NCBI RefSeq assembly: GCF_026914265.1
Contig: NC_069124.1
Location: 86,700,915 to 86,764,914 of the forward strand
DNA length: 64,000 nt
Direction of reading: 5' to 3'
Source of the DNA: Mya arenaria
Lineage: Eukaryota; Mollusca; Bivalvia; Myida; Myidae
In this document: positions 1 through 64,000 of the stretch, piece after piece
Layout: the number at the start of each line of letters is the position of its first letter
Numbering within the stretch: position 1 is the first letter of the stretch
Notes under the pieces: generated by a model
The model's input: only the letters and a program-made list of their open reading frames with translations
Told to the model about the DNA's origin: nothing
Database searches by the model: none
Made by a program: the position numbers and the translations under genes

Positions 1-302
1 CTGATCAACATAAATTAATCAAGCCCATAATACCAAGCCAGCATTCGTAAAACATGATTTTCTAACTTAAGTATAGTCATTTGCATAAAGTATCTAACTG
101 GTCAATTGATGAATTTACTGGATAATTTCTGAAATCCTTTATTTTTTGTATTTTTTTTTATCTTATTTTTTGTCAGCAGTCTTATATAACTGGTTTCCAT
201 GCATTTTATCAGAAATTGGCTTGTTCCAAGACAAAAAATAAAAAAGGTTGTCAAAACGTTCAATCTGTGAGAGTGCAGCTTTAATGAAAACAGGATAATA
301 TG
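1..302. other. AT-rich flank, no feature seen
   Basis: I see no exon, RNA gene or clear repeat boundary in this stretch. Confidence 0.4.
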
Positions 303-683
303 ATAGCTACAATAATGAGCTATCAGGGATACTTTTTTTTATTGTTTTGACATTTTTTATGTATCCTTGTAACGCTTCAAATCTCTACTATTTAACACTG
401 GGCGAAAGAATATATAGTAATATTATGCATTGATGTTGAATAATAATGACAAAATTGTTCAATATATACCCGACAGTGATCTAAACTGGATTGAATTTGT
501 CAATAGAGTCTTATTTTCACATAAATATATTCTTGGTATAGAGATAATTTCAAAATTGTGGCCGCAAGGATTATCTGCGCAAGGACCATTCGCTACTTTT
601 TGCAGGGATGGTGGACGTCTCGAGTCTGCCATAGTAAAAAAAATTGTCAAAAGACTTTTTGACGGCCATTTAGGTGGACTAAA
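303..683 (+). repeat. Dispersed repeat, copy A (inverted relative to 29131-29695)
   Basis: The stretch from 'GTAGCT...'/'TATCAGGGATAC' near 303 to 'GGCCATTTAGGTGGAC' near 683 reappears in reverse complement at 29131-29695. Shared blocks include the 'GCGCAAGGACCATTCGCTAC' segment and the 'AACACTGGGCGAAA' segment. The second copy is about 190 bp longer internally. The short ORFs here have no recognisable domain and are not called as genes. It is probably a non-autonomous element; no terminal repeats or target duplication were defined. Confidence 0.7.
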
Positions 684-873
684 TTATATGACAGTAAGAT
701 GACGATAATGCAATTTACTGTAATTTTCACCATCGTAATATGGTGTTTTCATTCTCAATCACGTTTTCATTATCATGGTATCTGGAATAAAAAGCTTAAT
801 AATAATGGTTCATGTTGTAAATATTTGTTGATCCCTTCAACTAAAAATGTAGTTCAAAGACTTCAGACAGGTT

Positions 874-1075
874 GTCCGGTTAGCGTAGTGGTAAGCGCAC
901 TCGATTCTCATCAAGGTGACCTGAGTTCGATTCCCGGCCTGGGTGCAAGTGAGTTTGGTTAGTGGTCACCAAGCCGGACAAGTGGGTTTTCTCCGGATAC
1001 TACAGTTTCCCTCACAACACAAGACCACAGCCTCGCGCAACATCGTGCAAACAAGAGTGACTTAGTAGAAGCTAT
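874..1075 (+). repeat. tRNA-derived SINE
   Basis: The head looks like a tRNA: a box-A-like 'TAGCGTAGTGGTAAGCGC' is followed about 35 bp later by a box-B 'GTTCGATTCC'. After the head (ending near 947) comes a body with 'TTTTCTCCGGATACTACAG' and 'CACAACACAAGACCACA', which resembles conserved SINE body domains reported in molluscs (from memory). It is unlikely to be a functional tRNA because the acceptor arms do not pair convincingly. It lies about 360 bp upstream of the NCBP1 start codon. Confidence 0.7.
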
Positions 1076-1438
1076 CAAAGCTTTTTTTCACAATCGTTGT
1101 CAAATATATGTTTAAACTAATTACATTTTGACTTAAACTTAAGACGAATATTAAATTAATTTCATCAATTCAGCTTGTGGGAAGCTTATAACAATGATAA
1201 TGTGTTAATGTTTATTATTTCAATCATGGTTATGTTTACAATCATGGTAGAAATGATAGACTCTTTTATTACATGTTTCCATCCCTTTTAAAGGCATTAT
1301 TTAGATCTTGTAGAAGTCTTTTCCCTCTTTTATCAGGCGAGTACATTTTCTAGTTTTGTTTACATGCTCCGATTTTACAACGCTGAATTATTTTGCACCG
1401 GCTTGCGTGGGATTTTATAAAAACAAAAGTGCTTGAAA

Positions 1439-4400
1439 ATGGCATCAAGAAGACGACGTGCTTCATTTAGTGACGATGAAGATGACACAGGTTAAATATT
1501 AAACAACATGTTATAAATTGTTAAGCCTTTTATAGATGAATAAATAATACTTAGCCAGAAATTCTCGATTCACTAGTGTCATAGTATTCGGGTGATTAGA
1601 TTTCGGTTATAATTTAACATTATACTATGGGGGAATATGACAGAAACCGGGGCTTTTTTCGTAAACAGCGATGCATTTCAACTGAAGGATTGACCGACAT
1701 TTCCATGTGTAACATGATTTAGAGGAAACTTTATGTATACAAATTTCTTAATCAGCTGTTTTAAGAATTACTTTATCTAAGGACTTCCTTGCGATTCGGT
1801 AAGCTCAATTTAAATGATTGAGTTCAGCAACGATCACTATTAAATCTTAAAATAACATTCTTATTAACTATTCTTTGTTACATTTATTGTACCTACTTGT
1901 ACTGACCTTAAATCTAGGACTCATCCGTCTCCAATTATTTTTCTTCCTCTGAAGTTCACTATGACCCTGTCCAGGCAATTGGTAACTCAATATAACAAGG
2001 TCAAACTGACTCAATACTGACTTCACATGATCCAGGCCAGAATGAACACAACTTTTCACATTCTTTAATTGGGCTATTTCCCAATTTCTTAAAAGTACAT
2101 TAAAAGACCCTTAATCCGAAAACCGTTTATCCGAAATTATTGCGAAATTAATTTTTGGTACCAATTGTTTTTCTTCTATTTTTCATTAAAATTTCTATTC
2201 ATAAACTGAAAAGGCTATTTCGAAATTATTGCTAATTCAAAATCAAAATTATGGTCCCTTTTCGGTATTTAACACCTTGTTTCAAACTCGTTTATCTCAT
2301 AGATTTCGGACCATAATGCTCCAGTATTCAAGCTTCAGATTGAAATGATAATGGAGCACAATAAGCGTTTGTAAAGAATTATATTGCGTATGTAACAAAC
2401 ATCAATGTCAGATAATGAACAATTTAATTTGGGTGGTGTAGTTTGCATATAATGGCTGGTTTACAGAATCTGAATATAAGTGGTGGATCACTGGTTAAGT
2501 GGTAACACACTTGACTGTCAATCCAGGGGTTTGATATCCCTGTCACACCACTAAAAAATTACTAATCCTCTTCCCTTTTGTATTTAGGTCGTCGTAAGAG
2601 ACGCAGAACATCAGAACACATAGACATTGAAGATCGATTGGAGTCCCTTATATCCCGGGTGGGAGAGAAGGTATAACATCATGTAATCCTACAGAAATAT
2701 TTTCCACATACACATGCAGTCAAAAAAATATGTGAAAAACTGAAGACATTGTGGACTACTGAGAGAAAATAACTTTAACCTCTAATACCATGATAGGACG
2801 CAGTGAAAAAAAGAAAGCCAGGATGTTTGTTTACAGTGCAGATTTTTTTATGGATCGTGAAAATGGCAATGGTTATTGTTAACCATGAGATATTATTTCC
2901 GAAAGGAAAGTATGTATTTTTGTACATGAACATGTCAACATCTTCAGCAAAGTATTAAAGAACATGGCAAAGTGCAAAAAACAACCCTGTCATCTGAAAA
3001 GTTTATACTATTGTATTGTACTCTGCAGAGGGCAGAGGGAATTTTTTTACACCTTCTCACATTGAGAACAGCATTGACAGTGCGCAATGATGCTCCTGTT
3101 ATCACTGTATGCATCTCTTTTTATGATATTATTACAGAATGATTTTACATAAATAATAATCATACAATATCGAAAAAAAATATGTACCGGTAATATAACG
3201 TTTTTAAATCACCATAATTATTCCGATTTTCCACTGCTAAATAGAAGCTATGAGAGTTACGTCCCTTTGAAATTAAGTAAACAAACTCATTTTTCCCATA
3301 TATTTATCTGAACAGCCAAATTTGGCCTGAAATTGACTTTGAAAACGTGTTGGAAGCCGTATGCCATAGATAACGCGCATGCATATCTTTCTTGGGATTT
3401 CTAGGGGAAGAAAGTGTGTCCTATACAAAGACATTAACGCTAACTGACTGTTGAATAAGTTTGTATTTATTTTTTGGTGTCCAATATAACTTCAAGTAGT
3501 GTTTACAGTTTCCTGTAATCCTTTTCAGAGCACATCATCCTTGGAGAGCAACTTAGAGGGTTTGGCCAGTGTACTGGAGGCAGATCTTCCCAACTACAAA
3601 ACAAAGATCATCAGGATCCTCTGTGAATGGTATGACTGACCATGAACTGATACTAACAGCTCTATTGATGAAACTTGTTCATATATAGCCTACATGCATC
3701 AAAGAATTGTCAAAACTAGTTTGCTTTGCAAAAAGGTTAGTGCACAGATGAGCTCTGCTTGTGCATTTGTTTACAGTATTCTCTTATATGTTTATCATAT
3801 TTTTCAATTGTTTCAAATACGAAGCACATTGTTATCCATCATGTCAATAACATTTCAGTGTGGTGAAGTTGCCAGAGAAGCAGGCAGTGTACACCACTCT
3901 GGTTGGCCTTCTCAACTCCAAAAACTACAACTTCGGAGGAGAGGTTATATTTCTTTGTCTGATCATTTTATGCTATTAAGAAAAAAGAATAAAATCATTC
4001 TTTATCTTCTGTTGGTTTGCCCACTTTTAAAATAAAATTATCTTTATAATTAAGAATGTTTTAACTTTTATTTGTACAACTAATAATTTAACATGTTGCT
4101 TTTTTAGCTCACTGACCAAATGTGATGGCCTTGGTGTCATTATCGGCAGTGTTATTGTTTAAAAACCTTTGATACAACCCAAAATCTTGTAAAGATATAA
4201 AATGAAACTTTGTACACATATTGCCAGAGACAATACACTAAGATATAGCAAGGCACATAATCTGTGCGGCATTCTTGTTTAAATTTATATCTGTTTCAGT
4301 TTGTTGAGATGCTGGTGAGACAGCTGAAAGAAAGTCTGAAAACAGAGCAGTTCAACGCTGCAAGATTGATAGTATGTATTTTGTTAATCTAATTATTAAA

Positions 4401-7400
4401 TGTTATTTTTAAAGAATCGGGAACATGTTCAAAACTTGAACCACTGGATGGAATTTAATAAAACTTCATACATTGATATACAGTGAGAGGAGGTGCAGTG
4501 TACAAGAACCATAACTCTATTTGAGCTAATAACAGAGTTATTGCCCTTGTTTCTTTTGTTGCCCAAAGTATTACTTGAAATCTATCTGATGGAAATAAAT
4601 AAAATTTCATGCAATGATCAAGCAGTGTACAAGAACTGTGACTATTTCCATAGCATCGTCAATTTTAGGTGGGATTTCTAAATATTTCACTTTCATTTCC
4701 TATGAGGGTGGCTTTTGGGGGTATGAATTCCATTCAGTGATAGCTCAAGTTGTGGCTGCCCACTCGTTTGTTTCACAATTGAGGATGTTTTGTTTTATTT
4801 CCGGTTCCTGGCTGACCTGATGAACTGCTGACTCATTGTAGCCTGCTCACTTCTTAGTTTGACAACTGAGTGCTATGTTTCAGGTCTGGTTCCTTGCTTG
4901 CTTCGTAAACTGCCCAGTCATTGTAGCTGGATAACTTCTTAATTGACTTCTGGCTTCATGGTTGCTGGCTCACTCCTTTGTTTGACAGCTGCGTGTGCCA
5001 TGTTTCAGGGCCGTTCCTGGCTGACCTGGTGAACTGCCTAGTCATTGTAGCTGGCTCACTTTTTGTTTTGTTTGACAGCTGAGTGTGCCATGTTTCAGGT
5101 CCGGTTCCTGGCTGACCTGGTGAACTGCCTAGTCATTGTAGCTTGCTCACTTCTTGTTTTGTTTGACAGCTGAGTGTGCCATGTTTCAGGTCCGGTTCCT
5201 GGCTGACCTGGTGAACTGCCGAGTCATTGTAGCTGGCTCTCTCCTTGCCCTGTTTGACAACTTTGTGGAAGTCACACTAGAGGACAACATTCCACAGGTT
5301 TGTAATTGCTTGCTTCTTAAAAAAACAAGTAGTTGGCATTTCTTTGCTAGTATAAATTTTAACTATGGCTGATACATTAACTTATTGCTTTACTTGAACA
5401 AATTACATATGTCATAAGGATTAGTTTATTTCAATGATGGTTATTTTATAGATCTACATGAACATTTGTTTATTTAATTCATGATCAATGTTTTCAGATT
5501 CATGGTCAATGTTTTCAGATTCATGATCAATGTTTTCAGACTTGCGTTTCTGTTTTTGTTCCAGGTGCGGTCAGACTGGTATGTGTATGCCGTTCTCGCA
5601 TCCCTGCCCTGGGTAAGCTGCCTGCTGAGATTTAAGTTGTTGACCATCACAGAGTGTGAAGGCTTTGTTTAAGTTAAGAAAAATGTAATGCATGTCAGTT
5701 TTTAGACTGTGGCTAGAGAAAAGTCTTACGAAATCTTTTTCATGAAGTGCTCTGACTGATGTATTTAAAGTTGTGCTTAAACCCAATTAAGGTTTCCGAC
5801 CCACACATGTGCATTTTAGATGCCTGAAGACATCATAGTATTTTGGTATCATTTGAAATGTTTTGTGTGCAGAAAAAGAAAATGAATCAAAAAGATACTG
5901 AAAATAGTGTAATAAAGAAGTTTTTTTTTAAGCTATCAAAGATTGCAAAATATGTAAATTATGTCTGATTCCAGTTGAATTAAAGAGTAAATATACAAAC
6001 TGTAGTACATTTATGTGTGATGTAGTTAAGGTCACATATTTACATATTAGTAATCAGCAAGCAAATACCTTTCAAATAATATCTAAATTGCATTGGGTCA
6101 CCAACCATAATCATTTAACATAATGGTTAATGGAGCTATCAGAGAACATGCTTATTTGTGGGTCAGATTCCGTAAGAACTTTCATAATGGATCCTTTAGT
6201 TTGGAGAGTGGAAAGTCTGTTCGTTACATGCATATGTATGCTGTTTGCAGGTTGGTCGGGAGTTGTATGAGAAGAAAGAGCTGGAGTTTCAGAAACTGCT
6301 GGTCACCATTGACAACTACATCAGGTACACTAGGGGTCCAAGCCCCTATACCCTGCGTTGGGAATGATTCACTTGTACTCGACACAATCTCAAGCTGTTT
6401 TTTTATAACCTCTCCATAACTGTATCAACATTTTATAACAGATGCAAACACAAATACGCTTTTAAGCTTGACTATTCAAAGAATAAGGAGAGCTATATGT
6501 ATACTTCTCACGCCAGCACCGGTATCAGTGTCAGCATAACGCCTTTATTTAAAGTTTTGCATGTATACGCCTTTAAGTCAATATCTCAGCAAATACATCA
6601 TGTATTACATTACACAAGTTAGATACATGTGAACAGTTCCAAACTATCCAACCTACTTAATTCATGAATTAAGATAACACTATTTTGAATATAATGTAAA
6701 TTATGGGCCTTTGTTATTCAACTTATAAATTCTGGTTAAGGTTTTGCATGTGAGCTTACAAAGTTTAATATCTCTGCAACTTCTTGCATTGAGATGTTAA
6801 ACAACGGTGCACATCTAGCCAACATACTTGAATAACAAAACTCTATTTTGCATAAAATGCAAATAATAGCCCTCTGACTTATCCTAGATATTCTGGTTAA
6901 GGTTTTGCATGTAACCATATTTAACTCAATATCTCAGCTAATACATCTAGTTTTGCATTTGAACTTTAGATATGTGTTCCCAATTATCCAACCTACTTGA
7001 TTAATCAAGTTAGATAACTTTATTTTGCATTTTATACAAATTTTGTCCTTTTACTCTTTGACTTTTTTGAAGTTCAGGTTAATCCTTAAAAGCAGCTTAA
7101 TAGTGGAGCGGCTCTCTGTGACAGCTCTTGTTTATTAATGATGTCCATGCATGTACATACACTTGGTATTTCATGGAATGAAGATGGTGTGTGTTTTCCA
7201 GCAAGCGACAGAAGATCCATGTGCCCGCCCTGCAGGTCTGGTTGTCCGACCAGCCCCACCCCCAGGAGGAGGTAAGAACAAGGCCCCAATATGACCAAAA
7301 CACTTTTGACTCAGCTGAGTACATATTTAAATCTTGTATATAATGTTTAAGGATGTGTATTAAAACCATGTTGTTCGGTGGAAAGATGAGTGAAATAAGT

Positions 7401-10400
7401 AGTTTTGTGATAGTAGGGCCTGGCCTTCAATCATGCATTTAGTAGACTGGAATGGGAGAGCCTCATCATATGAAAGAGACTTTGTCTACCATTTATGCAT
7501 GAGTCAAAATGTCACAAATGTTCAGCTCATTTGTTGATATGATTATTTTCATATGTACTGAACAATCACAATGTAGGTGGTGCTAGATTTCTTTATAGAA
7601 TCTGGAGTTCAACATACAAACAGGTACATTTGCACAGTAAGACAGGGCTGAGGCTTTCTTTTTATCAATGAAACACTAATGTCATTCACAGCTTACGAGC
7701 CATGTAAATGTTATGTATTTTAAAATACACTGACCAGATCATGTTGTTCTTTGTAGTACCTGGACTGCCTGTGGGCCCAGATCAAGAATGTCCGCAGCAA
7801 CAAGTGGCTAGAGAAGCAGGTGTCGAGGCCGTACATGGCATTCGACAGTGTGTTGTGTGAGGCCCTGCAGCACACCCTTCCCCAGATAATTCCCCCTTCA
7901 CACAACGAGGAGATCATGTATCCTCTACCCACCGTCATCTTCAGGATGTTTGACTACACAGATGTTCCAGAGGTAAGTTAAGGCTTGATTGTCATCACCG
8001 GCTGAAACTCCAAAGTAAACAAATGCATTACAGAAATACAGCATTATCGAGTTTCTGATATATCAACAATGACCATCCCTAAAAGTATTTGAAGGCCCTG
8101 CTAAAGTGCATGAATTTCAAATATTAAGAAAAAACACATCTTTAAAGCAATAGTTTTACCTTTATTTCTGTGCATCTATTTACAAATGTATTGTGTGTGG
8201 TTGTGTTGTTAGGAGCTTGCTATCCCAGGGAGCCATGCCATCGAGCGATACCTGATAGAGGAGCACCTGTCACACATCATAAACACCTTCCACCTCGAGA
8301 GGAAAGACTGGTATGAAGAAAACTTAGGACTGTTACCATTTCTCTTTGTTATTGAATTGTTATGCTCCCCGAAGGGAGAGCATACAGTTGCCGCTTTGTC
8401 TTTCAATCCGTCCGTCCTTCCATCTGTTCATCACACCCTTGTCTGGAGAAAACTACTAATGGAATTGAAACAAAAATTGGTATAAAGTAGGGATGCAAAC
8501 GAATGGCAAAACTGATATTCGAATATTCGGTAATTCTTTCGATCGAATATTCAAATATTCGATTACCAACATTAATATTTTAGAAGTGCAGTAAACTATT
8601 ATTAGTATTCACTGTAGTAATAGCCGGTGCCTTTTAACCCTTCCTTGTCGATCGTAGCCGGTTCACGCGACGGACCCTTATTTTTCACAAACTCAGCCAC
8701 TGAAATTCCCAATTTTCAGAAGCAAAACAATCAAATAAAAAGCAATAGATTTTGAACAAACAGAAAACAACTTCAATAATAATTTCCATTCCACTGCATT
8801 AATATTTGCAAACAAGGGGAAGATCGTAAAATTCCGGTTGAATGCCGCGAACCGGATCTCAGGGTTGTTCTGTAGGACGGGCAGCCTCGTTCGGGAATTG
8901 ACTTCTACTAAATATAACCTTTGGAAAATCAACCCAACTCGGGAAATGGTAAAATAATAAAACGAAAAAAAAAGAATTCTGACGAATCTATTGTATAACA
9001 ATACAGAAAATATATCATAAAACTCTTTCATATACAGTTACATTTTAAAGCACGGATGTTATATCGAAGCATGGAAAACAGTTTGTTAGCACATAACTAG
9101 AAAATGTCATTCATATCATCAAGGCAATTTGAGCTATATTGCAGCCAAGACAACACATTGCTGTGGGGGCCGATGCCGTAAATCCTTTATTTGCATGGTC
9201 ATTTGGATTTACTGAAAACTATTGAAACTTCTTTGATGTCACTTGTCTACTTGCCAGTTTTCGTAAAATTACGGGGACTGTTTATAATCACCGACGATGT
9301 ATCCCTAATTGACATATGACGCGGATATAGTGTATTTGTCATCACATTCACGCCTCTGGCATAAGGAGTCACTCCTTATAAAAACAAAACAGCACATTTC
9401 GAGGCAATAGTTATATTATTTTATTTTTTATACAAAAAACATCGAATATTCGAATATCGATTTTAACATTCGAATACCAAACGTTTGATCGAATATTCGA
9501 ATATTCATTTTCATCCCTAGTATAAAGATAGATGGCAATGAGAGGAAGTGCAGTGCATAAGAACCATAATCCTATCATTAATATGCATTAACTTATCTCC
9601 CCATGACCATTTTTTGCATATGTGGTGCTTGCACACCCTTGTCTGGAGAATAACTTCATAACTACTGTCATGGGATTGAAATAAAACTTGGTATTAAGAT
9701 AGATGGCAAGGAGAAGAAGTGCAGTGCACAAGAACAATACTCCTATCATTCATATTAATTAACTTAAGTTATCTCCATTTAACCATTTTTTCATGATTGG
9801 TGTTTGGTTCTAGTTGTATTTTTGCAACCTTTTATTTACCATGCATTACTTTAAGATAATTATATTAAATTGTGGTCAACTAATTGTTTTAAAGAATAAA
9901 AATAATAAATTAGGCTTAAAATATGAATTCAACATATATGCTGCTTGGCACAATTTCATTTGAAAGAGTCATGTGTGGTGTCATCCTGCTGTGTTAATGA
10001 CGTTTTTTTGCTGTTCTTTGTTTACAGTGGTAATGCAATGTGTATAAAAGCTGATTGGACTCATCCAACACATTTATCAAGTCAAAGAATATGTTTATAT
10101 GTACATACATGCCCCTGGTGTCAATGTTCATGTGGGAGCATATTGTATTGTAGGTTGAGAATTACTGCCTCTTGCTCAAATGTTCTCTGAAACTCAATTT
10201 TGTGTTTCCAGTGCTGCAGCGTTATTAAGTTTTACCACAAAGAACAAGATTCCCCTCGACTACATGATTACTGAGGTATGTGCATGTTCAGTATTAGTCT
10301 GGTTGTAATGGTGCATATGTATATGCAGCAGTTTTCCATATATATATTATATATATTTCATTAACCACCATTTACTACTAGTTATAAGTGATACTATCTG

Positions 10401-13400
10401 GGAAGTGATTATATTCAGTAATCCATGATTCACATGCTCAAAATCATTTTATGTATCCCAGTCTCTGTTTATTTATGTCAGGTGATGTTTGGACACCTAT
10501 TCCGGCTGCCGACATCCCCATACCTGGAGATCATGATTGGCTCCACACTTATAGAGCTCTGTAAACTCCAGCCCAAGTCCATGCCTCAAGTTGTATCCTT
10601 GCTTGTGTTACTGTCGTGTTGTTGTAGGCAGTTTTTGCACACATTTGTGTACATGTACATACTTATACCATTTTGGTATAATCTTATGTGTGTGTGCTGA
10701 AATTAAGTAGTTGTAAATGTACTTTAGAACACTGTTTATTTTTTTAGTTTACTGTTTCTTGGCCTTCATATAAACCGGTAGTACTTTAAAGCAGATTCAA
10801 GTTAAATTGATAAAATATGAATGTATGATAAACACACATATTTGTAAACTCCTTGACACTATAACAGCTGGCACAAGCTACAGAGATGCTGTATGAACGA
10901 CTGGACACCATGAAGACCCCCTGTATTGAAAGGTTAATTACATGTTCTGTCCTTCATATCTAAAGATGAAATATTACAGGGGGCAAACCATAAACCAATT
11001 TTCTGTATAATCATACATGCTCATAGATGCTAATTTGTAATAGTAATAGTACTGTCTATTTACATTTGTGTTTTTCTGTGGACTGTTGTAGGTTTGCAAA
11101 CTGGTTTGCGTACCATCTGAGCAACTTTCAGTTCCGTTGGTCATGGGAGGACTGGTCTGAGTGTACGCAAGTAAACCCACTAATGCCAAAGCCCAAGTTT
11201 GTCTCTGAGGTCCTGCACAAGTGTCTTAGGTAAGAGAGAACTTCTTGACATAAGAATCAGCTGTAAAAACTAGTATGTTTTAACGCTTGATGTTTTCTCA
11301 ACTATTACAGTGGTATGGTAATATAAAGCAGGTCAGCTTTTTCATGAAATAAGTAGATGAATATCACAAAACTACAGTGTATGTGTCCCTTTAGTATATA
11401 TGCTAAAAGTGAAAATTCAACATTTGTGAAGAAAATATTGGTGTTTCATTGAACAGTAAGCATACTTTTGTCTTATTATAAAGCTGTAAAACCTGAGTTA
11501 TTGCATTGCAGGTTGTCATACCACCAGCGCATCAAGGACTCTGTGCCAGAATCATTCCAGGATCTTGTACCAGTCAAGCCTCAGGCCAACTACAAATATG
11601 AGGAGGAGGGTTCAGGTAGGTGCTTGAAGCCTGCCTGCAAATGTACAGGTGAAAGAGGGTGGTGGGGAGTTTAGAGGGAGTGACAATCATGGCCCTGTCA
11701 ACTGTTTTCTGAAAATCCTTTGTTATGCTTCTGTTGAAAAAAGGGGGATATTGGTTTGCAATTGTTAGTCTGTTGTTTTCTGCTCAATAACTTGACCACG
11801 GTTTGAATTTCGAAACAACAGAGGTAGAATTACATTGACCATTAGTTGACCCCTATTATTTTGGGGGTCAGTAGGTCTAGGTCTAAATTTCCTGGATTTT
11901 TTAGGGAGACAGGTCAAAGGTCAATGTCATAGATAATTGTGTTATAGACCTTTGTTGGCTCAATGACTCGAAAATGGTTTGAATTAGAGCACTAGTTAGT
12001 TGTTCTTGACCAGCAGATGACCCCTACAGTTTTTGGTATCTGTTGGTCAAAGCTCAAGGTTGATTCAAAAACTTTGTCTGCATTATAAATTCGAAACAGT
12101 CTAACTTACAACTATGAGACTTAATTTGTAAGTTGAAGTTGATAAATAGGTGACTCTCATTAATTTGGGGGTCTGTAGGTCATATGCATTGATAAGGCAT
12201 TTGTTTTTAAAACACCTTAATGGAAATGTGTCTGAAAAAGCAATGCTCAGGTGGCATTATGTTTTACAACCATTTGGTTTTAGTAAACTTATAATATTAG
12301 ATATAAGACACTTGGTTGAACCTATCTTGTTATCATGCCTGATAGCATTGGATGAATTGAATAAGAAACAAAGTAGCTACCACAGTACATCTATTTTGCA
12401 TTCTTAACAGCCCAGCTCCCGGGCCTGATGACAGCCCACCAGCTGCTAGAGGCCATCCGCTCTAAATGCACGCCAGAGGAGACCCTTGTCCTTTTGAAAG
12501 AGGTGCCTAACCCACTCGCTGATGATACAGGTAAATACTTCCACGTAATAATAGCAACATTAGTCTTTTTTTAAAGTTAATTTACATGACAGAAAATAAA
12601 ACATACAGAAAGAGTTTGAAAAACCATTTACAGTACTGTTTGAATTGTGAAGATATCTTGACTGGCAGTAAAGTTATGGAATTTTCAAGTTCGGAAATAT
12701 GGACATTTTGTTGGAATATTTTCATGCAAAGAGCACTTATTCGGTTTGGCGCGTGGCGGAACTCTTCTTTATTTTCTTCTGCTATTTTGTAATTTATTTT
12801 TTTATTTTTTAAGATATAGGATTGAAATTTACATGTATTGTGTAATTTTTTCTCCTCTTTTCATTTATGCAATAATTTAGCATGTTTCTCTATGTATAAA
12901 ATAGTTATTGATGAAAATCTGATTGAAAAAATATGTTATTTCCAACATTTTTTTGTGAAAATTTATTCTTATCATTTTTTATCATATTTCATACACTATC
13001 AACAATATTTACATATGAAAACAACTTCAACAGTCATAGAACAGTATCATTATAACAATGATGGTAAAATCATTTTAAAGCCTGTCTGAGTGATAACTCA
13101 ACAATGCCTAGACCTATGGTCATCAAACTTGATATGGAAGTTGGGCCTGACCAGTAGATGACCCCTATTATTTTTGGGGGCCAAAGGTCAAGGTCACAGT
13201 GACCTTGAATGGTAAAAGGTTGTCCGAGTGATAACTCTACAATGCCTGCACCCATGGCCCTCATAATTGAATTGGAGGTTGGGCCTGACCAGTAGATGAC
13301 CCCTATTGTATTTGAGGGTCATCGGGCCAAAGGTCAAGGTCACAGTGACCTTGAATGGTAAAAGGTTGTCCATGTGATAACTCGACAATGCCTGCACCCA

Positions 13401-16400
13401 TGTCCCTCAAACTTAACTTGGAGGTTGGGCCTGACCAGTAGATGACCCCTATTGATTTTGGGGGTCATTGGGCCAAAGGTCAAGGTCACAGTGACCTTGA
13501 ATGGTAAAAGGTTGTCCATGTGATAACTCCACAATGCCTGCACCCATGGTCCTCTAACTTGACTTGGAGGTTGGGCCTGTCCAGTAAATGACCCCTATTG
13601 ATTTTAGGGGTCATTGGGCCAAAGTTCAAGGTCACAGTGACCTTGAATGGTAAAAGGTTGTCCGTGTGAAAACTCAACAATGCCTGCACCTATGACCAAA
13701 ATGGTCATTACACACTCTATCCTCAAACTTTGAATGGTCATAATCTTAAAACTGCCTCAACGGCATCCAATGTCAGTGACAAATCAGCTGTCATTTCAGT
13801 CCATGCATATTTCATTCAATTGTCCATATAATCCTGACAACATGGGGCTCAGGGGGGGGCATAATGTTTGACAAACATCTCTTGTTTATAAAAGCTCTGC
13901 TCTTTGTTACTGATTTAAATGCTCTAATTAATCAATAATTCAATGAATTGTTTCATAATTATCTATTATAATAAATTATCATGTATCACAATCACATTTC
14001 AACTACTGGTAGTCACGCTCTGAAAACCGTGTCAAATTTCAGAAATAATACTGCTGGTATTTTTTGAAAACTTCACCAATTACTTTATGTTTCTCTAAAA
14101 GCCACTGTCTCCCAGAATAACAGCACTCTGGGATGATATTTCTGTCAATAATTAATTGTTTTTCTACAGTTTGGATGTCCTTGCGGGCTGGCCACATGAA
14201 TGTTCCTGGCTGCCTGCAAGGAATCATAAAATTAACACTGAATTCATCACTGGAGATTGTTTTTACTACACATCCAGGGCACCAGGCATCCTGATATGCT
14301 ACTGCTACATATTCATTGTCCTTTAACCCAATGTCCATGTTTGGCAGCATTTCTTCAATTTCCAATTGCTGATTCTGGTTCTCAAACTCATCACCAGAAT
14401 CACACTCTCTCTCATCCATTTTTTGGCCTTTAGTCCTTTCTCCATTATATCTAGGATTTCTTGTTGTACATGTTCATCCTGCTCTCAGTGTTTTTTTCTA
14501 AGGCTGATTCCACCGCGCCAGGCTTTTTTCAGGAGATCAATTTGTTTGTCTTCCGGCATTTCACTGATCCAATTGATGAGTGGACGGCGGTTCCTCCTTA
14601 GTTTGCGTTTCTGGCTAGAATCCAAATCACCAAAGTGGTGCTCACACGCAAGGTTATTGACCTGTGCAAATGCTGTTCGGGAGCTATTTTCTTTTGAGGG
14701 TTCTGTGCAGTATCGTCCACCCTCAATGAAATCACTCAGCTGTTTATTTACAGTTCGTAGCATGGACTTGCACATCAGAAAAACAAGTTCATTGAACAGT
14801 TTCGATTTTTCATTTGACTCCGATAGAAGTTTGGCATGGAACTTATCCAGGTGAGGAACAAGAAGGTCATCATCGGTGATCCATGCTGTGTCGCTTAGGA
14901 TGTCTGGGTTTTCAGCGCTATCTTGCAGTCATTGAAATTAGACTTTTGGACTAACAAGCCCGAATTCTTATACTATTGCGTGACATCAAATTTTTTAACA
15001 AATCCTACTATATAAAATTCAGAATTTGAGCAAGCCCGAAAGACACTTTACCAGTGCAGGGCTTGCATGTTTGTGTAAATTTCGACCAATGTCTTGAAGA
15101 AACCTTTGCAATCTCTGCACATATGGATACAGCTATAGGTAGCTTACCGAGCCGGATGAGACAAGCCTCCAGTATGGACCAGTGACCATGATGTACAACA
15201 TTGTCAGAGCTTTGAGTATAGTATATACAATGTCTGACTGCAGATCTGCTTCAACTGACAAGATTTTCTGGTTGGGGTTTTGTACTGTTTTAATCTCCTC
15301 AAGGAAATACTTCTGATGCAGGAACACTTCTGCTGCTGTCTGGAACAAGGAGTTGAATCAGTTGTCCTTGTAATTTCCAATCAGTGATTTAATGCCATTG
15401 CTCCCACAGTAGGCCTCCCATCTGAAATATGTTTTAAATGTATATAAACATGTGATTACTACAAAAACTTTCAAATTAACAATTAATTTAAGTTAACTCC
15501 AAACTTGGTGAACCAGGAACTTTTGTTTCATTTACACAAAGTAAAACAGTCAATGAAAAACATGACAGCTCCTTACCTATCCCGTATGCCAAAGTGGTCA
15601 CCAGCTGGTCCGAAGATCCCAGAAGCTGTATAGGCAATTCGTTCAGCTATGGGTTTTTTTTTTTTACCAGAACTTGAACCTTGGAAGCTGGTCTCTTCCA
15701 ATTGGTACTAATAAGTATTACTGTCCTGTAGTTTCAAAATTCCTCAGAAAATGCATTCATGTTTCAGTGGCATGCGAAACAAATTATCAAAATGTACTCC
15801 TACATTGTATGAGCATGGTAAGATAAAAGTCAGTATATGACTTTCAGGGGTATTATTTTATGCTTGGAGTATTATTTTATGCTTGGGACTGGTACGTCTA
15901 TACTGATATGCATAAGATAAATATGGTACAATATATTTCCCAATTTCAGATGAACCATCCCACCACCCCCTGAGGATTGATGTGTTTGTCTCTACACTTC
16001 TTCATCTGGGATCTAAAAGTTTCTCCCACTCATTCGCAGCCATTGCAAAGTATGTATTATACTTATTGCTAAACATTATGTTCAGGTGTTTATAGTTCTG
16101 GCTTCTTCAGGTAGATACAATATCATGGACTAATTGTTATAAAATTTATGCCTTACTAATTCAGACGAGCAAAGATCATTGGTAGTCCTGCGCAGTTCTA
16201 TAAAAAAGTGAGATTCTGTTAAAAAGATTGTTATTTCCCAGATTCCACTCTGAACAAGTGTCAACTACCACTAACTGATCCAACTCATTGCCAGTTGTAT
16301 ACCTTGTCATGCAGGTTCCACTACGTGTTGAAGACACTGGCAGAGTCCGAGGAAGGCCAGATCTGTCTCCTCAAGACCATGTATGAAGTCTGGAGCACCC

Positions 16401-19400
16401 ACCCACAGGTACTGGGCTCATTCAACATGTTATAAAATTCAATGTGTGCAATGTTTCATTGTCATTTGCATGTTACCATGTCACAAAGTGTTGTAGACTA
16501 ATAGTGTATGGATGTCGAAAGAATACACTTTATAAGTGTTACTTACCTTGCCAATCCCAAATGTGCTCTCAAACTTGTATGTGTTCCAGATGATGGTTGT
16601 TCTCACAGATAAGCTCCTGAAGACTCAGATTGTTGACTGTTCCGCTGTGGCCAACTGGCTCTTCTCTGCAGACATGGCAGCTGACTTCACCAAGTATGTC
16701 TGCTTAATTACTTTATATATTTTTCCTAACATACATTCATTTAATACACTGAAACTTGGTATAATCTTGCAGAAAGAAATTTAAATATTTGATTGATTTG
16801 ATTAGATTGGAAAAAAAGGTAATGATGTATTCTTTTCCAGTAAATTTATGAATAATGCTATTTTATTTATCAGGTTCATGTATATAGAGTGGTCTTTTGT
16901 AAATCAAATATTTTATCAGAAGAAACTGTTTATATTGCAACAAAGATCTAAAATAAATATTAAGATTCTTATATGATGAAACAGGACAAAGGAAAATTTA
17001 TACAATAATTATTATAATTATAAATTAGGGATGCAAACAAATGTTCGAATATTCGATCAAACGTTTGGTATTCGAATGTCAAAATCGGTATTCGAAAGAA
17101 TAGTTCAAAAAAGAGAATAAAAATCCTTTTGCCTACAACACTAATTGTGTTTATAAAGCTCGCTTGTCTTGTTTTTACAACGATAGATCCCTAATGCCAG
17201 AGGTGTGAATGAGATGACAATACACTCAACACGCATCATATGTCATTTAGGGACATATTGTAGGGTACTATAAAGAGTCCCCTTAATTTTACAATAACTG
17301 GCTAGGAATCAGCTTTAACAACAATGTACGTGTTGACTTGGCTGCAAATTAAGTTGTGCATCATAGCTCAAATCGCCGTGATGATATAAATGCCATGTGC
17401 TACAAAAATGTTGTGACATACATGTGCTTTAAACGGTTTTCCATGTTTCGTGCATTGAACTGTAAATGTAAACTATAGCGTTTTAGGATACATTTCATAT
17501 ATCGTTGTACAATAGATGAGTCAAATCCACATTTGTTTTCGTTTTAATATTTTACTAGTTACGGAGTTGGTTTGGGTTTTCCATAGTTATATTTAGTTAA
17601 TTTAGAGGTCAATCTCAGAACGAGGCTGCCAAACGCTATTTGACTAGAAATCCATCTAATTTCACATTGTTTAGAAATATAAAGGCTTCGGGATTTTAAT
17701 TTTTTCGATTTTTTTTTTCTTCATGAGGCCACTCCTTTTTTATTTTTTGGTTTACAAGAATTTTTGGAAAAAATGTCCACCGGGTGGTCGAAAAAAAAAA
17801 AAAAAAAAAAAAGGATAAAAGTCACAAAACATACTCTTTAAGGGTGAAAATCAGAGAACAACATAAAAACATTGAACATTTATATCATTTACTTGACATT
17901 TTAAATTTTAAAACTGCTATTAATGCATGTTTTAATACACTCAAAGTTTCAAAGTTCTAATTTCTAATTAAACACACAGATTAAATCTTACATACTGTGC
18001 ATATAAAACATCAATGAAATTGACTGTAAAACATGTTTACATGTATAAACTACACTTTTTATCAAAGATACATTGAATTTTACTCAGCAGGACATTTGTT
18101 TAGCTTTAATGGTATGCTAAAGCAAAAGTGAATGCAGAACACTTAAAAAATGACCAATATTAAATTGAAAAAAAGGGAAGGCAAATTTTACGCTTTAAAA
18201 TACACAATAATTGCACTGTATTAAGACAATACATTACATTTTCTAAGCATTGTGTCAGTTATTTCAATATTGGAAAATGTCAATAAAGTGAAATAATTTC
18301 CAATTTTGTAAATAAGGAAGTAATATTGTATGAAGACATTGTGCTTTAATATTGTGCAAACAATTCCTGAAAAACTAAAAACCAAACTAGACCTAGATTT
18401 GAGTTTTAATAACCTTTACCATGCGGGGTCCTAGTTGTGTGTAACCCAATCCATGCTAAGTCCGAATATTTTCGGACCGGGATATTTACCATGCGATGTT
18501 CAGCAAATCCATTTCAAATTCAAATCTTGCAGCACATATATACGTTGCTCGTAAGTTCGGATAATGAATATCTAATGCGCTCACTCTTCCAGCCAAACTT
18601 CATCACTGCTTTCAGTCTCCCGGAGAAAACTTTTAAGATGTTTCTTAAAAAAGCATGCAAATTTGTTCACGACACTATCAGTCTGTACAATAAAAATAAT
18701 AGTGTGTAAGTGTGATAAAATATTGCTTGCATTTTGTTGCATAAGTACCCAAACATACATATCTTAAACCTGCCACTAAATGCTTATTTTTCGTTTTCGA
18801 TAAGCTCTTAGTTATTTGACGGGTAAATATACAGTATGCATGCGTGTACATATTGAATGCAAAATTTGAAAGGTTGGTTCAATCATTATAACCAATCATT
18901 TGTAAATAATCATACAACTATATAATATGTATAAGTAATGTACTTTTTGAACATGTATTATTTATATTATTAACTACATTGTATGCCATGTCACTTATAT
19001 CATATGTTAAATCACTGAAAAGTGGAATAAAAGAGAATATATAGTAACAGAGAAATCCATAATTATGTATCGGATATTTTCATCTTCTCCCAACTCCGCC
19101 ATTTTGTGTATCATGCGTTCACAGGGCATCTATACTTCATGATTGTTTATTTTTCATTTTAAAGAGAATTCCTTGGTTACAACAACAAATCTCATTTATA
19201 GTGAAATATCAAGTTCATAACAAATTAAAATGGACTTATTCAAAATAGTTTTCCGTGTTGTTTTATCTTAATGTTTTGCACACAACTCCTGGCATTAGTA
19301 AATGACATTGACACATGTGTTCAACTCTTTCATTGTTTTTACTCTACTATTAACCCAAACATGAATAAACATGTAATCTAGAATAAACACAAGCTTTTAC

Positions 19401-22400
19401 ATTGACTCAATGACAAGTATTTCCAAACCAGTTTGTGATTTAAAATCCATTAACACAACCGACTGAACTTGTGAAACTAGATCACCGGTGTCAACTTAGA
19501 AATTTTACTTTCGATTTCACCACTCACACTAAGGGCACTGTTATTTGATATTTAACCATAAAATGTTATAAAATATTTTTCTCGCATATAATTTACAGAT
19601 ATTTGTGTCTACTTATTCGATGGCAGCCGCTGCCACTTATTTTTCATCTATAAACAACAATATTTTCATGACCTAAATTTGCGGGGAAAAACAACAATCA
19701 CGTGACAGTTATTGTTTGTGTCGGCTGTTAAATTTGCCAATGTATTTTGCTATTGTTATTTTAACAACTCCTGCATATTTAACTTAATTATTTCATACAA
19801 AGAATGACTGCTATCGTCAATTTCGCCATTGCCAACGGCGCTGCCATAACAGTTGACTGGCTCACATGTTATCACTATAAATCGGCGAATACGGCTACGG
19901 AACAACAAACCAGTCGAGATCTACTGCATTCGTACTCTTATCTGTTCGTTTTTCTTTCGTTTCGCACCAAAATCAATACGGTCGGGAAAATAATCTTGAA
20001 AAAAAAGTGAAATTCATTTTTTATTTTTTTTGTACTTTTCGGAAAATTAGACCCGCCGGTTTTGTAAACCAATTTATATAAAAGTAGTGGCCTGATAATG
20101 AAAAAAAATCAAAGGCTCATTTGGGGAAAATCGGAATCGGCCACGCGTACTAGCAAGACAAAGAAGGGTAAAAATGCCCCGGCTATTACTTTAGCGAATA
20201 TTTATAGTAGTTAACTACATCTTCTAAAATATGTATTTTGGTAATCGAATATTCGATCGAAAGAATTACCGATTGTTGGAATATCAGTTTTGCCATTCGT
20301 TTGCATCCCTATTATAAATACATTGGCATGTGAAATGCTTATTTCAATGTTACATGTATTTCTCACATGGTGACGTGACCGTTTTGTTCTGGGTGTTTCA
20401 GGAACTATGTATGGGAGATCATGCACTCCACGATCCACAAGATGAGCAAGCATGTGGAAAAATTACAAAAGGAGGCTGAGGAAGCCAGGGACCTGCTTGA
20501 TGCCCACAAGAAAAAGGTGACATAAACACCAATACCTGGGGTTTATAACATGATAGTTTGATTTCTGTAAATTAAATTACTCATGCCAACAAGAGAATCC
20601 TATGCTGCAGTAAAATTTGCATAATCTTGTATGTCTTCAGATTGCATGTTTTATCAGAGGTTTTTAGCGAAGCAAGAATTTGAAATGTGCTAAATTGAGT
20701 TGAATTTGATTCATCATAGACTAGACTCTAGGGTCTGAACATGTTTCATGTGTATGTCAACTATATCCACTCTTATTTTCTGCTTTTGTGTGTGTAGATA
20801 GCAGATGGGCTGGATTATGATGATGATGATGATGTGCCGACAGAGGAGATGGTGGAGCGGATGGAGGAACGACTTGAGCTTGTGCAGAACCAGCAGAAAC
20901 GACTCTTCCTTATCATTTTCCAGGTACAGAGATTAAATTTAAATTAATGTCATGGTGCATGTGTTTTAAAATGTTAATCAAAACAAAGTTGTTTACTTAA
21001 TTTCTATTGTCTACAAAAGTGGATATACACCTCAAATGTCAATGTACATAAAATTTATGTATTGTGCACATGCCTAATTCTGGACAGTGCCTATATAATT
21101 GGACACCTAATAAAATGTAATTTCTCAACAATATTTTATTTAGCATTATCTTTAAATCAAATTTAATCAAGTCTGTACAAATTAAAAATTCCTTAAGCTA
21201 GAAATTAAAAGAAAAAAACATTTGAATCTTCTAGTTTATAAATCAATACACAGGCACATGTAGGACATGTAAATATATAGTGCAGTTCAATTATCAGGCA
21301 TTGTATATTAATAATTGTTAATGTGAAATAAAATTCTGATAAGATTATGTACATGCATGTGATGTTTCCTCTTCCACAATGTGCAATTTTGCACTTGGCA
21401 AGAATGAACACTTCAGCACTCAGTTGCAAAGTTATTCCCCTTGTTATTTTTTGATAAAATAAATAAATTAATCAAAACTTGGAAATTTATAGATTGTGAC
21501 CAACACAGGAATTATAAATCTTGGTGACATTGTTGCAGAGTTCAGTTAAAAAGAGTTGTACAAAGCATAATTTAGAAACTACTGGAAGGAATGATCATTG
21601 ATAGATGGCAAACGTGAAGTTGTGCACAGTGCAGGATTCTTAACTGTTTGGCACTTCCATGCAATTTTATCTCCCAGCATGAGATGAAGCATGACTCAGA
21701 AAAAACTGGAAGGAATTGATTTAAACCTCGCACTCTGAACACTTCATGCCACAATTACCTTCCCTTGTTAATTGTTGAATTGGGAGACATCAGAGCAAAA
21801 ACAACTCTTTCTAGTTTAAAATACAATATTCAGGCAATATGATTCTTTAAATATAAAATTGTACATTAGGATTATATAAAATAGGAACCAAAATGAAAAG
21901 TTCATGCTTGTTTACTATCAACTTGCGTAGTAATTGTAAAATAATTTAAAAAAGGGTTCGGAATTAGGTGCTGGCTCAGGATATCTTTAATATGAATGTT
22001 GGTACTATAACAATGTATGGCATGGTTTCAGCGGTTTATCATCATCCTGACTGACCATCTGGCACGGTGTGAGAGTGAGTCAATGGACTACCAGACCCCG
22101 TGGTACAAGTGGGTCATAGAGAGGCTGCAGGAGGTCTTCTTAGCAGTATGTTGGCATGGAAAACCCCTGCTACTTTGAGCAACAGCCTGTGATAATGCAA
22201 ACATTAATTTCCAGATTTAAGATTAGAGAGACTTCTTCTTACTGTAAATTGCTAAAACTCCCTTTTTACAACTAAATACCTGAATGTGGCCAAAAAGAAT
22301 TTGCCATGTGTCAGATTTGCGAATTCATTATTTAATCATCTGAAAGCATGAACAATTCAATATTTCACTATCAGAATTTGCTACCAGATCCATTCGCAAA

Positions 22401-22711
22401 ATTTCACAATTACGAAAACAATCAACAGTTATATTAAATTTTTTTAGCTTAATGTAAGTAAGTGGTGGTTTTTGGAGTAAAATTAAAAAAAAAAAATGAA
22501 GGAAACATTGAAAAGATTCTTATAACATGAAATCTTTTTATAATAAAAACATACATGTAATTGTAATCATTGTGATATTCTGTGCTGTTTATTTCAGCAC
22601 CACGGTCTGGTGTTCCGGTATATCAACACCCTGGAGAGCCTACTGTTCACCAGTGATATCGACATTCACATTCTCGAGGTGTTTCAGCAGTTCTGTGCTC
22701 TCAGATCTTGA
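1439..22711 (+). CDS. NCBP1: Nuclear cap-binding protein subunit 1 (CBP80), 24 coding exons, complete
   Basis: CBP80 is the large subunit of the nuclear cap-binding complex; with NCBP2 it binds the m7G cap of Pol II transcripts and supports splicing, export and the pioneer round of translation. Joined exons give 790 aa plus stop, against 790 aa in human. Exons: 1439-1490, 2588-2670, 3529-3629, 3859-3943, 4300-4371, 5190-5297, 5565-5612, 6251-6324, 7202-7271, 7757-7972, 8213-8310, 10212-10275, 10482-10592, 10868-10932, 11092-11229, 11512-11615, 12411-12530, 15950-16049, 16315-16408, 16590-16693, 20402-20516, 20798-20923, 22032-22145, 22598-22711. Phases agree throughout. Visible landmarks are a basic N-terminus (RRKRRRTS, about residues 19-26, NLS-like), [63 protein letters not shown], an acidic run near residue 680, and the terminal VFQQFCAL. 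These fit three MIF4G-like helical domains. The exon 13 donor was set at 10592 because it restores the conserved [11 protein letters not shown] junction. Confidence 0.97.
2483..2552 (+). repeat. Decayed tRNA-like SINE head in NCBP1 intron 1
   Basis: A box-A-like 'GGTTAAGTGGTAAC' and a degraded box-B-like 'GGTTTGATATCC' are spaced as in a tRNA, and the segment ends in CACCACT. No intact cloverleaf can be drawn, so it is read as the head of an old SINE rather than a tRNA gene. Confidence 0.45.
4740..5240 (+). repeat. Tandem partial copies of NCBP1 intron 5 acceptor plus 5' part of exon 6
   Basis: About four degraded copies precede the real exon 6. Each holds a 'TTTGACAGCTGAGTGTGCCA' intron end, a 'TGTTTCAG' acceptor and roughly 50 nt of exon 6 ([10 protein letters not shown]). 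Exon-start equivalents lie near 4798, 4884, 5009 and 5099, before the true start at 5190. The last spacings are 90 and 91 bp. The copy starting at 5099 carries CTA where the real exon has CGA and reads into TGA within about 25 codons. The real exon is the one that continues to the donor at 5297. Confidence 0.85.
5477..5539 (+). repeat. Three tandem 21-bp acceptor-like units before NCBP1 exon 7
   Basis: Three nearly identical 21-bp units, 5477-5497, 5498-5518 and 5519-5539, each end in TTTTCAG. The real exon 7 acceptor (TTGTTCCAG) lies 25 bp further on at 5564. Confidence 0.9.
6540..7090 (+). repeat. Degenerate ~160-190 bp tandem repeat in NCBP1 intron 8
   Basis: The phrase 'GGTTAAGGTTTTGCATGT', followed by 'AATATCTCAGC' and 'CCAACCTACTTGA', recurs near 6554, 6741 and 6902. 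A weak further start occurs near 7073. Units are strongly diverged and no coding signal is present. Confidence 0.7.
8350..9800 (-). repeat. Tandem-repeat element with terminal hairpin, split by a hAT insertion (NCBP1 intron 11)
   Basis: One end has the hairpin TGCTCCCCGAAGGGAGAGCA (8351-8370) next to a CCGTCCGTCC tract. The body has the phrase 'CACACCCTTGTCTGGAGAA' at about 8436 and 9634 with similar downstream text. The unit is interrupted by the hAT element at 8488-9519. The combination of tandem units, ACGG-type tract and end hairpin resembles bivalve pearl/MINE-type repeats, which is a comparison from memory. Confidence 0.6.
8488..9519. mobile_element. Non-autonomous hAT-type element, 1032 bp, with 8-bp TSD
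   Basis: The termini are TAGGGATGCAAACGAATG and, inverted, TAGGGATGAAAATGAAT. The element is flanked by a perfect 8-bp direct repeat GTATAAAG (8480-8487 and 9520-9527). Subterminal regions are dense in the palindrome TTCGAATATTCGA. An 8-bp duplication with short imperfect TIRs is the hAT superfamily signature. No transposase reading frame is present. A relative lies in opposite orientation at 17026-20311. Confidence 0.85.
13088..13890 (-). repeat. 146-bp tandem repeat element in NCBP1 intron 17
   Basis: Four units are marked by 'TTGGGCCTGACCAGTAGATG' at spacings of 138, 146 and 146 bp, each with AAGGTCAAGGTCACAGTGACC. The tract ends with a non-repeated flank running to 'GGGGGGGCATAATGTTTGAC' and 'CTCTTGTT' near 13890. 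That flank is repeated in reverse complement at 63535-63720, so the array belongs to a dispersed element with a defined end. Confidence 0.85.
14039..15350 (-). pseudogene. Decayed transposon-like ORF in NCBP1 intron 17
   Basis: Minus-strand fragments at 15348-15133, 14775-14485 and 14419-14039 lie in order but in broken frames. The downstream piece has a Tudor-like layout ([16 protein letters not shown] ... [15 protein letters not shown]). The middle piece holds [20 protein letters not shown]. Similar text occurs in large uncharacterised, probably transposon-borne proteins of molluscs and cnidarians as I remember them. No catalytic motif can be identified. It is antisense to NCBP1 and not a host exon. 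Confidence 0.5.
17026..20311. mobile_element. hAT-type element, 3286 bp, with 8-bp TSD (NCBP1 intron 20)
   Basis: The ends TAGGGATGCAAACAAATG and CATTCGTTTGCATCCCTA are inverted repeats. They are flanked by the perfect direct repeat TTATAAAT (17018-17025 and 20312-20319). Subterminal sequence matches the element at 8488-9519 in opposite orientation. The extra length comes largely from a probable second element nested at about 17700-20112. Short ORFs at 18437-18709 and 19804-20010 have no recognisable transposase motif. Confidence 0.85.
17700..20112. mobile_element. Probable TIR element nested in the 3.3-kb hAT copy
   Basis: The inner flanks are imperfect inverted repeats. On the left are 'GAGGCCACTCCTTTTTTATT' and TTGGTTTACA (17747-17756). 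On the right, read in reverse, are 'CAGGCCACTACTTTTATA' and TTGGTTTACA (20063-20072 on the opposite strand). The segment between them has no counterpart in the shorter hAT copy. A 20+ nt poly(A) run lies just inside the left end. Target duplication and exact ends are unresolved. Confidence 0.5.
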
Positions 22712-23188
22712 ACATGCCCTCCTTACAATCACCTTGTAATCACCTTGAGGTGGAAAAGTGCAGAAGTGTCTTGGTGTGTTATAGGAATGTAGAACCTCTT
22801 CCACAACAAACATCACCATTCTCTTACTTTACATTATTATACCATATCACTGCAGGAGATTATAGAATATCACAGGCAAGGTTCAAATTCAGTCATGATT
22901 CAAAAAGACATCACCAAAATGATGTCATGTTTATCATGTGATTTTTCAATTATTAACTTGACATTTTTTATTTTAATTTATGCAAAACGAAACAAAACAA
23001 AGGTTTAATTTTGGTATAAGATTAAAATTTATTTAATTGTATTCACAAAAGTATATATTCACTTGTGTGAAAATTGTTTTCTGTTAGCACTTAGTGAAAT
23101 ATTTTTTAGTGTTACACTGAAATTCAACATTTATTCATAACAATGCCCTTCTTCAAAATCATATTTTATCTGAACATACATCAATAAA
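22712..23188 (+). terminator. NCBP1 3' UTR with AATAAA signal
   Basis: Downstream of the stop codon there is no open frame of note. The first canonical AATAAA I see lies at 23183-23188; further AATAAA-like signals occur near 24570. The choice of the first one is a guess. From here to 23862 I see only AT-rich sequence. Confidence 0.4.
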
Positions 23189-23862
23189 TGTTTTCTTTTA
23201 TTTTTTAGCATATTATCAAATAAGTGTGAATCACGGACAAAGTTTAATTGTCCATCATATGATGTGTATATTTTCATGTAAGGAATCGCATCATTTTTAA
23301 AGTCAATTCTTGGTTAAATGCACCCATGACTTATTTAACATTCTTTGAATCAGTAAAACACTTCCTGAAGGTGCAGAAGGACTATTTTCAGCTTTTTTTA
23401 TATGAGAACATTACTATTATGTTGTGTGCCATTTGTTGGAAGTACAAAATATTTGTGTACAGGCCAAGGTGTGTTAAATTAGGATCTTTGCATCATGTAT
23501 TGAAGTTTATATTTATTGTTATACCAACTTGTAAAGAAGTGTGTCATGTGACCTTCTGTTTATTGACTCTGCACAGTCAAGTAATAGTTACTGCACCCAC
23601 AACCCAGTATATTGTAATTATACATAAGCACTCAGTGTGAGTGTATTACTTAAATCACAAGGTTAGTGGGTAAAGTAACTGTTTTGTACCATGTTGTGTA
23701 CTTATCCCACACATAGTCTGCAACACGGTACTTAAGCAATCACCAGAAAACTTCAACCGTCAAGCATCTGGTACTTTGCGGAACCAATGAAAATGCCTCA
23801 TTAATTATTCATGATTATGATATTTTCCCAGCCAAATTGCCCACAGTAAACAAGCATAGCGT

Positions 23863-24308
23863 AGCATGTATCGGGGTACCCAACGATGATCCATACAATA
23901 CTAACATGTATCGGGGTATCCAACGATGATCCATACAATACTAGCATGTATCGGGGTACCCAACGATGATCCATACAATACTAACATGTATCGGGGTACC
24001 CAACGATGATCCATACAATACTAACATGTATCGGGGTACCCAACGATGATCCATACAATACTAGCATGTATCGGGGTACCCAACGATGATCCATACAATA
24101 CTAGCATGTATCGGGGTATCCAACGATGATCCATACAATACTAGCATGTATCGGGGTATCCAACGATGATCCATACAATACTAGCATGTATCGGGGTACC
24201 CAACGATGATCCATACAATACTAGCATGTATCGGGGTACCCAACGATGATCCATACAATACTAGCATGTATCGGGGTACCCAACGATGATCCATACAATA
24301 CTAGCATG
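23863..24308. repeat. 40-bp minisatellite, about 11 copies
   Basis: The unit starts AGCATGTATCGGGGTACCCA and ends GATCCATACAATACT. About 11 head-to-tail copies are almost identical; variation is confined to GGTACC/GGTATC and CTAA/CTAG. It lies between the convergent 3' ends of NCBP1 and the sulfotransferase gene. Confidence 0.97.
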
Positions 24309-25140
24309 GTTAAGTTCCACCTACTTGTTACCAATGGTATTGTTAACCAAAACAAGAAAACACTCCCCAACATGGTACAAAAAATATATATTTGAGGTTT
24401 ATAAATTGATGAATGTCTGAAGGAATCGTCAAGCATATATATTTATATGGTCCTTTACATTGTTCAATAGCTGACAAAATTGTCTTTATTATTGTAGGTT
24501 ATAAAACCAATTCCAAGTTCGTGTTTCTCCAATTTTAGTTGTAAAATGTGTATGTGTCAAATGGTAACATAATAAAATAATAAAAGAACTATTTCATTGT
24601 TTTACTTGCTTTTATTTTTAAGAACATTCATTAATACAATGTAAACATATTAAAAGTATTACCCTGGGTTGAATGAACATAAATAACGACCATACAATAT
24701 GTACCCTGATGATTGCTTTTTTATAAATATAATGTATATATATAACAAGCACATACTTAAAATGACCGTTTAATTTAAATAACAACAGCATTACCCTGTG
24801 TGGTTTATAAATATATAGAAAATTAGAAGAGTATCTATTCTCTGACATGGTTCATACTCTGGAAGTGTCAAAACATGAAACAGCGATTATGACAGGGAAT
24901 GATCATGTGTATACAACTGCATATACGTATCTACATGCAACTACATGTGTATACTTAAGTAGTTCATAAACAATATAATGGTATAAAAACCTTCAAAATG
25001 CGATGAGAGGAACGTTTAAAAAGGTATGCTTAGTATTGATGATGCTCGCATCTATTTTGCTGGAATGCAAAGTTGGATTCTTCAATGATCTTAAACATAG
25101 AACATAGTGCAACAATGGGACTGGGTTATGATGTCCAGGG
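24309..25140. other. Convergent intergenic region and sulfotransferase 3' flank
   Basis: AT-rich sequence without a supportable gene. A minus-strand polyadenylation candidate (TTTATT on the plus strand) lies at 24611-24616, about 525 bp beyond the sulfotransferase stop codon. Plus-strand AATAAA-like signals near 24570 face it. Confidence 0.35.
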
Positions 25141-27683
25141 TTATGGGAGGCGAGTGATATCTCCGCCAACATTGAAGGTGTTCTTGAACTCGCTGTTGAG
25201 CATACCCTCCACCTGTCTTGTGGCCTCCAGCAGCCGCCGCTGCTTGTCCGCGTTGTAGATCAGCCTCAGAAGCTTCAGGCGATCAGCGTTCTCCATCTTC
25301 CGCCGGAAGGTGCCCTCCTGCAAGAGCGCCGTGCAGCTCACGTCGCTCTCGGAGACTGGGATGTTGAGGAATGTTGCGAGGCGCCGCATCTCCCCTGGAA
25401 GGTCTTGAAGCAGGTTGTCGTACTGCAGCACGTGCAATCGGCCCTGGAACTGGCGGAGGGTCGTGTTCACCATGGATACATACTGATCAAGGGAGTACTT
25501 GAAGGCCATTTCCGCCACTGAAACATACGCAATCGAATAACTTAGTAATATGTATGGTTATTCTTACTAAATACACTCGGTACCGATATTTTTTTTATAA
25601 ATCATTCCAAATATATGTACATGTACAGATGTTCATACCAGCTATCAGGTGCATCTGTTTGGGTATGCCCGTATGCCCACTTAACCGGAGGTTAAAGTAT
25701 GATAGTAACGTGTCGTAAGGATTCCTGATGACCAGGACCGCCCTCTCAAACTGCACCTTGTGCTCCAGGTCATGCGTTTTCACGGCGATTGTTCGCTCAA
25801 ACTGCCTGGCGCATTCGAATGGGAACCCGGAAGCGTGAAGCATAGGGTCACAGTAAACGCTTCCTGTGCCAATTCCTTAAATGATAATGATATGGATTTC
25901 CTAAATATAAATGCGTTTTAACCTGTGAATATCTTGAAAACGCGCAATGAGAAGAGTGGTTGGTACCTATAACTCGACAGTTCATATTTTTTAATGTGGA
26001 GTTTTATTCCGCGAGTGTCCGTTTTCAGATTTTGTTTTCGTTTTGTTAGGCTATTCTAATGCATAAAGCCTATACATATATGTATACCTGGGGCAACCGT
26101 CCATGATCATTAGGGTACCGATATAAAGAAGTAATATATAACATATGTTTTGAATGAAATGGGACAGTTATATTAAGTATGTTTAACAGAAAAAAAGTTT
26201 TTAATCAATGCTGTTATTTGAAAAGCAGTGTTTCTTACAATCCAAAATGTTTGACGTATACCGTTCAATTATGGGACTAAATGGAATAATTTATGATATT
26301 CTACACATATAAAAACATTCTAGGTTCCAGTACCCATCAGCTTATAAGTAACACATGATACTTTATATCGCTTGTTAATTGAGAATATGTATGTTAAATT
26401 ATTATGTTAAAAAAAGCTTTTAAAGAGGCACATGGTCCTCACGACCGTGATTCGCTGGACGTGGTAGACACAAACGTAACAATGGCATTATTCAGTAGGC
26501 AGACTCAAGTTCATGCGTGTAATACCTTTTGGTACGCATGATTCGATTACATATAAACGGGGTGTTCTGTACCCAAAGGGAGTTTCAACTTTAATTCTAC
26601 GGTTTTTATTATTTCTCTACTCCGATGATTAATTAACTGATTAAAATTTAACCCACTATTGCAAGTTATTTTAAATTTTATATAATTCAACAACAAAGTT
26701 GTGATTTTATGGGATTGGATTTTGACAATTCGTCAATATCTTAATTTTATTGCGTATACATCCAACAGGGACGTATTTTGGGTATTTTGAATTGAACGCC
26801 CGTACACTCTTGTGCTAGGTGTCGAAGAGTAAAGGTCTCTCTGTAGTTAGGTCACAAGGTGTTATATGGGTGGAAGCGACGGTGTTCCCGGATTTGTTTT
26901 TGAAGAAAACAGTTATAAAGGAATCATTATCAAGTATTATGTACGCTAACGTTTAGTCAAATAATGTCAAACTTAAACCAAGTAAAAATGTATAATAAAA
27001 ATTAGTATGTATAAACAGTCAACATCCCCTTAGACTTCTTTAATAACTTGATTTCGAGTTTTAACCATTTGCCATTTCGATGAAGCTTAAATTCATTTGT
27101 ACGCCCAGGCCAATTTAGAAAAGAAGCGAAGCATTTCGTTAAACCGATATACTGAAATACTGCTACCGTGACTGATGTTACAAAATGAAATGTATTCATC
27201 ATACAAAAGAAACATTTCATTTCCTTTAATTGCTGTCTAAAACGCAAAGTACGCCCGGTGATAAGACGTCTCCGGAGTCGGACCGTAGATAACATCACGG
27301 ACATGTAAACCGTCCTATACGTCACAAAGATCAGTATTTTAAATAATCAACACGAAGGAAAACACACCTGTAAGCTGCTGTAAGAGATGGCGGACCCAAG
27401 TGTTGCCAGATCCGGGGAAGCTGACTAGCGCGGTTACTGGAAGCGGCTCACATGACAGCCTTGCGTATCGCCGCTGACAATCACCGTGGTCCACAGAGTT
27501 CCGAGATATGTTAACATCAATACAATCAGAGTGCGAAACGTCAGCGGCATTCCTTTGTTCGTCCTCAGTTATTTGGAGATGTTTCAGCGCGGTCCTGGCG
27601 TGTACAGCAGCCTTTTCACAGTTTTGCATTAGAAGAAGGATTCCGAGAGATGTGGAGCAGACGCGCTGTAGATATCGGACCAT
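25141..27683 (-). CDS. WSCD-type sulfotransferase without WSC domains, three exons
   Basis: Exons 27683-27368, 25875-25639 and 25517-25141 join in phase to 309 aa. The 5'-phosphosulfate-binding loop is FPGSGNTW (residues 89-96), followed by a KTH (138-140) and the 3'-phosphate-binding segment [10 protein letters not shown] (from 156). These match the catalytic half of WSCD1/WSCD2 sulfotransferases, which use PAPS and act in the secretory pathway. The N-terminus has a short hydrophobic stretch (LGILLL), too short for a confident membrane anchor. There are no WSC cysteine-rich domains, so the protein is roughly half the usual WSCD length. An in-frame TGA 18 nt before the ATG supports this start. 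The substrate cannot be inferred. Confidence 0.88.
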
Positions 27684-28653
27684 ATCGAAGTCAACGCCTC
27701 AACGGACAGAGAAACAAGGATTGTAGACAGCTAAATATTGGTTGTCAGTCAGTGCTGACCTAAGCAAATCAAACTATTACATAACTACACCTGTAATACC
27801 ACGCACACATTTAATAGCGGACACTACTATGCAACGAAATATTAACATTGTGTTGCTAATGATGATCCACACTTTCATAATGGTGACCTTTAGCGAACTC
27901 ACATTCACACGTCAAGTGTTAATATAATTAAGCCGTTATAAATGACAGTCGATATCAATTGATCACTGTTTGAAGAATTTCAGTTTCAAATAACATCAAA
28001 TGTACGAAATAATAAAATTACTTGTATCGTTATGTCCAATAAAAAGGATGACAACTTTATGACATATTTCTTAAAAAAAAAAATGCACGTGCTGCACGTT
28101 TCCGTGACAGTGTAAACGGTGTTTACACATTATAGGGCTAAAATTGTTTAGTAAAAATGTGACAAATTCATCAACGAAAATGGGGTGACTTTTTGTGTGA
28201 CATTTCAGAGATCCTTTATATCATGTATGATATCTGCTCATTATCAAATGAATGGTTTTACAAAATCATGCTAAATTGTAAAGCCAGCATCAGTGCACAA
28301 AACACGTTGCCGTAAATGAACATATTGGCAAGGATTGAAAGTGATGAAGAATATCAAGTGAACCATTTATTTTCACAATTACTCGTCAACACTGCTCACA
28401 TGATCTATAGACAACATAACTAAATGCGGCACACCTCAGCAAGTAAACATTATCAAAGCTATACAGATATTTTAAATGAACAGTGACCCTGCGGGTGACA
28501 TGTTCAAACTCACCAAATCAAAATCTGTTCTCGTTGAAACATTTCAATAACTTTGATCAGTATAACAAATACTAAAGCACAACGATCAAAGAACATCTGT
28601 ATGCTCCTCAATGTATTAGTATTTCAATCAACATTCCCTTTCCACGGAAACTG
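27684..28653. other. Intergenic region between sulfotransferase and SDHAF4
   Basis: No exon with credible splice sites, repeat array or RNA gene was seen. It should contain the sulfotransferase promoter and the SDHAF4 3' UTR, both on the minus strand. Confidence 0.35.
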
Positions 28654-31600
28654 CTAAAAGTCTGACACTCGGCCTTTTCTCTCCCAGTCCCCATAGCGCG
28701 TGGGTTCTGGCCCGCGTGGACCCCCTATTTCACCAGTCACCGGGTTTTTATCATCAGGAAACCTCTCCAGTGGTTCCTTCTCCTGGTATGGCTCCACAGA
28801 CTCCACATCCTCCTGCTCCCACTTGTCGTCAAGGCGACCGGAAGGTGTCTTTCCCTTTTTTCGCTTTGATTTTTGGCCACTGTCAGTTGAATCAGTGGAA
28901 TGAAACCGCGACACTGTCGATGAAGCAAGCTTGGATACCGGTGAAGAAAAACGACCTGAGGTTGAAAAAAGAGTTCAGTTATAATTTACATGTTACGATG
29001 TAATTATGTGAAATTAGATAGGACCACGGACCTATAAATGGTTTATAGGTTCGTAAGGTTACATTCTTAAAACATATAGGCTCTTGTTTGTAACTTTGCC
29101 GTCCTTGTGCATTTTAGTATGACCCCTCAGGTAGTCCACCTAAATGGCCGTCAACGTGTCTTTTGACGATTTTTTTTTACTAAAGACTCGGGACATCCGC
29201 CATCCAAGCAAAATGTAGCGAATGGTCCTTGCGCAGAGAATCCTCGCAGCCACAATTTTGAATTTTTCTCCGTTATAAATTCATTTTTTTTACGAAAATA
29301 TTATTGCCAACTATTAAACACATTTATTTATGTCATTATGCCAAAAAAAATGTTCAGATATAAAACATTTATATGTGTGGATTGTTTATCAAGTATTCCA
29401 ATATCAGTAAATCTGGGGAAATCTGACAGGTCTTGTGCATGTATAAAACGGTATGAATTTGTGACCCAGTATATTCATGTGAAAATAACTCTAATGACTA
29501 ATTCGATCCAGTTTAGATCGATAACTCGGTATATATACTGAAAATTTTTGTCATTATTATTTTACATCGATGCACAATATTACTGTATTTTTTTCGCCCA
29601 GTGTTAAATGTTAGAGAGTTGTAGCGTTAAAGGGATACATAAGAAATGTCAAAATAATAAAAAAAGTATCCCTGATTGCTCATTATTGTAGCTAACACCT
29701 CAAGTAGCAACAATAATGCGCGTATAGGGAACTTTTTTAACATTTGGATATATTCATTTTGTTCCAGAGTCGCCAAATCAAAAATCGTCAAAGACTGAGG
29801 CGGCTGTTTATATGGACAGGGCTTTTTCTGCCCATTTTGGGAAAAAGACCCTAGACATTTTGGGAAATTTTGCGTCATGAAAATGCCGAAATTGGGAAAT
29901 TTTACAGTTAAAAGAATTTAAGTATCTACCATGGCCGAGAGTGTAAGATAGGTTCATTCCGACCCGAGCGTAGGGTGTTTTGCGAAAACGAGGTTTACCG
30001 ATTTTCTGCAAAACACCCTGCGCGAGGGTCGGGATGAACCTATCTTACACGAGCGGCTATGGTAGATGCTTTTTCTCCCACCTCAGTTAAACAAAATTAA
30101 GTAAAAATGTATTTTTGCTGGAACTCTTTGTGCTTAGTGAAAATAATTGCGTATGGATATGCGATAGCACTTGGTTGACATGGATATGCGCGCAATTTTT
30201 CAGTTAATGTTAATAGTCAAATCGGTCTTTTTAAATAGTTCTAAGGAGAATGAAGCATTATTTCTTGAATGGTGCTTGAAAACTGTTTCATGGTGACATT
30301 TGAAGCGAGAAATAATTAATTAGCGTTCTAAATATTACCATAAGACAAGATTTCCTTGATGCTACTGACGGACAGTCTTCAACAAGGGAGGTAATTACAA
30401 TGTGGTGACCATCAAAAAGGAGTTCCATACGGGCATTTTATCTTTGCCCGTGGGCAAGATAAGAATATCTAGCATGGTTAAATTATTAACTTATTGGATC
30501 TACTTTAATCTGAGGTGGGAGAAAAGGCTGTCTAGTCTCCTGCGAAATAGGAAATGGGTTGATATTAGTTTATTTTCCCTTTAAAAGACCCAAAATGGTT
30601 GAAATATCAATCCTTGGGGTGTAAATATCTATTGAAATAAATCATGACAGATAATATTTCATACTGATCTCTGAATGTGATGAAAATCAATGATTTCCAA
30701 GTTCAATTATCAAAAAAACTTTACATCACATAATTTATTAGGATGTTGTAAATGAACCAGTACAGGTGTTTTTTTTTTTATTGGGATTTTTTTTTCTAAA
30801 TATTGGAAACATCTTCTATATATTGCTTTGGGAATGGGACCCGTGGGAACAATAGAAAAAGCCCTGTATGGACTAATACCTCAGGCAGAGTATAGCAGCG
30901 GCGGGTCCAGGGCTTTCTAAATGGGGGAGGGGGGCACAACTAATTATAAACATATCAAACTTTTTTTGAATGCATTATTTAATCATATAATGAAATGGAA
31001 TCAACATTTGTTTTCACTGTCAACAATGTTTGGCAAATAAATTGAATTAAAAAGATATCATTTACTGAGATAAACCTTTCAAAAAAAACAACAAAGATAT
31101 CTAGCCGTTTTGGGGAATCAAACCAGGGTCTCAACGATACTGTAGGTACTTCGGATGTCATTGTTATAAATTTAAGTTAGCTAAAGTAAAAACAACTCGA
31201 CAACAAATTCCAAAACGGGTTTCAAATAAATTATTATGTATTAATTTACAAAGGCTCTAGCATAATTCAGAGAACTAGACGATAATAAAGGCGGCTACAT
31301 TTTGAATTTAAACTTTTGTTAAATGCACCGCCATGCACACACATATCTTGTTGGCACACAATGCCGTTAAAAGCAATTATGAACATGTAATGTGCACATG
31401 TTAGCAATGATGAACATATAATGTGCACATGTTAACAGTTTAAAACAACTTATATTTCTGGTATATGATATATTCTTAAAACAGTAAACTGACGCGAATA
31501 ACTGTAGCCATATTTGTCTACTTTTGATCAGCTGTCTGTGTGAAATGCAGCATCGATTTTTTTCTTGAATGTTCGGGCCCAGATCTCATTTTTCAAAAGA

Positions 31601-33512
31601 CTTTTTCGTTTCAAATACTATGTTATACTTGATAATCAGGTTGTTTATTTGCTCAAATGCTTATCCCCCCCCCATGAAAATGCCGAAATTGGGAAATTTT
31701 ACAGTTAAAAGAATTTAAGTATCTACCATGGCCGAGAGTGTAAGATAGGTTCATTCCGACCCGAGCGTAGGGTGTTTTGCGAAAACGAGGTTTACCGATT
31801 TTCTGCAAAACACCCTGCGCGAGGGTCGGGATGAACCTATCTTACACGAGCGGCTATGGTAGATGCTTTTTCTCCCACCTCAGTTAAACAAAATTAAGTA
31901 AAAATGTATTTTTGCTGGAACTCTTTGTGCTTAGTGAAAATAATTGCGTATGGATATGCGATAGCACTTGGTTGACATGGATATGCGCGCAATTTTTCAG
32001 TTAATGTTAATAGTCAAATCGGTCTTTTTAAATAGTTCTAAGGAGAATGAAGCATTATTTCTTGAATGGTGCTTGAAAACTGTTTCATGGTGACATTTGA
32101 AGCGAGAAATAATTAATTAGCGTTCTAAATATTACCATAAGACAAGATTTCCTTGATGCTACTGACGGACAGTCTTCAACAAGGGAGGTAATTACAATGT
32201 GGTGACCATCAAAAAGGAGTTCCATACGGGCATTTTATCTTTGCCCGTGGGCAAGATAAGAATATCTAGCATGGTTAAATTATTAAATTATTGGATCTTC
32301 TTTAATCTGAGGTGGGAGAAAAGGCTGTCTAGTCTCCTGCGAAATAGGAAATGGGTTGATATTAGTTTATTTTCCCTTTAAAAGACCCAAAATGGTTGAA
32401 ATATCAATCCTTGGGGTGTAAATATCTATTGAAATAAATCATGACAGATAATATTTCATACTGATCTCTGAATGTGATGAAAATCAATGATTTCCAAGTT
32501 CAATTATCAAAAAAACTTTACATCACATAATTTATTAGGATGTTGTAAATGAACCAGTACAGGTGGTTTTTTTTTATTGGGATTTTTTTTTCTAAATATT
32601 GGAAACATCTTCTATATATTGCTTTGGGAATGGGACCCGTGGGAACAATAGAAAAAGCCCTGTATGGACTAATACCTCAGGCAGAGTATAGCAGCGGCGG
32701 GTCCAGGGCTTTCTAAATGGGGGAGGGGGGCACAACTAATTATAAACATATCAAACTTTTTTTGAATGCATTATTTAATCATATAATGAAATGGAATCAA
32801 CATTTGTTTTCACTGTCAACAATGTCTGGCAGATAAATTGAATTAAAAAGATATGATTTACTAAAGATATGATTTACTGAGATAAACCTTTCAAAAAACA
32901 ACAAAGATATCTAGCCGTTTTGGGGAATCAAACCAGGGTCTCAACGATACTGTAGGTACTTCGGATGTCATTGTTATAAATTTAAGTTAGCTAAAGTAAA
33001 AACAACTCGACAACAAATTCCAAAACGGGTTTCAAATAAATTATTATGTATTAATTTACAAAGGCTCTAGCATAATTCAGAGAACTAGACGATAATAAAG
33101 GCGGCTACATTTTGAATTTAAACTTTTGTTAAATGCACCGCCATGCACACACATATCTTGTTGGCACACAATGCCGTTAAAAGCAATTATGAACATGTAA
33201 TGTGCACATGTTAGCAATGATGAACATATAATGTGCACATGTTAACAGTTTAAAACAACTTATATTTCTGGTATATGATATATTCTTAAAACAGTAAACT
33301 GACGCGTATAACTGTAGCCATATTTGTCTACTTTTGATCAGCTGTTATACATATATAACAAACTAAGCTGTAATCTATTTCACATTTATTATCTATTGCA
33401 ATGCCAATACTCGTAAATGATATTTTCGAATTGATTTGATGAAAACTTAAATCATTTTACCTGTTAACGCGTATAGCGACGAAAGTACTCTTGACAGCTG
33501 TGTGTTTGACAT
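28654..33512 (-). CDS. SDHAF4: Succinate dehydrogenase assembly factor 4, two exons
   Basis: SDHAF4 is a small mitochondrial matrix chaperone that binds flavinylated SDHA before it joins SDHB in complex II. Exon 2 (28955-28654) encodes the diagnostic C-terminus: [15 protein letters not shown], then [19 protein letters not shown]. Exon 1 was found by phase at 33512-33461. It encodes [18 protein letters not shown], ends in phase 1 before GTAAAA, and joins the TTTCAACCTCAG acceptor to give [17 protein letters not shown]. The arginine- and serine-rich start is a good mitochondrial presequence. The total is 117 aa against 108 in human. The 4.5-kb intron carries two near-identical 1.66-kb copies. 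Exon 2 is certain; exon 1 is strong but predicted. Confidence 0.9.
29131..29695 (-). repeat. Dispersed repeat, copy B (inverted relative to 303-683)
   Basis: This lies in the SDHAF4 intron. It begins GTAGTCCACCTAAATGGCCG and ends near CTCATTATTGTAGCT, the reverse complement of the opposite ends of copy A. It is about 565 bp, with roughly 190 bp of extra internal sequence. Confidence 0.7.
29876..31535. repeat. 1.66-kb direct repeat, copy 1
   Basis: It starts at CATGAAAATGCCGAAATTGG and ends at ACTTTTGATCAGCTGT. It is about 99% identical by eye to 31673-33345. It contains a long palindrome near its left end. A predicted 60-aa peptide occurs in both copies but has no domain. A tRNA-like or SINE-like minus-strand stretch ('GGTTTGATTCC' reversed) lies near 31120. 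Confidence 0.95.
29925..30066. repeat. Long palindrome with ~60-bp arms
   Basis: The left arm runs CTACCATGGCCGAGAGTGTA onward through GACCCGAGCGTAGGGTGTTT. The right arm is its near-perfect reverse complement, ending in CTATGGTAG. The loop is about 15-20 nt around GAGGTTTACCG. The structure is repeated at 31722-31863. Confidence 0.9.
31673..33345. repeat. 1.66-kb direct repeat, copy 2
   Basis: Second copy, 137 bp after the first. The few differences include small substitutions and an 18-bp internal duplication near 32860 (GATATGATTTACTAAA). The high identity implies a recent duplication. Confidence 0.95.
31722..31863. repeat. Long palindrome, second copy
   Basis: This is the counterpart of 29925-30066 in the second direct repeat, with the same arms and loop. 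Confidence 0.9.
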
Positions 33513-33739
33513 TTTGTTCAATTACGTAAAGTGGGCAATGGATAAATTTGCGCCATTAATTCGCAATAGCAGCAACAAAATTTGACATACTCAATTTACG
33601 CTAACTTCTGAACAACTACATTCGTTCACTTTTCAAAAAGCACAATACAAAATAGTTTATTCCTGAAAATACGAGTTAATATGATATTCCTTAAATTCGA
33701 ATGTATTCGTTACCTCAGGTTTCACTTTCGGTTTGCCGG
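33513..33739. promoter_or_regulatory. SDHAF4-side half of a probable head-to-head promoter
   Basis: These 227 bp separate the SDHAF4 start codon (minus strand) from the Ginger1 target duplication. Without the transposon, the next sequence would be 46280 onward, about 68 bp before a 3' acceptor-like site and 88 bp before the TRIM-like start codon. The promoter role is inferred from gene geometry; no specific binding site is claimed. Confidence 0.5.
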
Positions 33740-33808
33740 TGTAACGTTGTAAAGTGACCCCCATAGAATAATGACCCCCCGGTCATTATTTTATATAAAA
33801 TAATGACC
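33740..33808 (+). repeat. Ginger1 left terminal inverted repeat, 69 bp
   Basis: It is identical over 69 bp to the reverse complement of 46207-46275. It contains an inner palindrome around TTTTATATAAAA and two TGACCCCC-type motifs. Confidence 0.97.
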
Positions 33809-33960
33809 CCCGGTCATTATTTTATATAAAATATTGACCGGGGGGTCATTATATTATGACTGGGGGGTCATTATATTATGACTCCTCACACGTAGAAAAA
33901 TGACCCCTCACGTAGAAATGTGACCCCCTATAGAATAAGGACCCCCCCCCAATCCAAACC
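33809..33960. repeat. Ginger1 left subterminal repeats
   Basis: Variants of GGTCATTATTTTATATAAAA, GGGGTCATTATATTATGACT and TGACCCCTCACGTAGAAA are repeated in both orientations just inside the TIR. They could be multiple transposase-binding sites (inference). Confidence 0.7.
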
Positions 33961-34154
33961 TTGACCTAACCTATCTAAGGTACACTTGCACAACATAATT
34001 ATCTTCATCCATAGACATCGGAGGAGAGATGGCACCCGTCCGTGCATGCGTCCATACTGCACGTTTTTTTTGACCGCAGTTAGATGGAATTGATCCAAGC
34101 TTCAGGGATTACCACTACCGATGCCTATTTGTGTGGAAAGAAAAAATGGTTAAA

Positions 34155-34235
34155 GTCTCCGACCGAGAATCACTTGCCCCTCACCGTTGTGAGTTCGACG
34201 CCTACCAGGGTCGTGTATGGGTGACAGGCATACAA
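34155..34235 (+). repeat. tRNA-like SINE fragment
   Basis: A box-B-like GAGTTCGACGCC follows a weak box A upstream. There is no convincing cloverleaf, and it lies inside the Ginger1 element. Confidence 0.35.
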
Positions 34236-34861
34236 ACTGTGCGCTGCTCAGTTTATCATTTAAAACATAGGCGATGGACTGCATAGGAACGTTCCATCAA
34301 CAAAATACGCAACTACTTGTTGTAATTTACGGCCTGTTTGAATATCAACAATCAAAAATATTTATAATCACAGAACTAGCTAGTTTTCAGGGGGCGAGGG
34401 TGGCTGGATTTCAATCTAGTATCGTTGGACTTCTTACCAGAACTCGTCTAATCCTGATCTGATGTAACATACTTCGATAGCTTCCTCGCCTAAGAATCGA
34501 ATCTGTGCAACTGGATTAGGAGTCAACTATATAAACCTCTCTGCGATTGAAATTAAATAATTATTAATTATACAAGCAGAATCACTGTAAGTGCACTGTA
34601 AGTGACAAGTGTTTGTTAGTGATTTGAATCATTTTCGTAGTCATCAAAGTTGTATAGTGATTAAACGTCCCACACAGATTAATGGAACTAGCAATGATGA
34701 ATGACTTAAAAATATTATCCCTTTTTTCTTTTCATGACCATTCGAAAAGTGGTTTTAGAAATCATTTAGCACAAAAAGGATAAGCAATTCATGCAAAAGA
34801 TCTGAGTTACAGGTTAATTACAGCAACCTCTTATTATCATAAATGTTCTTTCTTCCCCAGG

Positions 34862-34948
34862 ACTGTGTACCATTGGAACAACCTACCACTTACTGTTGCC
34901 CTCCTCCCTACCCCTGAGCAGTTCAGTGCAGCTATATTTAAGAAATGA
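34862..34948 (+). pseudogene. C-terminal scrap of a non-LTR retrotransposon reverse transcriptase
   Basis: The frame starting ACTGTGTACCATTGGAAC encodes TVYHWNNLPLTVALL then PTPEQFSAAIFKK and stop. 'R-T-x-x-x-WN-x-LP ... S-x-x-x-F' is the usual C-terminal tail of many LINE ORF2 proteins. Only about 29 codons remain. A fold-back palindrome begins at its stop codon. Confidence 0.6.
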
Positions 34949-35098
34949 ACGCCTTCTCGCGTCGGTTCACGATTATATGAATACAACAAGTCTCGTGCAT
35001 AGTTCGTAAACCCCGAAGGGGTTTACGTTAACTATGCACGCTACTTGTTGTATTCATATACCCGTTGAACTATAGCGAGAAGGCGTTCATTTCTTATA
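34937..35098. repeat. Fold-back palindrome, ~75-bp arms
   Basis: The left arm AAGAAATGAACGCCTTCTCG continues through ATGAATACAACAAG and GTGCATAGTTCGTAAACCCC. The right arm is its near-perfect reverse complement, ending GGCGTTCATTTCTT. The loop is only a few bases around CCCGAAGGGG. Confidence 0.92.
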
Positions 35099-35384
35099 TT
35101 TATATTATCATTTATATTATTTCTACTTATATCAAAAGAATAATAGTCGATTTATTGGATTATCTTCTAAGAAAATCGATTGCATCTTATTAACACGACG
35201 ATCGCGTCCGTTATTCGGAAGAGCGGTGGCCAGCCCATATGACGTCACGGAGACTTGTTTATTTCGTATGTGCCAATCAGATTGCGTGACGAAATATCTC
35301 GCTCATTTTTTGAAGGAATTTAACATTAACTTGAGATATATTTTAACCTTAATTAGAAGACGTGTCGCGCACACCACCCAGATC

Positions 35385-36005
35385 CGCTCGTCAAAGGTCA
35401 AGGTCACACTTGGAGTCGGCGCAAAATCCGTGTCCGGAGCATAACTTCTATATGGATGGAGGGATTTTAATATAATTTGGCATAAATGTTCTCCATGGCA
35501 AGGCGGTGTGTCGCGCGAAAAAATTATGTCTCTGTGGCAAAGGTCAAGGTCACACTTAGAGGTCAAATGTCAAATAACAAGTTCAAGGTTACATAGACCT
35601 TAAAACTGAAAACGGTTTCCGCTCAATAACTTAATTATTGTTCAACCTTCAGCTGCCAAACCTGATAGGATGATCACCCATATTGAGTAAATGACCCCTA
35701 TTGTTTTTGGGGTCACAATATCAAAGGTCAAGGTCATTATCATTCTTTCATCTTCACAAATGTCCATTATGAATCTTTCTGTGAAAATTTAAACCTACAA
35801 AGCGGGCTCGACATCTGCCCGTGGGCATGCAGAATGTATTTCTAGTTAACCCTTTTAAACATTCTTTTAAATCTTTTTAAACTACTCTTTAAACCTTCTT
35901 GCGATTTTGACGCGCAACCATGTCTACGTCCCCGGGGGTGTTTGACATTACCGGAAGACAGACAGACAGACGGACGGACGGACAAACGGACAGACGGACG
36001 GACAT
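35385..36005 (+). repeat. Degenerate AGGTCA-rich tandem element with ACGG microsatellite
   Basis: GGTCAAGGTCACACTT recurs near 35395 and 35543, followed by diverged units with TCAAAGGTCAAGGTCA. The element ends in a GACAGACGGACGGACGG tract (about 35960-36005). The same layout is seen at 43786-44356 and 55360-55990. Confidence 0.7.
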
Positions 36006-36387
36006 ACTTCTAATTTTGACCTAATATGACTCAGTTTTAAACTCACTCGAATTAACTAGCATTCTGACCAAATTTTATAAAGATTCATATAAAAATGTGG
36101 CCTCTAGAGTGTTTTTACTTTTGTGTGAATATAGATACGGGTCTTGGTAGCATTATCGTTGAATTTGCTAGATCTGATTTTATCACATGACATCGCTTGT
36201 TTTTCATGTAATATAATCATTACGAATTTCTTTATATTTAACACGTGTAATATAACTTTGACGTGACTCATTTCCGCCAATACATTCCATATAGAAAAAA
36301 GGCGTGAAAAGCGTGCGTACTCATAGCGTTAAAAAGGGTTTATTTTATATGTTTTATTTTTATGTTTTAAGTCATGTGATAAAACGA

Positions 36388-36541
36388 ATCTCACATTCGT
36401 TGTCAAAAAATATAATATTTTATTAAACTCGTTCAAGAAAATGTTATAAAGCTCGCCCGAGGCTCGCTATGTAACATTTTCTTGAGCTCGTTTAATAAAA
36501 TCTTATATCATATGACAACTCATGTGAGATCCTATATATCC
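36388..36541. repeat. Fold-back palindrome, ~70-bp arms
   Basis: The left arm from ATCTCACATTCGTTGTCA through TTTTATTAAACTCGTTCAAG pairs imperfectly with the right arm ending CATGTGAGAT. The short loop is around GCCCGAGGCTCG. It is unrelated in sequence to the palindromes at 29925 and 34937 but has the same architecture. Confidence 0.85.
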
Positions 36542-36846
36542 GTGGTTCGGGAGTGTTGTTCGGTATATAATAAGGACAATTTCATAAACGAAAGGACTTT
36601 TTATTTAAAACTGTATGGAATATAGAGGCGAATCCAACAAAACGTCCCAGGGTGTTGACCTGTGCTTTGGTAAAACTACATGTCACATATGTTTATATCT
36701 TAAGCTATTATTTTAGTTAGTAAATCACACAAGGTATATTTAGCACGCATTGTTATGCTCATCAGATGCAATATGTTAAACCAAATTTAGCATAAATTGT
36801 ATCGTTCTCCACTGAGTTGTTGATTTATTCTTGCACGTGTCACTTA

Positions 36847-39800
36847 TCAATTAAGTATGTTTTCGACATCGCTCCAGTCACATACTATATTGAAAATATT
36901 TGCATCCACCTCGTCAGATAACCCACGCAGCCCTTCTACATTGTAAGGCGTGTTAGTAAAAGCCTTCACATATACAGTCTTTACACTTTTGTCAAGTTTT
37001 AATAGCAAGGCTTCGTCTGCGTAACAATTCACTAAAGCAGCATCTAATATGTCATCACTTATAAGGGCGTGGTATCTTTCTGGAATGTGGTTCCGAATTC
37101 GTTTGTATGGCTTTCTTGAGAACTCTTCGCCATCTACCTCTAGCACCGGGACAAAATGGTCGCTGGAATTCTGAATGTACACTGCTCGACCCCTTAAATT
37201 ACCACCAATGAGGCCTAACGGTTTGTATTCTAACCAACGCCACTGTTCCTTACTGCCATACTGTGAATAAACATACACAACGCTTCTGGTGAGAGTTGCA
37301 AAAGCAAATATCTCCACTTCTGTTCCCCAAGTGTTTTCGGAGGCCATCATTGACGTGTCTAGATATCTGGAAACCGAATCACGTGTAATGCCTTTCATTA
37401 GAGTTTCGTTTTCTTTCATGAAGTCAACAATCGCTTGCCTTATCAAGCTATGGTGTGTTTGTACGCCAAAAACTAAATAACTGAATGTTCTAAACAAACA
37501 ATTGCCATCCCCACGCATGTTTACAGTTTTAGTAGGTTTGGCGTCTCGTCGTATATATTTGTCTGGACCGGATGCATACGTGTTTTTGACTGCCGACTTA
37601 AATACACTCGAGATTTGTTCCTGCCATTCTTGATTAGATGGTCTGAATTGAAATGGTTGGGGTTCTTGATTAGTAGATTCTGTAGAATTGGTAGGTTGTG
37701 TTGCAACATCTTCTCGCGATACTCTTCTCTTTTTTGGAGGGAGATTGCAGTCGTCAGATTTATCGTTTCTTTTTGCAGGTCTTTCAAACGCTTTCTCGTT
37801 TGCTTGGGTTCCTGTTTCTTTGTTTATTAGACTGTGGTCATCTTTTGGACCTTCAGTTGGTCGCTTTTCTGTGTTATCTGTAGCAGCATCGTCATTACTC
37901 TGCCTATAGCGATTCAGTCTGTTCCCACTTACACTTGTTTTCATTCCTTCTAGGAAATAAGTGCCTTTTCCAGTTACTTTTGTTATTTTGAATGGTCCTT
38001 TCCATTTTAGACCCAATTTCCCTCCTTTTCTCGTCAATTTTCTGGTGTTATGAAGAAGGACTTGGTCGCCGACTTCAAAACCTGCTGTATCGTCTTTAGG
38101 TAGTGAAGAATCGTAATATTTCTTCTGCTTCGATTGTGCCGTTTTAATATTGGACGATGCTTCTTTTCTGTTGCACGACAGTTTAATGAACGAGTCTATT
38201 CTTTCCTTTAGTGACAATTCAGAGTCTTGGTTATCATCCGATTGCATTGCTAAGTCTAGTTCTATTGGTAAGCGTGCGTGCCTTCCAAACACAAGATAGA
38301 ATGGTGTTTGTTTCGTCGACTCATGTTTAGACGTTCTATAGGCAAACAGTACGTATGGTAACTTAATGTCCCAATTTTTCTGCGACAAATCTACACTGTG
38401 CACAAGCATATCGCACAAAGTCCTGTTAAATCTTTCAGTATGTCCTCCTGTTTGTGGGTGATATGCTGATGCAATTCTATGTTCTATCCCAAACTGCTTG
38501 CAAAACTTTTCATTCAAGTCGTTGCAGAATTCTCTCCCCTGATCCGTTATTAATACGCTGGGGCAACCATGTGTCGTGACAAACTTTGTGAATACTGATA
38601 GTACAGTTTCAGATGACTTGTCTGGAATCCCTTCTGCCTCTACCCATTTTGTCAAATATTCTGTTATAACGACAATGTACTTGTTTCCTGAAATGTATAA
38701 ATGTAAGCATTTTACAATACTTATTTTAATCAACGATGCATTGTCAAAGACAATACTAGTATATCCCCAGCCGATAGATGTTTCTTTTCAAGTTTGAGTT
38801 TGCATAGAAACTAGAATTTCATTCTGCATGTCTACGGGCCAGCATCGCAGTTTTAAGATGTTGCATAAAAATTCCCTCATGCATATAGGATATCCTCTAG
38901 AAAAGCACTTCTAATGACCTCTGTTATCTTTACCTTTAACTGGAGACCTGGTTGATGCGTGCGACACTAGATCTCATGGTAGTTAACATTTGTGTGAAGT
39001 TATAGTAAAAAAAATCTCTTCATGCAGTTACCAGATATGCCCTGCACAAGCATTTATCAGTGATCTCTAAGAAGACCTTTACCTTTGACCCATAAACCCA
39101 GTTCATGCGCGCAGAACTAGAACTCATGGAGGTGATCACTTGTGTGAAGTTTTTACAGAAATTCCTCCATTTTCATTCAAATTGGAGTTATGGTCCGTAA
39201 AAATCAGGACGGACACATGCACGCACATATAGCGAACATCAAAACCTGGCGACTAAGGGTCGAGTTCACCGAAGGTGGGCTCGACAAAAATGGAAGGAAA
39301 ATAAAAAAGCACTACTCTGTTTCTTAATAATATCTTTCTCAAGTTTACAGTTGATATGTTCTATACAAACTACTTTAAGAAAAAAATCCCCCATTCATTT
39401 CGCTTGAAAATTGCAAATTGCTAGTCAAATGCTATAACTCTTAAAAAAAATAATTGAAATCTGGCCAATAGTCTTCAAGAAATAGCCCGGAAACAAAATT
39501 TGGACGGACGGACAGACGGGACAGACGGACGGAGGGCAATCCTATCTCGGTTACACCGGTAGGGGAGTTCCATAAAAAAATTCAATGTACTTTTGGAGAT
39601 ATAGTGGAATCCAGTTAGGTTAAAGATGTGTTGAATGTTTTTTAAAGCAGACAGACAGACGGACGCAAAAACGAAAAAAATAAATAAATAAAAAGACGTG
39701 CATAATCTCCATATTGCCCTTTATCACTATTCCAAGTTTCATGAATTTTTTTTAAGTATTTTGAAGATATCGCGGGATCCAGATTTTCGGACGGACGGAC

Positions 39801-42800
39801 GGACAGACGGACGGACGGACAGACTGACGGAGGGCATTCCTATAGTCCTCGTAGGGGACTAATAAGCCTGATCATATTTGACTGACAGGTCATAAACAGC
39901 TGGTACATTGACATATCAGCTGGCAACCGTCGACGGCGTTTAAGTTACAGAACTATCAAAATTTAATTTAATAAACTATGGTTTTCCCGTAAAAATACAG
40001 AACTATCAAAATTTAATTTAATAAACTATGGTTTTCCCGTAAAAATACGACATATATTTACAGTGCTTAAAAAGAAATGCAGTTGCTTTCGCACATGGCC
40101 CTGTTTCACATGGGCGGTCGCTTTGCTTGTAACTAATCGTAAACTGCGTAAAATCTATTTCAGTTTACCACCACTCAACAGGTGCATTACCGATACGTCT
40201 CTACCGCTCCAGTAACTAAAAATCTCAAGTTAAACTGACTACAATGTATTACAACGTTTCAAATGAGTACGGTGGTACAGAGGTGAAATACCCAGTAGGT
40301 TGTTTTCCACCATCATTTAGCATTAACTTCACCGTCAAACCACGTGAAGACTGGACATGGTGATTTTATCAATATAAGTATATTGTAACTTAGCAAACTG
40401 ATCCTTATAGAAATATGAGTCGCATCATTACTTTTATGCATAATAGTGACTAAAAATGAGCAGTGCAACCGTTGGTACTATGTGAAGGGCGTTTTCTATG
40501 TGTAGGGGAGATGTAAAATTATGACCCCCAGTCACAGTTTATGACCGGGGGCACAATATTATGACTCTGCCTCACACAGAAAATAACCCTCATATAGTGG
40601 TTTGTGTGAGACTCATTTTCCTATGTGTGGAGGAGTCGTAATATTATGACCCCCGGTCACAGTATTATGACCCCCCGGTCATAGTATTATGACCCCCGGT
40701 CACAGTATTATGACCCCCGGTCATAGTATTATGACCCCCGGTCATAGTATTATGACCCCCAGTCATAGTATTATTACGGGGGTCATAACATTATTATGCC
40801 CTGTGGTGCCGCATAGCGGTGTTGCCGCATAAAGGTGGTCGGACTCGTTTATGCGGTGATTTTCAACGCATATAGAGGGTGACCACCTTTATGCGGCGAC
40901 ATGCCACGCATAAAACAACTAGATATGTGTCCATAGGACACTGGTGCACCCCTACATGATGCTTAGTAACATGTTATATCATTTGATCTTTAGCGCATAT
41001 TAAGTTTGTCTTAAAAAGGTTGTTGTGCTCAAGCATGAAGAAAACTAATAAATAAATAGCAAAGTTTTAGTCACTTTTGGGAAATTTCAAACTTTAAAGT
41101 CCCATAAGGCTTTTATTTTTATGTTAAAAATGGGTTTAACATTTGTCTAAATAGGGAATGTCAACAATAAAACGTAAAGAAACACTCACTTTTAATTATC
41201 CTACATGTAAACATATAGTAAAAAGAATTAAGGGAGGTAATAAAATATTTTGTTTTCCTTATAATGCTTATTGGATATACAAATCTGTTAAAAAGCTTTA
41301 AGAAAACAGTTATTTCTTATATAATTTAACTTGAAAAATATATAATTTCTTTAGTATACTTTAGTCACAAAAATAGTGGCAGCCACTCCAAACACAAAGG
41401 CCTTATGAGGCTTTAAATTTGAAGGTCAAGGTCATTCAGAGGCCAAGGTTATCTTCATATTAATTTTTTGAAGGTCCAGTTCAAAGCTTTGTTGTGTTCA
41501 AATATGAAATTAATAAGTATATTAATACCAAAATTATTACTTCACAAATATTTCCTTATATAATGTATAGTGAATAAAACAACAAAGGGCCATAATTCTG
41601 CTAAGACTAAACGCAGCAAAAATTCCTGTCTGTACGATCATCAACATATTAAGGTTGATCATCTGTGAAAGTTTGAACAAAATCCCCCAAGCGGTGTAGG
41701 AGGAGTTGCGTTCACAATTTTTTTTCCATATATAATGTATAGTGAATAAAACATCAAAAGGCCATAATTTTGCTAAAACCAATCACAGCCAAAATTCCTG
41801 TCTTTACGATCATCTACACATTAAGGTTGATCATCTGTGAAAGTTTGAACAAAATCCACCAAGCGGTGTAGGAGAAGTTGCGTTCACAATTTTTTTCCCT
41901 ATATAATGTATAGTGAATAAAATATGCCCCCACTTAAGATGGAATGACCTTCGGAACTTAAGACTTTTTCAGAGGAAGAGAGAGTGAGTACATAAAACTA
42001 GATCCTGGTCTGGTTGAAACTTCATAGAAGTAACTAGTAATTATCGTTTATGTTTTAATGGGTTTCTTTATGCGGCGAAAGGGGGCCTTTCTGCCGCCTA
42101 AACATGCCCTCTGCATGCGTTGAAAATCGCCGCATAATTTTGTTTGACCATCTTTATGCAGCAACACCGCTATGCGGCACCACAATGCCCCGACATATAT
42201 TGTCTACGAGTCAAAGTCACCAGGGTCTACCAAAGCAGCCCAACAAACCGACAGACAAAACTTACCCTGATAAGAGGTTTCTAGAGGACCTATAAGGTCC
42301 ATGCCCACTTGCTTGAAAGCCTCGGCGGGAACTGTGATAGGTCGCAGTGGCTTCTTTGCTTTCTTCAGGTTCACCTTTCTTTGACAGTTGTCGCAGTTCT
42401 GTATAAACGTGTGTACATCTTCGAAACATCCTTTCCAGTAAAACCTAGTCGAAATCTTTTCCCATCTGAAACAAAGCAAACATAACTATTAGTCCAGATA
42501 AGTTACCAAAATACAGTCAACCTTGCCTTAGCGACTCACTGATTTAGACAACTTCCTGCCGTATACGACCCTGTTTACGACCGCCTGACGTAAAAAAATC
42601 TATATAAAGTCACTGACTGAATTAAAAGACTCCCTGTCTGACGCCACAAACGACCGTAATGTTTGCACCCCGTGATGATAATATGGCTTAATTAAACGAA
42701 TTTCATGCATTTTTCAGTCATTAACATATAGCGCTTCGGATCTTGGATTTCTTACCAGCGTGTTAACTTTACTGTGTGCTATGGCAAAAATGTTTATTTT

Positions 42801-44262
42801 TCTCTTTTATTATCTGAGTTAAGTCAATTTAACCATAACTTCTAATATGTCCAAAATTGGACGATCTGTGGATGCACGAGTTCATTTTATATAATCCGTA
42901 CGAACAACTTTTCTTGTGAGAAAATCGAATTGGAGCTACCAACCTAATTAAAATTTCGAAATTTCAAAATCCCTGCTCCTTTTAGTATTACCAAACAATA
43001 ATAAAATATGATGGAAATATAATCTCATATAAACCTATCCATTACCCGATGAATAAACGCGGGATTTGAAAACTCAACCGATGTGCAGTAATATGATATC
43101 ACGGCAGACAAAATGGCTTGCAAAACAAGTAAAAAGGAATTAGACAAATAATAATGCAAATACGTATACATATTCTAAATAGGGAATATCTTATATCAAT
43201 TTAAATACCATAATCCAAGAAAAAGACAGGCATCAGGATTTACAAGAACAAATAATAAATTGAAACACTTGACGTTAGTGGACCTGAATTAAAAGACTCC
43301 CAGTCATACGTGACCTTTTTGTTAAGGTCTCACGGAAAGTCACCTATTACAAGTTTCACTGTAGTATCATTACTAAAAATAAAGCTAGCCATGGATGCAC
43401 CTGAGACAAGTTGAAATCCAATACATGTTGTTCTAAATGTTCTAAATGACGATAGAATTATTAGAATTAGTTTTGAGTTTACATAAGCAACTTTCAATGA
43501 CTGTGGCGTAGTGGTATAATGGAAGAATGCGGAACACTACACATGTTATGATCATGGGTTCGATCCTCATAAGTGCACAGATACAACCTTTTCCTTTTCG
43601 GCGGAATTCAAATACTTTCCTGGCATTCTTATAGTTTACTTGGAGGATACTGTCTACTTATTATGTGTACTCGGACCTTATTTGAATTATACATGCAAAA
43701 TCGAGATAAGTGAGGTTCTCGTGATTTAGATTTTTACATAACATTACTAAATACAAACTATGTAATTCTTTCCAAAAATGAAATAACAAGAGCTGTCACT
43801 GTAAGAGACAAATGCCCCCCTAGCACATTGACCTTAATTTGACCTTTGACCTTGAAGGATGACCTTGACCTTGAAATGTTTGAACTCAAAATTTGCAATT
43901 CTGTGAAGTTTGATTCAAATCCATTCAATAGTAAAGAAGTTATGGCTGAGACACGAAAAAATTGAACTTTGACCTTTAAGTGTGACCTTGACCTTGGACC
44001 TGGGGGACCCGAGAGTTGGATGCGACACACCGTCTCATGGTGCTTTACAATTCTGTGAAGTTTGATTCAAATCCATTCAATAGTAAAGAAGTTATGGCCA
44101 AGACACGAAAGATTTGAACTTTGACCTTTAAGTGTGACCTTGACCTTGGACCTGGGGAACTGAGAGTTGGACGCGACACACCTTCTCATGGTGCTTTACA
44201 ATTCTGTGAAGTTTGATTCGAATCCATTCAACAGTTAAGAAGTTATGACGAAGACACGAAAC

Positions 44263-44296
<34 letters not shown>

Positions 44297-45544
44297 AACG
44301 GACAGACAGTGCAATCACTATATGCCCCCCACTTTGTGGGGGGGGGGGGGGCATAAAAAAAACTTCCTCACTTGAGGTTCGAACCCACAACCGCTATCGT
44401 CATAGATCTGAACGATACCACTGGGCCAGCGACTCTATATGAGAAATTAATATCTGTAATTTCATTAAGTACAGAGCATTTTAGAGGACAATTAAATTAA
44501 AGTGAATATGCTAATGCATCAAGTAAATAAAATACTTATCAAAACAATAACATTTACCTGGAGTCATCCGATCATTACACCCCTATTTATTGACAATAAA
44601 CTCGTATCTCATAATCAGCTTTTTTAAACGGACTATACTTTAATATTGCACACTGCATATCAAAATAAACCAGTATCATTTACTATTGGCATGAAAAGCG
44701 GACAATATATAGACAAAACACTTTATTTCAGTTTTATCTAATAATGGAATGATCCAAAGACCTGTTCACCTATATTATAAACTTTAAAATCAAGTACCGT
44801 TATATATTCTTTACCTTTTTCAGTATAATGGTTTTGTCAGCGAAAACCAAAATATTGCGTTCGGACTGTTCTCACAATATATTTACAGTTATTATAATCG
44901 AAAATTAATCATAACTGATACAAAGATCTAGAGCTTAATGTTAGTTTGTAAAACGACTCATCTGATACGCCTTATTTATACATACATGACTGTTTTAAAG
45001 CATGAAATAACTTTGAGAGTATCCCCTGCCTGTCGGTTGTTCGCTCTCAGTGTCCGTGTCCGTCATAATCCGTACAAGTCTAATAACAAGATAGTTGTCT
45101 CGTTATAACGAGATACTTAGTCGTTTTTACGAGATATTTATCTCGTTATTACGAGTTCAGTCACGTTTTGACGCTTTTGTTATTCAGCTTTCGTACTAAT
45201 TTAAATAATCTTAAATGTCATATCTAACACAGGCTCACAGGAATCACAAGTTCCTTTTTGGTCATGATAATGAAATCATTATATCAAACTTACGTTTTTG
45301 AAACTCCCAAATGTCCTCCGTGATCTGATGCATGCATGCTCTGAATGATGTCATCTGTCTTCCCTTTCTTAACAACTTGCAAACGTTTTGATGAGCTGGT
45401 TTTCTTATAATACAACCCGTCATCAAAAATAAAAGGTTTGCACTTTCTACGAAAATTCCTCTTTTTGTTCTTGTCTTTTACAGAAACGGGATACTTCCCA
45501 TTTTTTACAAACTCTACAACATCTGTGTAATCTTTCTCGTCCAT
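36847..45544 (-). CDS. Ginger1 transposase: Gypsy-type integrase fused to OTU protease, three exons
   Basis: Exons 45544-45294, 42465-42266 and 38687-36847 join in phase to 763 aa with no stop or frameshift. Order of parts: N-terminal FDDGLYYKK stretch; HHCC zinc finger (HASDHGGHLG about residues 71-80, CDNC 108-111); DDE integrase core with Asp140 (GMDLIGPL), Asp199 (TDQGREF) and Glu235 (HTERFNR), a D-35-E spacing; GPF motif 381-383 (LKWKGPFKI); a low-complexity linker with PPKKRRVSR (NLS-like); then an OTU domain with GDGNCLFR (Cys547) and DHFVPV (His661). The integrase would cut and join element ends. The OTU part is a deubiquitinase fold in other proteins; its role here is unknown. All catalytic residues I can check are present, so it may be active or recently active. 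Confidence 0.93.
38790..39875. repeat. Diverged tandem arrays with ACGG tracts in Ginger1 intron 2
   Basis: Units marked by 'GAACTCATGGAGGTGATCAC' and 'ATCTCATGGTAGTTAACA' followed by TTGTGTGAAG recur in 38790-39240. Two related tails follow, each ending in GGACGGACGGACAGACGG near 39510-39530 and 39790-39820. The second closes with an imperfect hairpin, TAGTCCTCGTAGGGGACTA. Confidence 0.65.
39946..40045. repeat. Perfect 50-bp tandem duplication
   Basis: The unit starting TACAGAACTATCAAAATTTA occurs at 39946-39995 and 39996-40045 without visible differences, so it is a very recent duplication. Confidence 0.95.
40510..40795. repeat. ~21-bp array of TATTATGACCCCCGGTCA motifs
   Basis: About nine copies of TATTATGACCCCCGGTCA(T/C)AG stand head to tail, with two inverted variants at the left. 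They share the TGACCCCC(C)GGTCAT core with the Ginger1 terminal repeats although they lie in the middle of the element. They abut the TIR element at 40802. Confidence 0.85.
40802..42184. mobile_element. TIR element nested in Ginger1 intron 2 (MULE-like), 1383 bp
   Basis: The outer ends TGTGGTGCCGCATAGCGGTG and CACCGCTATGCGGCACCACA are exact inverted repeats. Homology continues inward imperfectly for about 100 bp (GCCGCATAAAGGTGGTC, CGATTTTCAACGCAT). Direct ATGCCC flanks at 40796-40801 and 42185-42190 may be a 6-bp target duplication. The interior has no transposase frame; it holds two to three ~172-bp tandem units (TATATAATGTATAGTGAATA). Long TIRs suggest a MULE-type MITE, but a 6-bp duplication is short for that group. 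Confidence 0.75.
43500..43580 (+). repeat. tRNA-like SINE head
   Basis: Box-A-like TGGCGTAGTGGTATAATGG and box-B GGGTTCGATCC have near-tRNA spacing. The arms do not close well, so it is treated as a SINE relic in Ginger1 intron 1. Confidence 0.55.
43786..44356 (+). repeat. AGGTCA-rich tandem element with ACGG tract and terminal hairpin
   Basis: It begins AACAAGAGCTGTCACTGTAA, near TGCCCCCC. Three units contain TGTGACCTTGACCTTG and 'TTCTGTGAAGTTTGATTC'. It ends with GGACGGACGGACG, then the hairpin ATGCCCCCCACTTTGTGGGG...GGCAT. This is a clear full-length member of the family. Confidence 0.8.
44357..44440 (-). repeat. tRNA-like SINE head, minus strand
   Basis: On the minus strand, TGGCCCAGTGGTATCG (box A) and GGGTTCGAACCTC (box B) are correctly spaced. 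This is the best-preserved tRNA-like stretch in the window. It could be a degraded tRNA gene, but it sits at the edge of a repeat inside Ginger1. Confidence 0.5.
45095..45165. repeat. Cluster of TCTCGT...ACGAGA palindromes
   Basis: CTCGTTATAACGAG is followed by CGTTTTTACGAGATA and ATCTCGTTATTACGAG at regular short spacing. It is probably the end of another small element; no boundaries were seen. Confidence 0.6.
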
Positions 45545-46124
45545 GCTGCAAGGTTGGACTGACTGCTTACCACAGACCTTTATATATACACGCGTTTACG
45601 TAGAACTGCTTTCGGTGTCGCTGTCGTTTTCTTTGATGTTGAACGAGCGGCTTTTCTGAGGTAAATCAAAGGAACTATTTTTAGAAATGATGCAGTCTGC
45701 ATAAAACATAAAAAACACCGCTCAGTGACATCATGGACTTTGATGTAAGTCATGGCACGAACAGTGACTGCTTAAATAGCTCCTCAAAGCCTTGCATTTT
45801 TAACACATTCGTTTTAAGCAATGCCTCCACGGTATGAACAAAGGCTATCTAACGTCAGATGAAGTAGAACAATGTTGTCTTTGAAGTTGAATCATATACA
45901 GCTACGTTAAAGCGACTTATGTATATTGTATTACATTGATGATAATTTAAATGAAATTCAAATGGAAGCAATTTTATATTTCATTTCAATAGATGTAGAC
46001 ACAGCAGCTTCTGCAGCAGTAACATGCAGCGGCTCCAGAAGCAAAAACAACAACAACAAATATAAAAGCCATAGAAACACGACAGTGACTTGAATTGATA
46101 TAGATATGTTAGTAACAGGCTAAG

Positions 46125-46206
46125 TGGGGGGGGGGGGGGTCAATATTTTACAGATAAAATCGGGGGGTCATTATTTTATAAGGGGAGTCAGTATTTTATA
46201 GAAAAT
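46125..46206. repeat. Ginger1 right subterminal repeats
   Basis: A run of about 13 G is followed by GGGGGTCATTATTTTATA-type motifs, mirroring the left subterminal region. Confidence 0.65.
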
Positions 46207-46275
46207 GGTCATTATTTTATATAAAATAATGACCGGGGGGTCATTATTCTATGGGGGTCACTTTACAACGTTACA
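46207..46275 (-). repeat. Ginger1 right terminal inverted repeat, 69 bp
   Basis: Exact reverse complement of 33740-33808. It is followed at once by the second CCGG. Confidence 0.97.
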
Positions 46276-46279
46276 CCGG

Positions 46280-46367
46280 CAGCAAATTTTCCGTTCTAGC
46301 TTCTTTCGTTTTCATAACGACGTATACCAGTACATTTATTGTTTCAGAAAATTACCTGAAACGTCGT
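46280..46367 (+). promoter_or_regulatory. TRIM-like gene 5' flank displaced by the Ginger1 insertion
   Basis: Only 88 bp separate the transposon end from the likely start codon. TTTATTGTTTCAG at 46335-46347 looks like a splice acceptor, so there may be an upstream non-coding exon, now beyond or replaced by the transposon. The open frame happens to continue back into the TIR, which is judged fortuitous. Confidence 0.4.
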
Positions 46368-47501
46368 ATGGATACTAGTTATATGATTGAGCGCATACAA
46401 TGTCCTTTATGCACTGGCATATTTATTAAACCAAAATGTCTTGATTGTGGCCATGAATTTTGCGAAAGTTGTCTCAGAGGTCACATACTTCGGACAGTGC
46501 GTGCAGCCGGACATTGCATTACTGACTTTAACTCGAGTGAAGGACCTATCTTTCAGTCGAAACAAAAGACATTTAACTGTCCAGTTGAAGACTGCAATAA
46601 GGAACAGAAGCCACTCGATCATGACAAGGGTCCAGTAGATTGGGTTCATGATTACAATAATGATCTAAATACTCAAACACTTGTAGAAATTTGCACCGGT
46701 CAGCGTGGTGCCAGCTATGCTGTCTGTCACAATTGTAAAAATGTGGGTTTACAGAGAAAAGCATCTCACGTTTGTTTTAACCATAAAATGTTGTACTGCA
46801 CGACTTGCGCCTTTGTTCATGAGACAACCTATAAAACATACCAATACTGTTCTACAACACATGTAGCAGATGTTGAAAATGCACTTGTATTAACAAGCGG
46901 TGGAAAAATGGAAATTAGAGAAAAAGAGGGACTAGCAAAACAATGTGGCCCTTACAGCCAACCCAAAGCAACTAATGTGTGCAACGAGTGTAGCAAAGGA
47001 TGCTGTTCTAAATGCTTACCACAGAATCATAATGATAAGGGATATTTGCATGCTTCTGTTCACAAGTCAAAGTCATCTTCAGACATGCTCAAAGACACAA
47101 TAGCTGAGTTAGGAAAAGATTTAGATGAAATCAAAGAAAATATAAGAAAACAAATTGATGAACTGGAAAGCAAAAACACAGACAACCCTAAAACTAATTC
47201 AGATGAAGAACAGTCTGCTAAGGCTACAGTAGGAGAGGAGCATAATGAACTGGAAGGAGAGCAGAAAAGCTTGCCAAAGACAGAGGAAGCAAATGATGAT
47301 GTACATACAGAATCTTTTGCCAGGACTCTAGAAATGATGAATGCCAGATGCCAGTTCCTTGAAAGACATCACGAAAACATCCTTGTGCATATTGGTGACA
47401 ATGGCACTATGGCCTCAGATTGTACTGTAACAGAATTAGCAAATGAACTGAGAAGAACACGGTCAGAAATTATGGCTATTAAAAGTCGACTACTAAAATG
47501 A
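46368..47501 (+). CDS. RING and B-box (TRIM-like) protein, single coding exon
   Basis: The protein is 377 aa from the ATG at 46368. I prefer this to the longer frame from 46251 because that start lies inside the transposon TIR. An N-terminal RING finger has CPLC (12-15), CGHEFCESC and a final CPVEDC. A cysteine/histidine B-box-like block follows (CHNC, CFNHKMLYCTTC, then CSTTH), and a second (CNECSKGCCSKCLPQNH). After that come a predicted coiled coil (ELGKDLDEIKENIRKQIDEL) and an acidic, lysine-rich tail. No C-terminal NHL, SPRY or similar domain is present. RING plus B-box plus coiled coil is the TRIM architecture, usually an E3 ubiquitin ligase. The RING has a long insert before its last cysteines. 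It is head-to-head with SDHAF4. Confidence 0.88.
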   Translation: MDTSYMIERIQCPLCTGIFIKPKCLDCGHEFCESCLRGHILRTVRAAGHCITDFNSSEGPIFQSKQKTFNCPVEDCNKEQKPLDHDKGPVDWVHDYNNDLNTQTLVEICTGQRGASYAVCHNCKNVGLQRKASHVCFNHKMLYCTTCAFVHETTYKTYQYCSTTHVADVENALVLTSGGKMEIREKEGLAKQCGPYSQPKATNVCNECSKGCCSKCLPQNHNDKGYLHASVHKSKSSSDMLKDTIAELGKDLDEIKENIRKQIDELESKNTDNPKTNSDEEQSAKATVGEEHNELEGEQKSLPKTEEANDDVHTESFARTLEMMNARCQFLERHHENILVHIGDNGTMASDCTVTELANELRRTRSEIMAIKSRLLK

Positions 47502-47551
47502 TCTCTACGGTTCAGATTACCAGACTAGTACTATAGAACCTTTACTATGTA

Positions 47552-47557
47552 AATAAA
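47552..47557 (+). terminator. Polyadenylation signal of the TRIM-like gene
   Basis: AATAAA lies 51 bp after the stop codon, inside an AT-rich 3' flank. Confidence 0.6.
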
Positions 47558-49457
47558 CTAATAGTTTTAAAACATTTTGCACATTTTTAATAACAACATG
47601 GTTATACTGGTCTTTGATGTTGAAATATATAGCCTTTGGAAACATTTTAAAGAATGATGGTTTGAGAGAAAGGAAGATAGATGTGCAATATTATTAATAT
47701 TATGTAACAATAAAAATATTAACTATATGAATACGTTTATTTCTTATTTTATTTTTGTAATCAATCAATAACAGCAGTAACATTTTAACAAATGGTGCAC
47801 TTTTAATATAACATGTTTCTACGGTAACAATAATGACTGCAGGTATAGCTGCAACAGTTATACATTTATATGGATAGCATTTCCTCATGCTAAGAACAAT
47901 ATAAATAACAAGTTCACATGTACTTGTTTTATCATGCAACAATCACATTTCATTACTTGCATACCTTTATATAGAAATGACAACCTTTTACATAAAGTAA
48001 TATTTTTAATTTCATTTTCAAGAACTGTCATTAAATATTTTTTATTCTTAAAATGATCGTCTGTGCACGTACTGTATAAATCAACTTTTAGCCAGGAGTC
48101 GAGATAGTGCATGCAAAATGATCAATCTATTGCAATCCTACTTCTGTCTAAGTCCGAACTTACATTCTTGAAAGAACTGTTACCTTGACACTTGAACTTG
48201 TTACATGCCTTTTTACAAGACATATTGATTATAAATAAATATATATACATGTAGTGTGAACATTATTTGAGCCGCATCGCGCGAATTTGGGCCTTCGGAC
48301 ATAATTATTACAAATTAGTCCCGACATATTTTGACTGCATTAATAGTCTGTTTTTGAATTGGCCAAATGTATTAAAAATACAAAAATGATTCATCATGAT
48401 TATCTTAATTTATGTTACGAAAATCATTTAAATTATAAGCTAGTTGTAATATTGATACGTTAATTTTGTAACTAGTTATGTGAATGAAGTCAAACTTAGT
48501 ATTCAAAATGCGCAATACATGGTCTCACTTGTAAACACTTATCTTACTTAATTTAAGTGATATCATTTAATTCAAATACCTTAAAACATTACTATAGCAA
48601 ATTTATGTCCCAAGAAGGCCCAAAATCATGCGTTGCGGCTCATTTTATATCGAGTTATTTCAAAATCCTTCAAAGACTAAGTAACAGCCAAGAAACATAA
48701 CAAACTGAACAGATGTACATAATTGACCTCTGATTGTAACCTAGAGATAGGTTCTTTAAAGTTTACTCACCAGACTTCAAGGTACAATCATGTACAATCA
48801 TATAAATTAAGAATACTTGGTGACACATATCATTTTGGAACCATCAGAAAAGGTGTAATGAGAATATGTGAAAAAAATGAGACATACATTACAAACAAGC
48901 TTTTTTGACCTTAACATATTGCAAAATAGGTCCTTTCACACCCAATTTCAATTGGAAAAAAGAACAAAATTATTGACTGCAATTAAAACTTTATAATGCT
49001 TTTTGGGTCATTTTATATATTTGTCAACAGTAAGAAATGCCCTTTAAAATGCCACCAAAATAATATGGGGTCACCAGGCATAGGAAGACAACATGGTCTA
49101 TGTCTTGATTAGCTTATTTGAATATTTGAACATGTATATGAATTCATTATATATATTGTCTACTTGAGAACAGCTACTTGTAACTGCTGGAAGATGCATG
49201 GAATTATGACATTCTATGTATGACAGCACTGGGTTTCTATCATCACTTGACCATGACTGACCACCAGGTCATATTCTTATGCTCACATGAGAAACAGCTT
49301 ATCACAAAACCTGCTTCAAAACAACACCACAACCTTTTTGCTTTTACATCAGTGACCACTGCATCAATAGTTTCATCCAATCTGACATATAAGTAAAGCA
49401 CAAGTTAACAATACAGCTTGCACAGTAGACTGGTCTCTGTTTACCGGAAGATGCCAT
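47558..49457. other. Convergent intergenic region, nothing recognised
   Basis: AT-rich sequence between the TRIM-like gene and the 3' end of POLR3G. I see no supportable exon or repeat unit. The POLR3G 3' UTR should occupy its right end. Confidence 0.35.
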
Positions 49458-52400
49458 TCAATAGACAGGTCCCTCATCATCATCACCATCATCATCTCCA
49501 TAACCTTCACCATTGTCAAAGTAACTGACCGCATAGTCTGTCTCCTGCAACACAAGCATTAGCATATACAATGGACACTTCATCATTATAGACTTTTCAT
49601 TCATCAGATAGATTAATATGACACATAGTTGTGTAACATGCGAGACCAACAAACACCAACAGATCCCTTCAGAGAAAAGCATGCTCAACCCTGAAGGGAT
49701 CCGCTGGTCTGCATAAACAGTAAATTCTCAATCCACACAGAACCTAACCAAGTCGGTACCTAACAATTCTTGACAAACATACCTATTTTTTTATATATAT
49801 AGTATGTATGCACTGTGCTTTTTGTGGAGTTTTGTGCTGTTCTTCTATGTTTCTTGTTTGTGATTTTGTGTTCTATGTCTTTGGCGTTTGCCCAGTGCCA
49901 CAAAACCGGGTTTATGTTTAAACTTTTTGCATAAATTTTGCTTATTTGCATATTACCAACCAAGTAAACATACGTACTATGAACGTACCAGTCCTTCTAT
50001 ATCGGAATGTTATACTATGAACACACATCCGCCGCCTACAGCGGACCGTTACATTACCAACCAAGAACATGCCTACAGCAGACCATTACAGTTGTCAAAG
50101 CATGTTCCCTCAGGTTTGGCTATTGTTTATACCCCACTCAACAAATGATGGATTGTTTGATTCAGCAGAAGAGACCACCATAGCATGTGGATGAGTCGCC
50201 CTCAAGACCCAAGTCCCTGCCTTCAAGGTCAAAGTCACATCAACCTTCTGAACTATCAGCTTTTAGTATGTTTTGCTGTATGAGCCTTACTGATAATATT
50301 TTGTGTCGGTCCATATCTTTTTCATGGTTGGATTAAAAATTATTTGGCAGACGTGACCACAAAAGCATAAGAACGTCTCACGCACAAGACCTGTGTCCCT
50401 ACGGTCAAGGTCAAAGCAACCTTCTGAACTTAGTATGTTTTGATATATAAACCTTTTGATAATAGTTTGTGTACGGTCCATATCTTTGTCATTTAAATTT
50501 GTTTTTAAAATTATTTGGCAGAAATGACAACCATATATATATAGTATGAGAACATGTTGTCTTCAAGAGCCATGTCCCTACATTTGAGGTCATGGTCATA
50601 GCAACCTTCTGAACTTAGAATGTTTTGCTACATAAGCCTTACTGGTGATATTTTGTGTCACATAACAGTACCATTTTTTTTGTCATTATTTAATGGATGC
50701 TGGATTCCCCTGGCCACATCTTTTCCATGTCACAGGTGATTCCATATACTTGTACAAGTTTCACCCAACTCTTTTATTAACACTAGTTGTGGTGCTTGAC
50801 CGATGTTCTTTATTGAGAAAAAAAAGTTGCAAACAACAAGCAGATCATAACTCCGAAATCCTCATGATCATGCCCCTTGGATACCAATATACAAGTACAG
50901 ACATTGCGGACATGATAATTTTATTATGGCTCACAATCTGTAGAACTATAACTAATATGAATCCTTGCTTCAATGCTATACCTCTTTTTCCTTTAAAAGT
51001 AAATCCCTATTACATATTCTTGTTTCAAGGTGCATGTATTCCTTGCTACATACCTCCTTTCTCCATTCCCCAAACTACTGTTTCAAGTTAGCCCTAGTTA
51101 TGTTCCTCATGCATCTCCATCCTACTCTAAATCTCTACATATTACCTCCTCCAGGTCATCTTCATCATACTCCAGTTCGTCCTCCAGGTTTGCCTCATCC
51201 TCATCATCTTCTCCTTCCTTCTTCTTCTCCTCTGCTTCCCCACCCTCCTCTGCCTCATCAACCTGTGCCTCATCCTTTTCAAGGTTCTACAACACCATAG
51301 AAGTTTACATTACCTACATTAACACCTACGCAGTCATTTTGAAATCAAAATTAAAACCTTTTCAATGCGTTGAAAATTATTAAAAATGTAAAAGTATATT
51401 TTTAGCAGAAGAAAGTATTTATCAAAGATGTACACATAAATTATTTTGGATAAATTGGTTTTCATTTTATTGTTTGAACAAGGGTCTTACTTCTAGAGCT
51501 TTAGCAATATCTTCCTCCTTCACTTTCACACTTTCTTTCTTCCTTTGTGGAATGTTTGGTACAGCTGAAGTCCTCAGCTTCTTCACCTTTCTTTCTCTGA
51601 CCTTGAGCTCAGCTGGGAACCTGTTCCAGTCTGAATAACATAATGTTTACATGCCAATCAATGTCTATTTTTCATTCGACAATTATTAAAGCCATAAGTA
51701 GTTGCTGTTGATATCATAGGCATGACTTTATTATTTTTTTCGGAATTTTATGGCTTTCACAGAGTAACAATGACATCCTTTAATGATTATGGCTCTTCGT
51801 AGCAAAAGTGTGATAATTGTTTACTTAAGAAAAGAACAGCAAAGTGGCCTTCTCTTTGATGTAATAAAACAGCTAAGTCAATTAAAACAGCAAAGTTATT
51901 GCCAGAATTGCCCTCAAGCATGTCTCCTGACTATTTGGGGATGTGGAATGGCAAACAATATTTGTTAATTACAATTTCATTTTTCACTGACTAATCTGTT
52001 TTTTAACTACATGTGTTTTTCTGTTACTGAAATTGGTCTGGCTTGATCATTATCAGTTCAGACCGGCAATTTGTCCAGCCCTGGTTTGTGTAAGATTTCC
52101 ACTGACTAAGTCATATATTGGATCAAAATTATATCAAATATTGGACCAACTCTTAGAAACCCTGATGCTGAAAACAAGACTGTGACATTTGTTCAAACAA
52201 GTTTATACACAGACACTACAAGTATTAAACATGACACCAATATTTGCAAACCCTACATCCCTATTCAAAAATGCTCTTAACAAAGACACACACATACCTG
52301 GAGTGAAAGTCTCTCCAGAGTCCTGTTGGTTGAGCTGGTACTTGTCAGTGTATCGTTCAATGTCCTTCTTCTTTTCACCAAGGGTCAGGAAGTACTTGGA

Positions 52401-52493
52401 CTTCCTGAGAGAGCCAACAAACTCCTGCTTTAGAGCCACTATGTACTGCATATCCTCATCTTCAACCAGCGGAACTGGTTTAAATTCCTGGTT
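49458..52493 (-). CDS. POLR3G: DNA-directed RNA polymerase III subunit RPC7, 5' exon(s) not found
   Basis: RPC7 is part of the Pol III-specific RPC3-RPC6-RPC7 heterotrimer needed for initiation at tRNA and 5S genes. Four exons join in phase: 52493-52298, 51630-51491, 51286-51146, 49544-49458. They encode FKPVPLVEDEDMQYIVALKQ ... KDIERYTDKYQL; then DWNRFPAELKVRERKVKKL; then a Glu/Asp-rich stretch ending YDEDDLEE; then TDYAVSYFDNGEGYGDDDG and an acidic end EGPVY. This matches vertebrate POLR3G/POLR3GL in order, including the acidic tail. The conserved N-terminal exon (Gly/Arg-rich start through a PPPLFP-like motif) was not found in the window; it lies in unassigned sequence or beyond the edge. 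Confidence 0.9.
50190..50690 (-). repeat. ~177-bp tandem repeat in POLR3G last intron
   Basis: Three diverged units carry AACCTTCTGAACTTAGTATG, ATTTTGTGTCGGTCCATATC and a 'TCAAGGTCAAAG' motif. Confidence 0.7.
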
Positions 52494-52735
52494 CTGAAAC
52501 ACATTTACAATTCAATGTCTGTGACGCTACAAACTAACACTAAATGTATATAAATATATGAATGCCAGATAAATCCCCAATTCTTGTTACGGTATTTCTT
52601 AAACATTAGAAAATTGAGAAAAAAAGAGAAGTATCATTAGCCCATTTGGTCAAATATATTGTATAATACAGATTCAATTATATAATTTTCAATTTATGGA
52701 TATGGCATCATTCCAGTGAAATTTTAAAAGAATGT

Positions 52736-53264
52736 TATTCAAATTCAAATCATTTATTTGATAAAGGCCACCGGCCCAAAACAATCATTATGTACAAACA
52801 AACACAAATGAGACAATTACAGGTGAATGGTGAACACAAGTTACATGTGAAAATTATTTGGCATATAATATATGTAGTGATAAATGTGCATATAATACCA
52901 TGTACAAAGTAGAACAACCTTATATATAGTTATGAATAAATATATATCAGTATGGTGTTTTTCAACACTGTTGTGGTAAATTATTATTCACAAATTCTTC
53001 CCGCAGTTTTAAGGCATAGAAGATAAACATTGCTAAGTTATTAACAGTGCTATCTGTTGTTGTGTTCAGTAAGAGATGAAATTTATGCATGTTCGGATTA
53101 TTGTAATACTTGCTGGGGAGATATTTGATCCTCAGATCATTAAAAGTAGTGCATTTCATTATGAAATGGTACTCAGTCTCAACCTCTAATTGACATATTT
53201 TACAAATTCTATTTTCATAGGGAGTATTATAATATCTGCCTGATTCAACTTCTATTATAGAATG
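52736..53264 (-). mobile_element. 5'-truncated LINE (CR1/L2-like) fragment
   Basis: The minus-strand frame encodes ESGRYYNTPYENRICKICQ, then ETEYHFIMKCTTFNDLR, then YLPSKYYNNPNMHKF and LAMFIFYALKLREEF before a stop. The R-x-C-x2-C ... E-x-H-x4-C zinc-knuckle-like tail is typical of LINE ORF2 C-termini. The 3' end carries GGCCGGTGGCCTTTATCAAA and an A-rich, ATTTGA-type tail. Only the last ~100 codons remain. It lies upstream of the POLR3G exons on the same strand. Confidence 0.75.
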
Positions 53265-54119
53265 TTATTGCTAAGACTTATCATTAATTTAAGGTAGCCT
53301 AGGTTTGGTTCTTACTTTAATCAGTTCTAACTAAGGTAAACAGACAATAATGTCATCTTGTATAATGTTAGCCCATCCCCAATGACCAGGTCCAGACTCG
53401 GAGCCCATACAGACAAGATTGAAACACAATATGGGTGATTATGGTCCAGGATGAAACTTTGACTAAAAATTAAGTTTCATTTGTTTCCAATGCTCATGAG
53501 AAAATTTGACTTGGATGCATGTGGGTCAGATTTTTCAATCTGTACCATAACACATGATTGATCTCATTCAATAGACTACCAGATAAATCGGCCCCTTACT
53601 AAAATCGATCCCCGGCTGAAACAGTTACAATTTTTGGCCCCTTACCATACTGGCCCTATCCTGTAGACAATTTGGCCCCTGAATACAGAGATGTTTCGGC
53701 TCTTCTTTCTTTAATTAAATATGTTAAACAATATACATATGTATTTTGTTAAAACTGTTAAATAGAAATATATCAATAAAGGAAAAATTGTCTTCAATCA
53801 AAGCATCCCTTGCTAGGCAAACTTTGGGTGTTGTAAGTGTGAACAAGGCAGTCCAAAAGACGGCTATATCCCACGCCGTTGTTTTTAGTCTATATTTTGT
53901 TTTTCTAGCAACCTGACTGGTACGTTGAAATATTCTTGGATATATGAACATATTATAAAAGGATATTTGTTAAAGTTACTCATAGTGTGTGTAGTGTAGG
54001 TAAGATGTCAAGGTTATTTTGGCTAAAAAAAAGAAGAAAAATGAGTCCTTGATTTATATCATCCACAAAATAGCAAGTATTTTCGATACAGTTATATGGT
54101 AATCCATCAATGCATTTAA
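53265..54119. other. No gene recognised
   Basis: A 75-aa minus-strand frame at 53724-53951 has no domain or splice context. A region rich in GGCCCCTTAC-type phrases (53590-53690) is partly echoed near 54730-54800 and may belong to a repeat. Confidence 0.3.
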
Positions 54120-54725
54120 GTAAGTTAGAGCGCGGACACGAGCATGTGTACTCTGACCTTTAAATGTCTCGTGTGACCTTGACCTTTGAGGTATGGACCC
54201 GGGTCAAGGTCACTGCACATTGCTCAATGAGGACAACATTTGTACCAAGTAATATGGTAATCCATCAATGCATTATAAGTAAGTTAAAGCGTGGATACAA
54301 GCATGTGTTCTCTGACCTTTAAATGTCTCGTGTTACCTTGACCTTTGAAGTATGGACCTGGGTCAAGGTCACTGCACATCGTCTCAATGAGGACAACATT
54401 TGTAACAAGTAATATGGTAATCCATCAAAGCATAAGTAAGTTATAGTGTGGACACGAGCATGTGTGTACTCTGACCTTTAAATGTCTCGTGTGACCTTGA
54501 CCTTTGAGGTATGGACCCGGGTCAAGGTCTGTGCACATCATCTCAATGAGGACATTATTTGTACCAAGTAATATGGTAAGTCATCAATGCATAAGTAAGT
54601 TATAGCCCGGACAAGAAATGTTACGGACAGCCAGACAGATCTACAGTAAAACAGACTGACAGATGGACGAAGTGCATTCCTAAAATCCCCTCCCCACTCT
54701 GTGGCGGGGGATTAAAAATATGTTC
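54120..54725 (+). repeat. ~154-bp tandem repeat, three units, hairpin-ended
   Basis: Units contain CGTGTGACCTTGACCTTTGA, GACCCGGGTCAAGGTC and CATCAATGCATAAGTAAGTT. The array ends with a GACAGATGGACGAAGTGC tail and the imperfect hairpin ATCCCCTCCCCACTCTGTGG...GGGGGAT. Confidence 0.85.
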
Positions 54726-55359
54726 AAAGAGGGGCTGAAATGGCAGGGCCGAAATGTCTCAAGAGCCGATTTAATAGTAGGCTGATTTGTAGTCCATATA
54801 AACAGTGGCCCCAGAGTCTTTTATTTTTGTTTTGGCATATATCCAACTTGTTGTTTTCTTAGTCAAGAATTACAGTTCTCAGCGCTAAGTATATTGAGCA
54901 GAAAGATAACTGGCACCTGCTAGATAGTTTAAGAATTGCGATGATTTGTTGACAGATCGATCTGAACTTGTGATTCATGAAACACTGAAAGTGTAATGAT
55001 GAAAAGGAATTGGCTAAAAATAATTTATGTGCAACTTTTGTGCTTTTATTTAAAGTGCTGTGTTCAATATTGTGAGGTTACAATTGAAGAATATATTTTA
55101 CATTGGTATGAATCAGTTGTCTTGTGGCGTTTAAGGAATAAAAGAAATTCCAAATGTTGGAAAAAAGTTCCCTATACTAGCAATAACAACGTAAAAAATT
55201 AATTTCATGCGGTATAGTAAAGTGATATATCATTTTAAAGGTTACGTCATTACAAACTCAAATATGCACATTTTTGATAGAATTATGGCCCTTTTAATTT
55301 TACATTTTTATCAATTTTTCTGCCAAAATAGGTCAAATTCAAAACTTCCGAATTTAAAT

Positions 55360-55990
55360 GGAACAAGAGATGTTAGTGAAACATTTATGCCCCCTTGGGA
55401 GCCAAATTGTTAGTAGGATTTGGACACTTAAATAAAATATGGACAATCAGAAAACCTTTTTTCAGCTTACAGTCACACTGACCTTGACCTTTGACCCACT
55501 GACCTCAAAATCAATAGGGTTCATCTGCTGGTCATGACCAATAAGCCTACCTAGTATGAGGTCCCTGGGTCAAAGCGTTCTCAAGTTATTGATCGGAAAC
55601 CGTTTTTCATGTTAAGGTCACACTGACCTTGACCTTTGACCCACTGACCTCAAAATCAATAGGGTTCATCTGCTGGTCATGACCAATACACCTACCAAGT
55701 ATGAGGTTCCTGGGTCAAAGCGTTCTCAAGTTATTGATCGGAAACCGTTTTTCATGTAAAGGTCACACTGACCTTGACCTTTGACCCACTGACCTCAAAA
55801 TCAATAGGGTTCATCTGCTGGTGATGACCAATACACATACCAAGTATGAGGTCCCTCGGTCAAAGCGTTCTCAAGTTATTGATCGGAAACCATTTGGTAT
55901 TCCGACCGACCGACAGACAGACAGACCGACCGACCGACCGACCGACATGTGCAAAACAATATACCCCACTTTTTTCAAAAGGGGGCATAA
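55360..55990 (+). repeat. ~147-bp tandem repeat, three units, ACCG tract and GGGGGCAT end
   Basis: It starts ACAAGAGATGTTAGTGAAAC near ATGCCCCC. The three units TGACCTTGACCTTTGACCCA ... TCAAGTTATTGATCGGAAAC are nearly identical. The tail is ACCGACCGACCG then CCCCACTTTT...AAAGGGGGCAT. The unit at the window's right edge (63905-64000) is the same family. Confidence 0.9.
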
Positions 55991-57290
55991 TAAATAATGT
56001 AAAACAACACATTTTGTTTATTTTCTATCAATTTAATACACATTCCTAAATATCAGAGCTTACACAATGTTTTAAGCAATTTATTTCACGATAAAAAAAT
56101 GATGAAAAAATGTCTTAAGAAATTTTAAAAAATGCCATATATTTTGAAGAATCAGCTAGCAATAAGGTAAAAGTCAAAGAACATTTACATTCTTCCATTC
56201 ACAGCTTGACTGTTGCATTTTACAATTAATAGTATAATAAATTTGAAGATGAAAGGCAAACAAAAAATTAGTTGCCATGGTAACCATTCAATAAAAATGC
56301 TAAGAAACCGCTTCTTGTTTAAAAGAATTATGTATATCTTGCATTGATTTGCCTGACAATTGTAAAAAAGGTGAACTTTAACCCATCTAGCAATTCTAAA
56401 TATTTTAATATAAGTATGAGATTGTCAGCAATTTTTTATGGTTAAATTATAATTGTAATTGTATACAAAGTATGACCAAATGAATAAAAAATAACAGAAA
56501 TATTTCACTGACTGAAGCGGACATGCTAAAAAAGTATCTCATTGAAAATAATTACAATTTCCTAAGAAAACTAGACTCTTGTTACCATGGCAACTGTTTA
56601 AATTGACACACTTATTCAATATCAATGCATACACATGTATAACAAACCTATACTTTGACTGTTAACACTTTATCTACTTACTTAATAATTCACTTATGGA
56701 AAATATTTAGTACTAATAACAAGATTGTAACTGTGTATTTAATAGCTGAAAACGCAAAAATATTAAATGATTGGTGAATGCTTAAATATTTACTGTGATC
56801 TACTATGATCTTAAATGGTAGAAATACTGTGTTTTATGAACATTTCCTTCAAGTTAAAATAGGTATTCTTCATTAGAACCATTGTTTTCGACATTTATTC
56901 ATCCTTTTTGGAATAATAAAACAATAGTATTAATTGTGGTAAATCTAATGTGGGAGTAAGAGTGCAACTTTAAAAGAACTGACTTATTTTTAAATTGACA
57001 TGGAAACTATAAACACGAATAATACCACTTACATTTTAGAAACAAACAAAATGACAATATTTCTGTTTCAAACCAAATTTAAAATTCTTTTGTGGTTAAT
57101 TATTGGATTCAAAATGTGCATAGATTTGGAATCAAAATGTCCATGCATGTATTTGTAACCAATCATTACATGTGAAGTTTTACACATAAAAAGACAACAT
57201 TTTATATGGAAACATTTTCACTCAATAATCACTCAAAAAATGAAGGAACTGTTCATGCTGTACCAGGGTATATGGAAGTGCAGATACTTC
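55991..57290. other. AT-rich, no gene recognised
   Basis: I see neither coding exon nor tandem structure. It includes the presumed 3' UTR of the minus-strand gene ending at 57291. Confidence 0.3.
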
Positions 57291-58284
57291 TTATTGCAAG
57301 AAAATTAATCCTCTTTGCACTACACTGTAATCTTGGATATTGCAGGAATTGAGAGAGAATCTGTGAGACACTTCATGGTATGACTGTTGCATGATAGAAC
57401 CAAAGTCAAATACTGTCAAATTACACCAAGCTGATTTTTTCTCAGAAACCATCATGAGCCTGAAAATATAACAAAGGAATGTGTTGATTTCAATACACAT
57501 GTACACAAAATAAACTACATGCATTCAGTTTATATGGCAACATACATATACAGATGTATACATACAGTTTAAAAAGGTTTTATCACAATTCATTAAGGGA
57601 ATACATTACATTACCAGATATTATCTTAATAAAGTTGACATAAATACAGAGAGAAGTAAGGAATTTCTTATTTAAAACTTAATACTGTTCAACATTATTG
57701 TCCACTTTTTGTACATAGCAAATAACTTTTTTCTTTATAATAATTTATTTTTCCTTTCCAAATTATTCCTCAAAAAGGTCTACATTATATAATTTACAGA
57801 GCAAAAAAATACAATCTGACAAAAAAGTACATACAATTAGGTTACTTAATCTGCATCAGTCAGGTGAGAGTGAAACTGAAAGTAAAAAGAAACATATTAA
57901 AGATAATTATGTATTATTCAGAGAGGGACAACTATGTATATAAAAAATTATATGTAATGAGGTTTGATGTCTATACACAGTTTGGTATTTATCAGAATCA
58001 ATTTAAGAATCAATTCAACTTCACAGCTTAGAAAAATGTCAAAAGCATTTATTTTACAAATAATAAAATGTGTCATCATACAAAATGTCACAGTTTATAA
58101 AGAGTTCTCAATAACTTACAAAAAGGTATAATTCCAAAGAAAATTAAGCAAATGGCATGTTCATGAGATATTCTCTGGTAAATATGCATCATAGTTCTAA
58201 GTTACCTCAGTTCTGCAATCCTTTCCACCATTCTGAGTGGCTGAATTTGAGTGGCATGAATGTATTCTATGGCTTCATATCTCA
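57291..58284 (-). CDS. Two 3' exons of an unrecognised gene
   Basis: Exon 58284-58206 has a strong acceptor (CTTTTTTCCCTTTCAG) and donor (GTAACT). It encodes RYEAIEYIHATQIQPLRMV then ERIAELR. It joins in phase to 57459-57291, encoding LMMVSEKKSAWCNLTVF ... and ending VVQRGLIFLQ, stop. The first exon looks helical and conserved in style; I cannot name the family. A possible alternative 30-nt exon lies near 57854-57883 (after ACTTTCAG) and would end the protein early. Upstream exons would lie at higher coordinates and were not found. The splice structure is tentative. Confidence 0.5.
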
Positions 58285-58679
58285 CTGAAAGGGAAAAAAG
58301 ACCAATAAATGACAAAACTGACCATCCAGGAATTGGCAGACTTACTAATGTGTAAAAATACTCATAATATTTAGTCAAAAAGTAAGGACAGCCATTTATG
58401 GAAAGTGAAGTTTAAAATCATTTTAAATGAATAATCACAACATTGAGTTGAAAATTAATGACAGCAATTGAAATCCTATCATAACAGGTATTCCAACTAG
58501 AGATTGCTTTTTTGAAAAAGCGCTTGTCTCCCCTATTGTGTGGTCGTAGCTGAGAAAAAATAAATGATGGACATGAAATTTGTAACTTTGGACTGGAGAC
58601 AAACCAACAGTGAAGTTTGGTTTATTCGATTATATTAAATAGTGAAGAGAAGAAAGTGTTGTTGATTAATCATGGAAAA

Positions 58680-60155
58680 TGTAAACGAAGTTTGCATTGT
58701 ATGAAGTTCCTGGGCGCAAGCGTTATTCAATTATTGATCGGAAACCATTTTTCAGCTCACAGTCATCGTGACCATGACCTTTTACCTACTGATCACAACA
58801 TCAATAGGGATCATCTACATAACCAACTTGCATACCAAGTATTAAGTTCTTGGGTGCAAGTGTTCTTTAGTTACTGAGCGGTAACCATTTCTTCAACTCA
58901 AGGTCATGGCAACCTTGACCTTTGACCTACTGATCTCAAAATCAATAGGGGTCATCTACTAGTCATGACCGACTAGCGTACCAAGAATGAAGTTCCTGGG
59001 TACAAGCGTTCTTAAGTTATTGAGCAGAAACCATTTTTAAGCTTAAGGTCACCGCCAACGTATCATTTTTTACCTGAAGGTAACCTTGACCTTTGACCTT
59101 TTGATCTGAAAATCAATAGGGGTCATCTTCTAGTCATGAACAACTAGCTTACCAAGTATGAAGTTCCTGAAACCAAAGGATCTTTAGTTATTGAGCGGAA
59201 ACTTTTTCTTCACTTCAAGGTCATGGCAACCTTGACCTTTGACCTAGTGATCTCAAAATCAATATGGGTCATCTTCTAGTCATGACCAACTAGCATACCA
59301 AGTATGAAATTCCTGGTTGCAAGCGTTCTCTAGTTATTGAGCGGAAACAGTTTCTTCACCTCAAGGTCACGGTGACCTTGACCATTGACCTACTGATCTC
59401 AAAATCAATAGGAGTCATCTACTAGTCATGAACAACTATGAAGTTCCTGGGTACAAGCTTTCTTTAGTTATTGAGCAGAAACCATTTTTAAGCTTAAGGT
59501 CACTGCCAACATAACATTTTTTACCTGAAGGTAACCTTGACCTTTGACCTTTTGATCTCAAAATCAATAGGAGTCATCTAATAGTCATGAACAACTAGCA
59601 TACCAAGTATGAAGTTCCTGGACCCAAAGGATCTTTAGTTATTGAGTGGAAACCGTTTCTTCACCTCAAGGTCACGTTGACCCTGATCTTTGACCTAGTG
59701 ACCCCAAATTCAATAGGGGTCATCAACTAGTCATGACCAACTAGCATACCAAGTATGAAGTTCCTGGGTCTAAGAGTTCTCAAGATAATGTTTTTTACAT
59801 TGGGGGTCGCCGCGACCTTGACCTAGTGACCCCAAAACAATAGGGATCTTCTACACCTCATGACCAACCTCCCTACCAAGTTTGGTGAACCTTGGTCAAA
59901 CCGTTCTCAAGATTTTGAGCAGAAATGTTTTTTATATTGGGGGTCGCCGCGACCTTGACCTTTGACCTAGTGACCCCAAAAACAATAGGGATCCTCTACA
60001 CCTCACGACCAACCTCCCTACCAAGTTTGGTGATCCTAGGTCATGCGGTTTTCCAGTTATCGATCGGAAACGAAGTGTGACGTACGGACGGACTACCGGA
60101 CTGACGGACAGGGCAAAAACAATATGTCTCCCCCAGAGAGGGGGAGACATAATAA
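58680..60155 (+). repeat. Large AGGTCA-rich tandem element, ~10 units
   Basis: Units of about 150 bp carry CCTTGACCTTTGACCTA, 'ATCAATAGGGGTCATC', 'CATACCAAGTATGAAGTTCC' and 'GTTATTGAGCGGAAACC'. The tail is GTACGGACGGAC, then the hairpin TGTCTCCCCCAGAGAGGGGG...AGACA. It is the longest array in the window, with several exact TGACCTTTGACCT motifs. Confidence 0.9.
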
Positions 60156-60974
60156 ATTTGAAGACTAATAATGTTTGAAAAGTTGAATATTTTTTACAGA
60201 GAGTGATTTTATAATCCAAGTGACTATACAGAACATAAAAAAATCCTGAAATTTTCACATTAAAACATTAATATGTTGAAATTTGAAACTTTCCCATCAT
60301 TATTTAAGTATAAGTTACTTAGTGAGTATGTATGATCTATAAACAATTAAAATTGGTAGGCATCCAATTCACTGTTTAGAATATTAAAAAATGCTTACTT
60401 TCTTAGTTTCAATTGTGAAATGCCTATACTGTATATAAGCCAGCCTGCATTTTTCTTATTAACCAATAAAACACTAAATGGAAACTTGGCGTTGTAATTT
60501 GATAAATTGATTTTTGGTTGTCAAGCTTATTAAATATTAATTTGTCGGGCAATGTCATTGGCAGAAACATGCGCATAAACAATAACAAATTTTATCTTGA
60601 CATATTTTTAATTAATAATTTAGAATGGCTTTAATAAAAAATAACCGCCAATTCTCCATTAGTTTATTTTCTTGTTTTAAAACCGAAAGTGACCAGATCC
60701 CTTAAGAACCCGGTCTGTTGATTTCATTAAAACCAATCACACTATCCAAAATAAAAACAATTGCAAAAGTCTTATTTATTTAAATTATAAAACATTTGAC
60801 CAATTGTCTTGCAAAAGAATTGGCAACCCCTAATAAATAGCATTCTAAATATAAAACAAGAGTGACACTCACAAAATACGCCCATCAATAATTTCTTGGA
60901 TTCTAAGACAACTTACTGTCACATTGGCCCTTTGAGAAGCAAGCTTTTCAAGAAGCAAATGATTTGGCACAATA
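60156..60974. other. AT-rich, no gene recognised
   Basis: A short minus-strand stretch at 60912-60970 (LLLEKLASQRANVT before GTAAGT) looks exon-like but has no convincing acceptor. Otherwise nothing was seen. Confidence 0.3.
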
Positions 60975-61991
60975 CGAGGGTTGTCCGGAAAGTTTTGAGA
61001 CTGCATTCATAAAATTTTTACCACTAATAGGATGCAATTAAAATTTTATCAGCTGTCAATCGTATCTCATATAAACAAATCCTGAAAGTTTCAACAATAT
61101 ACTACGAAGTGAACGTATACAACAAACATTACAAAAAGTACAGGTTACAAGCCACGGAGCACTTCGTTGTCTCATTGTATCACGTCATTTACAGTTTTTC
61201 AAAATACGCTCCTTCTGCACGTACACACTTACGGCGAAAATCAACTCATTGCTTGAATATCTCTCCGTACCACCCTTTTATGATATTATGAACAACTGTT
61301 CTTTTTAGCTGAACGGATTTGTCAATTTCCCTCTCTGTCCTCCGCCAGTCTCCTTGTAACATGTCCTGCACTGAATTTACGTCAATTTCACTCACGACTG
61401 ACTGTCTGCCGCTCCGCTTCTAATCGCACACATTTCCATGCTCGTCACTGAAACGTCCATACCAGCGAAATACCAAAGCCCTTGAACATGCTGGCTTTGA
61501 TTTATCCCGTGTTAGAAACGTAAATGTATTTGTAGGAGTTATTCCGCTGCGAACACAGTGTTTGATCATAGCGCGCTGCTCCGTGCGTGACGTTAACGTT
61601 GGGTTTTTTCCGACATCTTCGAAATACCTCTCTACTTCCGCTGATCGTTACAACCATGTCTACTGTTAGATTGCGTCAATAATTTGCTTAGTAATGCAGC
61701 TGACGTCATACTGTCGTCATATGTTTTGACGAGACGTTTGGCGTCTATTATTCAGACGGAGTAGTATATATGAATTGTGAACAATTTTCAGAAAACGTCA
61801 ATTTCAAAGTGCTCCGTGAAGCGCTAGATGGGTTGTCTTGACAACCATTTCCTTCCTTAATTTGAGATTATTTATTTTTCAAAAGGAAACTCGTGAATAG
61901 TCTATATACACAGCTGTTTAATGTTTGTTGATTTATATAAAAAACATTTTGAAATATAGACACAGTCTCAAAACTTTCCGGACAACCCTCG
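60975..61991 (-). mobile_element. Inactive mariner-type element, 1017 bp
   Basis: The ends CGAGGGTTGTCCGGAAAGTT and AACTTTCCGGACAACCCTCG are exact inverted repeats, flanked by TA on both sides (60973-60974, 61992-61993). On the minus strand, conceptual fragments such as GRQSVVSEIDVNSVQDML and KCVRAEGAYFEK resemble mariner transposase. In-frame stops, for example around 61255 and 61420, break it, so it is a pseudogene copy. Confidence 0.9.
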
Positions 61992-62029
61992 TATGGCATT
62001 AACAGTAGAAATTTTTTATTTTAATTCGA

Positions 62030-63135
62030 GGGTTTCGAGTCAAAAGGTGCTAAAATAGCTACAAACATTTTCAGCAAGTTTGGTGAAAGTCAGATGAGAA
62101 TTGTTCAAGTTAGAGAGTAGACAAAGCTTAAATGGCAAGGGCAGTAATCCTGAAGTGCTTCGGGGCATTTGGCTGATTATCATACTTGACCGATTTATTT
62201 TACCAACAAATATTTTCAGCAAGTTTGGTGAAGATCAGATGATAACTGTTCAAATTAGACAGTGGACAAAGCAAAAATGGCAAATTTTGACCAATTCAAG
62301 GGCCATAATCCTGAAGAGCCTGGCTGGTTATAGAACTTTGCCAAGAATATATACCAACAAACATTTATAGTAGCAAGTTTTGTGAAATTCGGATAAAAAC
62401 TGTTCAAGTTTGAGAGTAGACAAAGCTAAAATGGCCAATTTTGATAAATTCAGGGGGCCATAACTCTGGAGTGCCTAAAGCGATTAGGCTGGTTATCGAA
62501 CTTGACCTAGATATTTCACCAACAAACACTTTCATGAAGTTTGGTGGAAATTGGATGAGAAATGTTCAAGTTAGAGAGCGGACAAAGCTAAAATGGACAA
62601 TTTTGACAAATTCAGGGGGCCATAACTCTGGAGTGCCTAAAGTGATTTGGCTGGTTATTGAACTTGACCGAGATATTTCACCAACAAACACTTTCATGAC
62701 GTTTGGTGGAAATTGGATGAGAAATGATCAAGTTAGAGAGCGGACAAAGCTAAAATGGCCAATTTTGACAAATTCAGGGGGCCATAACTCTGGAGTGCCT
62801 AAAGCGATTTGGCTGGTTATCGAACTTGACCTAGATATATCACCAACAAACACTTTCATGAAGTTTGGTGGAAATTGGATGAGAAATGTTCAAGTTAGAG
62901 AGCGGACAACATTGTGGAGCCGCCCGCCCGCCGCCCGCCCAATTTTGACAAATTCAGGGGGCCATAACTCTGGAGTGCCTAGAGCGATTTGGCTGGTTAT
63001 CGAACTTGACCTAGATAGTTCATCAACAAACACTTTCATGAAGTTTGGTGGAAATTGGATGAGAAATGTTCAAGTTAGAGAGCGGACAACATTGTGGAGC
63101 CGCCCGCCCGCCCGCCGCCCGCCCGCCTGCCATGG
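62030..63135 (+). repeat. 162-bp tandem repeat with chance-open reading frame
   Basis: Units starting GGGGGCCATAACTCTGGAGT lie 162, 162 and 180 bp apart, with older diverged units upstream to about 62030. As 162 is divisible by three, a 285-codon frame (62441-63298) stays open through the array; it repeats itself and is not called as a gene. The last units carry CCGCCCGCCCGCC runs. Confidence 0.9.
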
Positions 63136-63534
63136 GTGTTCCAATAATACAGCCATGGTAAGACGGGCGTATAATAAAAACAATGATATGCACAACCTAC
63201 CTCAATGTTTACTCAAAATAAATTTCTATTTACAGAGGTGGGCATTTAAAGTAAATAAAATTTACTTCCTGATTAATTCGGATACTCTCGGCTTTTAAGG
63301 TTGCATGCCTTATGAGTCATCAAATTGTTCCTTTTTTGGCCACTCTCAGAAACGATGTGTTTATAAATAGTTCTTGCGGAAAAATGCGACAGATTACTGA
63401 ATGAAATGGATAGTATCACTGTTTTTTCAGAAAACCGATGATGCATTGTTGTTCTCTTTCGATTTGGACCTGTAATTCAGCATGTTTTATCCCTTGTTTT
63501 GTTTTTTGTCAAAATAAAAGCAGAAACACTACAT
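63136..63534. other. No gene recognised
   Basis: A non-repetitive AT-rich stretch between two repeat elements; nothing supportable. Confidence 0.3.
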
Positions 63535-63780
63535 AACAAGAGATGTTTGTCAAACATTATGCCCCCCCTGAGCGCCATGTCGTCAGGATTATATGGACAA
63601 TTGAATGAAATATGCTTGGACCGAAATGACAGCTGATTTGTTACTGACATTGGATGCCGTTGAGGCAGTTTTAAGATTATGACCATTCAAAGTGTGAGGA
63701 TAGAGTGTGTCATGACCATGACCTTTGACCTCAAAATCCATATGAGTCATCAGATGGTCACCAAAAACCTGAATGTCAAA
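63535..63780 (+). repeat. End of a tandem-repeat element, inverted match to 13736-13890
   Basis: It begins AACAAGAGATGTTTGTCAAA, then ATGCCCCCCCTGAGCGCCAT. The following ~150 bp match, in reverse complement, the flank of the intron 17 array. It continues into CATGACCTTTGACCTC. Confidence 0.85.
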
Positions 63781-63904
63781 ATTTGAAACTTGAAACTTGT
63801 TTATTTGCTTAAACGTCTATTTCTACATATAAATACATATTCAATGGCGTTGTACAATAATGAATTATAAGAAAATAAAAGCAATACAGCAATACAGACA
63901 CAAG

Positions 63905-64000
63905 AATAAAACAGTCAGAAAACCTTTTTTCAGCTTACAGTCACACTGACCTTGACCTTTGACCCACTGACCTCAAAATCAATAGGGTTCATCTGCTGGT
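63905..64000 (+). repeat. Partial unit of the 55360-55990 repeat family at window edge
   Basis: 'CAGAAAACCTTTTTTCAGCTTACAGTCAC' is shared with 55448-55475, and the following unit sequence is nearly identical. It is cut by the window end. The preceding 63780-63900 has a LINE-like 3' tail (TTGAAACTTGAAACTTG). Confidence 0.85.

Follow-up and report, generated by a model that had tools for sequence, protein, structure and literature searches.

The soft-shell clam Mya arenaria very probably carries a complete, autonomous Ginger1 DNA transposon of the OTU type, which would move as a single 12.5-kb unit and has multiplied very recently. The copy described here lies in a window of 64,000 nucleotides of contig NC_069124.1 (positions 86,700,915 to 86,764,914), to which all feature coordinates refer.

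Structure of the element and its ends

The window copy spans 12,536 bp between the outer ends of its terminal inverted repeats (TIRs). Comparison of the ends defined a left TIR of 69 bp, beginning TGTAA (33740..33808, plus strand), and a right TIR (46207..46275, minus strand) identical to it at 69/69 bases. The identity reaches 75 bases if the CCGG and two flanking bases per side are included, and ends at the next base inward of the 69 bp. The tetranucleotide CCGG stands outside each TIR in the sequence as the left (33736..33739) and right (46276..46279) target site duplication (TSD). The inner 28 bp of the left TIR (33781-33808) form a perfect palindrome. Next to this TIR, at 33809..33947 (limits approximate), comes a subterminal array built of units of the TGACCCCC / GGTCATTAT type. 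No Rfam match was obtained at gathering scores.

The integrase-OTU gene

The gene lies on the minus strand and consists of three exons, joined in frame over GT-AG introns to give 763 aa from the first ATG. Exon 1 (45294..45544) runs from the ATG and encodes the N-terminal region and the start of an H2C2 zinc finger, while exon 2 (42266..42465) encodes the remainder of the zinc finger region together with the first catalytic D. Most of the integrase core, a GPF motif, a linker, the OTU domain and a C-terminal extension are encoded by exon 3 (36847..38687), which includes the stop codon and is the only ORF of at least 150 aa inside the element. Of four GT/AG combinations found a few bases around the proposed junctions, just one gives an open frame. 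Related proteins are continuous over the splice junctions, P0007 over both (its alignment covers 99% of the query) and P0002 over the second.

Intron 1 (42466..45293) measures 2,828 bp and intron 2 (38688..42265) 3,578 bp, the latter containing old nested repeats. One of these is a non-autonomous-looking DNA transposon (40802..42184), flanked on either side by a 6-bp duplication of its own, ATGCCC; it is a passenger of the Ginger1 unit. For a RING ORF in the neighbourhood, none of 1,669 candidates was homologous at E 0.001.

Three Pfam domains scored above curated cut-offs, namely Integrase_H2C2 (PF17921, 1e-17), rve (PF00665, 7.8e-11) and OTU (3.5e-9); the SH3 model PF24626 scored below its cut-off. 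The 763-aa sequence matched the Ty3 integrase (7q5b, 8.3e-23), the foamy-virus integrase and OTUD5/OTUD1, and the structure model of exon 3 matched the folds of the same proteins. The putative catalytic residues D140, D199 and E235 are kept, with 35 residues between the last two (DD35E), as are D544/C547 of the OTU domain and H661. A WKGPF motif starts at residue 379, its GP being nearly invariant in the alignment. The motif names follow common usage or PMC2836005. Judged by eye only, Y18-P19 and an LYY at 44-46 occupy the region expected for the YPYY motif, and P0007 is alike. The first-pass annotation had described a complete Ginger1 whose integrase-OTU gene is intact, as are all catalytic residues that it could check; the TIRs, the CCGG, the 763-aa frame and the Pfam domains bear out the first statement, and the residues named above the second.

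Copies and target sites in the genome

A 37-nt pattern of the element's end, allowing at most 2 mismatches, was found 243 times in the whole genome and its reversed control 0 times, which excludes chance. These matches do not amount to 121 full elements, the searches below giving 88; about 67 of them are beyond two per full copy and are probably imperfect. A 41-mer from exon 2 and the right end each gave 88 genome matches, every one exact; the left end gave 91, three of them lacking a partner. Further copies had been suggested as something to look for, their absence being a sign of domestication, and we found 88 with both ends and exon 2, spread over all 17 large contigs. The great majority (86/88) are about 12.47-12.55 kb long; the other two, of 13,921 and 17,120 bp, were lengthened by later insertions. 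At two loci (C4:20.94 Mb and C8:53.71 Mb) the left-end match falls on the opposite strand, a shift within the palindromic array; the end-to-end lengths there are 12,537 and 12,480 bp, respectively.

The TSD is a perfect 4-bp duplication in 48 of 49 insertions checked (45 CCGG, 2 CCGC/GCGG and 1 AGGG/CCCT), the remaining one (C4:22.82 Mb) having one additional C on one side. The TSDs sit inside a broader palindromic target approximating TGCCGGCA. In 15 copies, the flanks were unrelated to each other. A search with exact 15-mers found no head-to-tail copies with one common 4-bp site. Viral contigs yielded no protein relatives (two stretches matched a pattern and neither was confirmed) and no exact end sequences.

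Age of the family

End-to-end alignment of eleven copies, covering about 138 kb, revealed four private substitutions and no large insertions or deletions of one copy relative to another; all eleven encode the same intact protein, and the differences are chiefly in homopolymer lengths. The first-pass annotation had considered the element young because of its identical TIRs, weak evidence when taken alone, and this comparison between copies confirms its view. The nested repeats that it noted in the introns do not represent damage to the window copy, given the lack of large insertions or deletions among the 11 copies. By its sequence, the family looks like an autonomous unit that multiplied in a recent burst with old nested repeats as passengers, and its members are likely to be mobile today.

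A real possibility, though not the one we favor, is that the burst is recent but finished, the family having expanded thousands of years ago but now being silenced, with no copy moving. The four private substitutions and the later insertions in the two longer copies do indicate that some time has elapsed. Against silencing, however, stand the identical, intact protein in 11/11 copies and the exact exon 2 and right end in 88/88.

It is unlikely that this youth is an effect of assembly, in which error correction drew the copies of a long repeat together and their true divergence is larger. Consensus smoothing of repeats in a long-read assembly could exaggerate copy identity; according to PMC10663159, the M. 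arenaria assembly that this one resembles was built by FALCON-Unzip using PacBio long reads, and homopolymer length, the main difference between copies, is the usual residual long-read error. The separate positions, TSDs and flanks are nevertheless real regardless, and the intact frame in every fetched copy, the private substitutions and the insertions speak against wholesale overwriting. P0001, the closest protein found in independent data, has 4 internal differences in 602 residues, besides a first residue that differs as start codon, which shows that variant copies were present in its sample of origin.

Comparison with known elements

Ginger1 elements have been described with TGTNR termini, TIRs of 40-270 bp and a 4-bp TSD of CCGG or CCGT/ACGG, and with an intron-containing gene for a transposase of 500-800 aa that has H2C2, DDE and GPY/F, a C-terminal OTU or Ulp1 domain and a YPYY motif (PMC2836005). 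The clam element agrees in TIR length and termini, CCGG TSD, H2C2 and DDE, GPY/F, C-terminal OTU and protein length. Its 12,536 bp lie outside the published element length of about 2.6-7 kb, a range that is descriptive and not diagnostic (PMC2836005). It is a new member of a known superfamily and unusually long, the named families being compared by description only. Intact Ginger1 copies had been thought uncommon, which is partly right; Bao et al. 2010 give complete families, among them one that exceeds 100 copies (PMC2836005).

The closest known systems are the OTU-type Ginger1 elements (Ginger1-1/2/3/11_HM of Hydra and an Aplysia element; PMC2836005), which share its termini, TIRs, CCGG, domain set and introns. 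By description, the clam element differs from them in its 12.5-kb length, the near-identity of its copies over the whole length, the wider palindromic target TGCCGGCA and a C-terminal extension past the OTU domain. This extension is common to its nearest relatives: the uncharacterized Ginger1-like proteins P0002 of Mercenaria mercenaria (66%) and P0007 of Antedon mediterranea (42%) have the same domain order and extension. In a quick tree of 47 rows, which holds no named Ginger1 reference sequences, the OTU relatives form a 9-row clade with a support of 100. Ginger1 proteins with Ulp1 or PHD in place of OTU (such as P0043 from Argopecten irradians and P0068 from Halichondria panicea) have the zinc finger and integrase core in common with the clam protein, but different C-terminal domains and separate branches in the tree. 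In the same host, the LTR retrotransposon Steamer, likened here by description and not by sequence, has a palindromic preference around its TSD as well (PMC10663159); it differs in being an LTR retrotransposon with a 5-bp duplication, shown to have expanded in the transmissible cancer.

Host genes have arisen from Ginger1 transposase, as PMC2836005 and PMC12863088 record for Gin-1, Gin-2 and Imagin, and an intact gene in the window might likewise be a domesticated one lying by chance between repeats. This is extremely improbable and is rejected by copy number: Gin-1, Gin-2 and Imagin have no flanking TIRs and Imagin has lost the DDE triad, whereas the clam element retains its putative catalytic residues and is scattered in 88 copies that have both ends, with target duplications. 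A remnant of a Gypsy LTR retrotransposon, for which the Ty3-like integrase core would speak, can likewise be ruled out, as the termini are inverted and not direct repeats, Pfam assigns the 763-aa protein no reverse transcriptase domain and the element has no ORF of at least 150 aa besides exon 3, and the tree sets the five RT-bearing Gypsy rows apart on a branch of their own.

Discussion

A scheme for transposition can be proposed in which the spliced 763-aa protein would bind the TIRs and subterminal repeats via its zinc finger and neighboring regions, and multimerize through the GPY/F module. The transposase would then expose CA/TG ends and join them, at points 4 bp apart, to a palindromic target resembling TGCCGGCA, with repair producing the 4-bp duplication. 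The OTU domain would probably strip ubiquitin from the transposase itself or from host proteins of repair or chromatin. With its long introns and old nested repeats, the entire 12.5-kb unit would move as one piece.

IS3-type bacterial cousins use a copy-out/paste-in route. Such a route would be consistent with the nearly uniform size of the 88 copies and with the finding that only three of the matched left ends lack a partner; still, we think it doubtful that the element jumps in living clams today in this way rather than by cut and paste. How Ginger1 elements depart from an old site is stated to be unknown (PMC2836005), and a literature search at the level of titles found no transposition assay of a Ginger1. 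With 88 near-identical copies, defined ends and an intact predicted enzyme, the clam element lends itself to an assay of this kind.

The host is also a clam with a transmissible cancer, and insertions could be followed in public tumor and healthy genomes. Among the repeats expanded in this cancer, DNA transposons are over-represented (8/45 vs. 171/4,471 in the library; PMC10663159). If the clam Ginger1 does jump today via copy-out, it could be among them.

Ends and layout of the element

The first-pass annotation had placed a complete Ginger1 DNA transposon at 33736-46279, and these limits proved exact: CCGG stands at both ends as a target-site duplication (TSD; 33736-33739 and 46276-46279), and the 69 bases inward of each are identical as inverted repeats, the identity stopping at base 70. 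The inner 28 bases of each terminal inverted repeat form a perfect palindrome, and short arrays of units related to TGACCCCC and GGTCATTAT lie inward of the repeats at both ends. Similar units, 21 bp long and repeated 6.6 times (GTCATAGTATTATGACCCCCG), are seen in intron 2 at 40635-40774, an array possibly left over from the end of an older Ginger1. Intron 2 also holds a nested 1,383-bp element, which is flanked by a separate 6-bp duplication and whose end repeats agree at 86% over 78 nt; on these two grounds it probably long predates the burst of Ginger1 copies and is carried along by the Ginger1 unit as a passenger. The 3′ region contains two nearly self-complementary fold-back repeats (34933-35102 and 36378-36540) and a short forward-strand frame (34811-34948), ending in VYHWNNLPLTVALLPTPEQFSAAIFKK and a stop, which resembles the 3′ terminus of non-LTR retrotransposons.

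Elsewhere in the window, a 285-aa forward-strand ORF of near-identical tandem units (62441-63298) had no Pfam match over cut-off, and ARAGORN reported one tRNA-like gene to which it gave no amino acid (874-946, forward strand), possibly a tRNA-derived repeat.

Copy number and apparent age of the copies

The assembly searched (G000) comprises 1,216,080,610 bp in 18 contigs, the window lying on the forward strand of C3 at 86700915-86764914. Contig C18 (17,947 bp) bears a COX1 with 99% identity to a cluster that carries the name of Mya japonica, Dreissena polymorpha following at 84%. Across the whole assembly, a 41-mer from exon 2 (≤3 mismatches allowed) and a 43-mer from the right end (≤2 allowed) each occurred at 88 places, all exact, and a 47-mer from the left end (≤2 allowed) at 91, 87 of them exact. 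Pairing the ends with exon 2 gave 88 copies on C1-C17 and left three left ends without a partner. Eighty-six copies measure 12,473-12,547 bp; the two longer ones (17,120 bp on C14 near 58.41-58.43 Mb, and 13,921 bp on C11 near 46.22 Mb) appear to have gained sequence by later insertion.

The outer 37 nt of the ends gave 122 forward and 121 reverse matches in the whole assembly (≤2 mismatches), and the reversed control pattern gave none under the same settings. The best 100 of these 243 matches were all exact, forming 49 pairs of 12,480-12,542 bp plus two single ends. Sixty-seven matches are in excess of two per full copy, and within the allowed mismatches they lack both exon 2 and the right subterminal sequence. 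These surplus ends probably carry one or two mismatches and other interiors, and may belong to non-autonomous or sibling elements.

Eleven of the 88 copies (the window copy plus ten from contigs C1 and C2) were fully read and aligned end to end, and coding intactness was judged on these only: all eleven encode an identical 763-aa protein. Four substitutions were seen, each in a single copy; one of the four is carried by the window copy. One copy has an extra 4-bp repeat unit, and the remaining differences are single-base lengths, nearly all in homopolymer runs. With an assumed rate between 1e-9 and 1e-8 per site and year, the divergence among the eleven (2.9e-5 substitutions per site, 0.8-7.4e-5) corresponds to an age of roughly three to thirty thousand years. 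Smoothing of long repeats towards a consensus could cause this age to be underestimated. P0001, the closest protein in independent data, has 4 internal differences in 602 residues.

Target site and insertions

The 30 flanks of 15 copies gave one match, which joins the left and right sides of a single copy. The flanks are thus unrelated between copies, and these copies are independent insertions rather than segmental duplications. TSDs were checked at 49 insertions (20 plus 29 more), and the 4-bp flanks match in 48 (45 CCGG, two CCGC/GCGG and one AGGG/CCCT); the 49th insertion has an additional C on one side. Of 98 insertion flanks as scored, 79 have a G before the duplication or a C after it; for the 53 CCGG sites that the window has outside the element, the figure is 16 of 106 flanks (Fisher p ~5e-22). 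In the same scoring, GCCGGC was present at 27 of 44 CCGG insertion sites. The preferred target is therefore GCCGGC and, weakly, TGCCGGCA. In the consulted part of the Ginger1 paper of Bao et al., the TSDs given are CCGG (75%) and CCGT/ACGG (24%) (PMC2836005).

To the right of the window copy lies a forward-strand RING-finger ORF (46251-47501), with its likely ATG at 46368, 88 bp from the element, and a splice-acceptor-like TTTCAG directly ahead of the ORF. A search of 1,669 candidates gave no homologue of it at E 0.001. The element probably sits in a 5′ intron or upstream region of this ORF.

Gene model and encoded protein

The predicted gene lies on the minus strand, with three exons (45544-45294, 42465-42266 and 38687-36847) that join in frame across introns of 2,828 bp and 3,578 bp. 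In the few bases around the proposed junctions, one of four GT/AG combinations gives an open frame. Proteins of relatives support the predicted junctions: P0007 of Antedon mediterranea (42% over 99% of the query) spans both in alignment, and P0002 of Mercenaria mercenaria (66%) spans the second. At their starts, P0002 and P0004 have unrelated, intron-like residues as far as the acceptor points of introns 1 and 2, respectively, so the intron positions are probably common to relatives.

Pfam finds Integrase_H2C2, rve and OTU domains in the 763-aa product, all over cut-offs. Residues D140, D199 and E235 have DD35E spacing, the GPY/F motif reads WKGPF, and GDGNC and DHF mark the OTU protease (motif names in part after PMC2836005). 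Sequence matches in the PDB are headed by the Ty3 and prototype foamy virus integrases, and include human OTUD5 and OTUD1 for the OTU part. Exon 3 was modelled by itself with AlphaFold2 (612 aa; mean pLDDT 71.6, pTM 0.40), the linker at 264-340 being poor. The predicted fold gives matches to intasomes of foamy virus and Ty3 as well as to several OTU proteases, the whole-model TM-scores being low because the domains are separate. About 100 residues past the OTU domain form a C-terminal extension that is common to P0001-P0004 and P0006-P0011 in the alignment and missing from more distant OTU proteins.

A quick tree of 47 rows places the element in a 9-row clade (support 100), apart from five RT-bearing Gypsy rows. 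The OTU label requires at least three changes on this tree, and OTU has therefore been gained or lost more than once.

Mechanism and relation to known Ginger1 elements

The ends, duplications, dispersal and intact gene of the element are read directly from the assembly. Judging from the family, transposition would involve integrase-type end processing, then strand transfer 4 bp apart. Bao et al. state, in the part consulted, that how Ginger1 exits its old site is unknown, and suggest that OTU acts on ubiquitin in transposition or repair (PMC2836005); a putative role of this kind in the clam element is taken over from their suggestion.

Ginger1 was previously known from a gastropod, and the mollusc set of one survey, in the part consulted, includes 98 Ginger elements (PMC10294476). 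No mention of a Mya Ginger1 was found in the literature searched, and the word 'ginger' occurs 0 times in PMC10663159 and PMC11978232 (main texts). The consulted part of Bao et al. already describes Ginger1 with OTU and CCGG duplications, and a young high-copy family, Ginger1-2_HM, with >100 copies and some elements <1% from consensus (PMC2836005). New features are the length of the element, the near-identity of its copies, the wider palindrome at the target and the extension at the C-terminus that the nearest relatives also have.
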